From Halobaculum saliterrae (GTDB lineage Archaea; Halobacteriota; Halobacteria; Halobacteriales; Haloferacaceae): a DNA stretch of 64,000 nt. Location: positions 186,301 through 250,300 of the forward strand of contig NZ_WUUS01000001.1 in assembly GCF_009831625.1 (NCBI RefSeq). The letters are read 5' to 3'. Both the position numbers and the translations under genes were made by a program. The notes under the pieces are model-generated. The model saw only the letters and a list, made by a program, of their open reading frames with translations, did no database searches and had not been told where the DNA came from. Below are positions 1 through 64,000 of this stretch, piece by piece. Within the stretch, counting starts at the first letter, position 1. Every line of letters begins with the position of its first letter.

Positions 1-255
1 GCAGACGCCGAGCACGGGCGTTCCCGACTCGGCCGCCGCGCGGACCTCGGCCATGATCGGTTGCCGTGCGGCCATCGCGCCGGCGCGGAGGTAGTCGCCG
101 TAGGAGAAGCCGCCGGGAACGACGATGCCGTCGGTGTCGTCCGGGAGGCCGTCCGCGTGCCAGACGCGCTCGGCGTCGACTCCGAGGTGCGTGAGCGCGC
201 GGACGGCGTCGCGGTCGCAGTTCGAGCCGCCGAACTGGACGACTGCGACCGTCAC
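1..255 (-). CDS. purQ: Phosphoribosylformylglycinamidine synthase subunit PurQ (N-terminal part)
   Basis: This is the first 85 residues of the glutaminase subunit of FGAM synthase; the rest lies beyond the left edge. It frees ammonia from glutamine for PurL in step four of purine synthesis. The protein opens with [14 protein letters not shown], the class-I amidotransferase start, followed by [15 protein letters not shown] and ending at PVLGVC, whose Cys is the expected nucleophile. The start is GTG (253-255) with a GGTGAG stretch just upstream. purS lies 58 bases upstream on the same strand, so the two are probably cotranscribed. The family assignment is secure; the gene is incomplete only because of the window edge. 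Confidence 0.95.
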
Positions 256-313
256 GCCGTCTCACCTCGCCGGGAGCGGCCACTGACGGTCGCAGTCGGA
301 TGAGTCGAGACCG

Positions 314-568
314 TCATTCGCGCTCCTCAACCGCCACCTCGTAGTCGTGGATGGTCGGGTTCGCGAGCAGCCGGTCGGCCATCTCGCCGGCGCGCTCGTC
401 GGCCTCGTCGGCGTCGGCGGCCTCCAGGTCGATCTCGAAGCGGTCGGCCGAGCGCAGGTCCTCCAGCTCGAAGCCGAGCCGTTCGAGCGCCCGCTGTGTC
501 GTCTCAGCCTCCGGGTCGAGCACGCCGTGCTTCAGGCGGACCGTCACCGTGGCGGTGTAGCCGGTCAT
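314..568 (-). CDS. purS: Phosphoribosylformylglycinamidine synthase subunit PurS
   Basis: Small 84-residue subunit that bridges PurQ and PurL in the three-part FGAM synthase of archaea and Gram-positive bacteria. The segments VRLKHGVLDPEAETTQRALERLGF and the C-terminal LLANPTIHDYEVAV are the usual PurS pattern, and the length is typical. The frame is open to 625, but the ATG at 566-568 (MTGYTATVTV) gives the normal family N-terminus. It is upstream of purQ on the same strand and divergent from purU, so the 122 bases from 569 to 690 must carry promoters for both directions. Confidence 0.95.
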   Translation of the reverse strand: MTGYTATVTVRLKHGVLDPEAETTQRALERLGFELEDLRSADRFEIDLEAADADEADERAGEMADRLLANPTIHDYEVAVEERE

Positions 569-690
569 CGTGCGACTCTGCGAGTTCATGCGCAAAATCC
601 GTTTCGGGACGGATTCGATATCCACGTTCGTGTACGGCAGTCGTCGCGCGGAGCGACACCTGTTTACTCGCGGGAGAGGAAACGATCGAC

Positions 691-1611
691 ATGACCGCGG
701 CCGACCGCCCGAATCCGAGACGCTGGGACACCGAGATCGTCGTCGTCGGGGACGACGCGACGGGACTGGTCGCCCGCGTCACCTCGCTGCTGTTCGAGCG
801 CGGGTGCAACATCGAGGACCTCGATCAGGACGTTCGCGACGGCGTGTTCCGGATGCGCCTGCACGCCGACACCGACGGGATGGTGTGCAAGCCGGCGACG
901 CTGGAGGAGGACCTGCAGGACCTCGGAACCGAACTCGGCGTCGACATTCGGGTTCGCCTCGCGGACGCCGAGGCGGCGCGCAAGGCCGCGCTGCTCGTGA
1001 CGAAGGAGGACCACGCCCCCCGCGCCGTGCTGGAGGCGTGCGAGGACGGAACCCTCGACGCGGAGGTGCCGGTGATGATCGGCAACCACGGCACCCTCCG
1101 GTCGCTCGCCGACGAGTACGGCGTGCCCTTCGTCGACGTGGGCGACGACGGCGGCTCCCACGACGAGCGCGAGCTGCTGCGGGTGCTCGACGAGTACGAC
1201 GTCGACTGTCTGGTGCTCGCGCGGTTCATGCGCATCCTCTCGCCGGAGGTCGTCTTCCGCTACGAGGGGCGCATCATCAACGTCCATCCCTCGCTGCTGC
1301 CGGCGTACCCCGGCGCGGAGGCGTACCGGCAGGCCGTCGAGGGCGGCGCGCGCGTCCACGGCGCCACCGCCCACTACGTGACGACGGACCTCGATCAGGG
1401 GCCGATCATCGCCCAGCGGGCGTTCCCGGTCGAGCCGGACGACGGCCCCGAGGACCTGAAGGAGCGCGGGCAGCCGTTGGAGGCGGAGGCGCTCGTCGCC
1501 GGGCTCCGGGCGCACCTCGACGACGCCGTCGTCGTCCGACGCGGGCGCACCCACTTCCGCGAGGGCGTCGACCCGGACGCCTACGATCTGGGCGGCGTCA
1601 CCGCGGAGTAG
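691..1611 (+). CDS. purU: Formyltetrahydrofolate deformylase PurU
   Basis: 306 residues. It hydrolyses 10-formyl-THF to formate and THF in the cytoplasm. Residues about 15-85 form an ACT domain (EIVVVGDDATGLVARVTSLL), and residues about 95-285 form a formyltransferase-fold domain. The catalytic set is visible as N197 and H199 in INVHPSLLPAYPG and D235 in DLDQGPII. The ATG at 691 is preferred over upstream in-frame starts because it leaves only a short acidic leader before the ACT domain. It sits among purine genes, and the formate it releases could feed formyl transfer or the formate dehydrogenase encoded from 7.6 kb. That link is inference. Confidence 0.93.
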   Translation: MTAADRPNPRRWDTEIVVVGDDATGLVARVTSLLFERGCNIEDLDQDVRDGVFRMRLHADTDGMVCKPATLEEDLQDLGTELGVDIRVRLADAEAARKAALLVTKEDHAPRAVLEACEDGTLDAEVPVMIGNHGTLRSLADEYGVPFVDVGDDGGSHDERELLRVLDEYDVDCLVLARFMRILSPEVVFRYEGRIINVHPSLLPAYPGAEAYRQAVEGGARVHGATAHYVTTDLDQGPIIAQRAFPVEPDDGPEDLKERGQPLEAEALVAGLRAHLDDAVVVRRGRTHFREGVDPDAYDLGGVTAE

Positions 1612-1623
1612 CCGTCACCTCGG

Positions 1624-1707
1624 CCACTATCGCTCCGGGTGGCATCACCTGACCACCGTCGCTCCGGGTGCCGTCGCCCGGGAACCATCGTCCCGGACGC
1701 CGTCCCC
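1624..1707. repeat. Imperfect 30-base tandem repeat between convergent purU and purC
   Basis: Three degenerate copies of about 30 bases, each containing a TCG(C)TCCGGG(T/A) core followed by GCCGTC or GGCATC, start near 1624, 1653 and 1684. They fill almost the whole space between the stops of purU and purC. No coding or strong hairpin potential is evident. It may be a slippage product. Confidence 0.4.
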
Positions 1708-1712
1708 GCGCC

Positions 1713-2732
1713 TCAGAGGTCGCGGACGGCGTCGACCGCCTCGGCGACGGGCGGGGCGTCGAACCAGTCGGTGCCGGTGTAGGCGTTCGTGCCGGCGGCG
1801 TACATGTCCGCGACGCGCTCGATCACGTCAGGATCGAGCGCCTGAGGTTCGACGGCACACAGCGGCCGCCAGTCGGCGACGGCCTCGTCGTCGGCACGTG
1901 CCTTCGCCTCGCTCACGGCCTCGACCCACTCGGGCGCGATCCGCTTGTAGTGCTGTCGGACGACCTCCTTGGACACCTCCTGCCCGTCGTACGCGAAGCG
2001 GTTCTCGTCGAACGTGCCGACCACGTCGGCGACGCGCACCTCGCCGTCGGCGTACACGCACTCGATCTTGCCGTCCTCGTGGACGAAGCCCGCCTCCGCG
2101 GCGCGCTCGGTGACCAGGTCGTTCACCTCGCGGGCGACCGACTCCAGCTCCGTCAGCGGCGCCGCGCCGGCGACCGCGTCGGCCTCGTCGGCGCCGAGGT
2201 AGCGGTCCTGCTCCTCGTACTTCGTTGAGAACTCCACGACCGGCTCCGGCAGATCGACGGGGCCGGCGGGCCACTCGTCGCGGTCGAGCCCCACGTCGCG
2301 CGGCGAGGTGCGCGAGCGGAGGCTCGAACCGACCGGGACGGCGTTGCGGAAGACGACCTCGAGGGGGACGACGTAGCCCGCCGCCTCGCGGGCCTCCTCG
2401 TGGAACGTGTCGTAGTCGTACGCGCCGTCGACGAAGGGCAGGTCCGGCACCGTCGCCAGTTCGATAGCGAGTTCGCGGGGCGGCTCGTCGACGGTCGACA
2501 GCGGCTCGGCGTCGGGGCCGACGCCGCGGTAGTGGGTGGGGACGCCGGCGTCCTCCAGCAGTTCGAAGTTGTACGCGCCCATGGTGCACAGGGACCTCCC
2601 CTTCCCCGGGATCGGGTCGGGCATCTTCCCCCAGTCGAAGACGGAGTAGTCGTCGGTGAAGGCGAACCGGCCGGCGCCGAGGCCGTCTGCGGTCGGCTCG
2701 CGCTCGACGACGAACTCCTTGACGCTCGTCAT
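1713..2732 (-). CDS. purC: Phosphoribosylaminoimidazole-succinocarboxamide synthase PurC
   Basis: 339 residues. ATP-dependent ligase joining CAIR and aspartate to give SAICAR. Residues [21 protein letters not shown] near the N-terminus hold the nucleotide-binding start of the SAICAR fold. [20 protein letters not shown] and the acidic [25 protein letters not shown] segment are also characteristic. The ATG at 2730-2732 ([11 protein letters not shown]) was chosen; the frame is open further upstream, but the added residues are Pro-rich and not family-like. The gene is longer than the bacterial form (about 240), as usual for haloarchaea. It is convergent with purU. Confidence 0.93.
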
Positions 2733-2807
2733 GGTCGGTGGGGCGGGCGCGGGGGGCAAGAATCCTTCCACTCTCGTGCGTATCTCGGCGGAGGCAGAGA
2801 GGTATGT

Positions 2808-2823
2808 ATCCACGTTTGTGGAT
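2808..2823. terminator. Perfect 6-bp hairpin between the glcD-like gene and purC
   Basis: ATCCAC (2808-2813) and GTGGAT (2818-2823) form a perfect 6-bp stem around GTTT. It lies just past the stop of the minus-strand FAD oxidase gene (2836) and upstream of purC. It could be a transcript end or a regulatory dyad for purC. The sequence does not decide between these. Confidence 0.35.
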
Positions 2824-2835
2824 TCGGCGCGGCCG

Positions 2836-4251
2836 CTACTCCTCGGGCACGATCTTTCCGGGATTGAGCGTCCCGTTCGGGTCGAGCGCCGCCTTGACCG
2901 CCCGCATCGCCCCGACCGCGGCGGGGCCGTGCTCCCGTTCCAGGTACTTCCGTTTGCCCGCGCCGATGCCGTGTTCGCCGGTGGCGGTGCCGCCCAGCTC
3001 CAGCGCGCGCTCGACCAACTCGCCGTAGGCGGCCTCCGCGCGCGCGACCTCGTCCGGGTCGTCCGGGTTCTGCAGGACGAAGTAGTGGAGGTTGCCGTCC
3101 CCGGCGTGGCCGAAGCACGGGACGAACAGGTCGTACTCGTCGGCGACGTCCTTCACCGCCCGGATCATCTCCGGATACGAGCCGATGGGGACGGTCACGT
3201 CGCCGGGCTGTCCCATCTCGCGGTCGGAGTCGTACGCCTCCGCCGCGTAGGTGATGTCCTTGCGCGCCTGCCACAGCTCCTCCATGCGCTCGCCGCTGGC
3301 TATCTCGAACTCCTCGACGCCGTGGGCCTCGAAGACGGCGCGGCAGAAGTCGATCTCCTCGTCGATCCCGTGGTTCGCGTGGAACTCCACGAACACCATC
3401 GGGCGCTCGGGGAGGGCGGCGTCGCTGTAGGCGTTGGCGAGCATCGCCGTCTCGGCGTCGAACAGCTCGATCTTCGCCACGTCGACGCCGGCGGTGACGG
3501 CGTCGGAGATGGCGGCGGTCGCGTCGTCGAGCGTCGGGAAGGTGGCCCGACCGCCCCTGACCTGTTCAGGCCTGCCCGCGAGCTCGAGCGTGGCGCGCGT
3601 GACGATCCCGAGGGTGCCCTCACTGCCGATCAGCAGCTCCTTCAGGTTGTACCCGGAGGACGACTTCGCGGCCTTCGACCCCACGGTCGTCACCGACCCG
3701 TCCGCGAGGACGACCTCCAGTTCGAGCACCCAGTCGGCCACCTCGCCGTACTTGACCGTCTGCATCCCCGACGCGTCGGTCGCGATCATCCCGCCGATCG
3801 TGGAGATGTCGCCCGAGGAGGGCAGCGGCGGGAAGAACAGGCCGTGTCTCGCGACCGCCTCGTCCACGTCGGCACCGATGGCTCCCGGGCCCACGTCGAC
3901 CTGGAGGTCGTCCGGCCGGATCTCGTGGACCTCGTCCATCCGGGTCATGTCGAGACTGATCCCCGCGTGTGCCGGGACCGCGCCGTCCTCCAAGCCGGTT
4001 CCCGCGGCGTACGCCGTCACGGGGACGCCGCGCTCGTCCGCGCCGGCGACGACGGCCGACACGTCCGCGGTCGACTCCGGGTACACGACCGCGTCGGGGC
4101 GAACCGCGTCGGCGTCGGCGGTCGTGTAGTCGGTCGCGTGCTCGTCGCGGTCGCCGTCCCCGAGGCTCACCTCCCCCTCCAGTTCGAGGTCCGCGAGGAA
4201 GCCCACGTCGTGGCGTGGTGGCCTCGCCGACGCATCTTCCGTGGTTGTCAT
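2836..4251 (-). CDS. FAD-linked oxidase, GlcD / D-lactate dehydrogenase family
   Basis: 471 residues of the PCMH-type FAD oxidase family (GlcD, Dld, D-2-hydroxyglutarate dehydrogenases). The FAD-binding half holds [18 protein letters not shown] and [22 protein letters not shown]. The C-terminal half holds the substrate/metal motif [13 protein letters not shown] and [16 protein letters not shown]. No iron-sulfur C-terminal domain is fused, and no GlcE or GlcF gene is adjacent, so its electron acceptor is unknown. The ATG at 4249-4251 starts MTTTEDAS; the longer frame adds nine unconvincing residues. The substrate is probably D-lactate or glycolate, but sequence alone does not settle it. Divergent from cofH. 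Confidence 0.88.
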
Positions 4252-4347
4252 TAGCTCACAATACCGGCGGGTCCACAATCAACACACCGATCGGCGGGGT
4301 GGCCGCGACCGGCCCGTTTTTCACGCCGTGCCGACACCGGTACGACG

Positions 4348-5754
4348 ATGACGCGACCGTCAGCGGCCGACCTCGACCCCGACGACCTCGGGTTCGAGCA
4401 CGTTCCCGAGACCGACCAGTCGTTCGAGAACGCGCTGGCGAAGGCGCGCGACGGGACCCGCCTGACGGTCGACGACGCGGTCGAACTGCTGACGACCGGC
4501 AGCGACGCCACCGGTATCGACCGCGAGCGAAAGGAGGCGGTGCTGGAGGCGGCCGACTGCCGACGGGCGGAGGTCGTCGGCGACGAGGTGACGTTCGTCG
4601 CGAACCTCAACAACAACGTCACCACCGCCTGCAACACGGGCTGTCTGTTCTGCAACTTCAAGGACACCGCCCACCAGTTCGAGGCCGACCACGACGGCCA
4701 GCACGCCGGCTTCACGAAGACGCCGGCGGAGTCGCGCGCGGCGGTCCGGGCGGCCGTCGAGCGCGGCGTCTACGAGGTCACGTCCGTCTCGGGACTCCAC
4801 CCGGCGTTCGCGCTGAACGACGAGCATCACGAGGTCCTGCGCGGCGTCGACGACGCGGCGCGCGCGGTCAACTACAAGCCGCCGGAGGCGTACGACACCG
4901 ATCCGGGCACCTACGTCGAACAGATGGACGCGATGAGCGTCGACGGCGTCCACCTCCACTCGATGACCCCCGAGGAGGCGTACCACGCCCGCCGCGGCAC
5001 CGACTGGAGCTACGAGGAGGTGTACCGGACGCTCGCCGAGGCCGGCCTCGACTCGGCGCCCGGGACGGCCGCGGAGATCCTCGTCGACGAGGTACGCGAC
5101 GTGATCTGCCCCGGCAAGATCGACACCGAAGGCTGGATCGACGCGATGGAGGGCGCGATGGCCGCCGGGCTCGACACCACGGCAACGATCATGTACGGTC
5201 ACGTCGACAACGAGATGCATCGCGCGATGCACCTGAAGCGGGTGCGCGACCTGCAGGACCGCACCGGCGGGATCACGGAGTTCGTCCCGCTCTCCTTTGT
5301 CCACGAGCGCACGCCGCTGTACGAGCACGGCGTCGTCGACGGCGGCGCGAGCGACGCCGAGGACGAGCTCCTCATCGCCGTCTCGCGACTGTTCCTCGAC
5401 AACGTCGAGAACGTCCAGACCTCGTGGGTGAAGTACGGCGACGAGAAGGCGTTGAAGACGCTCTCCTGTGGCGCGAACGACTTCATGGGCACCATCCTCT
5501 CCGAGGAGATCACCAAGCGCGCGGGCGGCTCGTTCGGCGAGTTCCGCAGCTTCGACGACTACGTCGAGTTGATCACCTCGGTCGGTCGGGTCCCCGTCGA
5601 ACGGTCGACGGACTACCGCGACCGTCGCCGGATCGACCCCGACGAGGGTCCGCCGTTCGGGCCGACGCTCGGCCCGAAGGCCGACGGGACGCCCCTACTC
5701 AGCGGCCCCGAGCGCGCGGAGCGCGCGGGCGACGCGGCGGCCGCGGACGACTAG
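4348..5754 (+). CDS. cofH: 7,8-didemethyl-8-hydroxy-5-deazariboflavin synthase subunit CofH
   Basis: 468 residues. Radical SAM subunit that, with CofG, builds the FO chromophore of coenzyme F420. The cluster motif is C95-x3-C99-x2-C102 (ACNTGCLFCNF), followed by GVYEVTSVSGLHP and DGVHLHSMTPEEAYHARRGTDWS typical of CofH. LETAGITEFVPLSF-like residues occur near 305 (GGITEFVPLSFVHERTPLY). The ATG at 4348 has a T-rich box (GTTTTTCA) about 30 bases upstream, consistent with a short leader. cofG is not adjacent here. It is longer than methanogen CofH because of the acidic haloarchaeal N- and C-terminal extensions. Confidence 0.93.
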   Translation: MTRPSAADLDPDDLGFEHVPETDQSFENALAKARDGTRLTVDDAVELLTTGSDATGIDRERKEAVLEAADCRRAEVVGDEVTFVANLNNNVTTACNTGCLFCNFKDTAHQFEADHDGQHAGFTKTPAESRAAVRAAVERGVYEVTSVSGLHPAFALNDEHHEVLRGVDDAARAVNYKPPEAYDTDPGTYVEQMDAMSVDGVHLHSMTPEEAYHARRGTDWSYEEVYRTLAEAGLDSAPGTAAEILVDEVRDVICPGKIDTEGWIDAMEGAMAAGLDTTATIMYGHVDNEMHRAMHLKRVRDLQDRTGGITEFVPLSFVHERTPLYEHGVVDGGASDAEDELLIAVSRLFLDNVENVQTSWVKYGDEKALKTLSCGANDFMGTILSEEITKRAGGSFGEFRSFDDYVELITSVGRVPVERSTDYRDRRRIDPDEGPPFGPTLGPKADGTPLLSGPERAERAGDAAAADD

Positions 5755-5922
5755 GTCGGTTCGACGACGAACGACTGGCCGCGGCTGTTCACGAGTCGGT
5801 CCGTTTGCGACGAGAGCCTGTCCGAGCCACCGGTCGGAGTGAAGCGTGCCGCCGTCTCGCGGTCGGCCCCTCGCCGTCGCTGGCGGGATCGGATCGCCAC
5901 GAGAACGCCCGACGAACCCCGA

Positions 5923-6312
5923 TCAGTCCTTCCCGAACCGGATCCCGTCGTCCACGAGCCGATAGTTCCGTTCGCGGTCGATGCGCTCGGCGAGCCAGTC
6001 GACCTCGTACACCTGCGCGGCCAGTTCGATGTAGAGATCGCGCCACGCGATCGCGTAGATGGGCGACTGCCCCCACGCGCGCAGTTCGGGGACGAACTCG
6101 TCGTAGATCTCCGCGCGCTCCTCGGCGTACTCGAGGAAGTCGACCGCGACCGCGGCGGCCTCCGACTCGTCGTCCGCGTCGCCGAAGCCGTCCTCCAGGG
6201 CCTGTCTGTAGCCCGCGACGGCGCGGCGGATGTCCTGCTCGGCGGCGCCGTCGTCGTCGGGGAGCGATTCGAGCACGCCGCGAGGGATCGCGAGATCCAG
6301 ATCCACGTCCAT
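5923..6312 (-). CDS. Conserved haloarchaeal protein of unknown function
   Basis: 129 residues, strongly acidic, with no membrane segment or signal. It has a helical look, with many Tyr/Trp-containing amphipathic stretches (FLEYAEERAEIYDEFVPELRAWG, YAIAWRDLYIELAAQVYEVDWL). Codon use matches its neighbours and the ATG at 6310-6312 is unambiguous. The 168 bases between it and the end of cofH hold nothing I recognise. I cannot assign a family. Confidence 0.7.
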   Translation of the reverse strand: MDVDLDLAIPRGVLESLPDDDGAAEQDIRRAVAGYRQALEDGFGDADDESEAAAVAVDFLEYAEERAEIYDEFVPELRAWGQSPIYAIAWRDLYIELAAQVYEVDWLAERIDRERNYRLVDDGIRFGKD

Positions 6313-6436
6313 GTCCCGGAGTTCGGCGGACGCGGGTAAAGGCTTCCGTCGGGCGAACCGGCCGCCGTCGTCTCGGCTCCGACCGCCTCAGCCGGCCCCG
6401 CATCGGGCGGGACGGCTTCCGACCGACCGAACGTCG

Positions 6437-6595
6437 TCACTCCCCGTCGAGAAACCGCGACAGCGACCCCGCACACGACACACACAACAGGGCACGAACG
6501 GCGCCCTCGGGAGCGATCCCGTCGATCGCGGCGTACTCGTCGCCGGGCCGGATCGTCTCCCCGCACCGGTCGCACTCGTGGGCGTTTCGGAGCAT
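6437..6595 (-). CDS. 52-residue zinc-finger protein
   Basis: A 52-residue protein with two CxxC knuckles: CDRC near residue 8 and CVSC near residue 38, separated by a short EYAAIDGIAPEG loop. This pattern is expected for a single zinc ribbon. The start is ATG at 6593-6595. Such tiny two-CPxCG-like proteins are abundant in haloarchaea and are often regulators, but nothing here identifies a partner. It lies upstream on the minus strand of the 129-residue protein, 125 bases away. Confidence 0.7.
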   Translation of the reverse strand: MLRNAHECDRCGETIRPGDEYAAIDGIAPEGAVRALLCVSCAGSLSRFLDGE

Positions 6596-6633
6596 CGCTT
6601 ACCCCCCCGGACGCGTCCCGGCCGACGGCGGGA

Positions 6634-6819
6634 TCAGATGTACCCCAGGGTGCTGGCGACGAGTCCGATGACGAACAGCGCCACCGCCACCGCAGTCAAC
6701 TCCATGCGCGTCGACCCTTCCCCGCCCGTGCCGCCAATGCGCAGGACGATCGCCAACCCGACGAGCGCCACGACGAGCACCACGACGCTGTACACAGTAT
6801 TGAGGAGTGCCGAGACCAT
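6634..6819 (-). CDS. 61-residue two-helix membrane protein
   Basis: 61 residues with two hydrophobic helices (about 8-27 and 42-60), joined by a Gly/Thr-rich loop carrying one Arg-Met pair. There is no catalytic residue or known motif. The ATG at 6817-6819 gives a compact protein; longer in-frame extensions run into the divergent promoter of the next gene. Function unknown. Confidence 0.6.
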   Translation of the reverse strand: MVSALLNTVYSVVVLVVALVGLAIVLRIGGTGGEGSTRMELTAVAVALFVIGLVASTLGYI

Positions 6820-6915
6820 GATCCGCGGGTGTCTCCGACGCCTAATAAAACTCCGTACCGACCCACGGCCGTTCCGGGGACGGCGACGTGTCCCGGGTGC
6901 CGGTGCCGCGGGGCG

Positions 6916-6924
6916 AATATATAT
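6916..6924 (+). promoter_or_regulatory. TATA box for the 134-residue protein gene
   Basis: AATATATAT lies 26-34 bases upstream of the ATG at 6950. This is the spacing expected for an archaeal TATA element driving a leaderless transcript. Confidence 0.75.
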
Positions 6925-6949
6925 CCGGGCGGGCCGCCGACGCCGGGGT

Positions 6950-7354
6950 ATGCGAATGGAACTGCGCGTCTGCAAGCACTGCCTCGCCGGGGAGCACGGC
7001 AACCCGTCGAAGACCGAGGTGTCGAACGACATGGTTGAGTGCGCCGAGACCGTCCGCGAGTACAAGGACCTCATCGGACTGGACAACATCTACATCACGA
7101 AGGTGACCGAGGGCGACAGCGGCGCCGCCCAGGCGCTGCCGGCGGTCGTCGCCAGCATCGAGGGGAACCAGATCCAGCTGTCGGACACCCAGCTCGTGAT
7201 GGAGGACAACGACGGCAACATGCTCGTGTACCCCGAGCCGAAGGACATCCTCGAGGTGCTCACGCGCAACGTCGAGCAGATCAACACCCACACCAGCAAC
7301 GACGTGACCGTCGACCTGAGCGAGGAGGCGCTGCGTCTCGGCGTCGACGCCTGA
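6950..7354 (+). CDS. Conserved haloarchaeal cytoplasmic protein (134 aa)
   Basis: 134 residues, acidic and soluble. The N-terminus has a CKHC pair followed by AGEHGNPSKTE. The middle reads like a beta-rich domain (NIYITKVTEGDSG, NQIQLSDTQLVMEDNDGNMLVYPEP). A single CxxC pair is not enough for a full zinc site unless the protein dimerises or uses His19. The start at 6950 fits the TATA box 26 bases upstream; an alternative ATG two codons later (6956) cannot be excluded. I do not recognise a function. Confidence 0.7.
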   Translation: MRMELRVCKHCLAGEHGNPSKTEVSNDMVECAETVREYKDLIGLDNIYITKVTEGDSGAAQALPAVVASIEGNQIQLSDTQLVMEDNDGNMLVYPEPKDILEVLTRNVEQINTHTSNDVTVDLSEEALRLGVDA

Positions 7355-7366
7355 CCGGATCGCACG

Positions 7367-7501
7367 TCACACGCGTCGGCCGTTCCCGATCGGTCGCTCG
7401 AACGGGATCCGACACTCCCCCTTCTTGAGCCAGTACTCGCCAGCCGCGAGCGTCGCGCCCGTCGCCTCCGGGGGCGGACGCGACGACCGGGGCGTGGGCA
7501 C
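7367..7501 (-). CDS. Possible 44-residue protein downstream of the formate dehydrogenase operon
   Basis: A GTG-started frame of 44 codons ends in TGA at 7367-7369. The second half (GEYWLKKGECRIPFERPIG) looks like real protein, with aromatic and basic residues unusual for a shadow frame. The first half is Pro/Arg-rich and unconvincing. It overlaps no other gene and lies downstream of the cytochrome b gene. It may be a genuine microprotein with a different start, or chance. Confidence 0.25.
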   Translation of the reverse strand: MPTPRSSRPPPEATGATLAAGEYWLKKGECRIPFERPIGNGRRV

Positions 7502-7520
7502 TCAGTCCGCTCTCGACGTC

Positions 7521-7569
7521 GGAGGAAGAAAGCGGAAGAGGAAGTGGAAGAGGAGAGGAGGAGGAAGAG
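7521..7569. repeat. 49-base polypurine tract, probable pyrimidine-rich transcript end
   Basis: 47 of 49 bases are purine on the plus strand (interruptions at 7533 and 7545), built of GGAAGAG-like units. Read from the minus strand it is a C/U-rich stretch beginning 28 bases past the stop of the formate dehydrogenase operon. This fits a pyrimidine-rich archaeal termination region. Confidence 0.5.
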
Positions 7570-7596
7570 TCCGTGCGGCGCGGGCCGATGCCCGCC

Positions 7597-8604
7597 TCAG
7601 TCGTCGGACTCGACGTGTCCGCCGTCGGCGGCGGTCGTCGGCTCCGACGCCTCCTGCTCCAGCTGCTTCTGCCAGCGGACGCGCAGGAGGTTGCCGTACA
7701 TCTGCAGGACGAGTCCGAGCAGCAGCACGAACATGCCCATGTTGATGCCGACGGTCAGCAGGATGTCGGTCGGGCCCCCGCCGATGGCGATCTCACGCGG
7801 CACGGGGTACCCCTCGTCGAACAGGCTGCCGAGCAGAACCGATACGATGCCGATCACGGTCATCGCGCCGACGACCGTCGACGCCATGTTCCAGGAGGGA
7901 GCGAGCTCGAGCAGCTCGATGCCCGTTCCCTCGGTGTCGTCGTCGTGGTCCTCGGGGATCATCGACTTCGGGATGAACGCCTTCACCTCGACCGGGTACA
8001 GCGCCGGGTGGAAGCCGTGTTCGAAGATGTGGAACATGACCCCCATCAGCATGATGACGCCCAGCAGGCCGTGGAACGTGACGAACGCCGCGGCGGCGGT
8101 CTTCGTCGCCATGATCTCCATCACGCCCGTCTTCGACCAGATGAGGATCCCCGAGATGGTCAGCAGCGTCAGTTCGATCGCGAAGATGAACACGACGCCC
8201 TTGCCGATGTAGGTGAGCAGCGGGATCTCGTCGGCCGTGCCGCCCGCGAACTGGCGGGCGTTCGGGTGGCGCTCGTCGGCGTTCCCCAGGAGGAACTGCA
8301 CGTCCTGGATGAACGCGTCGAAGTCGCCCTTCGACGGCAGGATCTCCCGGAAGTTGCCGCGACCGGTGTCGGTCGTCAGCATCATCAGCATCCAGAAGAC
8401 GATGAGCGCGAGCAGTCCGCCGCCCGCGATGCGGTGGACGGCGGAGACCCCCTGGGCGCCGCCCATGAGGTTCACCATCCACCACAGCTCGTCGTTGAAC
8501 ATGAGGCTGTAGCCCGAGAAGAACAGCACGAACACGTCCAGCGCCAGCAGCGTGTGGAACGTGGTCGTCATCTTGCTGAACTTCCCGTGGTCGAGTTGCG
8601 TCAT
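7597..8604 (-). CDS. Formate dehydrogenase-type cytochrome b subunit
   Basis: 335 residues, integral membrane. It resembles the gamma subunit of respiratory formate dehydrogenases (di-haem cytochrome b561-like). At least five hydrophobic helices are visible, with histidines suitable as haem ligands: VHRIAGGGLLALIVFW, FVTFHGLLGVIML and MFHIFEHGFHPALYP. It would carry electrons from the iron-sulfur subunit to the quinone pool. It ends the operon; its ATG overlaps the stop of the preceding gene by four bases, so translation is coupled. An extra C-terminal helix pair (VVGAMTVIGIVSVLLGSL, ILLTVGINMGMFVLLLGLVL) extends it beyond the roughly 220 residues of E. coli FdnI. Confidence 0.82.
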   Translation of the reverse strand: MTQLDHGKFSKMTTTFHTLLALDVFVLFFSGYSLMFNDELWWMVNLMGGAQGVSAVHRIAGGGLLALIVFWMLMMLTTDTGRGNFREILPSKGDFDAFIQDVQFLLGNADERHPNARQFAGGTADEIPLLTYIGKGVVFIFAIELTLLTISGILIWSKTGVMEIMATKTAAAAFVTFHGLLGVIMLMGVMFHIFEHGFHPALYPVEVKAFIPKSMIPEDHDDDTEGTGIELLELAPSWNMASTVVGAMTVIGIVSVLLGSLFDEGYPVPREIAIGGGPTDILLTVGINMGMFVLLLGLVLQMYGNLLRVRWQKQLEQEASEPTTAADGGHVESDD

Positions 8605-9038
8605 CGGCTCTCACCTCCGTCGGTCGCGGCGGAGTCGTCGTCCGCCGCGTCGTCGGCCACGCGCCCGCCGTCCGCGGCGACGGCGCTGGAGTCCGAGTCC
8701 CCCGGCTGGCGCATCCGGCCGGCGAGCCGGCGGAACGCGCCCCAGTGGAGGAACACCATGAACAGGATGAACACGCCCATGATCACGTCGGCCGCGTGCG
8801 TGATCGCGATCAGGAAGTCGAGCCAGGCGATCTGGTTCCCGGAGGTCCAGTCGGACCCGACGCCGGCGTTGGCGCCCTCGGCGACGGGCTGGATGCGGAA
8901 CAGCTCCTCGTAGAACACCGCGAAGTCCGCGGCCCACCACAGGATCAGCGCCGTCACCGCGAGCGCGACGACCGCGTTGATCGCGATCGCCGTCCGCGGG
9001 TAGCCCTTGGTCTCCGGAAGGTGCTCTCGGTAGCTCAT
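8601..9038 (-). CDS. Small membrane subunit of the formate dehydrogenase operon
   Basis: 145 residues. Two hydrophobic helices (about 17-38 and 75-97) are followed by a 40-residue acidic, disordered C-terminal tail. His residues sit at the ends of the second helix (AITHAADVIMGVF, FLHWGAF) and could bind haem or quinone, which is inference. Four-base overlaps with both neighbours place it firmly in the operon. It has no counterpart in the classic three-subunit FdnGHI enzyme and I cannot name a family. Confidence 0.75.
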   Translation of the reverse strand: MSYREHLPETKGYPRTAIAINAVVALAVTALILWWAADFAVFYEELFRIQPVAEGANAGVGSDWTSGNQIAWLDFLIAITHAADVIMGVFILFMVFLHWGAFRRLAGRMRQPGDSDSSAVAADGGRVADDAADDDSAATDGGESR

Positions 9039-9727
9039 GCGTTGCTCCCCTCGAACTCGTCGGCGTCCTCGCCGAAGATGATCTCCATCGCGACGTCGTT
9101 GAAGAACGAGTCGGAGCCGCGCCGGTCGAGCTCGTTGGAGATCTCCTCGGCGTCACCCACGAGCAGCGCGTCGGTCGCGCACTCCTCGGCGCAGGCGGGC
9201 CCCTTGCCGACGTCCTGACGCTCCTCGCACATCGTACACTTGTCCATCGTGCCGCCGTTGCCGAACAGCCGCGCGGCACCCTCGTCGGAGCCGGGGAACT
9301 GCGGCGCGCCGAACGGACACGCGGACAGGCAGTACTGGCAGCCGACACAGAGGTTGTCGCGCACGTCGACGAACCCGTTGTCCTTCTTGATCAACGAGTC
9401 CGTCGGGCACACGGAGACGCACGGCGCCTCCTCGCAGTGGTAGCACTGCATCGGGATCGCCGTCTCGCCGGGCGAGGCGTCCTCCTGCCCGAGCGCGCCC
9501 CCGCTGTTGGTGTTGTACCGCTCCATCGGCTCCGCCGGCTGTCCCTCCAGCATCGTCGAGATGCTGATGCGCTGTTCGTCCCTGGGCACGTCCCACGTGC
9601 GCTTGCACGCGACGACGCACCCGCCGCAGTCGATGCAGGCTTCCACGTCCGGGAAGATCCGAGCATCGTCGCCGGTGCTCATCACCCCCTGACCCATCAC
9701 CTGCTTGCTGGTTTCGTTAGTTGCCAT
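9035..9727 (-). CDS. Four-cluster [4Fe-4S] ferredoxin subunit of formate dehydrogenase
   Basis: 230 residues of the FdnH/DmsB/HybA type. Four cysteine quartets can be read: C31/34/37/41, C95/98/103/107, C127/130/133/137 and C164/167/179/183. They would form the electron wire from the molybdenum subunit to the membrane cytochrome. There is no signal peptide of its own, so if the catalytic partner is exported by Tat this subunit would travel with it. It starts six bases after the stop of the catalytic subunit and overlaps the next gene by four bases. Confidence 0.9.
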   Translation of the reverse strand: MATNETSKQVMGQGVMSTGDDARIFPDVEACIDCGGCVVACKRTWDVPRDEQRISISTMLEGQPAEPMERYNTNSGGALGQEDASPGETAIPMQCYHCEEAPCVSVCPTDSLIKKDNGFVDVRDNLCVGCQYCLSACPFGAPQFPGSDEGAARLFGNGGTMDKCTMCEERQDVGKGPACAEECATDALLVGDAEEISNELDRRGSDSFFNDVAMEIIFGEDADEFEGSNA

Positions 9728-9733
9728 TGGGAA

Positions 9734-12700
9734 TCACTGCACCGTGCTGCTGTCGCGGACGTCGAAGTCCTTCTGCCGGCCGAAGCCGTCCCGGTCCTGC
9801 GGGAACTCGTAGGACTCGATGTCGACGACGTTGTCGGCGAGGCCGTCCTCCTCGACGGGCCGCATCGACAGCTCCTCGACCACCGAGGGCGTCGCCTTCT
9901 GGATCCGTACCATCGACGCCTTCGTCTCCTGCATCTGCGTCTCCACGTCGTAGCCGCGGGAGGTGATCGCGTTCACCGACTCCCCGATGGCGTACGGTAC
10001 GGTGCCGTCGGGATAGCGGTCCTCCAGCGACTCGCCCTTGAACATCCCGCCCCAGTGGAACGGGAAGAACGTCTCGCTGTCGTTCGGACGGTGGGTGACG
10101 CGCGCCTTCAGCAGGATCGAGCCGCGGTCGGTCGTCGAGGCGACGACGAGGTCGCCGCCGTCGATGCCCAGCCGCTCGGCCATGTCGGGGTTGATCTCCA
10201 CGTACATGTGCGGCTGGAGGTCGGCGGTGTGTTTGTTCGAACGCGTCTCGGAGCCGCCGCCCTGATGTTCGACCTGGCGACCGCTCGTGAGGATCGTCCA
10301 CTCGGCGTCGCCCGACTGCTCGTCGAAGGCGCCGGCGTCGGTGAGCCGCTGCATGGACTCCTCCTGGACCGTCGAGTTGTTCTGGTCCAGCCGGTAGAAG
10401 TTCCGCTGCTGGCCGTTCGACGGCCACTGCTCGACGAGGTCCGGCCGCGGGCTCTCGATCGGCTCGCGGTGGACGGGCGTCGTGTCGAGGAAGCTCCAGA
10501 CGACGCCGCGGGCGCGGCCGCGCCCGGTCGGCGCGTCCGGCTGCGGGTTGTCGAACTGGCCGTAGAAGTCCATGTCGTAGTCGGCCCAGTCGTACTTCTG
10601 GTTCATCGCCTCGGCGGTGTCGGCGACCGACGTGTCCTCGCGGAGCGCGTACTCGTACGGGAGCGTCAGCGCGTCCGCGTTGTGCGGGTCGTCCGGCATC
10701 GTCGTCGCGAAGCCGGGGTACTGCGGAACGCCCTCGATCGTGCCGTCCCACCACTCCGGTTCGTAGGAGTCACGCAGCAGGCTGAGGCCCTCCTCGCCCT
10801 GCTGGTCGTACGTCGTCTGCATCGGGTACGGCTCGTCGGTCGCCATCTCCTCCCACTCCTCGGGGGTGGGCGCCTGCACGCCCCACCGGGTGCGGAAGTC
10901 CTGTCCCCCGTCGCGGGGGTCCATGTCGTCGTTCCAGAGGATCGGCGTGCCCGGGTGCCCCTCGCCCCAGCACGGCCACGGGAGCATCCAGTACTCGCCG
11001 TCGACGGGCGTGCCGGGCGCGTCCGCCTTCGTGTCCTCGGTGGAGAAGGCGTAGTCGTACTCCAGGTGCTGCTGGAGGCGCTCGGGGTCCTGGCAGTAGC
11101 CGATGGTCCGCATGCCGAGGTTGAACTCTCGGATGACCGACTCGTACGTCGACTTGCCGTTGTACAGCGCCGGACCCGAGCCCCAGTCGAAGTGCTCGCC
11201 CATGCCGAGGTGACCCGCCAGCTCCTGCATGATCCGCAGGTCCGGACGGGAGTTGTGACCCGGCGAGCGAACCGGCTCGGACCACTGGGTCGCGCGGTGG
11301 GAGTTCGTCAGCGAGCGGTAGTGCTCGTACTGGCTGGATGCCGCGAGCAGGACGACCTCCGTGTCGGACTGGTCCACGTCGGCGAGCACCGACGCCACCG
11401 ACGGGAACACGTCCACCACGACCAGCAGGTCGAGGTTCTCGATCGCCTTCCGCTGTTTCTCCATCTCGGAGATGGAGTTCAGCGAGTGTCCCCACACGAC
11501 CGCCGCCTTCAGCTCGTTCGGCTGGTAGATCGGCGTCTCGTTCAGCCGCTCCTCCTGGGGGAGCGCGGCGTCGAACCAGCGGGCCACCGTCAGGCCCTTC
11601 TGGAACATCATCGAGTTCTCCGCCGGGAACGACTCGTCGATCTCGTCGGCGTTCTCGGTGTTCGTGGACTGCCGGACGTACTTCTCCGCCGGCATCTCGC
11701 CGTACTCCTCGTACAGGTCGTCGAACTCGATGGTGCCCGAGGTCTGTGGCGTGCGCGACCAGACGTCACACCAGTACTGCCACGAGCCGGGCGAACCGAC
11801 CGAGTAGTAGCCCGGCAGGATGTGGCTCGCGACCGCCAGGTCCGTCGCACCCTGGACGTTCGCGTGCCCGCGCATGACCTGCAGGCCGCCGCCGGACTGG
11901 GCCGCCGCGCCGGCGCCCAGCGAGAGCATCGCGTACGAGCGGATGTTCTGGGTCCCGTTGTTGTGCTGGGTCCCGCCCATCGCCCACTCGATCTGCATCT
12001 TCGGCTGGTTCTCGACGATGAGGTCCGTCAGCTCCTCGATCTCGTCGGTCGAGAGCCACGTGATGTCCGACACCGTCTCGAGGTCGTAGTCGTCGAGGTC
12101 GTCCTCGACGTCCGGCCACGCCTGCACGCGGCCCTCGAGCATGTCGTCGTCCAGCTCGCCGCGGTCGCGGAGCTGCTTGATGACCCCCATCATGAGGGCC
12201 ACGTCCGTGCCGGGACGGAGGCGGTAGAAGTAGTCGGCGTGGGCCGCGGTCTTGGTGAACCGCGGCTCGACGACGACGATGTCCCCGCCGCGCTTCTGGC
12301 CCTCGAGGATGTGCTGCATCGCGATCGGGTGGGCCTCCGCGGGGTTCTGCCCGATTATCAGGTTCATATCGAAGTTCCGATAATCGTTGATCGAGTTCGT
12401 CATCGCCCCGTAGCCCCACGTGTTCGCGAGGCCGGCGACCGTCGTCGAGTGGCAGATCCGCGCCTGGTGGTCGACGTTGTTCGTGCCCCACAGCGACGCG
12501 AGCTTCCGGAACGCGTACGCCTCCTCGTTGGAGTGGTGCGCGCTCCCGAGCCACATCGTGCTGTCGGCGCCGTACTCGTCTTTGATCCGGGTCAGCTCGT
12601 CGGCGACCGTGGAGTACGCCTCGTCCCACGAGAGCTTCTCCCAGCCGCCGTCGACCTTCCGCATCGGCGACTTCAGCCGCCGCTCGGAGTGCTCCGTCTC

Positions 12701-13003
12701 GTAGATGCCGGCGCCCTTCGAGCAGAGCGATCCGTTGTTGACCGGGTGCTCCTCCCACGGCTCCATGCCGACGAACGCGTCGCCCTTCTTCTCGCCGTGG
12801 AAGCCGCAGCCGACCGAGCAGTAGTTGCAGATCGTCTTCGTCAGCTCGTTGTGATCTGTGTCCGTTCCGTCCTCTTCCCCGTCGTCGCTCTGCGCCAGCG
12901 CCTGTCCGGCGCCGCCGCCACCGAGGGCGACCGCGCCGGCCAACGCGCTCGCCTTCATGAACGACCGTCTGTCTAGGTCCAGTGAGACCGGTTCCGTGCT
13001 CAT
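9734..13003 (-). CDS. Formate dehydrogenase catalytic subunit, Tat-exported, Cys-type
   Basis: 1089 residues of the molybdopterin oxidoreductase family. Residues 11-36 are a twin-arginine signal (DRRSFMK, hydrophobic stretch, AQA-like end). A [4Fe-4S] site is formed by C59, C62, C66 and C94. The active-site motif is ARIC184-H185, the Cys-His pair that marks formate dehydrogenases, with Cys in place of selenocysteine. The C-terminal domain (about 950-1075) is the molybdopterin dinucleotide-binding fold (FFPFHWGGMFKGES). The ATG at 13001-13003 places the RR motif correctly. It heads the four-gene operon, and the signal implies the enzyme faces outward. Other dimethyl sulfoxide reductase-family substrates are less likely given the Cys-His pair. 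Confidence 0.88.
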   Translation of the reverse strand: MSTEPVSLDLDRRSFMKASALAGAVALGGGGAGQALAQSDDGEEDGTDTDHNELTKTICNYCSVGCGFHGEKKGDAFVGMEPWEEHPVNNGSLCSKGAGIYETEHSERRLKSPMRKVDGGWEKLSWDEAYSTVADELTRIKDEYGADSTMWLGSAHHSNEEAYAFRKLASLWGTNNVDHQARICHSTTVAGLANTWGYGAMTNSINDYRNFDMNLIIGQNPAEAHPIAMQHILEGQKRGGDIVVVEPRFTKTAAHADYFYRLRPGTDVALMMGVIKQLRDRGELDDDMLEGRVQAWPDVEDDLDDYDLETVSDITWLSTDEIEELTDLIVENQPKMQIEWAMGGTQHNNGTQNIRSYAMLSLGAGAAAQSGGGLQVMRGHANVQGATDLAVASHILPGYYSVGSPGSWQYWCDVWSRTPQTSGTIEFDDLYEEYGEMPAEKYVRQSTNTENADEIDESFPAENSMMFQKGLTVARWFDAALPQEERLNETPIYQPNELKAAVVWGHSLNSISEMEKQRKAIENLDLLVVVDVFPSVASVLADVDQSDTEVVLLAASSQYEHYRSLTNSHRATQWSEPVRSPGHNSRPDLRIMQELAGHLGMGEHFDWGSGPALYNGKSTYESVIREFNLGMRTIGYCQDPERLQQHLEYDYAFSTEDTKADAPGTPVDGEYWMLPWPCWGEGHPGTPILWNDDMDPRDGGQDFRTRWGVQAPTPEEWEEMATDEPYPMQTTYDQQGEEGLSLLRDSYEPEWWDGTIEGVPQYPGFATTMPDDPHNADALTLPYEYALREDTSVADTAEAMNQKYDWADYDMDFYGQFDNPQPDAPTGRGRARGVVWSFLDTTPVHREPIESPRPDLVEQWPSNGQQRNFYRLDQNNSTVQEESMQRLTDAGAFDEQSGDAEWTILTSGRQVEHQGGGSETRSNKHTADLQPHMYVEINPDMAERLGIDGGDLVVASTTDRGSILLKARVTHRPNDSETFFPFHWGGMFKGESLEDRYPDGTVPYAIGESVNAITSRGYDVETQMQETKASMVRIQKATPSVVEELSMRPVEEDGLADNVVDIESYEFPQDRDGFGRQKDFDVRDSSTVQ

Positions 13004-13020
13004 TGTGTTATGTTGACATT

Positions 13021-13035
13021 CACCACTGGTTGGTG
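13021..13035. promoter_or_regulatory. Dyad just upstream of the formate dehydrogenase start
   Basis: CACCA (13021-13025) and TGGTG (13031-13035) are perfect inverted arms around CTGGT, with an inner ACCACTGGT palindrome. The dyad sits 18-32 bases before the start codon. It may be an operator or a leader hairpin. Confidence 0.35.
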
Positions 13036-13168
13036 GGCTATCGTCACGGTGCACGTAATCGACCTCCTTTAATCTTCGCTACGATCGTGACTGGATTTTT
13101 TCGGCCCTCCTAAAATAACCGGAAAGATCACCCGGAACACGGCTGTCCCACGATCCCCCTGCGCAAGG

Positions 13169-13174
13169 TATATA
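13169..13174 (+). promoter_or_regulatory. TATA box for the HdrA/MvhD-like gene
   Basis: TATATA within AAGGTATATAGG lies 25-30 bases before the ATG at 13199, ideal for a leaderless archaeal transcript. Confidence 0.75.
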
Positions 13175-13198
13175 GGCGCCACCCCGTTGGCTCCGACG

Positions 13199-15349
13199 AT
13201 GAACGTCGGGGCATTCGTCTGTTCGTGCGGGGGGACCTGCGACGTGGACCTGGAGTCGGTCCGCGACGGGGTCCGCGATGTCGACGTGGTCGCGTCATCG
13301 GAGCAGCTGTGCCGGGACGCGCTTCCGGCCGTCGACGGACTGATCGACGAGTACGACCTCGACCAGTTGATCGTTGGCGCCTGCGACGACGGCTGTAAGT
13401 CGAAGTTCGACGACCTGGTCGAGCGCAACGGACTCCACCCGGACGCGGCCGCCTACGTCGACCACCGCGAGCGGGCCGGGTGGGTCCACGAGCGCGACGA
13501 CGCCACCGACAAGACCGCGCGACTGATCAACGCCCGCAGAACCGGCATCGAGTACGAGGCAGCCACGCGCACCGTCTCGCGGGAGGCCGGCGAGCAGGTG
13601 CTCGTCGTCGGCGACGCCGAGACCGCGGCCGCGCTCTCCGATTCCGCCGAGGTGACACTTCTCGCGGACGGCGCGGAGTACGCTGACGCCGACGCGGATC
13701 TCTCGGACGTTAGCGTCGAGCGTGGCCGCCTCGTCGCCGTCGATGGGGGGTTCGGTGAGTTCGAGGTGCAGGTCGAGGCGCGCGTCACCGACGACTGTAT
13801 CTCCTGTATGAAGTGCGTGAGGGAGGGCCCGGACGGGATGGTGACGCGCCGCCCCGTCGACATCCACCCGGACGCCCCGGAGGGCGAGTGGACCGACTGC
13901 TGTCCGACCGACGCGATCGATCTGTCGGGCGTCACGGACACCCTCGACGCGGACCAAGTCGTCGACCCGGCGGGTACGTCGACCGCGCGGGCTGGCCGCA
14001 TCGGCTACTACACGGGCCCGGTCGACGCCGGAACGATCGCCTCCGTGGAGTCGCTGTTGGGCGGGGTCGAGAAGCCGAAGTACCTCGATCTGCAGATGGA
14101 CGTGTGCGCCGCGGGCGACTCCGGCCAGCAGGGCTGTACCGCCTGCGTCGACGCCTGTCCGCACGACGCCGTCGACCGGCCGGCGGTCGACGAGGTCGAG
14201 TTCGACCTGACCGCCTGCGAGAACTGCGGCGCGTGCACCTCCTCGTGCCCGACGGGCGCGACGTCGCTGCGGGAGCCGTCGAACGAGCGGATCGCCCGCG
14301 AGGTCGAGGCGCTGCTCAGCCGCGAGACCGACGAGGGCGGCATCTGGCCGTTCACCGGGAGCGACGACGGCATCGAGACCCCCGTCGTCGCGTTCACCTG
14401 CGACGAGCGCGCCGCCGCGGCCCTCGACGAGTACGGCCGGCGCGCGGCCGCCGGCGAGGACATCACCTACCCGCCGGTCCTTCCGGTGGAGGTGAACTGC
14501 ACCGACACCGTCGGCGAGGGACACGTCATGCACGCGCTCGCCGCGGGCGCGGCCGGCGTCGCCATCGTCGGCTGCGGGGGCTCGTGTCTCCACTCCGGCC
14601 CGGACCCGAAGGCGGAACTCGTCGAGCGGCTCAACCGCGCGACGAGCGATCTCGGGCTGGGCGAGCGCGTCGGGTTCTTCGCGCCCGACCCGCACGAACC
14701 CGGCGCGTTCGCCGAGGAGCTGGGTCGCTTCACGGAGCTGACGCTGGACCCGACGCCCGTCCCCGAGGGCGAGCACCGCGCGACGGGCGTCGTCCGCGAG
14801 GACAAGCCCAACCCCGCGTTCAACAGCCACGACTGGACGCTCGAGTCGGTGCGACGGATCCTGGAGTTCGCCGAGCCCGAGCGCGAGACCATCCGCGGAC
14901 TGAAGGACTTCGGCGTGATGTCCGTCTCCGACGCCTGCAACCTCACGCCGACGTGTTCGACGCTGTGCCCGACGGACGCCATCCGGCGGACCGACGACGG
15001 GAACCTCCAGTTCAACCACGAGGACTGCGTCAACTGCGAGCTCTGTGAGGAGGGCTGCCCCGAGACCGCGATCACGATGGAGCAGGGATTGGACCTCTCG
15101 CGCCTCCCCGAGAACCGGACGGCCGGCGAGGGCGCCGTCGCCGACGACGACCCGCGCTGGGAGACGGTTCACGACGGCGAGATGCTGGAGTGCGCCCGCT
15201 GCGGCGACCCGTTCACCTCGGCGGCCTCCGCCGAACACATCCAGTCGGAGGTCGGCGGCCTCGTCGAGGGGATCGCGCCCGACTCCGATCACAGCGTCTT
15301 CGAGTACTGCGGCGACTGCCGCGCGCAGTTGCTGTTCGACAACCGTTGA
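13199..15349 (+). CDS. HdrA/MvhD-like multi-cluster iron-sulfur protein
   Basis: 716 residues, cytoplasmic (no signal). Domains in order: an HdrA-type N-terminus (VCSCGGTC), a degenerate Rossmann-like strand (EQVLVVGDAETAAALS) lacking the GxGxxG of HdrA flavin sites, and a ferredoxin quartet CISCMKC...CC. Two ferredoxin quartets follow (GCTACVDACP, CENCGACTSSCP), then an MvhD-like domain (AFTCDE, VNCTDTV, VGCGGSC). Two further C-rich motifs (TCSTLCP, CVNCELCEEGCP) precede a zinc-ribbon-like C-terminus (CARCGDP, CGDC). About six clusters are possible. It diverges from the formate dehydrogenase and precedes its chaperone, so it may exchange electrons with that system. No HdrB or HdrC is encoded nearby. 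Confidence 0.78.
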   Translation: MNVGAFVCSCGGTCDVDLESVRDGVRDVDVVASSEQLCRDALPAVDGLIDEYDLDQLIVGACDDGCKSKFDDLVERNGLHPDAAAYVDHRERAGWVHERDDATDKTARLINARRTGIEYEAATRTVSREAGEQVLVVGDAETAAALSDSAEVTLLADGAEYADADADLSDVSVERGRLVAVDGGFGEFEVQVEARVTDDCISCMKCVREGPDGMVTRRPVDIHPDAPEGEWTDCCPTDAIDLSGVTDTLDADQVVDPAGTSTARAGRIGYYTGPVDAGTIASVESLLGGVEKPKYLDLQMDVCAAGDSGQQGCTACVDACPHDAVDRPAVDEVEFDLTACENCGACTSSCPTGATSLREPSNERIAREVEALLSRETDEGGIWPFTGSDDGIETPVVAFTCDERAAAALDEYGRRAAAGEDITYPPVLPVEVNCTDTVGEGHVMHALAAGAAGVAIVGCGGSCLHSGPDPKAELVERLNRATSDLGLGERVGFFAPDPHEPGAFAEELGRFTELTLDPTPVPEGEHRATGVVREDKPNPAFNSHDWTLESVRRILEFAEPERETIRGLKDFGVMSVSDACNLTPTCSTLCPTDAIRRTDDGNLQFNHEDCVNCELCEEGCPETAITMEQGLDLSRLPENRTAGEGAVADDDPRWETVHDGEMLECARCGDPFTSAASAEHIQSEVGGLVEGIAPDSDHSVFEYCGDCRAQLLFDNR

Positions 15350-15386
15350 GGGCCGACCGCCCACTCCCCCACCCCACACAGACACC

Positions 15387-16019
15387 ATGAGCACCGACGA
15401 ACTCGCCGTCTACGACGCCCGGATCGAACTGATCGACTTCTGTATCGAGGTGTTCCACGACGCGCCGACCGAGGAGTTCCTCTCGCATCTCCTCTCGGGC
15501 GACATGCGAACCCCCGAGGACAGCGTCAACGACCACCTCGACGCCGGGTTCGAACACGTCCGGGCGTTCGTCGACGCCCACGAGGGCGACGACGTCGAGG
15601 AGCTCCACACCGAGCTTCGCCGGAAGTACACCGAGGTGTTCGTCGGCCCGCGCCCGCCGGTCCTGCTGCACGAGACGAACTACCGCGAGGACACGGAGTT
15701 CATCGGCGAGGGGCTCGCGGAGGTCGAGGCCAGCTACGGCGCCGCCGGGTGGACGCCGCCCGAGGAGTACCCCGAGGAGAACGACTTCGTCGCCGTCGAG
15801 CTCGCGTTCCTGCGGTGGCTCGTCACCAAGCAGCGCGAGGGACGGGACGAGACGTTCGGCTACGAGCGCGTGTTCCTCGACAACCACCTCATGACGTGGG
15901 TCGACGACGCCGTCGCCGAGGTTCACGAGGAGACGGACGAACCCCTGTTCCTGGCGGCCGCGGAGATCCTCGCGGGGCTCGTGGAGTTCGAGGACGAGAT
16001 CGTCGCACAGATGGCGTAA
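15387..16019 (+). CDS. TorD/DmsD-family molybdoenzyme chaperone
   Basis: 210 residues, all-helical, acidic. It matches the TorD/DmsD/NarJ chaperone family, which binds the Tat signal of molybdoenzymes and holds them for cofactor loading. Family-like segments are LRRKYTEVFVGPRPPVLLHETNY and LAFLRWLVTKQREG (about residues 145-165), followed by FLDNHLMTWVDDAVAEV. It starts 37 bases after the HdrA/MvhD-like gene on the same strand, so both are likely cotranscribed. The Tat-exported formate dehydrogenase across the divergent promoter is the obvious client, by inference from position. Confidence 0.85.
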   Translation: MSTDELAVYDARIELIDFCIEVFHDAPTEEFLSHLLSGDMRTPEDSVNDHLDAGFEHVRAFVDAHEGDDVEELHTELRRKYTEVFVGPRPPVLLHETNYREDTEFIGEGLAEVEASYGAAGWTPPEEYPEENDFVAVELAFLRWLVTKQREGRDETFGYERVFLDNHLMTWVDDAVAEVHEETDEPLFLAAAEILAGLVEFEDEIVAQMA

Positions 16020-16087
16020 GAGCGATCGGATTCGACGCGCGACGCGGTTCTCGGTTCTCGGTTCTCCGATCGTGTGCCCGCGACGCC

Positions 16088-16390
16088 TCAGTCGTCCGAC
16101 GGGCGTCCCGCCGACGCGCCGTCGGAGACGCCCGTCGTGTACACGACCGCGAACCCGCCCAGCACCGACAGCCCCGCGAAGACGACGACGACGGGGGTGC
16201 CGATCGCCATCGCCCGCTCCATCGCGAAGTACGCGCCCCAGGTCTTCCGCCCGATCGACTCGGCGGCGATCGCCATCGCCGCGACGCCCGCGACCGAGAG
16301 GACGAGTCCGAGCACCGACAGCCCCGCGAACGCCCGCGCGAGCCACGCGCCGGAGAGCCGATCGGCCCCGCCGAGGAGGCGGTCAGACAT
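16088..16390 (-). CDS. Small membrane protein (100 aa), last of a three-gene set
   Basis: 100 residues with two hydrophobic helices (about 18-43 and 60-84) and a short Ser/Asp-rich tail. It overlaps the preceding gene by eight bases, which argues for one transcript and coupled translation. No known motif. It lies between the formate dehydrogenase chaperone and a Tat-exported DyP-like protein, but nothing in the sequence ties it to either. Confidence 0.6.
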   Translation of the reverse strand: MSDRLLGGADRLSGAWLARAFAGLSVLGLVLSVAGVAAMAIAAESIGRKTWGAYFAMERAMAIGTPVVVVFAGLSVLGGFAVVYTTGVSDGASAGRPSDD

Positions 16391-16703
16391 CGTACACCAC
16401 CCGCGCGGTCAGCGAGACGAGGAGCAGCGGGACCAACAGCGCGAGCAGTCCCCCCATCAGGATGCCCATGTAGCTGATCGTCGACTCGAGGTGGATCGCC
16501 CAGTGCCAGGTTCCCTTGACCTCCGCGATGACGGCCACGGTGCCCACCATGAGCAACGAGAGCGCGAGCAGCGACGCGAGCGTGTACGCGCCGACCCGCA
16601 CCCAGTACAGCGCGCCGGCGAGTCGACCGCGGTCGTCGCCCGCGCCGTCGGCGACCTCCCCCGAACGGGCGCCGCCCTCGGCGGGCGCGGTCGGGCTACT
16701 CAT
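16383..16703 (-). CDS. Small membrane protein (106 aa), middle of a three-gene set
   Basis: 106 residues. A polar acidic N-terminus of about 30 residues is followed by hydrophobic helices near 40-60 and 75-100. Between them is a Trp/His-rich loop (KGTWHWAIHLESTISYMG). The ATG at 16701-16703 overlaps the stop of the upstream 46-residue gene (ATGAGTAG), which supports this start over one three codons earlier. The WHWAIH loop facing one membrane side could bind haem or metal, which is speculative. Confidence 0.6.
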   Translation of the reverse strand: MSSPTAPAEGGARSGEVADGAGDDRGRLAGALYWVRVGAYTLASLLALSLLMVGTVAVIAEVKGTWHWAIHLESTISYMGILMGGLLALLVPLLLVSLTARVVYDV

Positions 16704-16836
16704 CGACGCCACCCCCCGCCGCGTCGTACGATCGGTACGCGTCGTACGTCGCCAGCGCGAGGACGAGGACGCCGACGCCGAGGACGACGAACGCGGGGCC
16801 GAGCGCGAGCGGGAGGTTCGCGTGTGTTCCGCCCAT
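16696..16836 (-). CDS. 46-residue single-helix membrane protein
   Basis: 46 residues with one hydrophobic helix (about 8-30) and an acidic C-terminus. It is first in a chain of three overlapping small membrane genes. The start ATG is at 16834-16836. The size and position suggest a small subunit of a membrane complex made with the next two genes. Function unknown. Confidence 0.6.
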   Translation of the reverse strand: MGGTHANLPLALGPAFVVLGVGVLVLALATYDAYRSYDAAGGGVDE

Positions 16837-16964
16837 GATGAGAGATCGCTCGGTCCGCGGACTCAAAGCGTTTGTGTCGGGACCGACGGCCGCCGACGCC
16901 GCCCGTTGCCCGAGTCCGTGGCGACCGAACGCTTTTGCCCGCGTGAGCCGTGACACGTCATAGA

Positions 16965-18158
16965 ATGCCGTCACGACGGAGCATGCTGGGGAAGCTCGCG
17001 GTCGCGGCCGGGATCGGCGTCGCCGGCTGCACGACCGGCGCGCCGCCCGGACTCCCGCTCGACGCCAACCCGCACTCGGTCCCGAGCAGACAGTTCGCAC
17101 AGAACGACGTACTCCGTCGCGACGCCGACGGCAACGAGCTGCAGGCGCGCCACCGACGAATCCTCCTGTTGGACTTGAAGCGCGAGCCCTCCGAGGAGGC
17201 CGCCGAGGCCGTCGAGCGCGCGCTCCGGACCGTCGAGTCGGCGTACGACTGGGCACCCGACGGGCTGTTTCACGCGCTCGCGTGGGGGTCGACGTACTTC
17301 GACGACAACGGCGCGCTCGGCCGCGTGCCCATCGAACACCCCGAAGTGCTCACCCGCACCGACGACGAGGCGCTCCAACGGTTCGACGCGATGCTCGTCC
17401 TCGAATCGGACGTGCAGTCGCACCTCCCGGCGGCCGAGAGCGCGCTGTTCGGCTCGCGCGACGAGCTGAACGGCGAGCCGGTCGAGCACACCCTCGACGG
17501 CGTGTTCCGTCGCCGTGACCGGCGGACCGGCTTCCTCGGCGAGGGACTGCCCGCCGAGCACGTGGACGTGGAAGGGCTGGAGGCGGACGCGCCGATGTTC
17601 TCGGGCTTCTTCTCGGGCCGGGAGGGATCGCAGGCGAGCGAGGACCGCGTCGCCATCGAGGACGGCCCGCTGGCCGGCGGCACCACCGCCCACCTCTCGC
17701 ACATCACGTTCGACCTCCCGTCGTGGTTCTCCTTCGACCAGGGGAGCCGGATCGGGAAGATGTTCTCGCCCGACTTCACCGGCGAGGACGTGGCGGACCT
17801 CGGGACGGACGTGCCGTTCGCCGACGCGGTGCGCGAGCACGCTCGCGACCACGGCAGCGTCGGGCACCACGAGAAGGTCGCGCGCGTCCGACGTGACGGC
17901 GAGCCGCTGGTGCTCCGTCGGGACTTCAACACCGTCGACGACGGACGCACGGGCGTCCACTTCCTCAGCTACCAGCGCGAGCTCGAGCACTTCCGGCGGA
18001 CGCGGAAGTCGATGAACGGTTGGTACCTCCGGGACGACCACCCCGACATCACGGACCGCGAGAACAACGGGATCCTCGAGTTCATCAGCACCGAGTCGCG
18101 GGCCAACTTCGTCGTCCCGCCGCGGGAGAAGCGGGCGTTCCCGCTCACGATCACCTGA
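16965..18158 (+). CDS. Tat-exported DyP-peroxidase-like protein, degenerate
   Basis: 397 residues. The N-terminus SRRSMLGK followed by a hydrophobic run and AGC is a twin-arginine lipoprotein-type signal. The body resembles dye-decolorising peroxidases: GFLGEGLP sits where the family has GFxDG, and the end resembles the family C-terminus (VARVRRDGEPLVLRRDFN, TGVHFLSYQRELEHFRRTRKSMNG). The catalytic Asp of GxxDG appears replaced and the usual proximal-His motif is not obvious, so peroxidase activity is doubtful. The ATG at 16965 gives the correct Tat spacing; an in-frame ATG five codons upstream is less good. Monocistronic. Confidence 0.65.
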   Translation: MPSRRSMLGKLAVAAGIGVAGCTTGAPPGLPLDANPHSVPSRQFAQNDVLRRDADGNELQARHRRILLLDLKREPSEEAAEAVERALRTVESAYDWAPDGLFHALAWGSTYFDDNGALGRVPIEHPEVLTRTDDEALQRFDAMLVLESDVQSHLPAAESALFGSRDELNGEPVEHTLDGVFRRRDRRTGFLGEGLPAEHVDVEGLEADAPMFSGFFSGREGSQASEDRVAIEDGPLAGGTTAHLSHITFDLPSWFSFDQGSRIGKMFSPDFTGEDVADLGTDVPFADAVREHARDHGSVGHHEKVARVRRDGEPLVLRRDFNTVDDGRTGVHFLSYQRELEHFRRTRKSMNGWYLRDDHPDITDRENNGILEFISTESRANFVVPPREKRAFPLTIT

Positions 18159-18219
18159 TCCGCGGAGAGAACGTGCAAGCAGCGCGGCGGGACGACCGGA
18201 GGCGCCGGTCCTTCGGCGG

Positions 18220-18375
18220 CTACTCGTCGTCGGCGACGGCGCCGTCGACCTCGACCTCGCCCTCGCTCTCGCGGCGGTTCTCCTCGTGGGGGCCGCTCTC
18301 GTACTCCCAGACCTTGTGGCCCTTGTACTCCTCCAGTCCGCCCTTCGGTCGCCAGCCGGTGTCCTCCGTTGCCAT
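18220..18375 (-). CDS. 51-residue acidic protein
   Basis: 51 residues, soluble and very acidic at the C-terminus. The N-terminal half contains an aromatic core (TGWRPKGGLEEYKGHKVWEYESGPHEE). Start ATG at 18373-18375. This looks like a conserved haloarchaeal microprotein rather than a shadow frame, since no other gene overlaps it. No function can be given. Confidence 0.55.
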   Translation of the reverse strand: MATEDTGWRPKGGLEEYKGHKVWEYESGPHEENRRESEGEVEVDGAVADDE

Positions 18376-18482
18376 GTATCCCGGATCAGGATTCGAGAAG
18401 TTAACTGTTGTCCCGTCGCGGCCCGACGTCGCGCGGACGTGTCGATACGCGAACGTCTCGCCCGGTCACGCGCCGATCGAGG

Positions 18483-18650
18483 TCACAGCAGCGCCGGAAG
18501 CACCCCCGCGAGGAACGTGAGCGCGGCGATGCCGAGCGCGACGTGGCCGGCGATCCCCGCCGCGAGGAGGGCGACGACGATCGCCTCCGTCTCGGTTCCG
18601 ATCCGGTCCAATCGAGCGAGCGGGTCGGTCGCAGTCGTGGTTGCCGGCAT
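18483..18650 (-). CDS. 55-residue single-helix membrane protein
   Basis: 55 residues. A polar N-terminus of about 22 residues is followed by one long hydrophobic segment (about 23-55, possibly a hairpin around GHVALG). Start ATG at 18648-18650. There is no motif and no partner is evident. The 107 bases separating it from the previous gene hold nothing recognisable. Confidence 0.5.
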   Translation of the reverse strand: MPATTTATDPLARLDRIGTETEAIVVALLAAGIAGHVALGIAALTFLAGVLPALL

Positions 18651-18775
18651 CAGTCTTCACCCACGTGAGTCTATGGGCGGCAGTGAAAAACCGGGGCGGG
18701 CTGGTTCCCGACGACCGGGAACCGACGGAGGCGTCAGCACGCTCGCACGACTCGTGAACGCGCGGTGTCTGGCCG

Positions 18776-19123
18776 CTACTCGGTCGGCGGCGCGTTCGGC
18801 GGGCGCTCGGCGTCCTCGTCGAGGAACACGTTCGAGAACAGGTCGACATGGAGTCTCAGCAGCCGCTCGACCGGCAGCCCGGACTCCTCGGACTGGCGCT
18901 CGAGGAACGTCTCGAGGTCGTCGCTCGGGGAGAACCGAACACGCTCGCCCCCGTCCTCGAGTTCGAAGGTGACCTCCGTGGCGCCGGAGACGAGGTGTTC
19001 GATCTCCAACAGCGCCTGTTCGACCTTCACCTCCAGCGCTCGGTCGTCCTCCATCATGCGCTGGTCGGCCCACTCGCCCGCGGCCTCGAGGAGCCGGTCG
19101 CTCGGCTCGAAGGAGACGGCCAT
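18776..19123 (-). CDS. Conserved haloarchaeal protein (115 aa), coupled to a zinc-ribbon gene
   Basis: 115 residues, acidic, soluble. The N-terminal half is predicted helical (LLEAAGEWADQRMMEDDRALEVKVEQALLEIEHL). The C-terminal half ends in a possible amphipathic helix with a PPNAPP tail. Its ATG (19121-19123) shares one base with the stop of the upstream 45-residue zinc-ribbon gene (TGATG), so the two are translationally coupled and probably act together. Function unknown. Confidence 0.65.
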   Translation of the reverse strand: MAVSFEPSDRLLEAAGEWADQRMMEDDRALEVKVEQALLEIEHLVSGATEVTFELEDGGERVRFSPSDDLETFLERQSEESGLPVERLLRLHVDLFSNVFLDEDAERPPNAPPTE

Positions 19124-19260
19124 CAGAACGACACCCCCTGTCCCTCGAAGGCCGGTTCCCACAGCGTCACCGTCTCACACACCGGACACTCCCGGCGGAC
19201 CTCCTCCTCGGGGGAGCCGACGCGCGTCATCGTGCCGCAGTCGACGCACTCGTACTGCAT
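19123..19260 (-). CDS. 45-residue zinc-ribbon protein
   Basis: 45 residues with CVDCG near residue 5 and CPVCE near residue 25, a rubrerythrin/rubredoxin-like zinc ribbon. Start ATG at 19258-19260. The stop overlaps the start of the following 115-residue protein by one base. Likely a partner or regulator of that protein. Confidence 0.65.
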   Translation of the reverse strand: MQYECVDCGTMTRVGSPEEEVRRECPVCETVTLWEPAFEGQGVSF

Positions 19261-19335
19261 GAACGAACGAACGGAATCCGACGTGTTAGCCTTGTCCCTC
19301 GAACGATCGGCTCCGCCGACAGTCGCGGCGCGGCG

Positions 19336-19602
19336 CTACTCCTCGGGCGGCCACGCCCGCGGCGCGGGGTCGGACTCGCCGAGTTCGCCGAGGTAGACGA
19401 ACAGCAGCGCGACGATCGCGGCCAACACCAGGACGCCCGCGAGCCCGCCGACGACGTTCGTTCCGACGTACGAGCCGGAGAACGCCCAGAAGTTCTCGAT
19501 CGTGGCGAAGGTCTGGACGGCGATGTACGCGCACCACAGCCCGATCCCGGTGACCATCGCGGTCAGCACCCAGCTCTGCGAGACCGCGTTTCGGAGTCCC
19601 AT
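19336..19602 (-). CDS. Two-helix membrane protein (88 aa)
   Basis: 88 residues with hydrophobic helices at about 11-32 and 46-70, and an acidic Pro-rich tail. The start ATG at 19600-19602 (MGLRNAVSQSW) is preferred over upstream extension. No family recognised. Confidence 0.6.
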   Translation of the reverse strand: MGLRNAVSQSWVLTAMVTGIGLWCAYIAVQTFATIENFWAFSGSYVGTNVVGGLAGVLVLAAIVALLFVYLGELGESDPAPRAWPPEE

Positions 19603-19675
19603 AGCGATAGCGTCGCACGTGGATCGCAAAAAGTGTACCTCCGTTCGCCGGCGAAGAACCCCGGGGGCGCTCCGC

Positions 19676-20599
19676 TCACCCCGGGTCGGTGTCGTCGCCG
19701 CCGTCGACAGCGTCCGCGTCGCCGACGGTGTCGTCGCCGGTGGCGTCCACGTCGCCGTCGACCGCCCAACCCGACGCCTCTGCGGCCTCCGCGAGCGGGA
19801 CGAACTCCCAGCCGGCGCGCTCGGCCCACGCGCGCTCGCCCGCCGACTCGACGCCGACCAGCACCATCCGTTCGGCGTGGAACATCGAGTTCGGGCCGAC
19901 CTCCTCGAGGCGCTCGCTCGGGCCGGTGCCGGTGCCGTTGAAGAAGTCCAGATCCAGCCGGTTGTCCCGCTGGTACTTGTTGATGACGTGGGCGTCCACG
20001 TCGCCGACGATGCCGACGTAGTCGGTCCACGTCTCGGCGTCCGCGAGCGCGGCGTGGAGGTTCGACAGCGACCGGATCGCCCGGTACGACAGCGCCATCG
20101 TCATCTCGCTCTTCGTCTCGCCGTGGGGGCCCGTCGCCTCGGGCTGTTCCTGGGTCTCCTCGTCGCGCGCGTCGGCCGGGACGCCGCCGCCGCCCCCGCC
20201 CTCGCGGGGAATGCCGACGGGCTTGTCGTCGTCCGCGTACGGCACTCGCGGCGTCGACGACTCCAGATCCGCGCCGAGGTCGTCGTCGTACTCCGTCGGC
20301 TCCGGCTCGTTCGCGCCTAACTCGTCCGCGCGAGCGGCGCCCGAGCGCCACCCGTCGGTCGAGTCCGCCGTGTCGGCGCCGTCGTTCGGAGCGGAGCCGG
20401 CGGCGGCGTCGCCGGCGGACCCGGCGTCGTCGTCGGTCGCGTCTCCGTCGTCGGTCGCGGCCGGATCGGCTCCCTCGTCCGCGTCGGCTCCCCCGGCCGG
20501 GTCGCCGCCGTCGTCGTCCCAGAACCAGTCGCCGCGGTTGGGTCGCTCGTCGTCGTCGGGCTGTACGTCGAGTTCGTCGAGGTCGATCTTGTCTGGCAT
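19676..20599 (-). CDS. Conserved haloarchaeal protein with a long acidic linker
   Basis: 307 residues. Residues 1 to about 160 are a low-complexity Asp/Ala/Gly-rich region with a short N-terminal motif (MPDKIDLDELD). Residues about 165-280 form a folded domain (MALSYRAIRSLSNLHAALADAETWTDYVGIVGDV, HAERMVLVGVESAGERAWAERAGWEFVPLAEAAEASGW). The tail is acidic. The domain matches a conserved haloarchaeal domain of unknown function. It starts just 11 bases after the stop of the upstream AOR-like gene, so the two may share a transcript. Confidence 0.65.
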   Translation of the reverse strand: MPDKIDLDELDVQPDDDERPNRGDWFWDDDGGDPAGGADADEGADPAATDDGDATDDDAGSAGDAAAGSAPNDGADTADSTDGWRSGAARADELGANEPEPTEYDDDLGADLESSTPRVPYADDDKPVGIPREGGGGGGVPADARDEETQEQPEATGPHGETKSEMTMALSYRAIRSLSNLHAALADAETWTDYVGIVGDVDAHVINKYQRDNRLDLDFFNGTGTGPSERLEEVGPNSMFHAERMVLVGVESAGERAWAERAGWEFVPLAEAAEASGWAVDGDVDATGDDTVGDADAVDGGDDTDPG

Positions 20600-20610
20600 C
20601 GCTGGTGGAG

Positions 20611-22374
20611 TCAGTCGTCCGCTCGCGGGCGGTCGGTGCATCGGTCGAGCGCGTCGCTCGGGAGCTCCAGCGCCTCGCAGCGTTCGGCCGTCGGGATCCC
20701 CCGGTCGTTCCACCCGCGGGCGGCGTAGTAGGCGTCGAGCAGCCGCTCGAACGCCTCGCCGTCGACGGCGCGGCCGGCCGCGGGCGCGTCCCCGGCCGGG
20801 AGCGGCTCGGCGAACTGGGGCGGGAGGGTGTCGTCGCCGCGGTCGAACCCCTCGCGGGCGTTGAACAGCCGAACGAGCGTCCACACGCGGTCGCCGACGC
20901 GGCGGAGGTCGTCGTGCGGGACGCCGAGCGCGTCGAGCCACTCCGCGCCCAGATCGTCCCACAGCGTCTCGCCGGCGAAGTCGTCGACGACGAGGCTCCA
21001 CAGCACCGCGCGGGCGTTCTGGGCGCCGACGACCGCCTCGACGCGGCGGGCGGTGTCCCAGTCCTCCCGGAACACCTCCTCCTCGATGGGTCGCGCGCGG
21101 CGGTGACAGCCGCCGCGGTCGGCGGTCGCGTACGCCAGCGCCATCCCGAGCGCGCCCCGGGGGTCGTAGGCGGGGAGCTCCATCGACTTCACCGTGGGCA
21201 CGTACTCGTCGCCGCCGTATCGCTCGGCGGCAGCGTCGACGCCCTCCGCGAGCGCGTCGGCGAGGTCGTCGCCGTCGTCACGGCGAGCGATCCGTTCGAT
21301 GAGGTCGCGCGCGCCCGCCTCGTCGCCGAAGTCGAAGTCCGCCTCGCCGGCGCGCACCGCCCACGCGACGGCGTTGCCGGCGGTGATCACGTCGACGCCG
21401 AGGCGGTCGCACGCCTCGCCCAGCGCCGCGACGGCGTCGAAGTCGTCCATCCCCAGCCCCGCCCCGAGCGTCATCGGGGCGGCGCCGCGGGGAACCGTCT
21501 CGCCGTCGTCGGTCTCGACGCGGAAGCCGCCGGGCACGTCCTCCTCGGGATGCTCGCGGCCGGCGGCCGCCTCGGTGGCCGCCTCGATCCCGATCCCGTC
21601 GACCTCGTTGGCGGTGTCGCGCCAGCCGTTCGCGGGCAGCACGCCCACCTCGGCCGCGAAGTCGATCGACTCCAGCGTCTCGCCCGCGGTCTGCCACTTG
21701 CCGGCGTCGTCGGCCGCGAACGCGTCGGCGTACGTCTCGCGCAGCGCCGCGAGCTCGTCGGGCACGTCCGGCGGGTCGCCGCGGGCGACGACCGCCTTGA
21801 GGTTCTTCGAGCCCATCACCGCGCCAGCGCCGCCGCGACCCGCGTGGTGGTCGCCGGCGTCGGACGCGATCGTCGCGTACGCGACCTCGCTCTCGCCGGC
21901 GGGGCCGACGCACGCGACCGCCGCGTCGGGATACGCCTCCGCGGTGACGACCGTGTCCGCGCCCGCGAGGTCGCCCGCCGGTTCGAGCCGGGGCTCGCCG
22001 TCGCCGACGACGAGCGCGGTCGGCTCCTCGGCCGCGCCCGTCACCAACACGCCGAGACAGTCGGGCAGCGACCCCGCGAGCCGGTCGGGGAACGTTCCCC
22101 CGGAATAGGAGTCGAGGAACGCGCCCGTCAGCGGCGACTTCGTCACCGCGGCGTAGCGCGACTCGCCCGGGAGCGCGCCCGACAGCGGGCCGAGCACGAA
22201 CCCGAGGAGGTTCTCGGGACCGCGGGGGTCGGCCCCGGGAGACAGCTCCTCGTACAGGTATCGCGCGCCGAGCCCCTTGCCGCCGAGGTAGCGGCGTCGC
22301 CACTCCGCGGGCACCGGCTCGAACCCGACGGTCCCGGCCGAGAGGTCGACGCGAAGCACCCGGGTCCGTGTCAT
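20611..22374 (-). CDS. Aldehyde:ferredoxin oxidoreductase homologue lacking [4Fe-4S] ligands
   Basis: 587 residues of the tungsten AOR family. Pterin-binding signatures are present: GGKGLGARYLYEEL (about 31-44), GRGGAGAVMGSKNLKAVV (179-196) and ATADRGGCHRRARP (416-429). The family normally has CxxCxxxC and a distant Cys binding a [4Fe-4S] cluster. Here the expected region (265-300) has no cysteine, and the distant position reads LVVDDF instead of a Cys-bearing segment. The six cysteines in the protein are all isolated. The ATG at 22374 is preferred to the GTG six bases upstream because a TATA box sits 24-31 bases away. A cofactor gene, mobA, diverges from it. The substrate and electron partner are unknown. 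Confidence 0.85.
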   Translation of the reverse strand: MTRTRVLRVDLSAGTVGFEPVPAEWRRRYLGGKGLGARYLYEELSPGADPRGPENLLGFVLGPLSGALPGESRYAAVTKSPLTGAFLDSYSGGTFPDRLAGSLPDCLGVLVTGAAEEPTALVVGDGEPRLEPAGDLAGADTVVTAEAYPDAAVACVGPAGESEVAYATIASDAGDHHAGRGGAGAVMGSKNLKAVVARGDPPDVPDELAALRETYADAFAADDAGKWQTAGETLESIDFAAEVGVLPANGWRDTANEVDGIGIEAATEAAAGREHPEEDVPGGFRVETDDGETVPRGAAPMTLGAGLGMDDFDAVAALGEACDRLGVDVITAGNAVAWAVRAGEADFDFGDEAGARDLIERIARRDDGDDLADALAEGVDAAAERYGGDEYVPTVKSMELPAYDPRGALGMALAYATADRGGCHRRARPIEEEVFREDWDTARRVEAVVGAQNARAVLWSLVVDDFAGETLWDDLGAEWLDALGVPHDDLRRVGDRVWTLVRLFNAREGFDRGDDTLPPQFAEPLPAGDAPAAGRAVDGEAFERLLDAYYAARGWNDRGIPTAERCEALELPSDALDRCTDRPRADD

Positions 22375-22397
22375 CGTCACCCCGGAAACGGTCGACG

Positions 22398-22405
22398 CCG
22401 ATAAG
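22398..22405 (-). promoter_or_regulatory. TATA box for the AOR-like gene
   Basis: CCTTATCG on the minus strand lies 24-31 bases before the ATG at 22374, appropriate for a leaderless transcript. The opposite-facing mobA has its own T-rich box near 22450-22459. Confidence 0.55.
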
Positions 22406-22484
22406 GGTTTGCCAGTGGGCGAGCCGCGCTGGATCGAGCGGCGCGCCCGCAGGCGTTTTCACACGGCGCCGCCCACCTCCGGGC

Positions 22485-23204
22485 ATGTCACGGTACGCCG
22501 TCGTCGTCGCCGGCGGGCGCTCGACCCGCTTCGGCGACCGCGACAAGGCCGTCGCCGATCTGGCCGGCACGCCGATGATCCGCCGCGTCGCCGACCGGGT
22601 CGCCGACGCGACCGACCGACTGGTCGTCAACTGCCGGAGCGACCAGCGCGAGGCCATCGAGGACGCGATGGCCGGATATCCGAACCCAGTCCGCTACGCC
22701 GAAGACCCCGAGCCGGACGAGGGACCGACCGCCGGCATCCGTACCGGCCTCCGGGCGGCGGAGGCGTGGGCGGACGACGACGGCACGGCCGACGGACGCG
22801 ACGCTGCCGCGTTCGTCGTCGCCTGCGACATGCCGTTCGTCGACCCCGCCCTCGTGGCGGCGCTGTTCGACCGCCTCGACGGGGACGGCGAGGGCGACGC
22901 GGGGGACGACGAGGGCGACCAAGGAGACGACGGGGGCGACTCGCCCGACGCTGTCGTCCCCCGCGTCGACGACGAGTGGTTCCAGACCACCCACGCGGTG
23001 TACCGCGCCGGGGCGATGGCCGACGCCTGCGACGACGCGCTCGCGCGCGGCGACCGCAAGGTGATCGCGCCGCTGTTCGAGTTAGAGTACGAGACGGTCG
23101 GCGCCGACGACCTCGCGGCGCTGGGCGTCGACGACCGGAGCTTCGAGAACCTCAACACCCGCGAGGAGTTCGAGGCGGCCGCCGAGGCGTTCGCCCGACG
23201 GTAG
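22485..23204 (+). CDS. mobA: Molybdenum cofactor guanylyltransferase MobA
   Basis: 239 residues. It transfers GMP to molybdopterin to make the dinucleotide cofactor used by formate dehydrogenase-type enzymes. The GTP-binding motif VAGGRSTRFGDRDKA is at residues 8-22, and CDMPF (114-118) is the metal-binding Asp region. Residues 132-154 are an Asp/Gly/Glu-rich insertion (from repeated GGCGAC/GACGAC codons), probably an expanded surface loop. The ATG at 22485 gives the canonical N-terminus. The gene ends in TAG immediately abutting the stop of the convergent yqeC-like gene, with no spacer base. Confidence 0.9.
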   Translation: MSRYAVVVAGGRSTRFGDRDKAVADLAGTPMIRRVADRVADATDRLVVNCRSDQREAIEDAMAGYPNPVRYAEDPEPDEGPTAGIRTGLRAAEAWADDDGTADGRDAAAFVVACDMPFVDPALVAALFDRLDGDGEGDAGDDEGDQGDDGGDSPDAVVPRVDDEWFQTTHAVYRAGAMADACDDALARGDRKVIAPLFELEYETVGADDLAALGVDDRSFENLNTREEFEAAAEAFARR

Positions 23205-23960
23205 CTACGCCTCGATCACGTCGACGATCCGCCCCTCGCCGAGCGCCGCGAGCACCACGCGGTCGAGCCGACCCGCCCCGTCGGCCTCGAACGCCGCAGC
23301 GGCGACCTCCCGTGCGACGGCCTCGTCGTCGGCGTCGTCCACCTTGTTCACCAGCGCGACGACCTCAGCGTCCGGTGGGACGTCCTTCAATCCGCCCTCG
23401 GGGGAGGCGAGCACGCGGCCGACCGCCTCGGGGGTGATCCGCTCGCCCTCGTCGATCCCTGCGATCGATGCCACGCGCTCGGGACGGTGGACGCGTTCCT
23501 CGGTCAGCGGTTCGCCGACCGCGTGGGCGGAGGCGATCGGCACGACCGCGTCGGCGCTCGCGGGCACCTGCGGCTCGCGGTCGTCGGGCGCCTTGAACTC
23601 GCGCATCCGCGCGCCGTCGGCCTTCACGAGCACCGGGCCGTCGTGGGCGGCCGCGAGGTCGTCGACGACGTCGACCTCGTAGCCGAGGTAGCGGTCGTCG
23701 CGCTCCCGCTCGGGGACGAGCCCGAGCGGCCAGTCGGCGGCGTCGCCGTCGCGGTCGACGGCCGCCAGCGCGTCCACCGGGTCCTCGGTCACCGCGACGC
23801 GCGCGACGTGGTCGTCGAAGATGGGGATGCGGACCGTCGCGGTGACGACCGCGCGGTCGAGGCGGTTCGCGAGCGTGTACAGGGTCGTCTTCTTGCCGCC
23901 GGCGCCGACGACGCAGACGAGCCCCTCGGTCGGGAGGGCGTCCTCCGGTTCGATGGTCAC
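23205..23960 (-). CDS. yqeC: YqeC-like (selenium-dependent hydroxylase accessory) P-loop protein
   Basis: 251 residues. The N-terminal VCVVGAGGKKTTLYTLANRL is the P-loop-like start of the YqeC family, linked to maturation of molybdenum hydroxylases. PVLVKADGARMREFKAP and ALVNKVDDADDE (an NKxD-like GTPase motif) are also family features. The start is GTG at 23958-23960, five bases after the stop of the upstream membrane protein; no ATG fits. With mobA it marks this area as Mo/W cofactor handling. Whether selenium is involved is unknown; no selenocysteine gene is seen here. Confidence 0.75.
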   Translation of the reverse strand: MTIEPEDALPTEGLVCVVGAGGKKTTLYTLANRLDRAVVTATVRIPIFDDHVARVAVTEDPVDALAAVDRDGDAADWPLGLVPERERDDRYLGYEVDVVDDLAAAHDGPVLVKADGARMREFKAPDDREPQVPASADAVVPIASAHAVGEPLTEERVHRPERVASIAGIDEGERITPEAVGRVLASPEGGLKDVPPDAEVVALVNKVDDADDEAVAREVAAAAFEADGAGRLDRVVLAALGEGRIVDVIEA

Positions 23961-23965
23961 GTCCG

Positions 23966-24427
23966 TCAGTTCGGGTCGGCGGCCGAGTAGCTTGCGCCAC
24001 GGGCCAGCGAGAGCGCGGCGCCCGCGACGCCGCCGGCGACGAACGGGACCGTCCGCTCGGCGACGCCCGCGGCCGCCACCAGCGGCGGGCCGGTCGTCGT
24101 GTCCGAGCCGAGGAGGCCGAACGCGACGGTGGCGCCGGCGAAGGCGAGCACCGCCACGCCGGCGAACACGGCGGCGGTCCGCAGGACCGTTCCGGTCCCG
24201 GTGTCGCCCATTCCGGCGGCGTAGCCCGCGGCGCCGCCCGCGACCGCGCTCGCCAGCGCCGACAGCGCGGCGGCGGCGGTGAGCAGCCAGACGGTGTCGC
24301 GGGAGAGGTCGATCAGCGTCGTGGCGAGTCCCTGTCCGACGGCGAACAGGCCCGCGACGACACCGGCCGCGAGCGCCAGCACGATCTGTCTGTCGAGACG
24401 TCCGTATCCGCGCGTGGTGGAGGGCAT
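23966..24427 (-). CDS. Small polytopic membrane protein (153 aa)
   Basis: 153 residues with four hydrophobic segments, about 13-34, 45-70, 82-108 and 115-143. They are Ala/Gly/Val-rich and lack charged residues. The ATG at 24425-24427 has an AT-rich box (GATTTGTTTT on the minus strand) about 25-33 bases upstream. It is in tight tandem with the yqeC-like gene (5-base gap). Function unknown; a partner in cofactor or ion transport is only a guess. Confidence 0.6.
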   Translation of the reverse strand: MPSTTRGYGRLDRQIVLALAAGVVAGLFAVGQGLATTLIDLSRDTVWLLTAAAALSALASAVAGGAAGYAAGMGDTGTGTVLRTAAVFAGVAVLAFAGATVAFGLLGSDTTTGPPLVAAAGVAERTVPFVAGGVAGAALSLARGASYSAADPN

Positions 24428-24611
24428 CGTCCGCGGGTACTCGGGCCCCGAAAACAAATCTTTCGCCCGTCGCCGCCGCGGTCACGGCTGCGCCGGGGTT
24501 GGGCAGGGTGGGCCGGATTCGAGGAGGGAACGGCGCGGCAGGGGTGAGAGCGCCGAGGGCGGCGGGAGCGAGAGCGGCGCCGGGGAGAACCGGATCCGCG
24601 ACGACGGACGG

Positions 24612-25133
24612 CTACTTCGTCCCGGCCGCCTCCGCGACCGCCGCCTCGACCTCGTCGGTGTCGGGGAACGTCAGCGGCTCCGTCGCCTTCCAGGTGTACG
24701 TCACGGTGCCGTCGGGCGCGACGACGAACACCGCGCGGTTCGCGATGCCCCGCATGATCGAGTCCTCGCGGCGCACGCCGAAGTCGTCGATCACGTCGTT
24801 GTTGAACCCCGAGACGAGCGGGTACTGGAGGTCGTACTCGTCGATGAACGCCAGCAACGACCACGGCGAGTCGACGCTGACGCCGTACAGCGGCGCGTCC
24901 AGGTCCGCGAGGTCCGCCTTCCAGTCGCGCAGTTCACACAGCTCCCGCGTACAGGTGCGGGAGAACACGCCCGGATAGAACGCGAGGACGACCGGACCGT
25001 CCTCGAGGGGGTCCGACAGCGAGAACTCCCGCACGTCGTCGCCGGTGTAGGAGCCGCGGTCGGTCTCCCGTGCGGCCTCGGGCGTCGCCATCGGTGCGGT
25101 CACGTCGGGGGCGTCGTCGCCTATTTCGAGCAT
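24612..25133 (-). CDS. Peroxiredoxin (AhpC/TSA family)
   Basis: 173 residues, thioredoxin fold. The peroxidatic site is in FYPGVFSRTC61TREL, with C66 five residues on as a possible resolving cysteine. SVDSPWSLLAFIDEYDLQYPLVSGFN and AVFVVAPDGTVTYTW are the expected later strands. It reduces hydroperoxides using thiol donors in the cytoplasm. A TATA-like GGTTTA lies about 33-38 bases upstream of the ATG. It is monocistronic; the 184 bases downstream to the membrane gene are G-rich and without a recognisable feature. Confidence 0.9.
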   Translation of the reverse strand: MLEIGDDAPDVTAPMATPEAARETDRGSYTGDDVREFSLSDPLEDGPVVLAFYPGVFSRTCTRELCELRDWKADLADLDAPLYGVSVDSPWSLLAFIDEYDLQYPLVSGFNNDVIDDFGVRREDSIMRGIANRAVFVVAPDGTVTYTWKATEPLTFPDTDEVEAAVAEAAGTK

Positions 25134-25435
25134 ATCGGTGTGGTGTGTGGCCGGCGGCTAAACCTTTCGTGCCGTGGTGGTTCGGTCGGCCGTGTCGGTG
25201 CCGCCGGCGTGCTCGAACGGGAACCGATCCCGGAAGTCCGGCGAACGGGCTCGTTCCGGTCCGACGTCGCGTGCCGCCGTTCGACGGTGCGGTACGGGCG
25301 CTCACCGCTCGTCGACGGGGAGCCCGGCCGTGGGATCACCCGACTACACCGGGCGTTCGCGGGTGTCAATTCGTGTCAGAAGGGGCAGTAGTTGCTGGAT
25401 CAAGACTTTATCGGCAGATCGCGTATCCGGACAGT
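25134..25435. other. Divergent intergenic region, 302 bases
   Basis: Between the peroxiredoxin and histidine kinase genes. It contains a TATA-like box for each gene near its ends (about 25165-25171 for the minus strand, 25406-25411 for the plus strand). The middle is GC-rich with no ORF, RNA or repeat that I can support. Confidence 0.6.
25406..25411 (+). promoter_or_regulatory. TATA box for the PAS histidine kinase
   Basis: CTTTAT lies 25-30 bases before the ATG at 25436. The spacing indicates a leaderless transcript and supports that start over the long upstream open frame. Confidence 0.6.
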
Positions 25436-26452
25436 ATGACATCCGATGCCCCGGCGGATCTCTCGCCCGAGTTCCTCGCCGAGTTGGTCGAATCCGTCGG
25501 CGTGGGCGTCGGGGTCTACGGACGGGACGGACGATACGTCTACGTCAACCAGTCGTACGCCGATCTGTTCGGCGTCGAACCGGCGGAACTGGTCGGAACG
25601 TCGCTGTGGGAGGTCGTTCCGGGGATCGAGGCGAGCAAGTTCGACTCGTACTGGACCTCGTTCGCCGACGACGAGACGCGGACGGACGAGACGATACACG
25701 CGTACAACGACAGCGAGGTCCCCGTCGCGACGGTCACGACGCGGCGGTCGATCGACGGCACCGCCTACCACTTCGGGACGATCAAGGACATCTCGGAGCG
25801 GAGGGACAGGGAACGCGAGGTCGCACGCCAGAACGAACGGCTCGAGGACTTCGCGAGCGTCGTCTCTCACGACCTCCGGAACCCGTTGAACGTCGCGCAG
25901 GGGTATCTCGACCTCCTCCGCGAGGACGTCGACCGGGACGAGTTGCGGCTCGTCGACAACGCGCTCGACCGGATGGCCGTGCTGATCTCCGAACTGTTGG
26001 AACTCGCACAGAGCGACAGCGAGGTGGGCGAGACGGCGCCGGTTTCGATAGGGGCTGTCGCGGAGGAGGCGTGGCGCAACGTGGACACCCCGGAGGCGGT
26101 TCTGGACACGCCCGACGGGAACCCTCGGCTCGTGGCCGACGAGTCGCGCCTCCTGCAGCTGTTCGAGAACCTCTTCCGGAACGCGATCGAACACGCCGGG
26201 CCAGACACCCACGTGACTGTCGGTGTCGGTTCGGACGGGTTCCACGTGGCCGACACCGGACCGGGAATTCCGCCGGGCAAGCGCGATCGCGTCTTCGAGA
26301 CGGGATACACCACCGACGAGCGGGGAACCGGGTTCGGGCTGAGTATCGTCCAACAGATCGTCACCGGACACGGGTGGACGATACGGGTCACGGAGGGTTC
26401 CGACGGCGGCGCACGATTCGATATCGACGGGGTCGAGTTCGTCGCCGAATAG
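25436..26452 (+). CDS. PAS-domain sensor histidine kinase
   Basis: 338 residues, no membrane helix, so a cytoplasmic sensor. Residues 11-125 form a PAS domain (GVYGRDGRYVYVNQSYADLFG). The H-box is FASVVSH145DLRNPLN. The HATPase domain has the N-box NLFRNAIEHA, G1 ADTGPGIP and G2 GTGFGLSIVQQIV. This is the haloarchaeal PAS-HisKA-HATPase type that often works with response regulators encoded elsewhere; none is adjacent. The signal sensed is unknown. It is convergent with hyuB, 68 bases apart. Confidence 0.9.
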   Translation: MTSDAPADLSPEFLAELVESVGVGVGVYGRDGRYVYVNQSYADLFGVEPAELVGTSLWEVVPGIEASKFDSYWTSFADDETRTDETIHAYNDSEVPVATVTTRRSIDGTAYHFGTIKDISERRDREREVARQNERLEDFASVVSHDLRNPLNVAQGYLDLLREDVDRDELRLVDNALDRMAVLISELLELAQSDSEVGETAPVSIGAVAEEAWRNVDTPEAVLDTPDGNPRLVADESRLLQLFENLFRNAIEHAGPDTHVTVGVGSDGFHVADTGPGIPPGKRDRVFETGYTTDERGTGFGLSIVQQIVTGHGWTIRVTEGSDGGARFDIDGVEFVAE

Positions 26453-26520
26453 GACCCCGATGGGAGGCAGTTCGCTCTCGGCCTCCGAGCCGTCGAGGAG
26501 GTCGATGGCGCCCCGGAAAG

Positions 26521-28317
26521 TCAGTCGTCGGCGGCGTCGATGGCGTCATCGCCGTCGGTGGCGTCGTCGTCGTCGACGGCGTCCACACCCGTCCCGTAGC
26601 CGTACTCCTCGTGGGCCGTTTCGGGCGTGAGCTTCCCGAGTCGCAGGTCGCGTTCGATGGCCTCGTCGGGGCGGTCGGCCGGGTCGCCGTGGCCGCCGCC
26701 GCCCGGCGTGCGAACGCTGACGACGGTCCCCGCGGGGAGATCGCGGGTGTGCTTCGCGGGCAGTTTCTCCAGTTCGTCGCCCGAGCCGTCCACGAGATAC
26801 GCCGCGCCGTTGGCCCCCTCGCCGCCCCCGTTCAGGCCGTACGGGTGTGACTCGTGGCGCTCGGCGAGCAGGCTGAATCGGGCGGTGTGCCCGCGGACAC
26901 GGATGTCCCGGCGGAGGCCCAGTCCGCCGCGGTGCTCCCCCGCGCCGCCGGAGTCCGGCCGGAGTTCGTACCGCTCGATCCGGAGCGGGTACGCGGTCTC
27001 GAGGACCTCCGCGGGCGTGTTCAGCGTGTTGCTCATGTGGACGTGGACGCCGTCCATCCCGTCGCCGCCCGCGCGGCCGCCGAAGCCGCCGCCCTGGGTC
27101 TCGTAGAACGCGTACGGCGTCGGCTCGTCGCCCCGGGAGTCCGTCCCGCCGAGCGTGACGTTGTTCATCGTCCCCTGCCCGGCGGCGGCGACGGCCTCGG
27201 GTGCCGCCCCCGCGAGCGCGCCGAGCACCACGTCGGTGACGCGCTGGCTCGTCTCCAGGTTCCCGCCGACGACGGCCGCCGGCGGTCGCGGGTTCACGAT
27301 CGTCCCGTCGGGCGCGACGACCTCGATCGGGCGGTAGCAGCCGTGGTTCGGCGGGATGTCCGGGTCCGTCACACAGCGGACGGCGTAGTACGTCGCCGAG
27401 GCGGTCACCGCGAGCACGGCGTTGATCGGTCCCTCGGTCTGATCTGCGGTCCCGGTGAAGTCGACGGTCACCTCGTCGCCGTCGACCGTCAGCGCCACCT
27501 CGACCGCGAGGTCCTCGTTGCCGCGGCCGTCGTCGTCGAGCGCGTCCGCGAACTCGTAGGTTCCGTCGGGCAGATCCGCGATCTCGGCGCGCATCCGCCG
27601 CTCGGAGTAGTCCTTGATCTCCTCCAGCGCCGGCGCCAGATCCGCGCCGTGCTCGGCGGCGAGATCGCGGAAGCGTCGCCGGCCGGTGGCGTTCGCGGCC
27701 ACCTGCGCGCGGAGGTCGCCGCGGCGCTCCTCGGGCGTGCGAACGTTCGCGAGGATCATCGAGAGCACGTCCTCGCGCACCTCGCCCTCGGGCGTGCCGT
27801 CGGCGGCGACCTCGCCGGTCCCGCGCTCGAACTTCACCGGCGGGATGCGCAGGCCCTCCTGATAGATCTCGGTCGAGTCGGCAGCGACCGAGCCCGCCGT
27901 GGAGCCGCCGATGTCGGCGTGATGGGCGCGGTTGGCCGCGAACGCGATCACCTCCTCCCCGGCGTCGTCGTGGATCGGGGTGACGAGCGTCAGGTCCGGG
28001 AGGTGCGCGCCGCCCCGGAACGGGTCGTTCAGGAGGACCGAGTCGCCCGGCGAGAGCGACTCGGGCGGGAAGGCATCGACCGCCGCGGCGACGGAGTACG
28101 GCATCGCCCCGAGGTGGACCGGCATCGTCTCCGCCTGCGCGATCATCTCGCCGTCGGCGTCGAACAGCGCCGTCGAGCAGTCCCGCCGCTCCTTGATGTT
28201 CGGGGAGTAGCCCGTCCGGACGAGCGTCGCGTTCATCTCCTCGGCGACCGCCTCGCAGCCGTTGCGGATCACCTCCAGCGTCACCGAGTCGACGCCGGCG
28301 GGAGAGGGGTCGCTCAT
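26521..28317 (-). CDS. hyuB: Hydantoinase B / 5-oxoprolinase family subunit
   Basis: 598 residues. This is the B half of ATP-dependent hydantoinase/5-oxoprolinase enzymes, which open cyclic amides such as N-methylhydantoin or 5-oxoproline. Family motifs are ERRDCSTALFDADGEMIAQAETMPVHLGAM, LLNDPFRGGAHLPDLTLV, ETQGGGFGGRAGGDGMDGVHVHMSNTLNTP and VRTPGGGGHGDP. The last 30 residues are an Asp-rich tail. Its ATG overlaps the stop of hyuA by four bases. The substrate cannot be fixed from sequence. Confidence 0.9.
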   Translation of the reverse strand: MSDPSPAGVDSVTLEVIRNGCEAVAEEMNATLVRTGYSPNIKERRDCSTALFDADGEMIAQAETMPVHLGAMPYSVAAAVDAFPPESLSPGDSVLLNDPFRGGAHLPDLTLVTPIHDDAGEEVIAFAANRAHHADIGGSTAGSVAADSTEIYQEGLRIPPVKFERGTGEVAADGTPEGEVREDVLSMILANVRTPEERRGDLRAQVAANATGRRRFRDLAAEHGADLAPALEEIKDYSERRMRAEIADLPDGTYEFADALDDDGRGNEDLAVEVALTVDGDEVTVDFTGTADQTEGPINAVLAVTASATYYAVRCVTDPDIPPNHGCYRPIEVVAPDGTIVNPRPPAAVVGGNLETSQRVTDVVLGALAGAAPEAVAAAGQGTMNNVTLGGTDSRGDEPTPYAFYETQGGGFGGRAGGDGMDGVHVHMSNTLNTPAEVLETAYPLRIERYELRPDSGGAGEHRGGLGLRRDIRVRGHTARFSLLAERHESHPYGLNGGGEGANGAAYLVDGSGDELEKLPAKHTRDLPAGTVVSVRTPGGGGHGDPADRPDEAIERDLRLGKLTPETAHEEYGYGTGVDAVDDDDATDGDDAIDAADD

Positions 28318-30377
28318 TCGCCGCCACCTCCGGTCTCGACGACCAGGTTCGCGTCGCCGTCGACTCGGGCGCGCTGGCCCGGGTGGACGACGACGGTGCT
28401 CTCGCTCCCCTCGACCACCGCGGGGCCGTCGAACGCCGCGTCCGTCGGCAGGCGTGTTCGGTCGTACACCGGCGTGTCGCGGTCGCCGTCGGCGAACCCG
28501 ACACGGCGTGACCGCGTGATCGCGTCGTCGGGGTCGCCGTCGCGCTCCTCGGCCGTGAGGTCGGGCGGCTCCACGAGCCCGCGGGCCCGCAGGCGGACGG
28601 TCACGAGTTCCACCGGCTCCCCGGGCGAGGCGTGGCCGTACCGGCGCTCGTGGGCCGCGTGGAAGCGCTCCTCGACGGCGGCGAGCTCGTCCGCATCGAG
28701 GTCGCCCTCGACCGGGACCGACAGGTCGAACGACTGCCCGGCGTAGCGCAGGTCGAGCGTCCGCTCGAACGCCACCTCGTCGGCCGCGCGGCCGGCGTCA
28801 CGGAGTTCCGCGCGCCCCTCCGCCTCGAACGACTCGTAGGCGTCCCGGAGGGCCGCCGGGTCGACGTCGTCCCAGCGGCGCACCATCGAGGTGGAGTAGT
28901 CGTACACCACGTCGCTGATGAGCAGTCCCAGCGCGGAGAGGACGCCGGCGGCCCGCGGGACGATCACCTCGGGGATGTCGAGGCCGTCAGCCAGCGCGGT
29001 CGCGTGCAGGGGGCCGGCGCCGCCGAACGCGACGAGGGCGAACTCGCGGGGGTCGTAGCCGCGCTCGACGCTGACGACGCGGAGCGCGCGGCGCATGTTC
29101 GCGTTCGCCACGTCGAGCAGGCCGCGGGCGGCGGCCTCGGTCGCGTCGGGGTCGCCGGCGACGGCCTCCGCCAGCGGGGCGAAGGCGTCGCGGACGCGGT
29201 CGTCGTCGCGGCCGAGCGCGTCCGGGAGGAACGCCGAGGGGTCGATCCGGCCGAGCACGAGGTGGGCGTCGGTGACGGTCGGCTCGGTCCCGCCGCGGTT
29301 GTAGCAGACCGGGCCGGGCTGGGCGCCCGCCGACCGCGGGCCGACGCGCAGTGCGCCGCCCGTGTCGACGTAGCCGATGGAGCCGCCGCCGGCGCCGACG
29401 GTGTGGATGTCGACCGTCGGCACCGAGACGGGGTACTCGCCCACCTCGGTGTCGGTCGTCACGAGCGGCTCGCCATCGCGCACGAGGCTCACGTCGCAGG
29501 AGGTGCCGCCCATGTCCATCGTGATCAGGTCGTCGACGCCGCGGCGGCCGGCGACGTGGGTCGCGCCGCGGACGCCCGCCGCCGGCCCCGAGAGGAGGGT
29601 GTTGACGGGGCGCTCGCGGGACGCCTCCGCGGCCATCAGTCCGCCGTTCGACCCCATCACGCGCAGGGGCGCGTCGATCCCGAGGTCGCCGACGGCGTCG
29701 GCCAGCGATCCGAGGTACGCGTCCATGACGGGCTTGAGCGCGGCGTTCATCGCGGTCGTCAGGGTGCGCTCGTACTCGCGGATCTCGGGGAGCACGTCCG
29801 AGGACAGCGAGACGCTGGCGTCGATTCCCTCCTCACGCAGGATCTCCCGGACGCGACGCTCGTGCTCCGGGTGTTCGAAGGAGAACAGCAGGGAGACGGC
29901 GACGCTGTCGATCCCCGACTCCCGGAGGTCGCCGGCGCGGTCGCGGACGGCGGCCTCGTCCAGTTCGCGGAGCACGTCGCCGCGTTCGTCCACCCGTTCC
30001 GGAACCTCGAATCGGCGGTCCCGAGGGACGACCGGGTCGGGCTTCGTCGCCTCGAAGTCGTAGATGTCGGGGCGGGTCTGTCGGCCGATCTCGACGGCGT
30101 CGCGGAAGCCCTCGGTCGTGAGCAGGGCGGTGTCGGCCCACTCGCCCTCCAGCACGGCGTTGGTCGCGACGGTCGTACCGTGACCGAGAAACGATACCGA
30201 GGGGAGCGACGCGTCCAGTTCCCGAAGGCCGGTCACGACACCCTCGTCGGGCGATCCCGGGGTCGATGGTGTCTTGTCGACGCGGATCCGCCCGTCCCGG
30301 ACCGTCACGAGGTCCGTGAACGTACCGCCCACATCGACGCCGACGCGCGTGCCCGCCGGCGCGTGATCGTCGGTCAT
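28314..30377 (-). CDS. hyuA: Hydantoinase A / 5-oxoprolinase family subunit
   Basis: 687 residues. ATP-binding A half of the hydantoinase/oxoprolinase pair. The N-terminal [15 protein letters not shown] is the phosphate-binding strand, and [45 protein letters not shown] and [12 protein letters not shown] follow in family order. The frame is open for 159 codons upstream, but the ATG at 30375-30377 starts the conserved domain after 10 residues and has a TATA-like GCATACAA about 26 bases upstream. First gene of the hyuAB pair, divergent from an amidase gene. Confidence 0.9.
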
Positions 30378-30399
30378 ACACGAGGGTACGGCGGCTGGG

Positions 30400-30408
30400 T
30401 TGTATGCG
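30400..30408 (-). promoter_or_regulatory. TATA-like element for hyuAB
   Basis: GCATACAAC on the minus strand is centred about 27 bases before the hyuA start. The 101-base gap to the amidase start must hold both promoters. Confidence 0.45.
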
Positions 30409-30478
30409 TTCGCCTCGCGGACATCGCCAGCCGTCGAGGGAACAGTCATGTTGCGTGAGGTGCATGCCCACACATCGC

Positions 30479-31900
30479 ATGGTTGAGGAACACCACGTCG
30501 AAACCGCGGTTGACCGACTCGGCGTCGCGCTCGATCCGATCGAGATCGAGCGGTACGCCGCCGACGCGACCGAGGCCGCCGCGATGACGGCGGCGTTCGA
30601 GCCGACGACGGACGGGCGCGATCCCCGGGAGTACGAACCGGGAGACGACGAGTACAACGCCTTCCGGTACCGGGTCGAGGAACGGGGCGGCAACGGCGCC
30701 TTGGAGGGACTCCGTGTCGCGGTAAAGGACAACATGGCCGTGGCAGGGGTGCCGATGACGTGCGGGTCCGCCGGCGTCGACTTCGTCCCGCAGTACGACG
30801 CGACCGTCGTCGAGCGACTCGAGACGGCGGGCGCACGGCTCCTCGGCACCACAAACATGGACGAGTTCGCGTTGACGACGACCGGGGAGACCTGTGCGCA
30901 CGGACCGACCCGGAATCCGGCGACCGACGACGGCGTCCCCGGCGGCTCCTCCAGCGGGAGCGGAGCGGCCGTCGCCGCCGACCTCGTCGACGCGGCGCTG
31001 GGGAGCGACACGGGCGGCAGCGTTCGGATCCCCGCCTCCTACTGCGGCGTCGTCGGACTCAAGCCGACCCACCGGACCGTCCCCCGGTTCGGGTTCGGCG
31101 ACCTCGCGCCGTCGCTGGACCACGTCGGGCCGCTGGCGTCGTCGGTGTCGACCGCGTTTCGCGTGTACGACGCCATCGCGGGGCCGGACCGTCGCGACCT
31201 CTCCTCTCGCGCGGCCCGTCCCGCCCGGAACACGCACGCGGCGGTCGGCGACTCCGTCGACGGGACGACCGTCGGCGTCGTGCGGGAGGCGATGGACGTG
31301 GCCGATCCCGAGGTGCGCGAGGCGGTGGGAGCCGCCCTGACCGACCTCGAGGCGGTCGGCGTCGAGACGAGGGCGGTGTCGCTGCCGCGGTTCGAGGAGA
31401 TGGCGTCGGCGGTCGTCGTGATCGCGAACACCGAGTTCGCCTCGTTGCTCGCGGATCGGGGACTCGTTCGCGGGAGCGGCACCGGGTACGCGGACCCGTG
31501 GCGCTCGGCCGCGGCGGACCTCGACTGGGACGCGCTCGGCGACGGTGTCGTCGACAGCGCCGTCACGTTCGAGGCCCTGTTCGAGGCGACCGAGGGCCGT
31601 GCCTACGTCGGGGCACAGAACGTACGCGAGCGGTTCACGGCGTCGGTCGACGCCGCGCTGGAGGACGTCGACGCGCTGGCGCTGCCGACGACGCCGACGA
31701 CCGCGCCGGAGTTCGGCGAGGTGACGACCACCGCCGACGTGATCGGGACGATCACGAACACGAGCCCGTTCGACCTGACCGGCACCCCCGCGCTGTCGGT
31801 TCCGGCGGGAACGGCCGACGGGCGGCCGGTGGGGCTCCAACTCGTCGCCGACTGGTTCGACGAGCCGACGCTCGCGCGCCTCGGGTCCGCCGTCGAGTAG
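30479..31900 (+). CDS. Amidase (amidase signature family)
   Basis: 473 residues of the Ser-cisSer-Lys amidase family (GatA/AtzF/acylamidase). The catalytic Lys is in [15 protein letters not shown], the cis-Ser in [13 protein letters not shown], and the nucleophilic Ser in [30 protein letters not shown] follows. The N-terminus has about 60 residues of helix before the domain, unlike GatA, so a metabolic amide hydrolase is likelier than tRNA amidotransferase. The ATG at 30479 is preferred; in-frame ATGs upstream are possible. The divergent hyuAB pair suggests joint degradation of cyclic and linear amides, an inference from position. Confidence 0.85.
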
Positions 31901-31940
31901 CGACGGACCGAACACCGGGGACTATTTCAACTCGACGACG

Positions 31941-31948
31941 GATATATT
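31941..31948 (+). promoter_or_regulatory. Upstream TATA-like element before the DUF1028 operon
   Basis: GATATATT lies 139-146 bases before the DUF1028 start, too far for that gene to be leaderless. It could start a long leader or a small RNA. A nearer weaker box (GCTTATCC, about 32046-32053) is 34-41 bases from the start. Confidence 0.4.
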
Positions 31949-32018
31949 CGGTAAGCTGTGTGAAACAACCGGACGATCAGGAGACGATCCGGATACTAAT
32001 TCGATGATCACGAACGGA

Positions 32019-32038
32019 TCCGGAAAGATAGTTCCGGA
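32019..32038. promoter_or_regulatory. Perfect 7-bp inverted repeat upstream of the DUF1028 operon
   Basis: TCCGGAA (32019-32025) and TTCCGGA (32032-32038) flank AGATAG. It lies between the two candidate TATA boxes, so it could be an operator. If transcription starts near 31970 it would form a leader hairpin. Confidence 0.4.
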
Positions 32039-32086
32039 CCCCATAGCTTATCCTCCTCGGGCATCCTTACCATGCTGTGACGACAC

Positions 32087-32812
32087 ATGGGAAAAGGTAA
32101 CAAGAAGGAGGACGAACCGGGGGGGTTCGTCCCGGGGACGTTCTCGATCGCGGCACGCGATCCCGACGCCGACGAGTTCGGCGTCGCCGTCAGCACCGCG
32201 CTGGTCGGCGTCGGGGCGCTGTGTCCGTTCGTGAGCGAGAACGCCGCCGTGGCGACCCAGTCGTTCGTCAAGGTGTCCCACGGCGCCAACGCCGTCGACC
32301 TCGCCGACCGCGGCGTGAGCGTGCCGACGGCGTGTGACGCGTTGCTCGAGGACGACGAACACGCGAGCTACCGGCAGCTCCACGGCATCGACGGCGACGG
32401 CCGGACGTTCGCCTTCAGCGGCGACGACTGCGTCGACTGGAACGGACACCTCGAACGGGACGACCACACGGTCGCTGGCAACATGCTCTCGAACGGCGAC
32501 GTGATCGAGGACATCAGCGAGACGTTCCGGGAGACCGAGGGGGAACTCGCCGAGCGGCTCATGACCGCCCTCGAGGCCGGCCAAGGGGCCGGCGGCGACA
32601 AACGTGGGAAGATCAGCGCGGCGTTGCTCGTCCACTCGCCCGACCCCAAACTGTACCACAACCTCCGCATCGACAACTCGGAGGATCCGGTCGACGACCT
32701 CCGCGAGGCGTTCGAACTGGGCAAGCAGACGGAGACGGATCTGCCCGCGTCGACCGACGAGATGCTCGGGGAGTACCCCGACGAGATACTCGACTTCGGA
32801 CTGAAGTACTGA
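32087..32812 (+). CDS. DUF1028 family protein (Ntn-hydrolase-like), first of peptide transporter locus 1
   Basis: 241 residues. DUF1028 proteins have an Ntn-hydrolase-like fold and commonly sit beside peptide transporters or gamma-glutamyltransferases. Shared motifs with the second copy at 57691 are TFS near the start, ATQSFVxV, RQLHGxD and GGDKRGxxSAAxLV. The conserved Thr is residue 18 behind a Lys/Glu-rich extension (MGKGNKKEDEPGG), whereas in the second copy it follows Met directly. The gene is 13 bases before the binding-protein gene on the same strand, so it is part of the transporter operon. Enzymatic activity is unproven for the family. Confidence 0.82.
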   Translation: MGKGNKKEDEPGGFVPGTFSIAARDPDADEFGVAVSTALVGVGALCPFVSENAAVATQSFVKVSHGANAVDLADRGVSVPTACDALLEDDEHASYRQLHGIDGDGRTFAFSGDDCVDWNGHLERDDHTVAGNMLSNGDVIEDISETFRETEGELAERLMTALEAGQGAGGDKRGKISAALLVHSPDPKLYHNLRIDNSEDPVDDLREAFELGKQTETDLPASTDEMLGEYPDEILDFGLKY

Positions 32813-32825
32813 CGAGACCCAACAC

Positions 32826-34505
32826 ATGACTGACGACAACCACTTCGACCCGACAGACGTCGATCGTCGCCGCTTCCTGAAGGCAACCGGCCTCGCGGGC
32901 GCCGGCGGCATGACCGCGATGGCCGGCTGCGCCGGCGGCGGTGACGACACCGAGGAACCGACCGACACCACCGGTGGCGGCGACGGCAACGGCGACGCCA
33001 CGCCGGCAGAGACCGAGGAGCCCGGCGAGATCCAGGAGGGCGGGACGCTCATCTGGGGACACAGCGAGGTGACACAGAACCTCGACATCCACCAGACCGC
33101 GACCGCCAGCACCGGTCGCTTCCTCAACAGCGTCTACGACGCCCTCGTCGGACTGACGAGCGACCTCGAACTGTCCACGGACCCCGACATCGCGAGTCCG
33201 GGCCTCGCGACCGACTGGGAGGTCAGCGACGACCTCATGACGTACACGTTCTCGCTCCGGGAGGGCGTGACGTTCCACGACGGGACCGAGCTCACCGCCG
33301 AGGACGTGAAGTACAGCTACGACCGGATCGCGAATCCGGATACCGGCGCGATCATGCAGTTCGTCTTCGGCTCGACTGAATCCGTCGAGGTCGAGGACGA
33401 CTACACCGTCGTCGTCAACCAGTCCGAGCGGTACCAGCCGTTCCTGCGCCAGCTGGCGTTCTCGGGGACGTCCATCGTGCCGGCGGACTCGGGCGACACG
33501 ATCGGCGACGAGCCGATCGGCACCGGCCCCTTCGAGTTCGTCATGCGCCAGCAGGGCAACCGCGCCGAGCTGGAGGCGTTCGACGACTACTGGGGCGAGG
33601 GCCCGTACCTCGACGCCGTCGAGGAGCGGACCGTCACCGACCCGGACAGCCGCCTCACCGGGATCGAGGAGGGGGACTTCGACCTCATCAACGACATCCC
33701 GCTCGACGACATCAACGACGTCGTCGGGAACGAGGACGACGACCTCAAGACACGGACGTGGTCGCCGCTGTCGTGGGCGTTCCTCAACATGAACAACACC
33801 GAGCCGCCGTTCGACGACCCGGACTTCCGGAAGGCCGTCGACTTCTGCATCGACAAACAGGCGCTCGTCGAGGGCGCGCTGTTCGGCAACGGCGAGCCGA
33901 CCGCGAGCCCGAGCTTCCCGAACAGCGCCTTCCGCAATTCCGACATCTCCCCGCGCCAACAGGACTTCGATCGGGCCGCCGAGCTGTTCGAGCAGTCGGA
34001 GTACGACGTCGACGAGTTCGACCTCACGTTCAAGGTCACGACGAACTACCCGTGGCACGTCGACGCGGCGACGATCATGCAGCAGTTCTTCCAGCAAGCG
34101 GGGCTGAACGTGGAGATCCAACAGCTCCAGTGGAGCGACTGGCTCTCGCAGGTGTTCGCGAACCAGGACTTCACCCTCTCGATGGTGAACTTCTTCACCT
34201 TCTGGGAGCCGGCGTACCTGTACACCTCGCTGTGGACCTCCGACGGCTCGTTCAACTTCCGCGGCTACGCCAGCGACGAGTACGACCAGGCCGTCGCGGA
34301 CGCCGCCGCGGCGGACGGTCGGGAGGAGGCGATCCCCCTGTACCAGGAGGCGCAGTCGATCATCCACGAGGACGTGCCCGACGTGATGCTGTGGTTCCGC
34401 GACGGGACGGTCGCCGCGAAGAACAACGTCTACGGGCTGGACACGGTCCTCTCGCCGAACAACAGCGAACTCAACTTCGGCCGGATGTGGATGGACCAGT
34501 CATGA
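32826..34505 (+). CDS. Peptide ABC transporter substrate-binding lipoprotein (locus 1)
   Basis: 559 residues of the SBP family 5 (Dpp/Opp). The signal DRRRFLKATGLAG...MAGC is a twin-arginine lipoprotein type, with the lipid-modified Cys followed by an acidic Thr/Gly linker. The mature domain has TLIWGHSEVTQNLDIHQTA, TFSLREGVTFHDGTELTAEDVKYSYDR and LRTWSPLSWAFLNMNN-type segments usual for the family. It captures peptides outside the cell and delivers them to the permeases encoded next. Ligand specificity cannot be read from sequence. Confidence 0.92.
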   Translation: MTDDNHFDPTDVDRRRFLKATGLAGAGGMTAMAGCAGGGDDTEEPTDTTGGGDGNGDATPAETEEPGEIQEGGTLIWGHSEVTQNLDIHQTATASTGRFLNSVYDALVGLTSDLELSTDPDIASPGLATDWEVSDDLMTYTFSLREGVTFHDGTELTAEDVKYSYDRIANPDTGAIMQFVFGSTESVEVEDDYTVVVNQSERYQPFLRQLAFSGTSIVPADSGDTIGDEPIGTGPFEFVMRQQGNRAELEAFDDYWGEGPYLDAVEERTVTDPDSRLTGIEEGDFDLINDIPLDDINDVVGNEDDDLKTRTWSPLSWAFLNMNNTEPPFDDPDFRKAVDFCIDKQALVEGALFGNGEPTASPSFPNSAFRNSDISPRQQDFDRAAELFEQSEYDVDEFDLTFKVTTNYPWHVDAATIMQQFFQQAGLNVEIQQLQWSDWLSQVFANQDFTLSMVNFFTFWEPAYLYTSLWTSDGSFNFRGYASDEYDQAVADAAAADGREEAIPLYQEAQSIIHEDVPDVMLWFRDGTVAAKNNVYGLDTVLSPNNSELNFGRMWMDQS

Positions 34506-34518
34506 CCGCGACCGGGAT

Positions 34519-35478
34519 ATGAGCCTCGCACGCTACGCGGTCCGTCGAGTCGTCTTCCTCGTCGGGACGCTGTTCGGCGCGTCGGTCATCACGTTCGCGC
34601 TCGTGAACGTCCTCCCGGGAGACGTGGCGGTGATGATCCTAGGGACGAGCGGGAGCCAAGAACAGGTAGAGGTGCTCCGCCAGCAACTCGGCTTGAATCA
34701 GCCGGTGTACATCAGGTACCTCGACTGGATCGCCGGCGTGCTCCAGGGAGACATGGGCACGTCGCTGCGCTTCGGCGACCCGGTCGCGACGCTCATCGCA
34801 CAGCGGTTCCCCGCGAGCGCGTTCCTCGCGTTCTCGGCGCTGACGATCGCCGTCCTCGTCGCGATCCCGATGGGGATCGTCGCCGCGGTCGAACAGAACA
34901 CCTGGAAGGACTTCCTGACGAGTGTCGCCGCCTTCACCGGCATCAGCCTCCCGAACTTCTTCTGGGGGATGGTGTTGATCCTGCTCATCGCGAGCTACGC
35001 CTCGTTGCTTCCGCCGTCGGGGTACGTCAGTCCGACCGAGGACCTCGGGTCGGCGTTCGCGCACGTCCTGTTGCCCGCCGGCGCGCTCGGATTCAGCCTG
35101 ATGGCACACATCACGCGGATGACCCGGTCGTCGCTCATCGAAGAGCTCCGCTCGGGGTACATCGAGCTCGCGAAGATGAAGGGGCTGACGAACCGGCGGA
35201 TCGTCCTCCGGCACGCGCTCCGGAACGCGTTCCTCCCGGTGTTGACCGTGATCGGCTTCCAGCTCGGCTTCCTGTTCGGCGGGATCATCATCATCGAGCA
35301 GCTGTTCGCGTACCCCGGACTCGGCCGGCTCGCGTTCAACGCGCTGCTCAACCGCGACGCCCCGCTCATCCAGGGGTCGGTGCTCACGATCGCCGTCGTG
35401 TTCATGACGAGTAACCTCGTCGTCGACCTCCTGTACGCCGTCATCGACCCGCGAGTCACCGCGGGGGGTGAAGGCTGA
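34519..35478 (+). CDS. Peptide ABC transporter permease DppB-type (locus 1)
   Basis: 319 residues, six predicted membrane helices. It begins SLARYAVRRVVFLVGTLFGASVITFALVNVLPGD, the DppB/OppB N-terminus. The ATPase-coupling EAA loop reads RSGYIELAKMKGLTNRRIVLRHALRNAFLPV. It starts 13 bases after the binding-protein stop, and its stop shares a base with the start of the next permease (TGATG). Confidence 0.92.
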   Translation: MSLARYAVRRVVFLVGTLFGASVITFALVNVLPGDVAVMILGTSGSQEQVEVLRQQLGLNQPVYIRYLDWIAGVLQGDMGTSLRFGDPVATLIAQRFPASAFLAFSALTIAVLVAIPMGIVAAVEQNTWKDFLTSVAAFTGISLPNFFWGMVLILLIASYASLLPPSGYVSPTEDLGSAFAHVLLPAGALGFSLMAHITRMTRSSLIEELRSGYIELAKMKGLTNRRIVLRHALRNAFLPVLTVIGFQLGFLFGGIIIIEQLFAYPGLGRLAFNALLNRDAPLIQGSVLTIAVVFMTSNLVVDLLYAVIDPRVTAGGEG

Positions 35479-36392
35479 TGGCGGCAGAGACGGAAACCGG
35501 GTCGGCGCGGGTCCTCGACCGGTACCAGCGCGAGCGCCTCGTCAAACTCGCTCGCAGCATCCGGCGTAACACGAAGGCGCTCGTCGGACTCGCCCTCATC
35601 CTCGGACTGGTGGTGCTCGCCATCGTCTCCCCGATGCTGATCTCCGAACAGGCGGCCAACCAGATGAACGTCCAGGACCGGTTCGCGGCGCCGAGTCTCG
35701 AACACCCGTTCGGGACGGACAACTTCGGCCGCGACATGTTCTCGCGGACGCTGTTGGGCGTCCGGATCAGCCTCTACGTGGGCATCACGAGCGTCGCGAT
35801 CGCGTCGTCCGTCGGCGTCCCGCTCGGCGGGCTCGCCGGCTACGCCGGGGGAGCGGTCGACGACCTCATCATGCGGACGATGGACATACTGATGAGCTTC
35901 CCGCCGATCCTGGTCGCGATGACGATCACCGCGGTGATCGGTCCGACGCTCAACAACGCGATCCTCGCGCTCGGCCTCGTCTACATCCCCTACTTCGCCC
36001 GGGTGACGCGGTCGGAGGCGATATCGGTCTCGCAGGAGGAGTTCGTCGAGGCCGCACAAGCGCTGGGCGAGCGGGACTCGTACGTCCTCTTCAGGGAGGT
36101 GTTGCCGAACGCGGCCGCGCCGATCATCGTCCAGGCGAGCATCAGCATCTCCTTCGCCATTCTCGCGGCGGCGGGGCTGTCGTTCCTCGGGCTCGGCGCG
36201 CAGCCGCCGACGCCGTCGTGGGGACTGATGCTCCAGCAGGCGAAGCAGTACCTCACGCAGGCACCGTGGATGGCCATCTTCCCGGGGCTCGGGATCGCGA
36301 CGACGGTTCTCGGGTTCAATCTCTTCGGGGACGGCATCCGCGACATCCTCGATCCCGACGCGAACACTGAATTCGGTGTTACCGATGAGTAG
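35478..36392 (+). CDS. Peptide ABC transporter permease DppC-type (locus 1)
   Basis: 304 residues. The N-terminal OppC-type region (LVKLARSIRRNTKALVGLALILGLVVLAIVSPML) is followed by HPFGTDNFGRDMFSRTLLGVRISL. The EAA loop is EEFVEAAQALGERDSYVLFREVLPNAAAPIIV. It forms the translocation channel with DppB. Its end overlaps the ATPase gene by eight bases (ATGAGTAG). Confidence 0.92.
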   Translation: MAAETETGSARVLDRYQRERLVKLARSIRRNTKALVGLALILGLVVLAIVSPMLISEQAANQMNVQDRFAAPSLEHPFGTDNFGRDMFSRTLLGVRISLYVGITSVAIASSVGVPLGGLAGYAGGAVDDLIMRTMDILMSFPPILVAMTITAVIGPTLNNAILALGLVYIPYFARVTRSEAISVSQEEFVEAAQALGERDSYVLFREVLPNAAAPIIVQASISISFAILAAAGLSFLGLGAQPPTPSWGLMLQQAKQYLTQAPWMAIFPGLGIATTVLGFNLFGDGIRDILDPDANTEFGVTDE

Positions 36393-38583
36393 CCACCCGA
36401 CGCAACCCACGGACGACGTACCGGACGCGACGACGAGCGACAGCCAGGACCGGCTCCTGACGGTCGACGGGCTCGAGACCGTGTTCCGGACGGAGGAGGG
36501 AGTCGTCCGCGCGGTCGACAACGTCGACTTGCACCTCGATCAGGGCGAGATCGTCGGCCTGGTCGGCGAGTCCGGCGCCGGCAAGAGCGCCACCGCCGAG
36601 TCGATCCTCCGGCTCATCGATTCTCCCGGCGAGATCGTCGGCGGGACGGTCGATTTCAACGGGCGTGACGTGCTCGAGATGACCGAGGCGGAACTGCGGG
36701 AGTTCCGGGGCACGGAGACGGGGATGGTGTTCCAGGACCCGACCGGCACCCTGAACCCGACGATGACCGTCGGTAAGCAGGTCGCCGAGGCGGTGAAGTC
36801 GAACGACCCGTCGCTGTCGGCCGGCGCCGTCAAGGAGCGGTCGGTCGAGATCATGGAGCGCGTCGGGATCCCGAACGCCTCCGCCCGCTACGACGAGTAC
36901 CCCCACCAGTTCTCCGGGGGCCAGAAACAGCGGATCGTCTTCGGGATCGCGATCGCGAGCGAGCCGGACCTGCTCGTCGCCGACGAGCCGACGACCGCCC
37001 TCGACGTGACGATCCAGGCGCAGATCCTCGACCTGCTCGTCGAGCTCCGCGACGAGTTCGGCATGAGCGTCCTGTTCATCACCCACGACCTCGGCGTCGT
37101 CCGGGAGGTGTGCGACCGGGTGATGGTGATGTACGCCGGCAGCGTCGTCGAGTCGGGGCGGGTCGAGTCCATGTTCGCGGAACCGCGCCACCCGTACACG
37201 AAGGGGTTGCTGGCGAGCAACCCGGGCCTCGACTCGGACGTGATCGAGGGCGAAGCGGCCGCCCCCGATCGCCTCCGGGTCATCGAAGGCTCGATGCCCG
37301 ACCTCACCGGCGGAGACTTCCGCGGGTGTAAGTACGCCGACCGGTGTCCCGGCGCGACAGAGGACTGCCGGAGCGAACACCCCGCCCTCGAGAGCGTCGC
37401 CGTCGGCGACGAGCGCCGGGAGGTCGCCTGCTACCGTCACGAGGAGATCGACGACATAGAGTACACCTACGATCACGAACCGCGGAGCCTCTCGTGGCGT
37501 TCCGTGAGGGACGACGGCGCCGCCGGTGACGGGGCCGAACCGGGCGTCCCCGACGCCCGGCAGTCCGGTGAGCGCGACGGAGCGCCCGTCCTCTCGGCAG
37601 AGGGGCTGAAGAAGCACTTCGAGACCGGGAACATCGTCGACGATCTCCTCGGTCGCGGGGAGACTGTCAAAGCCGTCGACGGGATCGATCTGGAGATCGA
37701 CGCCGGAGAGACGCTCGGACTCGTCGGCGAGTCCGGCTGCGGGAAGTCCACCGCCGCCCGAGCGATCCTCCAACTGCACAAACCGACCGAGGGAACGGTC
37801 GTCTACCAGGGTCGCGACATCACCGCCGCCTCGAAGCAGGAGCTCCGCGGGATCCGACGCGACCTGCAGGTGGTGTTCCAGAACCCGCAGTCCAGCCTCA
37901 ATCCGCGGCGGACGGTCGGCCAGATCGTCCGCCGCCCGATGAAGCTCCACGGGCTCGCGGACACCGACGAGCGGCGCGAGCGAGCGAGAGAGCTGATCAC
38001 GGAGGTCGGACTCGACGAGCGGCACCTGGAGCGCCGCCCGGGCGACCTCTCGGGGGGCCAGCAACAGCGCGTGGCGATCGCGCGGGCGCTCGCGGTCAAC
38101 CCGGAGCTGATCGTCCTCGACGAGCCGGTCTCCGGCCTCGACGTGTCGATCCAGGCGCAGATCCTCAACCTGCTCTCGGACCTGCAGGACGACATGGGGC
38201 TGTCGTACCTGTTCATCAGTCACAACCTCTCGGTGATCGAGCACATCTGCGACCGCGTCGCGGTGATGTACCTCGGCGAGCTGGTCGAGACGGGGACCAC
38301 CGAGGACGTGTTCGCACCGCCGTACAACCCCTACACGGAGTCGCTCCTGTCGGCGATCCCCGGCCGGGCCGACGCAGCCGACCGGATCATCCTCGAGGGC
38401 GACGTTCCCGACCCGTCGAACGTGCCCTCGGGCTGTCGCTTCCACCCGCGGTGTCCCCACAAGATCGGGGACGTCTGCGAGGAGGAGGAGCCGGCGGTCC
38501 ACGAGGCGAGCGACGGCCACGGGATCAAGTGCCACCTGCTCCGCGAGGAGTACCGCGACCGCGTCGACTGGGACGAGATCTGA
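36385..38583 (+). CDS. Fused double ATPase of peptide transporter (DppD-DppF in one chain, locus 1)
   Basis: 732 residues with two complete ABC ATPase domains. Domain 1 (about 25-350) has [29 protein letters not shown] and the H-loop ITHDLGVV, ending in a Cys motif (CKYADRC...C). After an acidic linker (about 365-395), domain 2 has [30 protein letters not shown] and ISHNLSVI, ending in GCRFHPRCPHKIGDVC...C. These C-terminal cysteines resemble those proposed to bind a cluster in oligopeptide ATPases. The other two loci here encode D and F separately. The operon ends here. Confidence 0.93.
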   Translation: MSSHPTQPTDDVPDATTSDSQDRLLTVDGLETVFRTEEGVVRAVDNVDLHLDQGEIVGLVGESGAGKSATAESILRLIDSPGEIVGGTVDFNGRDVLEMTEAELREFRGTETGMVFQDPTGTLNPTMTVGKQVAEAVKSNDPSLSAGAVKERSVEIMERVGIPNASARYDEYPHQFSGGQKQRIVFGIAIASEPDLLVADEPTTALDVTIQAQILDLLVELRDEFGMSVLFITHDLGVVREVCDRVMVMYAGSVVESGRVESMFAEPRHPYTKGLLASNPGLDSDVIEGEAAAPDRLRVIEGSMPDLTGGDFRGCKYADRCPGATEDCRSEHPALESVAVGDERREVACYRHEEIDDIEYTYDHEPRSLSWRSVRDDGAAGDGAEPGVPDARQSGERDGAPVLSAEGLKKHFETGNIVDDLLGRGETVKAVDGIDLEIDAGETLGLVGESGCGKSTAARAILQLHKPTEGTVVYQGRDITAASKQELRGIRRDLQVVFQNPQSSLNPRRTVGQIVRRPMKLHGLADTDERRERARELITEVGLDERHLERRPGDLSGGQQQRVAIARALAVNPELIVLDEPVSGLDVSIQAQILNLLSDLQDDMGLSYLFISHNLSVIEHICDRVAVMYLGELVETGTTEDVFAPPYNPYTESLLSAIPGRADAADRIILEGDVPDPSNVPSGCRFHPRCPHKIGDVCEEEEPAVHEASDGHGIKCHLLREEYRDRVDWDEI

Positions 38584-38649
38584 GTCGCCGGCCGCGGTCC
38601 GGCGGGCGCGGCCGCAAAGCGCCCGCGTACAGTTCCTCACTGGCGCCGC

Positions 38650-40428
38650 TTACAACTCCTCGCTGTGGCGAACGTCCACCGCGATCCCGCGCGTCGACGA
38701 GCGCATCTCCGCGCCGTGCATCCCCGCGCGGCCGACGGCGAACGCCCGCGGTCCCTCGACGACGACCTCGTCGCCGACGCGGATGTCGTCGTCCGCGTCG
38801 ACGACACCCGGCGCGAGGACGCTCCCCTGCGGCACGAACGAGTCGATCTCCACCCGCTTGGTCGGCGCGTCGCCCTCGACCCACCGGCGGGCGCCCGCGA
38901 GGGTGAACGCCAGCGCGCCGTACGTCGGCACCATCGTCGCGAGCAGTTCCTCGTCGTCGTCGCGGACCTGGAGCTTGGGGTATCGCGAGCGCGTGTTCAG
39001 TTCGTCGAACAGGTCGTCGCCGGCGCCGTCGCCGAGCATGTAGTCGGCGATGGCGCGGACGGTGTTGTGCTGGCGCTCCCGCTTCGTGTACTTCAGCTCG
39101 CCGTCGAGCGTCGACATGAGGTTCCCGATGGACTCGGTCGTCGTCGGGTGATCCTCGACCGTGTACTCGAAGGGCACGTCGACCCGTTCCTCGACGCGCT
39201 CACAGATCTCCCGGTAGCCGTCCGCCGGAACGTGGGCGATGACGCGGGGATACTCGTTACGCTCCAGGTACCGCCGGAGCACCTCGGCGACGAACTGCTT
39301 CTCGTCCTCGGACCACCGGCCTGTCACCACCGTGTCGTAGTGTTGGGCGGGGTAGGTGAGTTCCAACTCCTGGGGAACGACGCCGATGGGCGAGGTCATC
39401 GACGCGAGGTGCGCGCGGAACTGGATGGCGTCGTGGAACTGCCCGTGGCTCTGGCTCTCGGAGTACGGCTTGCGGGCCGAACACGGAACCAGTACGAGCG
39501 GGTTGCGGAAGCGGTTGACGTACCGCTCGCTCACGCGCTGGGCGAACCGCTGGATCTCCGGCCGGCGGATCGTGTCGCTCGTCGCCGCCGCGAGTTCGTT
39601 GTTGCGGGCGACGGGCGCGCGCTCCTCGACGTACGCGTACTGCTGGTCCAACTCGCGGAACGCCGCGGTGAGCCACTGCTCGTGGCGGGCCTGCCCCTCG
39701 ACATAGTCGCGGAGCCGGCCCTCACGGATGCGACGGCGGACGCGCCGGAGTTCGGCCTCCAGCGCGTTGACGTTGTGTTCCTCGCAGGCGGCGCGGTCGA
39801 ACTCCTCGCGCGGCACCTGACAGGCGGGGCACGAGCAGGGGAGCTCGTCGAGATCCTCCAGAAACCGCTCCCCCTCGTCGGTGAGGTACTTCCCCTGCGA
39901 TCCCTTCACCCGAGCCCGCTTCGCGTCGACGAGATCGACGCCGGCGTACACGAGCGTCGCGACGTTCAGCGGGGTGGCGACGCCCGAGAGATAGAGCGCG
40001 GTGTCGGCGGGTACCGCCTCACGCACGTCGATCACCGCGTCGGCGAACGCCGAGGCGTGGCCGACGACCCCCTGTGCGTTCGAGAGCACGTACGCGTCCA
40101 CGGAGGCGTCGGCGGTGCCACCGGCGTTGGGTGCGTCGCCGGAGATCACGGCGGCGGTTGCCCCGTCGACGGCGGCGGCCGACTCGGCGTAGTCGGGGGC
40201 GAACGCGTCGACGACCTCCTCGCGGGTTCCGGCGGGGTACGCGCGGTGCGGGAGGATCGTGAGCGCGGCGTCGTCGTCCGCCGGAACGTCGCGCTCGGCG
40301 TTCCACAGCGACCCGGCGTCGCGGACGACGTCGTCCGCGAGTGCCGGGGTCGTGAGGGGCGTATCGAGGCGGAGTTCCCCGAGACGGGCGGCCCCGTCCC
40401 GCTCGTGGACCTCGAAGTAGTCGGTCAT
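38650..40428 (-). CDS. arcS: Archaeosine synthase alpha subunit ArcS
   Basis: 592 residues. ArcS converts preQ0 at position 15 of tRNA to archaeosine, using lysine addition with the radical SAM partner RaSEA. It has a degenerate TGT-like N-terminal half, cysteines C198/C200/C203 with H218 for zinc, the ArcS motif VPCSARKPYSESQSHGQF (314-331), and a PUA RNA-binding domain at about 515-592 (KRVEIDSFVPQGSVLAPGVVDAD). TGT catalytic Asp residues are absent, as expected. It starts 24 bases after the stop of tgtA on the same strand, forming an archaeosine operon. Confidence 0.92.
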   Translation of the reverse strand: MTDYFEVHERDGAARLGELRLDTPLTTPALADDVVRDAGSLWNAERDVPADDDAALTILPHRAYPAGTREEVVDAFAPDYAESAAAVDGATAAVISGDAPNAGGTADASVDAYVLSNAQGVVGHASAFADAVIDVREAVPADTALYLSGVATPLNVATLVYAGVDLVDAKRARVKGSQGKYLTDEGERFLEDLDELPCSCPACQVPREEFDRAACEEHNVNALEAELRRVRRRIREGRLRDYVEGQARHEQWLTAAFRELDQQYAYVEERAPVARNNELAAATSDTIRRPEIQRFAQRVSERYVNRFRNPLVLVPCSARKPYSESQSHGQFHDAIQFRAHLASMTSPIGVVPQELELTYPAQHYDTVVTGRWSEDEKQFVAEVLRRYLERNEYPRVIAHVPADGYREICERVEERVDVPFEYTVEDHPTTTESIGNLMSTLDGELKYTKRERQHNTVRAIADYMLGDGAGDDLFDELNTRSRYPKLQVRDDDEELLATMVPTYGALAFTLAGARRWVEGDAPTKRVEIDSFVPQGSVLAPGVVDADDDIRVGDEVVVEGPRAFAVGRAGMHGAEMRSSTRGIAVDVRHSEEL

Positions 40429-40452
40429 GTCCCGAGGTGTGCGGCCCGGGCG

Positions 40453-42024
40453 TTATTCGCTTTCGCTTCGAGATTCGGCGGGTTCGTCCGCGTCGGCCTC
40501 CGGGGAGTCCGCGTCCCCACCGGCGTGTGTGTCGGCGTCCGCCCGGTCCGCATCGGCATGCAAGTTCTCCAGCGTCACGGACTCGGGAACGGCACCGAGC
40601 GCGTCCGCGTCCCAGCCCTCGTGCGCGAGCGTGACCTCCGTTCCGGGGTTCGCCTCGACGAGCGCGCGGATGCCCTCGGCGGCGGCGCGCTCGGCGGCCG
40701 CGTCGGTGCGGTCGGGCACCTCGGCGGTCAGCGGGTACGTCTCCGAGAGCGCACGGGGGAACGGCCCGAACGGCGGCACGACGCGCCAGACCTCGTCGTA
40801 GTCGTGCTCGGAGGGCGTGCCGTACTCGGTGCACAGCAGGGAGTCGGGCACCGACAGGCGCGCGAGCCGGTCGTGGTGGCGGCGAACCTCGGGTCGCCGC
40901 GCGGACTCGTGGGAGAGCCCGAAGAACGTCCCCTTGGAGGCGCTGTCGATGCGCTCCAGTTGGTCGGCGTGGTCCAGCAGCGCGCGGTAGCCGTCGGCCA
41001 TCGCGGGGTGACCGCGGGCGCGCTTCTCGACGAGTTCCAGCAGGTCGCCGTCGCGGATCGCCTGCTTCACGCGGCGTAGTTCCTCGAAGGTGACGTGGAG
41101 GTTGTGCTCGGCGAGCAATGCCTCCTGTTCGTCCGCGTCGACCGCCCGGAGCTCATCGGGCGTGTACTCGTGACAGATTGGGCACGAACACGGGAGGTAG
41201 TCGAGGTCCTCCAACTGCTCCGTTCCCGAGACCGTGAGGTAGCGGCCGTCCCGCGCCATCAGCGCGTACGCGGCCGAATCGAACAGGTCACAGCCGAGCG
41301 CGACCGCCAGCGCGAACATCATCGGGTGGCCCGCGCCGAACAGGTGGACCGGGCAGTCCTCCGCGAGCCCGCGCTTGGCGGCGGCGACGGCGTCGACCAT
41401 GTCGTCGTAGCGGTAGCTGTTCATCATCGGAACGACCGCGCCGACCGGGAACACGTCGAGGTCGGTCGCCGCGGCCTCTCGTCCGGCCTGTTCGCGCAGG
41501 TCCGGGTACGTGCTCCCCTGCACGGGCGCGTTCACGAGCATGTCGCCCACGTCGACCGCCTCGGCGTCGGCGAGGGCCTGACGGGTCACGTCGAGGTCGG
41601 ACGCGGCCTGCTCGCGGCTCGCGTCCGGCGGCGTGGGGATGTCCACCGGGGTTCCCACGTCGCTGCCGATGTCCCGCTGGAACTCCAGGATCTCGGTCGT
41701 CGTGGTGTCGATCTCGCCGTACTCGGCGAGCTGGAAGCTCCCGGAGTCGGTCATGATCGCGCCGTCGAAGCCGAGCATGTCGTGGAGGCCATCCTCCAGT
41801 GCCCGCTCTCGCACGTCCTCGGTCGTGCGGATGATGTAGGAGTTGGTGATCAGCATGTCGGCGCCGAACTCCGAGCGGAGTCGACTCGGATCGATCGTCT
41901 CGATGTTGGGATTGATCACCGGGAGGAGCGCGGGAGTCTCGACGGTGACGCCCGCACGGGGGACGGTCAGCTCCCCGATGCGACCGGCCGCGTCGTGGTC
42001 CCGGATCTCGAAGTGGTCGCGCAT
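40453..42024 (-). CDS. tgtA: tRNA-guanine(15) transglycosylase TgtA
   Basis: 523 residues. It exchanges guanine-15 of archaeal tRNAs for preQ0. The catalytic region IMTD93[10 protein letters not shown], the VGAVVPMM loop and the zinc motif CSCPICHEY are present. It lacks the PUA domain of longer archaeal TGTs; instead residues about 420-480 form a C2-like domain and the last 50 are an acidic tail. The start ATG at 42022-42024 has a TTA-rich box about 26 bases upstream. Upstream gene of arcS. Confidence 0.93.
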
Positions 42025-42339
42025 GGCCGGGGTTCCCGGGGCGCGCGAGTAAGGGTTCCGCTCGGCGGTCGCGGGTCTCCTCTCGCCCTCGACCGTGGCG
42101 GTTGTGACGGTTGTGGCGAACGGACGACACGCGATCAATCCGGTGAGGCGGTCGGCGGCGATCGCCGGAGACCGGCGGCCACGGGGCGGGCGTGTCGTCG
42201 CGTCGCGGCACGCCCCGCGGCGGTTCAGTGCACGGGCGCCCCGGAGTGGCCCCGGGATCACGGAAGAACGTTCGGACGATCCACGGCTCCGAGCGACGAG
42301 GTAGCGCCCCCGGGCAGCGAGGGAGAGGTGCGCCGGCGA
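42025..42339. other. Intergenic region, 315 bases
   Basis: Between tgtA and the CPBP protease gene, both on the minus strand. Apart from a weak TATA-like box for tgtA near 42050 and a short GGCGGTTGTGACGGTTGTGG doublet near 42106, I see no gene, RNA or significant repeat. Open frames here are Arg-rich shadows. Confidence 0.55.
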
Positions 42340-43173
42340 TCAGATCGCCGGGAGCAGCGTCAATACGTCCGCGAGGACGAGGGACGCGGTCTCGCTGGGA
42401 GAGCCCGCCTCGGGACCGTACACGACCACCACGTACAGTCCCGCGAACAGCACGGCGTCGTAGGCGCCGTGGATGAACGACGGGACGACGAGGTTGTCGG
42501 TGTACTCGTACGTCGCCCCGAACACGAGCGTCAGCGTCGAGAGGATGCCGATCGTGACGATCCGGCCGGAGGGCGCGCCGGTGAGCGCGACGTAGTGAAC
42601 CGCGCCGAAGATGACGCTCGCGAGCGGGATCGCGACCCACGGCGAGAACGCCTCCCGGAGGCGGCTCTGGACGACGCCGCGGAACAGGATCTCCTCGCCG
42701 GGCCCGATAAAGATGAACGCCGCGGGGATGAGCAGCAGCAGCACCTCGGGGTTCTCGGCGCCGAACTGTGCGATCTCGTTTTCGGCGGTCGGCGCGTCGG
42801 CCTGCTGGGCGAGCGTGCTCGCCGCGACCAGGATCAGCAGCGACCCGAAGAAGCCGCCGACGGCGACGACGACGTCGCGAAGCGTGGGGACGCCGAACAG
42901 CGACAGCGGCGGGCGCCCCGTCCGGATCAGGTAGGCCGAGGCGACGCCGCCGAAGGAGATCCCCTGCACGAGCACGAGCGACAGGCCGATGAGCACCAGC
43001 GGCGACGGCTGATAGCCGACGAGGCCGAGCGCGAGGAACACGACGAGGACGATGACTCCCGCGGCGACGATGCCGGAGAACCCGATCGCGGGCGCGACGA
43101 CGAGGGCCTGTATCCGCGGGTCCAGCGACCGGAACCACGCGGTCAGCGTCTGGAGCGGGCCGAACGAGACCAT
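42340..43173 (-). CDS. CPBP-family intramembrane metalloprotease
   Basis: 277 residues, about eight membrane helices. The protease motifs are GPGEEILFRGVVQSRL (EExxxR), FGAVHY and FIHGAYD, the glutamate and histidine set of the CAAX/bacteriocin-processing (Abi) family. Haloarchaeal members are common and some may mature lipoproteins or other membrane proteins; no substrate is evident here. The ATG at 43171-43173 was chosen, since the upstream extension overlaps the divergent neighbourhood and lacks hydrophobic character. Monocistronic as far as visible. Confidence 0.85.
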   Translation of the reverse strand: MVSFGPLQTLTAWFRSLDPRIQALVVAPAIGFSGIVAAGVIVLVVFLALGLVGYQPSPLVLIGLSLVLVQGISFGGVASAYLIRTGRPPLSLFGVPTLRDVVVAVGGFFGSLLILVAASTLAQQADAPTAENEIAQFGAENPEVLLLLIPAAFIFIGPGEEILFRGVVQSRLREAFSPWVAIPLASVIFGAVHYVALTGAPSGRIVTIGILSTLTLVFGATYEYTDNLVVPSFIHGAYDAVLFAGLYVVVVYGPEAGSPSETASLVLADVLTLLPAI

Positions 43174-43290
43174 ACCCGACCTCCGGGTGCCACCCTGAAA
43201 GACCTGACCCAGCGACGGCGGCCACGTCGCCCCGTCGTGGTCGGCTCGATCACCCGACGTCGGCACCTCGAATCGGCTTCCCCGTGCCGA

Positions 43291-43863
43291 TCACTCCGGG
43301 CCGGTCCCGTCGCGTGCGTGTTCGTACATCGACACGCCGAGGACGCTCCGGCCGTCGCGGACGTCGCCGGTGAACACGGCGTCGCGGAACCGAGCGTAGT
43401 CGGCTGTCGTCGGGCGAATGCTCTCGTTGAAGTCGAGATCCGCCGTCGCCGACGGGGTGCACCCGCGCGCGAGGAAGTAGTGGTGCACGGAGTTGGCGAA
43501 GCCGTTCGCGGGTTCGACCGCGTGGAACTTCTCGATCGACTCGGCCTCGTAGCCGGTCTCCTCGCGGAGTTCCCGTCGCGCAGTCGCGGCGAGGTCCGCG
43601 TCGTCGTCCTCGACGCCGCCGGCGGGGAGGCCGCGATTCACCCGCCCGACGGCCTGCCGCCACTCCTCGACGAGCACCACGTCGCCGTCGGGAGTCAACG
43701 GGAGGATCACCACCGCCGGCGGTTCCTCGAGGTAGTGGAAGTCCGTCTCGGTGCCGTCGGGGAGCCGTACGTCGTCGCGTCGGACGTCGAAGCCGGGACA
43801 CGAGTAGTCGATGTCGCTGTCGAGCGTCTCCCACGCGAGGTCGTCGTCGGGGTCGTCGCCCAT
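43291..43863 (-). CDS. NUDIX hydrolase
   Basis: 190 residues, ADP-ribose pyrophosphatase-like. The NUDIX helix reads AGGVEDDDADLAATARRELREETGY: the RExxEExG core is intact, but the first Glu of the box is replaced by Ala or Asp depending on alignment. VVILPLTPDGDVVLVEEWRQAVG and FHAVEPANGFANSVHHYFLARG are typical flanking strands. It would hydrolyse a nucleoside diphosphate derivative in the cytoplasm. 53 bases separate it from the sulfotransferase-like gene. Confidence 0.85.
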   Translation of the reverse strand: MGDDPDDDLAWETLDSDIDYSCPGFDVRRDDVRLPDGTETDFHYLEEPPAVVILPLTPDGDVVLVEEWRQAVGRVNRGLPAGGVEDDDADLAATARRELREETGYEAESIEKFHAVEPANGFANSVHHYFLARGCTPSATADLDFNESIRPTTADYARFRDAVFTGDVRDGRSVLGVSMYEHARDGTGPE

Positions 43864-43916
43864 GGTGTACCTTCGCGTTCACGCGCGCCGGCAAAAGCGT
43901 GGCAGAACTCGCGTCG

Positions 43917-45257
43917 TCAGCGACCGAGGCGCGTCCGGACCGCGGAGGCGCCGCCCGCCAGCACGAGCGCCAGCGACACGAGCGTGAGCGCGACCTGCGT
44001 CTCACCGAACCACACCGGCGCCCACGGCGCGGCCGCGCGAACGCCGACAACGAGCGTCGAGAGGACGGGGATCCCGGACTCGCTCGACCCGTCGTCGAGG
44101 TTCACGCCGTCGCTCGTCGCCAGCGGGAGGTCGCGCTCGGTCCCCTGGAACTCCCGCGGGACGCGGTCGGCCTCGTACGGGATACGCTCGGTCGGGTACG
44201 TCCAGACGGCGGTGCCGTTCTCGTCGATCTCGACGACCCGCTTGTTCAGCGTGTCCGTGATCAGCGTGTGGCCGTTCTCCAGTCGGTCGGCGTCGCGCGG
44301 CCAGTGGAGCGAGCGGCCGTCGACGCTCCTGACCACCCACGCGATCTCCCAGTCGCCGTCGTCGCTCCGGTGGAGTTCGACGACGCGGTCGTTGTCGGAG
44401 TCGGCCACGAGAACCGCGCCGTCGCCGAGCCACTGCGGGTTGTGCTGGTGGTCGAGGACCGACGGGTCGCCACAGCGCACGTCGCCGTCGCCGTCGGTGT
44501 CGCGCAGTTGTCCGTTGCCGGTACAGGACTCGTCCGAGGAACCCTCGGCGTCCTCGTTGACGATCTCGACGACCTCGCTGCCCCCGTCGTCGGTGCGCTC
44601 GACGATCACCAACTGGTTCGCGTTGCGCACGGAGACCAGGAATCGATCCTCCCCGATACGGTCGATGTCGTTGATGTGGAGCCAGTCGGTCCGGGTGGGA
44701 TCGTCGGGGGCGTCGTAGATGGTGGAGGCGTTCCACGTCCACGTCACCTCGCCGTCCTCCACGACCATGATCCGCTCGTTGTCCATGTCGGTCATGGCGA
44801 ACCCGCCGCCGGGAAGGGGCTCGGCGTCGTGGATCTCGCTGTTCGACTGCGAGCGCACGGGGAAGCTGTACTCCTCGACGACCGCCGCGCCGCCGTCGGC
44901 GTCGGGATCGATCAGTCGAACGCCCGTGTGGGCGCACGGCGACTCGTAGGGGCCGCACTCCTCGTAGCCGCTGTCCATGAATCCCGCGAGCACGCGGCCG
45001 TCCGAGAGCCGCTGCACGTCGAAGTAGCTGTCCGCGGAGTCCTCACGCCACTCGATGTCGGTGCCGTCGAGCAGGTAGGCGCTGCCGTGTTCGTGCCACC
45101 CGGGCCCACCGCCCTGCGATCCCACGAGCGTCGCACGCTCGGCGCCGTCGTCGACGGCGGCGGTCGAGCGATCCGGGGCGACCAGCGCGCTTCCGGCGAC
45201 GGTCAACCCGAACAGGAGCACGCCCGCGAGGACCAACTCGACCGCGCGTGTTCTCAT
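43917..45257 (-). CDS. Membrane-anchored arylsulfotransferase (ASST)-like beta-propeller
   Basis: 446 residues. An N-terminal signal/anchor helix (about 6-32) and a C-terminal helix (about 420-442) bracket a six-bladed-propeller-like body. The repeats read [45 protein letters not shown] and [27 protein letters not shown]. These are the features of arylsulfotransferase-family proteins, whose catalytic residues are a conserved His and Arg; [11 protein letters not shown] and WLHIND offer candidates. Topology places the propeller outside. The true substrate is unknown and sulfotransfer is not established for haloarchaeal members. Confidence 0.72.
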
Positions 45258-45318
45258 CGGTGAACGCGAGCCATGCGCCGAGCAAAAGCCTTCGGTCTCG
45301 CGGTGTCGTTCCGGGCCG

Positions 45319-45816
45319 TCAGAACAACGCCCGCACCCGATCGAGCGTCGAGTCGAGGTCGCCGGAGTTGTCGACGACGACCGGGTCCTCGACCGGCTCG
45401 AACTCCTCGCGGAGCAGATCGTACACGCCGACGTCCGCGTCCGACGGATCGTCCGCTCGCGACCGGATGCGATCCTTCGCGGTCTGCTCGTCGCAGCTTA
45501 CTCGCACCAGCCGGAGCGCGGCGTCCCGGCGCTCGGCGAGATCGCGCGCCTCCCGCCGGCGGACCGCGCGACGGAACGTCCCGTCGAGGACGACCGGGTC
45601 GCCCGCCCCGAGGCGCTCACTCGCGCGGTCGAACACGGCCTCGTACGTCAGGCGCGACTCCTCGTCGGTGTAGGACGGGTCGGGGAACAGATCCTTTCGA
45701 ACCACGTCGGTGCGGACGATCGCGGCGTCGAGGCGGTCTGCGATCGCCGCCGCGACCGTCGATTTCCCGGCACCCGGGAGCCCGCAGACGACGACGAGAC
45801 GCGTGGTGTCCGACAT
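45319..45816 (-). CDS. P-loop kinase (zeta-toxin/AAA_33-like)
   Basis: 165 residues. Walker [10 protein letters not shown] is at residues 12-20, [13 protein letters not shown] resembles a lid/phosphoacceptor region, and the C-terminal half is acidic. Similar to the AAA_33 group of small kinases, which act on nucleosides, sugars or RNA ends. No antitoxin-like neighbour is present, so toxin function is unlikely. Start ATG at 45814-45816; longer in-frame starts run into the archaellin promoter region. Confidence 0.75.
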
Positions 45817-45966
45817 CGATGTCCGTTCGACGGGTCGGCGCTCGGGACCGAGTATCCGTCGGTTCACGCTCACAGAGAAATCATCGTTGATATCTGGAGG
45901 TGTAGATACTATACGACGATCCCGGTACGTGTCGATATCCCAGAGCTGGGAGCAACCGAAGACACA

Positions 45967-46572
45967 ATGTTCGAATTCATCACGGACGAGGAAGAGCGCG
46001 GGCAGGTTGGTATCGGGACGCTCATCGTGTTCATCGCGATGGTGCTGGTGGCGGCGATCGCCGCCGGCGTCCTCATCAACACCGCCGGCTTCCTCCAGAG
46101 CAAGTCGCAGGAAACGGGACAACAGAGCAGTAAACAGGTCAGCGACCGCGTGCAGGAGGTCGCCACCGTCGGCAACGTCAACAGCGCCGGAGACGCAGTC
46201 AATTTCGTTAACGTGACGGTGACGCAGGCCGCCGGCGCCGGCGAGATCGACCTGCAGAACACGACGGTCACCTGGATCGGTCCCAGTGGGACCTACCAGC
46301 TGATCGCCGCCGCCGACTTCGACAACACACCGGCTGCTACCGGCGAGACGTTCACCTACGACATTATCAAGGACAGCGACGGCAGCGCGCCCGTCCTGAA
46401 CGACAACGACGACCGGCTTCAGTACATCTTCGACGTCGACCAGTTCGCCGGAGGCAACCTCAACGAGGGCGAGGAAGTGACCATCAAGATCAACACGAGG
46501 GCCGGCGCGACCACCGAGATCCGGTTCTCGGTCCCCGAGTCGCTCGGCAACAAGGAAGCCGTCGAGCTGTAA
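45967..46572 (+). CDS. Archaellin (archaeal flagellin), isolated copy
   Basis: 201 residues. A type III (prepilin-like) signal is clear: [12 protein letters not shown], then [25 protein letters not shown], with cleavage expected between G12 and Q13. The hydrophobic helix and [15 protein letters not shown] are the conserved archaellin core. The C-terminal domain is acidic with Asn-rich sites (NTTVTW, a possible N-glycosylation sequon). No arl motor or chemotaxis gene is nearby, so this is a stand-alone filament gene. A TATA-like ACTATAC at 45908-45914 would give a leader of about 30 bases. Confidence 0.9.
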
Positions 46573-46753
46573 GTCGGCTCACTTCCTTTCTCTCGATTCT
46601 CCTCGATGGGTAGTGGCGACGACGGCCGCTCGGTCCCCCGCCGTGTGGTGAGGATCCGACCGGTCGGTCGTCGACGGCGCGTTCGTCCCGCGAACCCATC
46701 GGCGTCGCAGGCGCCGGCTAACGAAGTATGGCGTCCCCGTCCCCGGACGGGAG

Positions 46754-47965
46754 ATGAGCGAGGACGACGACGGGGGCGGCGGTCGAGCGTGGTACAGACG
46801 GGACGCCCTGCGAGCGACGGGAGCGCTTGCCGCCGCAGCGGCGATCGGCGAACCGACGGCGGCCGTGGACCCGGCGGCGGAAACGTCGTACGTCGTCGAG
46901 CAGGGGTCGACGTGCGTTCCGGTTCGTCCAGTACAGGGGTCGCTCACGGCCGAAGAGTTCTACGAGTACCGGCTGCCGCCGCGGTACGTCTCCGAGGAGA
47001 ACGGCGCGGTCGTCGGTGACGAGGACCGATACAACTCGGCGGGAACGCGCGATCTTCAGCGCCCGGACACCAGCATCCTCCTGCTGTACGACGGTCCGGG
47101 AGGCGTGAGCTTGGTCGTCGTTCACGGCGGCCCGGACAGTCGCGACGGCGGGTCGGCGACGTTCACCTTCGGCGGCATTCCGATCACCGGCGAGTGGGCC
47201 GTCAGGGACGACCAGTACGACGGGTCGTCGAACTACGACCGGTGGAGCGTCGACGGCGAGCCGCAGCGTATCGACTGGACCTGGGCGGCCGGTCGCACGG
47301 ACGGCGGCGTGTTCCGCCCCCTCGGCACCGAGGTCGACGTGACGATCGATCCCGCGTTCAACGAGGCCGCCGAGCTGTTCGGCGTCAACTACGAGGGCAC
47401 CGTGACCGACTGGGAGCTCCTCTCCGCGACCGAATCCGGCATCGAGCGCGCGGCGCTCGCGCTCGATGAACCGATCCGCATCAGAGCCGGATCGTGCGGC
47501 TCCGATGGGACGACTGACAGCGGGGGCGACAACACCGATTCGGACACTCCGGACGACAGCGAGGGTGACTCCGACGAACAGGACGAAAGCGAGGACGACG
47601 AGACGGGAGACGGGAAATCGGGCCCCGCGGACGACAGTGGTCCGCCCGAGGACGCCGGACCGCCTGACGACGCGGGTCCGCCTGACGACGCGGGACCGCC
47701 CGATCACTCGAACGCACCGGACGATGCCGGTCCGCCCGACGACGCCGGCCCGCCCGACGATGCCGGACCACCCGACGACGCCGGTCCGCCCGGTAGCGAC
47801 CCCGAAGACGATCGGGATTCGGACGAGGACGACGACGAGAACGATGACGACGATGGGAGTGACGACGACGAGCACGAACGTGAGAAGGGAGACGACGAAG
47901 AGGGGGATGACGACGAAGACGACGACGCCGAGGAAGAAGACGACGACGAGGACGATGAGGACTGA
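46754..47965 (+). CDS. Tat-exported protein with GPPDDA repeats and polyacidic tail
   Basis: 403 residues. The N-terminus YRRDALRATGALAAAAAIGEPTAA is a twin-arginine signal. Residues about 45-245 form a globular, beta-rich secreted domain with an aromatic-rich core (YEYRLPPRYVSEENGAVVGDEDRYNSAG), and one Cys pair region. Residues about 296-345 are a GPPDDA hexapeptide repeat. The last 60 or so residues are nearly all Asp, Glu, Gly and Asn. I do not recognise the domain. The acidic tail could bind calcium or sit in the S-layer, an inference. The lone archaellin gene lies 180 bases upstream. Confidence 0.75.
   Translation: MSEDDDGGGGRAWYRRDALRATGALAAAAAIGEPTAAVDPAAETSYVVEQGSTCVPVRPVQGSLTAEEFYEYRLPPRYVSEENGAVVGDEDRYNSAGTRDLQRPDTSILLLYDGPGGVSLVVVHGGPDSRDGGSATFTFGGIPITGEWAVRDDQYDGSSNYDRWSVDGEPQRIDWTWAAGRTDGGVFRPLGTEVDVTIDPAFNEAAELFGVNYEGTVTDWELLSATESGIERAALALDEPIRIRAGSCGSDGTTDSGGDNTDSDTPDDSEGDSDEQDESEDDETGDGKSGPADDSGPPEDAGPPDDAGPPDDAGPPDHSNAPDDAGPPDDAGPPDDAGPPDDAGPPGSDPEDDRDSDEDDDENDDDDGSDDDEHEREKGDDEEGDDDEDDDAEEEDDDEDDED
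47639..47791 (+). repeat. 18-base tandem repeat encoding GPPDDA
   Basis: About eight and a half copies of an 18-base unit encode AGPPDD with variants GPPEDA, GPPDHS and NAPDDA in the middle. Codon differences between copies show the array is not very recent. It lies inside the Tat-exported protein and leads into its acidic tail. Confidence 0.85.
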
Positions 47966-48107
47966 ATCACGCGGTTGAGTCGACGGATCGAGAGAGTTCC
48001 GCACTCACGGACCCGTCGCCCACGACAGCTCGACGGAAGCAGCTGCCGGTTCCGCGGTCGTCTCGAAACCGACGGTGACGACTCTCCGAAGCGTAGAATG
48101 CGGGAAG

Positions 48108-48180
48108 TGGGCCGGCGCGAATTTGAATCGCGGTTACGGCCACCCGAAGGCCGAAGGATACCAAGCTACCCCACCGGCCC
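48108..48180 (-). tRNA. tRNA-Pro (anticodon CGG)
   Basis: 73-nt cloverleaf on the minus strand. The acceptor stem GGGCCGG pairs with CCGGCCC, with discriminator A73. The D-loop contains the GG pair, with a three-base D stem. The anticodon stem CGGCC/GGCCG closes the loop TTCGGGT, giving CGG at 34-36. The variable loop is 4 nt, and the T-stem CGCGA/TCGCG encloses TTCAAAT. No intron. CCA is not encoded. Confidence 0.93.
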
Positions 48181-48203
48181 GCATCCCGAGGAACGCCGGG
48201 CGT

Positions 48204-48213
48204 TCTGTTAAGG
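48204..48213 (-). promoter_or_regulatory. TATA box for tRNA-Pro
   Basis: GCCTTAACAG on the minus strand lies about 24-33 bases before the 5' end of the tRNA, the position of the box A element in archaeal tRNA genes. Confidence 0.6.
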
Positions 48214-48277
48214 CTTCCGAACGCGGGGCAGTCCCCCGATCGCGTGCCCCCGCCGGAGACCGACTCCGGACCGACGC

Positions 48278-48868
48278 TCAGTACCGCTCGTAGCCGTCGG
48301 TGTCGAGATAGTTGTTGGCGACGCTGATAGCGTGATCCGCGTGGATCGCCTCGGGGCCGAGCCGAACCCGGCGGTCGGCGCGGTCGGCGAGGAGATCGGC
48401 CTCCTCGGCGGTGAAGTCCGAGTGGTCCGAGAGGACGAACACCGGATCCTCGGGCGGTTCAGTCTCGACGATCGGATCCCCCTCCTCGTGCAGTTGGACG
48501 AGCGTACCGTCGATCGCGTCGAGCGTCTCGGCCACTCCCATCCGGTACAGTTCGACGCCCGGAGACACCTCGGCCGGCATGTGGCCGATCGCGTTCTCGC
48601 GTGCATCGAGCGCGTCGCGAACCCGTGCGGCGGTCGTGCGCTCGTCGGGATGGAGCCCGCGGGCCGTCGCGCCCGAGAACCGGACGGTGTACTCGTCGCC
48701 GAGCACGAGGTGGACGCGGCTGTCCTCGCGGATCCCGTGCGAGAGGAACAGCCCGGCGTTGACACAGCGACACAGCAGATCCAGTCGCCCCGCCCCGCCG
48801 GCGAGGTCGTCGAGACTGAACTCGGGCGTCGTGGGGGCGTCGTGACCGCAGACGACGAACTGGCGCAT
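48278..48868 (-). CDS. trmY: tRNA (pseudouridine(54)-N1)-methyltransferase TrmY
   Basis: 196 residues of the SPOUT-fold TrmY family, which methylates pseudouridine-54 to m1-psi in archaeal tRNAs. It opens [49 protein letters not shown]. The knot region is [19 protein letters not shown], with [19 protein letters not shown] at the end; all are family features. Start ATG at 48866-48868. It is 97 bases upstream of tRNA-Pro on the same strand, but the tRNA has its own TATA box. Confidence 0.92.
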
Positions 48869-48956
48869 GCACGGCGTCGATCCGCGGAGACAATCGGCGT
48901 TCCGATCGGGGTCGGTCCCCTCGGTGGCGGACGTTACCGACACCAACAGCAATAAG

Positions 48957-48964
48957 TATAAATA
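48957..48964 (+). promoter_or_regulatory. TATA box for peptide transporter locus 2 binding protein
   Basis: TATAAATA lies 46-53 bases before the ATG at 49010. Transcription would start about 25 bases downstream, near 48985, which leaves a leader of about 25 nt. It also rules out the in-frame ATG at 48977. Confidence 0.75.
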
Positions 48965-49009
48965 GTGTTGTAAGCCATGGATCCATATCCCGCTTTGGGT
49001 AGAAAAACC

Positions 49010-50716
49010 ATGACAAAAGACGACATCACTCGCGTATTCGACCGAATGAACCGGCGCACGTTCCTAACTGGAACCGGCGCGGCGGGCGTCGCGGCCGTCT
49101 CCGGCTGTCTCGGCGGCGACAGCGGCCAGAGCGACGACGAGACGACCGACTCGGGCTCCGACGGCGGCTCGGACACCGATTCCGACACCGACTCGGGCGA
49201 CGACTCGGGAGGCTCGAGCGGCGGCACGCTCAACCTCGCGCTCGTCAAGAGCCCGCTAGAGTTCGACCCGATCGTGCTCAACGACGTGCCGTCCGATCAG
49301 GTGGCCAGCCAGATCTTCGAGGGGCTGTACACGTACGACGAGGGGACCGGCGTCGTCCCCGAGCTCGCGACGGGCGAGCCCGAAGTCAACGACGACGGCA
49401 CCGTGTACACGGTGACGATGACGACGGACGCGACGTTCTCGAACGGCGACCCCGTCACCCCCGAGGACGTGAAGTACAGCTTCGAGGCCCCGGTCGACGA
49501 GGAGACCGAGAACGCCTCGGAGTTCAACATGATCGACTCGATCGAGACGGAGGGCGACGACACGATCGTGTTCAACCTGAAGTACCCGTACGGGCCGTTC
49601 ATGAACACGCTCGCCGCCGGCCGTATCGTCCCGATGTCCGTCCGCGAGGACGACAAGGACGCGTTCAACACCCAGAACCCCGTCGGGTCGGGGCCGTTCG
49701 TCTTCGACGGCTGGCAGGAGGGCGACTACGTCGACCTCGTGCGCAACGAGGACTACTGGGGCGAGCCGATGGCGAACCTCGAGAAGGTCCACTACACGCC
49801 GATCACGGAGGCGACGACCCGCGTCACCACGCTCCGCAACGGCGAGAACGACGTGGTCGAGGAGATCCCGCCGAAGCTGTACTCGACGGTTCGCGACATC
49901 GACGACGCGAGCATCGACGAGGTGCCCGGGATCGGCTACTTCTACCTCGCGTTCAACTGTAACGAGGGCCCGACGTCGGACCCGATGGTCCGCGAGGCGA
50001 TCGACTACTGCTTCTCGATGGACAGGGCCGTCGAGCAGTACGTCGAGCCGACCGGCGTCCGCCAGTACGCGCCGACGCCCGCCTCGATCACCGAGGACTG
50101 GGGCTTCCCGATCGACGAGTGGGAGCAGATCCCCCACGACAAGAACATCGACGAGGCGACCGCCCTCTTCGAGGAGGCCGGCGTCTCGATGGACTACAAC
50201 TGGAAGATCATCGTCCCGCCGGACGACAAGCGCGAACAGATCGGTATCTCGGTCTCGAACGGCCTCAAGGAGGCCGGCTTCAACAACGTCTCGGTCCAGC
50301 GGCTCGACTGGGGCGCGTTCCTCGAGGCGTACGTCACCGGCAACGAGGACGACTACAACATGTACACGCTCGGCTGGTCCGGCACCCCCGACCCCGACGC
50401 GTTCACGTACTACATGTTCGGCCGTACGGACGACACGCTCGGCGTCACCAACGGGTCGTACTACGGCGCCAACAGCCAGCGGGGCAAGGACGCCGCCCAG
50501 AAGATCGTCGACGCCCGACAGTCGGCCGACCGGGAGGAACGCAAGCAACTGTACACCGAGGCGATCACCACGATCCTCGAGGACCGCGCGCACCTGCCCG
50601 CGTACAACCTCAAGAACAGCTTCGGCGTGAAGGACTACGTCAACGACTTCACGTCGCACCCGGTGGACTCGTTCCACCTGGTCACCGACGACAACAACGT
50701 CTCGGTCGACAAGTAG
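49010..50716 (+). CDS. Peptide ABC transporter substrate-binding lipoprotein (locus 2)
   Basis: 568 residues, SBP family 5. The signal [20 protein letters not shown] is a twin-arginine lipoprotein sequence, followed by a long Ser/Asp/Thr linker (about 35-75). The mature protein has [39 protein letters not shown] and [30 protein letters not shown]. Start chosen by the TATA box position. A small stem-loop and a new TATA box separate it from the permease genes, so the binding protein may be made at a higher level. Confidence 0.93.
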
Positions 50717-50724
50717 ATCGAATT

Positions 50725-50735
50725 CCCGAACCGGG
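50725..50735 (+). terminator. Short stem-loop after the binding-protein gene
   Basis: CCCG-AAC-CGGG directly follows the stop at 50716. It is a weak hairpin but lies where partial termination or processing would separate binding protein and permease transcripts. Confidence 0.3.
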
Positions 50736-50777
50736 CGTAAACTGACGGGAGCGGCCTCGAACCCCGCTTCCGCGAAC

Positions 50778-50785
50778 TTATATAT
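50778..50785 (+). promoter_or_regulatory. TATA box for the locus 2 permease-ATPase genes
   Basis: TTATATAT lies 36-43 bases before the permease ATG at 50821, suggesting a separate transcript with a leader of about 10 nt. Confidence 0.65.
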
Positions 50786-50820
50786 CCCCGTGCGAAACGA
50801 AGCCACACGACACTAGAGAC

Positions 50821-51816
50821 ATGGGACGCGCACAGTACACGATCCGACGGGTCCTGCAGGCGATACCGGTCCTGCTCGGGGTCGTCACGATCACGTACTT
50901 CCTGATGGAGGCGATGCCGGGCGACCCCGTGAGCATCATGCTCGGGCCGTCGCCCAGCGCCCAACAGGCCGCCGCCATCAGAGCGAAGTACGGACTCGAC
51001 CAGCCGCTGTGGCTCCGCTACCTGAACTACCTCTGGGACGTGGTACAGCTCGACCTGGGAACGAGCCTGTACTACGAGGTTCCCGTCACCCAGAAGATCC
51101 TCGAACGGATGCCGGTGACGATCCTGTTGCTCGTGTCGAGTTTCACGTTCGCGATCGTCACGTCGGTCCCGCTCGGGATCATCTCGGCCCAGCGACGCAA
51201 CAAGCCCACGGACCACGTCGCCCGGGTCGTGGCCCTGCTGGGCGTCTCGACGCCCTCCTTCTGGATCGGCCTGGTGCTCATCATCGTGTTCGCCTATCAG
51301 GTCAGTTGGTTCCCCGCGACCAACCTCGTGCTCCCGTGGGCGTCGCCCGCGGAGGTGGGCGTCGACAGTCAGCTCGACGTGCTCGTCACGTCGCTGCACC
51401 ACCTCGTGTTGCCGACGATATCGCTCGGCACGCTCCAGATGGCGGCGCTCACCCGGATCGAGCGGTCCTCGATGCTGGAGGTGCTCGGCGAGGAGTACGT
51501 CAAGCTCGCGCGAGCCTACGGCGTCAAGGAGACGACGATCCTCCGCAAGCACGCCTTCCGTAACGCACAGCTCCCGCTGATCACGCTGTTGGGGCTCCAG
51601 CTCACCAGCGCCATCGGCGGGGCGGTGTTGACCGAGACCGTCTTCTCCATCAACGGGATGGGGACGCTCATCATCACCGCGATCAACAACCAGGACTTCG
51701 CGCTGGTCGTCGGCACGACGCTCGTGCTCGGCTTGGTGTTCGTCGTCGGGGTCATCATCACCGACCTCTCGTACGCGTACATCGACCCGCGGGTCACCTT
51801 CGAGGACGCAGACTGA
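50821..51816 (+). CDS. Peptide ABC transporter permease DppB-type (locus 2)
   Basis: 331 residues, six membrane helices. The start AQYTIRRVLQAIPVLLGVVTITYFLMEAMPGDPVSIML is the DppB N-terminus. The EAA loop is GEEYVKLARAYGVKETTILRKHAFRNAQLPLITL. The stop shares one base with the next start (TGATG). It is 104 bases downstream of the binding-protein gene with its own TATA box. Confidence 0.92.
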   Translation: MGRAQYTIRRVLQAIPVLLGVVTITYFLMEAMPGDPVSIMLGPSPSAQQAAAIRAKYGLDQPLWLRYLNYLWDVVQLDLGTSLYYEVPVTQKILERMPVTILLLVSSFTFAIVTSVPLGIISAQRRNKPTDHVARVVALLGVSTPSFWIGLVLIIVFAYQVSWFPATNLVLPWASPAEVGVDSQLDVLVTSLHHLVLPTISLGTLQMAALTRIERSSMLEVLGEEYVKLARAYGVKETTILRKHAFRNAQLPLITLLGLQLTSAIGGAVLTETVFSINGMGTLIITAINNQDFALVVGTTLVLGLVFVVGVIITDLSYAYIDPRVTFEDAD

Positions 51817-52820
51817 TGGCGACGACAACCGGATCCGACACCGACTCGCGAACCGAGAGCGACGCACAGGCCGTCGAGTCCGACCCCGAACAGCCCGCCG
51901 CGAACGTCGGGTGGCGCTACACCGTCTCGCAGGTCCGTCGCGACCCGACGGCGCTGGCGGGGCTGGGGATCATCGGGGTCGCGACGCTCGTCGCGGTTAT
52001 CGCGTTCCTCGATCAGACCGTTCTCCCGATGTTCGGGATCGAACAGTACGCCATCGCGCAGGCGGTGTGGATGAGTCCCAACGCCGAGGTCGCCCCCCAA
52101 CTGCTGCCGCCGGCGTGGACGACCAACGTCTTCGGCGAGGGGACGTGGGCCCACCCGCTGGGCACCGACGACCGCGGACGCGACATCCTCGCACGGGTGT
52201 TCTACGGCACGCGGATCGCCATCTCCGTCGGCGTCATCGCGACGACCATCGCGCTGGTCGCCGGGACGGTCGTCGGGTCGGTCGCCGGCTACTACGGCGG
52301 CCGCATCGACGACGTGCTGATGCGCGCCGTCGAGACCCTGTACGCCATCCCGTTCCTCGTGCTCGTCATCGTGTTCATGGTCGCGTTCGGTCGCGACCTC
52401 ACGTTCGCGATGATCGGCGTGGGGATCGCCAACATCCCGACGTTCGCCCGGCTCATTCGCTCGCGGGTGCTGTCGGTACGCGAGGAGGACTACATCGAGG
52501 CCGCGCGGGCGGCCGGCGTGCGCGACCGCAACATCATCTTCAGACACGTCATCCCGAACAGCTTCGCGCCCGTTCTGGTACAGGCGACCCTGCAGATCGG
52601 CGTGGCGATCCTCATCGTCGCCGGGCTGTCGTTCCTCGGCTTCGGCGCACAGCCGCCCACGCCGTCGTGGGGACAGATGCTCTCGCAGTCGCGTGACTAC
52701 ATGCTGCCCGACCCGTGGTTCAGTATCTGGCCCGGGCTCGCGATCCTCATCACCGTGGTCGGCTTCAACCTGCTCGGCGACGGGCTTCGCGACGCGCTCG
52801 ACCCCCGTATCAACAACTGA
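51816..52820 (+). CDS. Peptide ABC transporter permease DppC-type (locus 2)
   Basis: 334 residues. After an acidic cytoplasmic start of about 40 residues come the OppC-type helix and an extended extracytoplasmic loop (about 62-115) before HPLGTDDRGRDILARVFYGTRIAI. The EAA loop is EEDYIEAARAAGVRDRNIIFRHVIPNSFAPVLV. The first loop is longer than in locus 1 by about 35 residues. Stop and next start share a base (TGATG). Confidence 0.92.
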   Translation: MATTTGSDTDSRTESDAQAVESDPEQPAANVGWRYTVSQVRRDPTALAGLGIIGVATLVAVIAFLDQTVLPMFGIEQYAIAQAVWMSPNAEVAPQLLPPAWTTNVFGEGTWAHPLGTDDRGRDILARVFYGTRIAISVGVIATTIALVAGTVVGSVAGYYGGRIDDVLMRAVETLYAIPFLVLVIVFMVAFGRDLTFAMIGVGIANIPTFARLIRSRVLSVREEDYIEAARAAGVRDRNIIFRHVIPNSFAPVLVQATLQIGVAILIVAGLSFLGFGAQPPTPSWGQMLSQSRDYMLPDPWFSIWPGLAILITVVGFNLLGDGLRDALDPRINN

Positions 52821-53977
52821 TGTCCGAACCACTACTCACAGTCGAGAACCTGAAGACCCAGTTCTTCACCGAGGAAGGCACCGTCCGCGCGGTCGACGGC
52901 GTGAACTTCGAGGTCAACGAGGGCGAACTCGTCGGCCTCGTCGGCGAGTCCGGCGCCGGGAAGTCGGTCGCCGCCCAGTCGATCATGCGGCTCGTCGAGG
53001 AGCCGGGGCGGATCGTCGACGGCACCGTCACGTTCGACGGGAAGAAGCTGGTCGACATCGAGGAGACTCCCGACGGCCGGATGGAGGAGTCCGACGAGAT
53101 GCTCTCGAACCGGGAGATGCGCGAGCAGGTCCGCGGTCGCGAGATCGCGATCGTCTTTCAGGACCCCATGGAGTCGCTCAACCCCGTGTTCAAGGTGGGC
53201 GCCCAGCTTCGGGAGTTCATCGAGTTGAACCGGGGCGTGAACGAGTCGGAGGCGAAGACGATCGCCGTCGACATGCTCCGGGAGGTCGGCATCCCCGAAC
53301 CCGAGGCTCGCTACGACGACTACCCGCACGAGTTCTCCGGCGGGATGCGCCAGCGCGTGCTGATCGCGATGGCGCTGGCGTGTGAGCCGCGGCTCATCAT
53401 CGCCGACGAGCCGACGACCGCGCTCGACGTGACCGTCGAGGGGCAGATCCTCGATCTGGTCAGCGACCTCCAGGAGCGGTACGACACCGCGTTCCTGTGG
53501 GTCACCCACGACATGGGCGTCGTCGCGGAGATCTGCGACCGCGTGAACGTCATGTACCTCGGCGAGGTCATCGAGGAGGCCGAGGTGGACGACCTGTTCC
53601 ACGACACGAAGCATCCGTACACCGAGGCGCTGCTGCGGTCGATGCCTCGCCCCGACCGATCGGTCGAGTCGCTCGACCCGATCAAGGGGGTGATGCCGGA
53701 GGCGATCAATCCCCCCTCCGGGTGTCGATTCCACACGCGCTGCCCGGAGGCCCGGGAGGCGTGCAAGGAGTTCCACCCGGAGTACCAGGACGTGAGCGAC
53801 GCCGACGAGGCGCCGCACGCGGTGTCGTGTATCAAGTACGAGCGCGTCGGCTACGAGGACAGCGACCCGCTCCAAACGGAGGCGACGGGCGCCTTCGCGG
53901 GCGGGCTCGCCGACATGCGCGGCGACGACGACGGCCGGGACCCCGCCGGCGTTCCCGGAGGTGAGGCCGATGAGTGA
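52820..53977 (+). CDS. Peptide transporter ATPase DppD-type (locus 2)
   Basis: 385 residues, one ABC ATPase domain. Walker A GESGAGKS, signature FSGGMRQRV, Walker [14 protein letters not shown] and H-loop VTHDMGVV are all intact, so it should be active. A 25-residue loop ([20 protein letters not shown]) sits before the Q-loop [10 protein letters not shown]. The C-terminus has [15 protein letters not shown]...C. It overlaps the next ATPase gene by eight bases. The ATG at 52820 shares a base with the permease stop. Confidence 0.93.
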
Positions 53978-55274
53978 GGCCGACGGAACGGGCGCGCTCG
54001 GCACCGGCGCCGGCGGGACCGACGACGACACGATCCTCAGCGTTCAGGGACTGACGAAACACTTCAGCCAGTCCGACGGAATGCTGTCGGCGCTGTTCGA
54101 CGAGCCGCCCGTTCGCGCCGTCGAGGACGTGAGCTTCGACGTGAAGCGCGGGGAGACGCTCGGGCTCGTCGGCGAGTCCGGCTGCGGGAAGTCGACGCTC
54201 GCGCGCACCATCCTCCGACTCGTCGATCCCACCGACGGCGCCGTGTACTTCGAGGGCGACAACCTCGCGGAGCTGTCCGGGTCGAACCTCCGCGAGCGCC
54301 GCCGCGACCTGCAGATGATCTTCCAGGATCCCCAGTCGAGCTTGGACCCGCGGATGAAGGTCGGCCCCATCGTCGAGGAGCCGATGAAGGCCCACGGCCT
54401 CTACAAGGGCGAACGCGAGGAGCGCGCCCGCGAGCTGTTGGAGAAGGTCGGCCTCGACCCGCACCACTACAACCGGTACCCGCACCAGTTCTCCGGCGGG
54501 CAACGCCAGCGGATCAACCTCGCGCGGGCGCTGTCGGTGAACCCGGACTTCATCGTCTGCGACGAGCCGGTGTCGGCGCTCGACGTGTCGATCCAGGCGC
54601 AGGTGCTCAACACGATGCAGGAGCTGCAGGACGAGTTCGGCCTCACCTACCTGTTCATCGCCCACGACCTCAGCGTCATCCGGCACATCTCCGACCGCGT
54701 CGCCGTGATGTACCTCGGGAAGCTGGTCGAGCTCGCCGAGACCGAGGAGCTGTTCGAGCACCCCGAACACCCGTACACGAAGGCCCTGCTCGATTCCATC
54801 CCGGTCCCGGATCCGCGCTCGGAGGGCGCCCGGAGCGTGCTGGAGGGGGACGTTCCCTCGCCGATCGAGCCGCCGTCGGGCTGTCGGTTCCGGACCCGGT
54901 GTCCGAGGCTCATCCAGCCCGACGAGTTCTCGATGGACTCCGACACGTGGAAGGCCGTCCGCGAGTTCGCCCGCGCCGTGGACCGGCGCACCTTCGAGGC
55001 CGACGACCGCGCCGCGGTCCGTGCGGAGTTCTTCCCCGACGGAACCCCGTCGGGACGCGCGGGGACCGTCGTCGACGACGCGCTCGATCGGGTCGCCGAC
55101 GACGAGTGGGAGGACGCGGCCGAACAGCTCATTTCCACGTTCGCCGACGCGAGCATCTGTGCGACCGAGGAGCCCTCCTACTCGGTCGACCCGACGATCG
55201 GCGACGGCGAACACTTCGCCGCCTGCCACCTCCATCGCGATGACGTGGAGGCGCCCGCCCCGGCGGACGACTGA
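53970..55274 (+). CDS. Peptide transporter ATPase DppF-type (locus 2)
   Basis: 434 residues. ABC motifs: [31 protein letters not shown] and IAHDLSVI. The family CRFRTRCP motif near 310 is followed by an extra roughly 85-residue acidic helical segment before the terminal C...C pair (SICATEEP...ACHLH). This lengthens it beyond usual DppF proteins (about 330). The locus 3 DppF has a similar extension, while the fused protein of locus 1 does not. Last gene of the locus 2 operon. Confidence 0.93.
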
Positions 55275-55379
55275 GGCGTCCCGCACGCCGACGACTGAGG
55301 CGACCGGCCGTCGGTCACGTTCCCCGCGTTCTTCGGTTCTCTCGACTCGTTCGACGACGACGCCACGGCGCCGTCGCCA

Positions 55380-55925
55380 TCACTCGACGCGGAACGTCGT
55401 TTTCCCCTCGGGTCGCTCTCGCTCGGTCGCGACGAACGCGCGTATCTCGTGGTCGCCGCGGTCGAGCGGCGACGAGCGAAGGCCGCGGTCGTCGCGACGG
55501 GTCACCCGGCCGTCCCACGTCCACTCGCGGGTCTTGCGCTCGCGGGCGCGAAACGAGAGCGTTCCCGACCCGCCGGGGTCGCGGCGGGGTTCCTCGCTGG
55601 CCTCCAGCGCGCCGTCCACCTCCCACCCCCACAGCCGACGCGACGGGGTCGTCACCGCGACCGGCACGGGGAGGCGGTTGCGAAGGACGACTCGCACCGA
55701 CACGGGATCTCCCGGCGCGTACACCTCGCGGTCGGTGTCGACGGCGATCGAGAGCCCGCGGGCGACCAGCGACGCCGGGAGGAGGGCGGCGACGGCGGCG
55801 CCGAGGTAGTCACGCGTCTCGTCGAAGCCGAGGCGATCGCCACCCTCTCGACTCCGCGGGGACTGTGGCACGGGCGTCGGAAGGGACGAGAGGCGAATGA
55901 GCGTGTCGGTTCCGTGCGATCGCAC
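55380..55925 (-). CDS. BsuPI-like (intracellular proteinase inhibitor) domain protein
   Basis: Up to 181 residues. After a short hydrophobic segment (AAVAALLPASLVARGL, about 43-58), a beta-sandwich-like domain reads VDTDREVYAPGDPVSVRVVLRNRLPVPVAV...LWGWEVDGA...REWTWDGRVTR. This is the pattern of BsuPI-type proteinase inhibitor domains. The only upstream start is GTG at 55923-55925; an internal GTG (about 55874) is an alternative. Beside a gamma-glutamyltransferase and peptide transporters, an effect on peptidase activity is plausible but unproven. Function uncertain. Confidence 0.55.
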   Translation of the reverse strand: MRSHGTDTLIRLSSLPTPVPQSPRSREGGDRLGFDETRDYLGAAVAALLPASLVARGLSIAVDTDREVYAPGDPVSVRVVLRNRLPVPVAVTTPSRRLWGWEVDGALEASEEPRRDPGGSGTLSFRARERKTREWTWDGRVTRRDDRGLRSSPLDRGDHEIRAFVATERERPEGKTTFRVE

Positions 55926-55965
55926 GACAGTTGCCCGTCGGCGGTCGGCGACCGTTCGGTGCCCT

Positions 55966-57603
55966 TCAGTACCCCTGCGCGTTGCCGTCCTTTCGAGGCT
56001 CGGTCGCGGCCGAGAGGACGCCGTCGGCGCTGCGGACGATCTGTGCCCCGCCGAACAGCGCCGGCGGGAGCGTCTTCACGTCGTGGCCCTTCCGGACCAA
56101 CTTCGCGGCCGTGTTGCCGTCGAACTGCGGCTCCAGCGCCAGGCTACCATCCTCCCGGTACCGCCACCGGGCGCTGTCAAGCGCCGCCTGCAGCGGCTGG
56201 CCGTAGTCGACGACGTTCGAGATCACCTGCACGTGCCCCTGCGGCTGCATGTACCCGCCCATCACGCCGAAGGCCGCCCAGTCGTCGGTGCCGTCGTCGT
56301 CGGGCGCGAAGTCCGCCAGCGCCGGGATCAGTGTGTGGAAGGGTCGCTTGCCGGGCGCAAGCGAGTTGGGGTGGTCCGGGTCCAGCGAGAACGACGACCC
56401 GCGGTTCTGCAGCGCGATCCCGGTGTCGCCGGCGACCAGCCCCGAGCCGAAGCCGGCGAACCGGGAGTTGATGAAGGAGACGACGTTGCCCTCGTCGTCG
56501 GCGACGCACAGCAGCACCGTGTCGGCGTCCTCGGCGTTGGCGTCGGGCACGCCGAAGCTCACGTCGTCGTTGCACTCCTCGCCGACCTCCTGTGCACGCG
56601 TTGCCGCCCACTCCTTGCTCGCGAGCGGCGGATGCTCCTCGAAGTCGGGGTCGGTGATGTAGCGGTGGCCGTCGTGGAACGCGAGCTTCAGCGCCTCCGA
56701 GAAGTAGTGGACGCGCTCGGGGGAGTCGTAGTCGTGCTCCCCGGCACCGAGCTCCTCGGCGACGTTCAGCGCCTCCAGCGCGATGAGCCCCTGGTTGTTC
56801 GGCGGGAGCTCGTACACCTCTGTCCCGTTGTACGTCGTCGAGACGGGGTCGGGGAACTCCGGCTCGAAGTCCGCGAGGTCGTCGGTCGTGAGGAAGCCGC
56901 CGTGTTCCTGGACCTCGGCGGCGATCTGCTCGCCGATCTCGCCCTCGTACACCACGTCGGCGCCCTCCTCGGCGATCCGTCGAAGCGACTCGCCCAGCCG
57001 GGGGAGCGTCACGTGTTGGCCCACGTCCGGCGCCTCGCCGTCGAAGAGGAACGCCTCGCGGGCGTGGTCCGTCTCGAACAGCTCCTCGCCGTGCTGCCAC
57101 TGCGCGGAGACGACCTCGGAGACCGGATAGCCGTCGATCGCGTACCGGATCGCCGGCCGGAGCAGCTCCGAGAGCGACTTCTCGCCGAACCGCTCGGCGG
57201 TGGCCTCCCACCCGCGGGCGGTGCCGGGGACCGTCACTGCGTGGGCACCCGTGGCTGGCATCTCGGCGTCGGCAGGGTCGACGTCCTCCTCGTCGGCGAC
57301 GGCCTCGCGGACGTTCTCGATCGTCGCCTCGGCCGGCGACGGGCCGCACGAGCGCATCGCGCCCACCTCGCCGTCGGCGGTGCGGTACAGCGCGAACACG
57401 TCGCCCCCGAGCCCCGTCGAGGTCGGTTCGACGACGTTCAACGCGGCGGCGGTCGCGACCGCCGCGTCGAAAGCGTTTCCGCCGTCCTCGAGCACGGAGA
57501 TCCCCGCCTGCGACGCGAGCGGCTGGCTCGTGGCCACGACGCCGCGCTGGCCGTACACCGTCGACCGGCGGGAGGAGAATCGATCGATATCAGGGTCCTG
57601 CAT
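55966..57603 (-). CDS. ggt: Gamma-glutamyltransferase family protein
   Basis: 545 residues of the Ntn-hydrolase GGT family, which cleaves or transfers gamma-glutamyl groups. VVATSQPLASQAGISVLEDGGNAFDAAVATAAALNVVEPTSTGLGGDVFALY is the N-terminal signature. Autoprocessing would free T362 (DADT362VLLCVADDEGNVVSFINS), the expected nucleophile. GVMGGYMQPQGHVQVISNVVDYG is the C-terminal signature. No signal peptide is present, so it is probably cytoplasmic, like YwrD-type enzymes. The ATG at 57601-57603 lies 40 bases from a TATA box shared with the divergent DUF1028 gene. It suits breakdown of imported gamma-glutamyl peptides. Confidence 0.92.
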   Translation of the reverse strand: MQDPDIDRFSSRRSTVYGQRGVVATSQPLASQAGISVLEDGGNAFDAAVATAAALNVVEPTSTGLGGDVFALYRTADGEVGAMRSCGPSPAEATIENVREAVADEEDVDPADAEMPATGAHAVTVPGTARGWEATAERFGEKSLSELLRPAIRYAIDGYPVSEVVSAQWQHGEELFETDHAREAFLFDGEAPDVGQHVTLPRLGESLRRIAEEGADVVYEGEIGEQIAAEVQEHGGFLTTDDLADFEPEFPDPVSTTYNGTEVYELPPNNQGLIALEALNVAEELGAGEHDYDSPERVHYFSEALKLAFHDGHRYITDPDFEEHPPLASKEWAATRAQEVGEECNDDVSFGVPDANAEDADTVLLCVADDEGNVVSFINSRFAGFGSGLVAGDTGIALQNRGSSFSLDPDHPNSLAPGKRPFHTLIPALADFAPDDDGTDDWAAFGVMGGYMQPQGHVQVISNVVDYGQPLQAALDSARWRYREDGSLALEPQFDGNTAAKLVRKGHDVKTLPPALFGGAQIVRSADGVLSAATEPRKDGNAQGY

Positions 57604-57642
57604 GTCCGACGAGTCGCCCCCGACGGCGGAAAAGGTGCCACC

Positions 57643-57653
57643 GTATATATTTG
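57643..57653. promoter_or_regulatory. Shared bidirectional TATA element between ggt and DUF1028 copy 2
   Basis: CGTATATATTT is nearly self-complementary and lies 40 bases from the ggt start on one side and about 38 bases from the DUF1028 start on the other. It is the only AT-rich element in the 87-base gap, so both genes probably use it. Confidence 0.65.
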
Positions 57654-57690
57654 GGAAACCGGTTTTGTTGGGGGCCTTACAGCCCATGGC

Positions 57691-58371
57691 ATGACGTTTT
57701 CACTGTGTGTTCGCGAGGAGACGCCCGCGGGACCGGCCTTCGGGGTCGGCGTCGCAACCGACGCCCCGGCGGTCGGCGCGCTCGCGCCGTACGCGAGCCA
57801 TCGAGGCGCGGTCAGCACCCAGAGCTTCGTCAACGTGCGCCTGGGTCGACGCGGGATCAGGCTGCTCGACGACGTCGGGGTGGAGACAGCTCTCCCGGGC
57901 CTCCTCGAACGCGACGACGATAGCGACATGCGACAGCTTCACGGCGTCGACGACGAGGGGGGAGCGTTCGCGTTCACCGGCGACAGCTGCGAGGGGTGGT
58001 GCGGTCACCTCGTGCGCGAGGAGGAAGGGGTCACGGCCGCGGGGAACATGCTCGCGAACGGTGACACGCTCGATGCCGCCGTCGACACGTTCCTCGACGG
58101 CGCCGCCGGCGCCTCGAACGACCCCGTCCCGGACGCGGATCTCGTCCCCCGGCTCATCGACGCGCTCGAGGCCGGCCGCGACGCCGGCGGCGACAAGCGC
58201 GGCCACAGCTCCGCGGCGGTGCTCGTGAAGGCGCCGAAGACGACCGCCTACCACGACCTCCGCGTCGACGAACACGACGACCCCATCGCGGAGATACGCC
58301 GAGTGTACGAGGCCGCCGAGGACGCCAGCGGCGATTTCACCGAGGAGAAGAAAGGGCGGATCTTCGACTGA
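57691..58371 (+). CDS. DUF1028 family protein (Ntn-hydrolase-like), copy 2
   Basis: 226 residues, paralogue of the protein at 32087. It starts MTFSLCVREETPAGPAFGVGVATDAPAVG, so the conserved Thr would become N-terminal after Met removal, as needed for an Ntn nucleophile. Shared motifs are STQSFVNVRLG, MRQLHGVDDEGGAFAFTGDSC, TAAGNMLAN and GGDKRGHSSAAVLV. It diverges from ggt and lies beside the locus 3 transporter, which suggests peptide or gamma-glutamyl hydrolysis. The nearby upstream ATG (57686) is out of frame and stops at once. Confidence 0.85.
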   Translation: MTFSLCVREETPAGPAFGVGVATDAPAVGALAPYASHRGAVSTQSFVNVRLGRRGIRLLDDVGVETALPGLLERDDDSDMRQLHGVDDEGGAFAFTGDSCEGWCGHLVREEEGVTAAGNMLANGDTLDAAVDTFLDGAAGASNDPVPDADLVPRLIDALEAGRDAGGDKRGHSSAAVLVKAPKTTAYHDLRVDEHDDPIAEIRRVYEAAEDASGDFTEEKKGRIFD

Positions 58372-58664
58372 CGACGCCGCTGCCGCGCTTCGACGACGGC
58401 GGGTCGGTGCCTCGATCGCGACGAACGTTTCCCACGGAGAGCGGGGCCAGCGTTCCCGATGACGTGGCCGGCCGCCGCGCGGTTCACGCGATTACACGGG
58501 AGCCGGTCGAGCGGAGCCCTCGACGCGGGCGATCGCGTCGCCTGCGGTCCCGTCCGTTCGCAACAACGGAGCCAAGCGGCGTCGAGCAGACGGGTCCGGA
58601 CGGGGCCGAACCCGCCCGGGACGACCGGAGCGTTCGAGAGGAATCGACGGCGTTCGGTCCGGGA
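58372..58664. other. Convergent intergenic region, 293 bases
   Basis: Between the DUF1028 copy 2 stop and the convergent dppF stop. It holds no credible ORF, RNA or TATA box; the open frames are Arg/Ser-rich and lack family features. No strong hairpin is evident. Confidence 0.5.
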
Positions 58665-60338
58665 TCAGTCGCCGACGCGCTCCTCGCCGGGCGCGTCGGG
58701 GTCGACCCGATGACAGGCGACGGTGGCGGCGTCGACGGTCTCGACGGTCCGCGGCGCCTCGTCGACGCAGGGGGAGGGGCACGTCTCTCGCAGCAGGGCC
58801 GCCGCGTCGTCGTCCTCGCCGGCGGCGACGAGCCGACCGGCCTCCCGGAGCGACTCGGTCACCCCGGCGGGGAACGCGTCGACGGCGCCCGGGAGCGCCG
58901 TCTCCAGCAGCCGGGCGGCGACGGTCTCGTCGGTGGCGGACGCGTCCGACTCGGCCTCGAGGCGGTCGCGGACCGCGTCGGGTTCGAGCTCGCCGCTCTC
59001 GACCCGCGTCCGGAACGAGAACGCCCGCCGGAACGACTCCTGGTCGCCGTCCCATCCCGCACCCGGAATGACCTCCGGGCATCGGGTGTGAAACCGACAG
59101 CCGGCCGGCGGGTCGATCGGTGAGGGGACCGACCCCCGGAGGACCGTCCGGTCGGATCGGTCGCCGGGGTCGATCCGGGGCACCGCCGACAGCAGCGACT
59201 TCGTGTACGGGTGGCGCGGCTCGGCGAACAGCTCGTCGACCGGCGCCGTCTCGACGATCTCGCCGAGGTACATCACCGCCACCCGGTCGGCCACCTGCCG
59301 GACGACCGAGAGGTCGTGGCTGATGAACAGCAGCGACAACCCCAGCTCCGTCTGCAGCTCCTCCAGCAGGTTGAGGATCTGCGCCTGCACGCTCACGTCG
59401 AGGGCGGAGACGGGCTCGTCGGCGACGATGAGATCCGGTTCCACCGCCAGCGCGCGAGCGATACCGACCCGCTGCTGCTGGCCACCGGAGAACTGACTCG
59501 GGTAGCGGTCGAGGTGCCCACGTTCGAGACCGACCCGCTCCAGCAGCGCCCCGGCACGGTAGCGGCGGAGGTCGGGAGTCGACGCGTCGACCGATATCCG
59601 GACCTCGTAGCCGTCGGCGGTGCGGTCGACGGTGGCCGCCAGCACCGCGCCGGCCTCGCCGAGATCGACCTCGATCCCCTCGCCGTCCGTGGCCGGACCC
59701 ACCTCCACGTCGACGGCGGCGACGCCCTCCACGCTCCCGACCGCCCGGTCGACGTCGTCGTCGACGCTCACCGCGACCGGCTCCGTCACCGCTCCGTCGA
59801 CGCGCACCTCGGCGGTCGTCGTCACGTCGGGGTCCGTCGACGGCTCGTCGTGGACCTCCATCGGTCCGATGACGATGTCGCCGACCGTCTTTCGCGGGTT
59901 CAGCGACGCCAGCGGGTCCTGAAACACCATCTGTAGGTGGCGACGGTACGGTCGCATCGCGGACCCGGAGAGGCCCGTGATCTCCTCGCCCCGGTACCGC
60001 ACCGTGCCGTCGGTCGGCCGATGGAGGTTCAACAGCGCCTGTCCCAGCGTGGACTTGCCGCAGCCGGACTCGCCCACGACCGCGAGCGTCTCCCCCTCGC
60101 GGACCTCCAGGTCGACGCCGTCGACGGCCTTCACCGTCCCGCCCGTGCCGAGCAGCCGGTCGAGGAAGCCGTCGGACTGCTCGAAGTGTTTCTCCAGTCC
60201 CTCAGCCGACAACACCGGATCCGCGTCGTCGGCCGCCCCGTCGTCGCCGGGCGTCGCCGCATCGCGGTCGACCGAGTCGGGATCCTCGGAGTCGGGATCC
60301 TCGCTCGGCTCCGCGCCGACGGGTGTGTCCGCGCTCAT
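58665..60338 (-). CDS. Peptide transporter ATPase DppF-type with insertion (locus 3)
   Basis: 557 residues. ABC motifs: GES90-GCGKST, Q-loop FQ140DPLASLNP, signature FSGGQ (283-287), [13 protein letters not shown] (303-315) and H341. Between the Q-loop and the signature there are about 144 residues instead of about 58. The extra segment (about 165-258) is Val/Asp-rich with alternating hydrophobics ([17 protein letters not shown]) and looks beta-stranded. The C-terminus also has an extension of about 95 residues between [10 protein letters not shown] and CPSPCVD. The first 40 residues are acidic linker. Its start overlaps the dppD stop by four bases. Confidence 0.92.
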
Positions 60339-61432
60339 AGTCGCTCACCGTCCGGACCGCGCCGTAGGCAGGCGGCCTCGTGGGTCCCGCCGTCGCCGGG
60401 AGCGTCCGAGTCGCCGACCGGGCGGAACTCCGGTTCGATCTCGAAACACTCCCGCTCGGCCTCGGGACACCGCGGTGCGAAGTGGCAGGCGTACGGAATG
60501 TCGATCAGGTCGGGGACGTTCCCCTGGATCGGTTGGAGGTCCCGATCCGGCTCGTCGAGTTGGGGCGTGCTGGCGATCAGTCCCTGGGTGTACGGATGTT
60601 GCGGATCGGCGAACAGCGCCTCGGTCTCGGCACGCTCGACGATCTCTCCGGCGTACATCACGTTGACCCGGTCACAGGTCTCGGCGACGACCGCGAGGTC
60701 GTGGGTTATCAGCAGGATGGACGTGTCGAACTCGTCCTTCAGCCCCTCCAGCTCCTCCAAGATCTGTGCCTGGATCGTCACGTCGAGCGCGGTCGTCGGC
60801 TCGTCGGCGACGAGCAGGTCCGGCTCACAGGACAGCGCCATCGCGATCATCGCGCGCTGACGCATGCCGCCGGAGAACTGATGCGGGAAGTCGGCGGCCC
60901 GCGCCTCGGGCTCGGGGATCTCCACGGCCTCCAGCATCTCGATCGCCCGGCGCCACGCGTCGCCGTTCTTCGCCGCGCCGACGATCTTCCGCTTCAGCTC
61001 GGCCGGGAGCGACACCGACTCGCCGACGTCCTGATGGAGGCGGACGGTCTCGGCGATCTGCTCGCCGACGGTCAGCGTCGGGTTCAGGCTGTTCATCGGG
61101 TCCTGAAACACCATCGAGATCCGACCGCCGCGAACCGCCTGGCGTCGGGCGTCCGACATCGCGAGCAGCGACTCGCCGTCGAAGCGCACGTCCCCCTCGA
61201 CGATCTCGCCCGGCTCCTCGACGATCCCGACGACGCTCTCGGCGAGGACCGACTTGCCGGAGCCGGACTCGCCGACGAGCCCGACGATCTCGCCGGACTC
61301 GATCGTCAGGTCGACGCCGTCGACCGCCCGCACCACGCCCCGGTCGGTCGGGAACTGCGTGTGGAGGTTCTCGACCTCCAACACCGGGTCGCCGCCGTCG
61401 TCGCGCTCGGCGGCGACATCGATCGTGGCCAT
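60335..61432 (-). CDS. Peptide transporter ATPase DppD-type (locus 3)
   Basis: 365 residues. Motifs [40 protein letters not shown] and ITHDLAVV are intact. The C-terminus has [14 protein letters not shown]...C. A segment of about 20 residues before the signature ([20 protein letters not shown]) is slightly longer than in locus 2. Two-base gap after dppC, four-base overlap with dppF. Confidence 0.93.
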
Positions 61433-61433
61433 C

Positions 61434-62474
61434 TCAGTTCACCTCGCCCTCGGAGATGTCGAAGGCGTCGCGCAGGCCGTCTCCCACCGTGTTGAACGCG
61501 AGCACGGTGAACATGATCGCCAACCCGGGCATCACGGATATCCACCACGCCTGCGAGACGAACTGGCGGCCGTCGGAGATCAACAGTCCCCACGTCGGCG
61601 TCGTCGGTTTGACCCCGAGACCGAGGAACGAGAGCCCCGCCTCCGCGAGGATCGCGAACGGGATCATCAGCGTCGCCTGCACGATCAGCGGCGCGACCGC
61701 GTTGGGAAGCATCTCCTTGAACATGATGCGCGCGTCGCCCATGCCGACGGCGCGGGCGGCGGTGATGTACTCCTCCTCGCGTATCGACAGCACCTCGCCG
61801 CGGATGATCCGGGCGAAGTCGTCGATGAACGCGATCCCGATGGCGACCACGACGTTCAGCCACCCGAGGCCGCCCATCACGGCGATGATGCCGACCCCGA
61901 GGATGATCGTCGGGAACGCCCACTGGAAGTCGATGTAGCGCATGATCACCGAGTCGACCCAGCCGCCGTAGAACCCGGCGAGGATGCCGAGGGTGGTCCC
62001 CACGGTGAACGCGAACGCAACGGTCGCCAGGGCGACCCCCATCGAGATCCGCGCCCCGTAGATGATCCGGGTGAGGATGTCGTGGCCGAAGGAGTCGGTG
62101 CCGAGGTAGTGCGTCACCGTCTCGGTCGTCCCGTCGCCGTCGACGTCGGCCGTCGACTGGCCCATCGGCTCCTGCATGAAGCCGAACTGTTGTTCCGGCC
62201 CGTACGGCGCGACGTACGGGGCGAAGACGGCGACGAGCACGAGCGCCACGATGGTGACCGCCCCGGCGAGCGCCAGCTTGTTGTCGGTCAGCGCCTCGAC
62301 GATCCGCTCGCCGGTCGACCGGTGGGCCGTGACGCGCTCGCCAGTCTCGTACTCCTGAGGCACCTCTCCGACGCCGAACTCGCCGGTGTTGCGAGCGTAC
62401 GCGGGAGTTCCCCCGTCCGGGCGCGCCGCGTCGTCCGCCTCGGTGTCGGCCGACGCGTCGGTCGCGTCGGTCAC
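61434..62474 (-). CDS. Peptide ABC transporter permease DppC-type (locus 3)
   Basis: 346 residues. A long acidic cytoplasmic N-terminus (about 65 residues with YARNTGEFGVGEVPQEYETGERV) precedes the first helix (KLALAGAVTIVALVLVAVFAPYVAP). The HYLGTDSFGHDILTRIIYGARI segment and the EAA loop EEEYITAARAVGMGDARIMFKEMLPNAVAPLIV are canonical. The start is GTG at 62472-62474, overlapping the dppB stop by four bases (GTGA). Confidence 0.92.
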   Translation of the reverse strand: MTDATDASADTEADDAARPDGGTPAYARNTGEFGVGEVPQEYETGERVTAHRSTGERIVEALTDNKLALAGAVTIVALVLVAVFAPYVAPYGPEQQFGFMQEPMGQSTADVDGDGTTETVTHYLGTDSFGHDILTRIIYGARISMGVALATVAFAFTVGTTLGILAGFYGGWVDSVIMRYIDFQWAFPTIILGVGIIAVMGGLGWLNVVVAIGIAFIDDFARIIRGEVLSIREEEYITAARAVGMGDARIMFKEMLPNAVAPLIVQATLMIPFAILAEAGLSFLGLGVKPTTPTWGLLISDGRQFVSQAWWISVMPGLAIMFTVLAFNTVGDGLRDAFDISEGEVN

Positions 62475-63427
62475 GCCTGTTCACCTCCGTACCTGACCCG
62501 CGGATCGATCGCGGTGTATGCGATGTCGACGAGGAGATTCATGAAGACGAATATGCCGGATATCAGCAGGATGGCCACCTGCGTCACCGGGTAGTTGCGC
62601 TCCAGGATCGAGTCGACGAGCAGTCGCCCGAGCCCCTGGATGCCGAAGACGATCTCGACCGTGACGGTTCCCCCCAAGACCAGCGCGAGCTGGATGCCGG
62701 CGATCGTGACGACCGGCATGAGGGCGTTCTGCATCGCGTGTTTGTACAGCCGGACGCTGTCGCCGACGCCCTTCGCGCGGGCGGTCCGCATGTACTGCTC
62801 GTCGAGCGTCTCGATGAGCGACGAGCGCATCATCCGGGTGACGCCGGCCGCGTACGGGAGGCCGACGGCGATGCCCGGGAGGACGATCCCGCGCAGCCAC
62901 GGCACGACGCCCTCCGAGATGTTCGTGTAGCCGACGACGGGGAACCAGCCCAGCCAGACGCCGAAGACGACGGCCAGCAGGATCCCGACGAAGAACGCCG
63001 GCATAGAGATGCCCAGGAACGCCGCGATCGTGGCGGCGTAGTCGGCCGGCTCGTTGCGGCGGGTCGCCCCGATGACGCCGGCGGGGATCGCGACCAACAG
63101 TCCGAGCGTGACGCCGAAGGCGGCGATCGAGAGCGTCTTCGGGACCGCCTGGGCGACGAGCGTGCCGACGGCCTCGCTCGAGGTGATGCTGGTGCCGAAA
63201 TCGCCGACCAGCAGGTCCGTCATCCACTCGACGTACTGGACCGCCAGCGGCTCGTCGAGCCCGAGGTCCTCTCGCAGGCGCGCGACGGCCTCCTCCGTCG
63301 CCTCCTGACCGAGCATCCCTCTGACGGGGCCGCCCGGAACGGCCCGAAGCCCGAAGAACACCGTCGTGGCGACCATCCACATGACGAGGACGGCGTGTGC
63401 GACCCGTTTCGTGATGTACCGCCACAT
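62471..63427 (-). CDS. Peptide ABC transporter permease DppB-type (locus 3)
   Basis: 318 residues, six helices. It begins MWRYITKRVAHAVLVMWMVATTVFFGLRAVPGGPVRGMLG. Its EAA loop is DEQYMRTARAKGVGDSVRLYKHAMQNALMPVVTI. The ATG at 63425-63427 follows the binding-protein stop by three bases, so binding protein and permeases are one operon here, unlike locus 2. Confidence 0.92.
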   Translation of the reverse strand: MWRYITKRVAHAVLVMWMVATTVFFGLRAVPGGPVRGMLGQEATEEAVARLREDLGLDEPLAVQYVEWMTDLLVGDFGTSITSSEAVGTLVAQAVPKTLSIAAFGVTLGLLVAIPAGVIGATRRNEPADYAATIAAFLGISMPAFFVGILLAVVFGVWLGWFPVVGYTNISEGVVPWLRGIVLPGIAVGLPYAAGVTRMMRSSLIETLDEQYMRTARAKGVGDSVRLYKHAMQNALMPVVTIAGIQLALVLGGTVTVEIVFGIQGLGRLLVDSILERNYPVTQVAILLISGIFVFMNLLVDIAYTAIDPRVRYGGEQA

Positions 63428-63430
63428 GAG

Positions 63431-64000
63431 CTACTCGTCGAGGTAGACCGTGTGGAAGTTGCGGAGACCGGGGATGTGGTTGAACCCCTTCACCTCGTTT
63501 CGGACGCCCGCGATGTCGTCCTGGTGGACCAGGTACGCGTGGGGGACGTCCTCGATGAGCTGGTCCTCGATGTCGTGGAGGATCCCCTTGCGCTCCTCCC
63601 GGTCCATCGTGCTGCGCTGCTCGGCCAGCATGTCGTGGACCTCCTGGCTCTCGTAGTCGACCCAGTTCCACACCCCGCCCTCGTCGGGGAGCCGGTAGAA
63701 GTTCCACAGCCCCTGTTCGGGGTCGGGATCGATGATGCTCCCGGAGATCGTCACGTCGTAATCGAGCTCCGCGTAGCGGCTCCAGTACGTCGAGGAGGTC
63801 ACCTGGTCGATATCGACGTCGAACCCGGCGCTGTTGAGCTGCTGGCGCATCGCCTTCGCCGCACGGAGGTTTCCGGAGTTGGCCAGGATCGAGAAACTGG
63901 CGCCCTCCGCGCCGCTCGACTCGAGGAGTTCCTGCGCCTCCTCCGGGGCGTGCGCCTGCGTGTCCGGCTTGTCTTCGCGCCACGCCCAGGCGGTTCCCTT
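63431..64000 (-). CDS. Peptide ABC transporter substrate-binding protein, C-terminal part (locus 3)
   Basis: The last 189 residues of an SBP family 5 protein; the start lies beyond the right edge. AREDKP-like helices lead to AKAMRQQLNSAGFDVDIDQVTSSTYWSRYAELDYDVTISGSIIDPDPEQGLWNFYRL and LHDIEDQLIEDVPHAYLVHQDDIAGVRNEVKGF, the usual C-terminal lobe. It is the first visible gene of the locus 3 operon. Confidence 0.9.
   Translation of the reverse strand, partial: KGTAWAWREDKPDTQAHAPEEAQELLESSGAEGASFSILANSGNLRAAKAMRQQLNSAGFDVDIDQVTSSTYWSRYAELDYDVTISGSIIDPDPEQGLWNFYRLPDEGGVWNWVDYESQEVHDMLAEQRSTMDREERKGILHDIEDQLIEDVPHAYLVHQDDIAGVRNEVKGFNHIPGLRNFHTVYLDE

What the first reader, a model, noticed from the sequence alone, without database searches (positions are those of the whole stretch)
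20611..22374. AOR-family protein that has lost all four [4Fe-4S] cluster ligands
The pterin-binding signatures of tungsten aldehyde:ferredoxin oxidoreductases are kept, but CxxCxxxC and the distant C-terminal cysteine are absent. Residues 265-300 contain no Cys, and the distant site reads LVVDDF. In characterised AORs this cluster is the electron exit to ferredoxin. A pterin enzyme without it would need another acceptor, or might be a non-redox or regulatory protein. It diverges from mobA and may be cotranscribed with an acidic protein of unknown function.
Basis: partly seen in the sequence, partly recalled or inferred. Interest (0 to 1): 0.72.

Follow-up and report, generated by a model that had tools for sequence, protein, structure and literature searches.

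The report
Cluster-less tungsten-enzyme relative tied to formate dehydrogenase
Many salt-loving archaea keep a relative of tungsten aldehyde-oxidising enzymes that has lost its iron-sulfur cluster and key catalytic residues, and it travels with genes linked to formate dehydrogenase and its molybdenum cofactor, which suggests it helps build or carry that cofactor rather than oxidise aldehydes.

Summary
ORF 20611-22374(-), 587 aa, is an intact AOR-family protein (PF02730 + PF01314) with none of the four [4Fe-4S] cysteines. The CxxCxxxC loop is deleted and C494 is Asp. The catalytic Glu313 is Ala and the second pterin motif (D489...C494) is also gone, so "pterin signatures kept" is only half true. 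The rest of the pocket is strongly conserved. All 62 aligned haloarchaeal orthologue rows share the loss and form one clade (100/100). Its sister clade keeps every cysteine and the Glu, which fits one ancestral loss. Purifying selection is strong (dN/dS 0.03-0.23) and the predicted fold is intact (TM 0.89-0.91 to AOR/FOR). In 242 haloarchaeal genomes the gene occurs in 133. All 133 carry yqeC; none of 73 yqeC-less genomes has it. It often lies beside yqeC, mobA and formate dehydrogenase alpha. FdhD, the usual FDH cofactor sulfurase/loader, was found in none of the 242. Best reading (confidence about 0.42): a non-catalytic former tungsten enzyme that binds a molybdopterin cofactor or precursor in a YqeC-MobA-FDH maturation module. 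Rivals: an enzyme with another acceptor or non-redox chemistry, or a cofactor-free regulatory subunit. No biochemistry was done.

The parts
20611..22374 (-). AOR-family protein without Fe-S ligands (called AOR* here), 587 aa
   Evidence: Pfam AFOR_N and AFOR_C; PDB sequence hits 9mqx 3.5e-76, 1aor 8.5e-70; AF2 pLDDT 91.3, pTM 0.93; TM 0.89-0.91 to AOR/FOR
21487..21555 (-). residues 274-296: place of the CxxCxxxC loop, shortened, no Cys; model confidence drops only here (279-282) and at the C-terminus
21481..21483 (-). Ala298 in place of catalytic Glu313 (PEYES -> PRGAA)
   Evidence: A55/G4/S3 in AOR*, E in all 5 sister and 17 other family members
21391..21408 (-). first pterin motif DRLGVD (residues 323-328), kept
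   Evidence: D328 62/62
21103..21105 (-). His424 = His448 of AOR, kept 62/62
20983..21000 (-). second motif DxxGLC replaced by W459-S-L-V-V-D464 (cluster ligand C494 -> Asp)
   Evidence: W 62/62, D 62/62
22485..23204 (+). mobA-like molybdopterin nucleotidyltransferase, divergent, starts 110 bp apart
   Evidence: PF12804 9.3e-32; TIGR02665 2.2e-23, below its curated cut-off
23205..23996 (-). yqeC (exact start uncertain)
   Evidence: TIGR03172 3.4e-49, over cut-off; PF19842 8.9e-30
19676..20599 (-). acidic DUF7124 protein, same strand, 11 bp after AOR*
   Evidence: PF23439 3.9e-36; in the neighbourhood cluster of 16 loci
9734..13054 (-). formate-dehydrogenase-type alpha subunit, Tat-type RR signal, Cys201-His202 active site (start uncertain)
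   Evidence: TIGR01591 3.3e-130, 435 bits, below its cut-off of 666; PF00384, PF01568, PF04879; motif
9035..9727 (-). 4Fe-4S subunit next to FDH alpha
   Evidence: PF13247 1.6e-16
13187..15349 (+). FlpD/4Fe-4S protein, 720 aa
   Evidence: PF02662 2.6e-17
15345..16019 (+). TorD/NarJ-like molybdoenzyme chaperone
   Evidence: PF02613 7e-22

Best explanation
AOR* is a former tungsten aldehyde oxidoreductase that has become a non-catalytic, cofactor-binding maturation factor. It keeps the AOR fold and most of the pterin pocket but has lost the electron exit ([4Fe-4S]) and the catalytic Glu. It would bind molybdopterin or a metal-MPT intermediate and work with YqeC (a P-loop-like protein) and MobA (guanylyltransferase) to assemble, hold or hand over the Mo/W-bis-MGD cofactor of haloarchaeal formate dehydrogenases, in a lineage where FdhD was not found. 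Shown here: the loss and its conservation, intact predicted fold, conserved pocket, strict co-occurrence with yqeC, neighbourhood with yqeC/mobA/FDH, no FdhD hit. Inferred: ligand binding, lack of catalysis, and the role in maturation.
For: Pocket positions are far more conserved than the protein as a whole (0.91 vs 0.72; 0 of 20000 random samples) although cluster and Glu313 are gone. dN/dS 0.026-0.23. Single clade whose sister keeps all ligands. 133/133 AOR* genomes have yqeC, 0 of 73 yqeC-less genomes has AOR*; repeated within genera (16 of 19 mixed genera). AOR* within 12 kb of yqeC in 56 of 105 and of strong FDH alpha in 32 of 92 genomes with listed coordinates; gene order varies while the gene set stays; L128 has yqeC-AOR*-FDH-mobA on one strand in a row; one genome (G192) has two AOR* copies, each beside its own FDH-NuoF pair. 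FdhD found in 0/242 (second model in own genome E 0.12). True SelD in only 20/242 and the AOR*-linked YqeC is a separate clade from the SelD-linked one, so the link is not to selenium. FdhD's role (binds bis-MGD, sulfurates, loads FDH) is from PMC13197769.
Against: AOR* is not needed wherever FDH and yqeC occur: 33 of 159 genomes with both lack it, and several have yqeC-mobA-FDH without it. Thirteen genomes have strong FDH without yqeC. FdhD is missing from all genomes, so its absence does not track AOR*. AOR has a bis-MPT pocket without nucleotides, and no MGD-binding feature was identified. In C. difficile a yqeC deletion had no clear phenotype (PMC11448449). The neighbourhood also holds a GSH-independent formaldehyde dehydrogenase in some genera, which suits a metabolic role as well. 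No binding or expression data.
Confidence: 0.42

Rival explanations
1. AOR* is still a W/Mo-pterin enzyme, either passing electrons from the metal to another acceptor or doing non-redox chemistry (hydration, isomerisation), in haloarchaeal C1 metabolism beside formaldehyde and formate dehydrogenases.
For: T243, Y427 (or Phe), H448, R76, D338, D343 and the Mg/phosphate loops are kept; pocket strongly constrained; a GSH-independent formaldehyde dehydrogenase (TIGR02819 7e-100, below cut-off), NuoF-like and FDH genes are neighbours in Halorubrum and Haloferax.
Against: Glu313, the proposed proton acceptor (PMC12096430), is A/G/S in 62/62 and Tyr312 and Tyr452 are lost; the second pterin motif is lost. 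Redox AORs need a way out for electrons, and no flavin or Fe-S partner was found in every locus.
Confidence: 0.28
2. AOR* binds no metal cofactor and is a regulatory or structural subunit, for example a partner of a canonical AOR paralogue, of FDH, or a sensor of pterin status.
For: Loss of cluster, Glu and one pterin motif together; canonical AOR paralogues exist in the same genome; co-directional DUF7124 gene 11 bp away.
Against: Pocket residues are the most conserved part, unexpected if nothing binds; 55 genomes have another AOR-family match but no AOR*, and the tight genomic partner is yqeC, not canonical AOR.
Confidence: 0.25
3. AOR* is a decaying gene or an assembly artefact.
For: Several normally invariant residues are missing.
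Against: Present in 133 of 242 genomes, dN/dS 0.03-0.23, same changes in 62 rows from different assemblies, pLDDT 91.
Confidence: 0.01

Closest known systems
AOR/WOR family (tungsten aldehyde:ferredoxin oxidoreductases; 1AOR, FOR 1B25, 9MQX, H. volcanii WOR83 9Q1T)
   Same: Both Pfam domains, whole fold (TM 0.89-0.91), first DxxGLD motif, R76, GG and AGRGG loops, T243, Y427, H448
   Different: No [4Fe-4S] ligands, no Glu313, second pterin motif lost, cluster loop deleted, tied to yqeC/mobA/FDH genes
Sister haloarchaeal AOR clade (L091-L094, L096)
   Same: 42-46% identity; shares Y93, H182-H183 and R450
   Different: Keeps CxxCxxxC, C494 and PEYET; different neighbours (aldo-keto reductase, amidase, arginase-like by sequence)
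FdhD (bis-MGD sulfurtransferase/loader of formate dehydrogenase)
   Same: Proposed function only: cofactor-binding maturation factor of FDH
   Different: No FdhD domain in AOR*; FdhD not found in 242 haloarchaea
YqeB/YqeC/SelD accessory system of Se-dependent molybdenum hydroxylases
   Same: Shares the YqeC family and a MobA/MocA-type enzyme
   Different: No true SelD in this genome; the AOR*-linked YqeC forms a clade apart from SelD-linked YqeC; the likely target is FDH, not a Mo hydroxylase, by neighbourhood

Membership tests
AOR/WOR family (sequence and fold) | AFOR_N and AFOR_C domains, AOR fold | tested here: met
   3.5e-60, 3.2e-78; TM 0.89-0.91
AOR/WOR family (functional) | CxxCxxxC + distal Cys binding [4Fe-4S] | tested here: not met
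   absent in 62/62 rows
AOR/WOR family (functional) | two pterin motifs (338-343 and 489-494) | tested here: not met
   first kept, second replaced by W..D in 62/62
AOR/WOR family (functional) | second-shell Thr243, Glu313, Tyr427, His448 (PMC12096430) | tested here: not met
   three kept (Tyr427 is Phe in 12 rows), Glu313 lost
AOR/WOR family (functional) | bound W/Mo-bis-metallopterin with Mg | not testable with these tools
   needs purified protein
Class I WOR (PMC13328260) | single large subunit holding one [4Fe-4S] cluster | tested here: not met
   no ligands
FdhD/NarQ | PF02634 homology | tested here: not met
   AOR* has only AFOR domains; no FdhD in 242 genomes
Se-dependent Mo hydroxylase accessory system | SelD in the genome and SelD-linked YqeC | tested here: not met
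   SelD over cut-off in 20/242, not in G000; YqeC of the other clade
FDH maturation factor (functional class) | needed for FDH cofactor content or activity | not testable with these tools
   needs deletion mutant; only genomic association shown

The most novel reading that the evidence does not exclude
Haloarchaea replaced FdhD with a different FDH-maturation module (YqeC + MobA, often + AOR*), in which a former tungsten enzyme has been turned into a cluster-free carrier or assembly scaffold for the Mo/W-pterin cofactor.
Probability: 0.28. Interest if true: 0.85.

Novelty: new variant of a known kind. Interest (0 to 1): 0.62.

Why it matters
AOR/WOR enzymes are described as having very little variation in cluster and cofactor ligands (PMC13328260, PMC12096430); neither paper, in the passages searched, mentions a cluster-less clade. 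Here is a widespread, selected clade without the cluster and without Glu313. Its strict link to yqeC, whose function is unknown, and to formate dehydrogenases in a lineage where FdhD was not detected makes two open questions testable: what YqeC does, and how FDH gets its sulfido-bis-MGD cofactor without FdhD.

Tried and rejected
Frameshift/sequencing error: rejected by orthologues. Replacement cysteines elsewhere: none conserved; CGxC only in a Halorubrum subgroup. Selenium link through yqeC: SelD absent in 149 of 169 yqeC genomes and YqeC clades separate. General Moco-synthesis marker: MoaA is in 238/242 genomes, far wider than AOR*. N93->Y and A183->H as sign of a lost Mg site: dropped, because the Mg is bound by the main chain at these residues (PMC12096430) and the cluster-bearing sister has the same residues. 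YqeC fold search gave only weak P-loop NTPase matches (SRP receptor, MeaB, HypB; TM 0.35-0.41), a lead only. Paper searches for a cluster-less AOR gave nothing and for haloarchaeal FDH with FdhD nothing relevant.

Full report
OBSERVATION. The ORF at 20611-22374 (minus strand) encodes 587 aa from an ATG at 22374. It matches AFOR_N (3.5e-60) and AFOR_C (3.2e-78) over nearly its whole length, and solved AORs by sequence (9mqx 3.5e-76, H. volcanii WOR83 6.4e-71, 1aor 8.5e-70). Against P. furiosus AOR the three N-terminal cluster cysteines (C288, C291, C295) fall in a deletion and the distal one (C494) is Asp464.

MORE IS LOST THAN THE CLUSTER. In the same alignment E311-Y312-E313 becomes R296-G297-A298, D489 becomes W459, and Tyr452 becomes Arg428. 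Glu313 is a proposed proton acceptor in AOR catalysis, and Glu313, His448, Tyr427 and Thr243 are described as conserved second-shell residues (PMC12096430). Kept are R76, the GG (95-96) and AGRGG (184-188) loops, D338 and D343 of the first pterin motif, T243, Y427 (Phe in 12 rows) and H448. So the second pterin motif is gone and the statement that pterin signatures are kept is half right. Asn93 and Ala183, which bind Mg through the main chain (PMC12096430), are Tyr and His, but the cluster-bearing sister clade has the same residues, so nothing follows from that.

NOT AN ARTEFACT. One collection scan gave about 50 haloarchaeal relatives (57-90% identical) and bacterial ones at 28-35%. With loci drawn from whole genomes, 62 full-length orthologue rows were aligned (some species occur twice): none has the three N-terminal cysteines, all have W at 489 and D at 494, and position 313 is A (55), G (4) or S (3). 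Seventeen other family members and five sister-clade members all keep C288/291/295, C494 and E313. dN/dS against same-genus orthologues is 0.026 to 0.23 (pairwise, YN00, or NG86 where that failed). The predicted structure has mean pLDDT 91.3 and pTM 0.93; apart from the C-terminus, confidence falls below 50 in a segment only at 279-282, where the cluster loop was. Best PDB matches are AOR and FOR (TM 0.85-0.91 for the five closest).

ORIGIN. A maximum-likelihood tree of 52 sequences of the kept set puts all 32 rows labelled AOR* in one group, with the five cluster-bearing haloarchaeal sister rows (42-46% identity to the query) next to it, joined at 100/100 (rooted at the midpoint). This fits one loss of cluster and Glu in an ancestor that had both. 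Positions taken as the cofactor pocket from the literature and from family knowledge are more conserved within AOR* than the protein as a whole (0.91 vs 0.72; 0 of 20000 random samples as high). I chose the list of pocket positions, and such positions are conserved in the family generally, so the test says that the constraint has not relaxed, not that the same ligand is bound.

PARTNERS. In the window AOR* diverges from mobA (start codons 110 bp apart), yqeC follows mobA on the other strand, and DUF7124 follows AOR* after 11 bp. A formate-dehydrogenase-type operon with a 4Fe-4S protein, an FlpD/4Fe-4S protein and a TorD-like chaperone lies at 9-16 kb. The FDH alpha keeps the active-site Cys-His (Cys201) but is below the TIGR01591 curated cut-off (435 vs 666 bits), so 'FDH-type' is the safe name. 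In other haloarchaea the order differs but the set recurs: yqeC and mobA beside AOR* in Haloferax, Haloprofundus, L023, L040 and others; FDH, NuoF-like, ZigA-like CobW and formaldehyde-dehydrogenase-like genes in Haloferax and Halorubrum. L128 has yqeC-AOR*-FDH-mobA on one strand; L126 and L127 are two AOR* copies of one genome, each next to its own FDH-NuoF pair.

CO-OCCURRENCE. In the same 242 haloarchaeal genomes (at least 90% complete): AOR* in 133 (assigned by me at about 50% identity or more), YqeC in 169, MoaA in 238, strong FDH alpha in 172 (E < 1e-200, my cut; the tool counts 174 over the curated cut-off), FdhD in none, true SelD in 20. Every AOR* genome has yqeC; none of the 73 without yqeC has AOR* (the Fisher p of 7e-35 is not corrected for kinship). 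As a check against kinship, among 19 genera with both AOR*-bearing and AOR*-lacking members, 16 contain an AOR*-lacking genome that lacks yqeC too. yqeC and strong FDH overlap in 159 genomes. Among genomes with listed coordinates, AOR* is within 12 kb of yqeC in 56 of 105, and within 12 kb of a strong FDH in 32 of 92; the lists were cut at the best matches, so these are partial. FdhD absence was checked with a second model in the window's genome (E 0.12, not a match); the control set rang in other archaea but not in Haloferax volcanii.

YQEC IS NOT HERE A SELENIUM MARKER. YqeC was proposed as an accessory of selenium-dependent molybdenum hydroxylases (PMC2276186), and its deletion had no clear phenotype in C. 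difficile (PMC11448449). In haloarchaea 149 of 169 yqeC genomes lack true SelD. YqeC splits into a SelD-linked group and an AOR*/mobA/FDH-linked group (100/100). A core of yqeC-mobA-FDH-NuoF also exists without AOR* (L118, L119, L121).

MECHANISM. The best-supported account is that AOR* is a cluster-free, probably non-catalytic protein that binds molybdopterin or a metal-MPT intermediate and serves the YqeC-MobA-FDH module in cofactor assembly or hand-over. FdhD normally binds bis-MGD, sulfurates it and loads FDH (PMC13197769); its absence leaves that step unassigned in haloarchaea. The gene association, conservation and predicted fold are shown here; ligand binding, lack of catalysis and the maturation role are inferred. 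Against it: 33 of 159 genomes with yqeC and strong FDH lack AOR*, so AOR* cannot be an obligatory substitute for FdhD, and 13 genomes have strong FDH without yqeC. A remaining enzymatic role in C1 metabolism and a cofactor-free regulatory role are not excluded.

NOVELTY. Two recent family overviews describe little variation in the cofactor and cluster residues and do not mention a cluster-less clade in the passages searched (PMC13328260; PMC12096430); full-text searches found no description. The library lacks most subscription papers. It is a new variant of a known family with an unusual genomic association.

Noticed in passing
242 haloarchaeal genomes; own genome G000: FdhD (PF02634) was not detected in any haloarchaeal genome although 172 have a strong FDH alpha.
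   Followed up: partly
L111-L117 versus L118-L125 and AOR* loci: Haloarchaeal YqeC forms two groups: one next to selD, one next to mobA/FDH (often AOR*). The annotation 'selenium cofactor biosynthesis protein' is doubtful for the second.
   Followed up: yes
L126 4230-13053 and L127 4251-12279 (genome G192): Two AOR* copies in one genome, each with its own FDH and NuoF-like genes.
   Followed up: yes
L091-L094, L096: Cluster-bearing sister clade of AOR* with aldo-keto reductase, amidase or arginase-like neighbours (named by eye from sequence); function unknown.
   Followed up: partly
L067 2480-4351: Proteobacterial AOR-family protein with His448 -> Val and Asp343 -> Cys though it keeps the cluster ligands.
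   Followed up: no
G000:C1:181573-182757 (about 4 kb before the window start): A canonical AOR paralogue with all cluster Cys (L001) lies on the same contig, about 24 kb from AOR*.
   Followed up: no
window 16950-18158 (+): DUF7405 protein with weak Dyp-peroxidase C-terminal similarity, between the FDH-type operon and AOR*.
   Followed up: no
window 23205-23996 (-), model m642e79acfb7b: YqeC model (pLDDT 93.9) resembles P-loop NTPases such as SRP receptor, MeaB and HypB only weakly (TM 0.35-0.41).
   Followed up: partly
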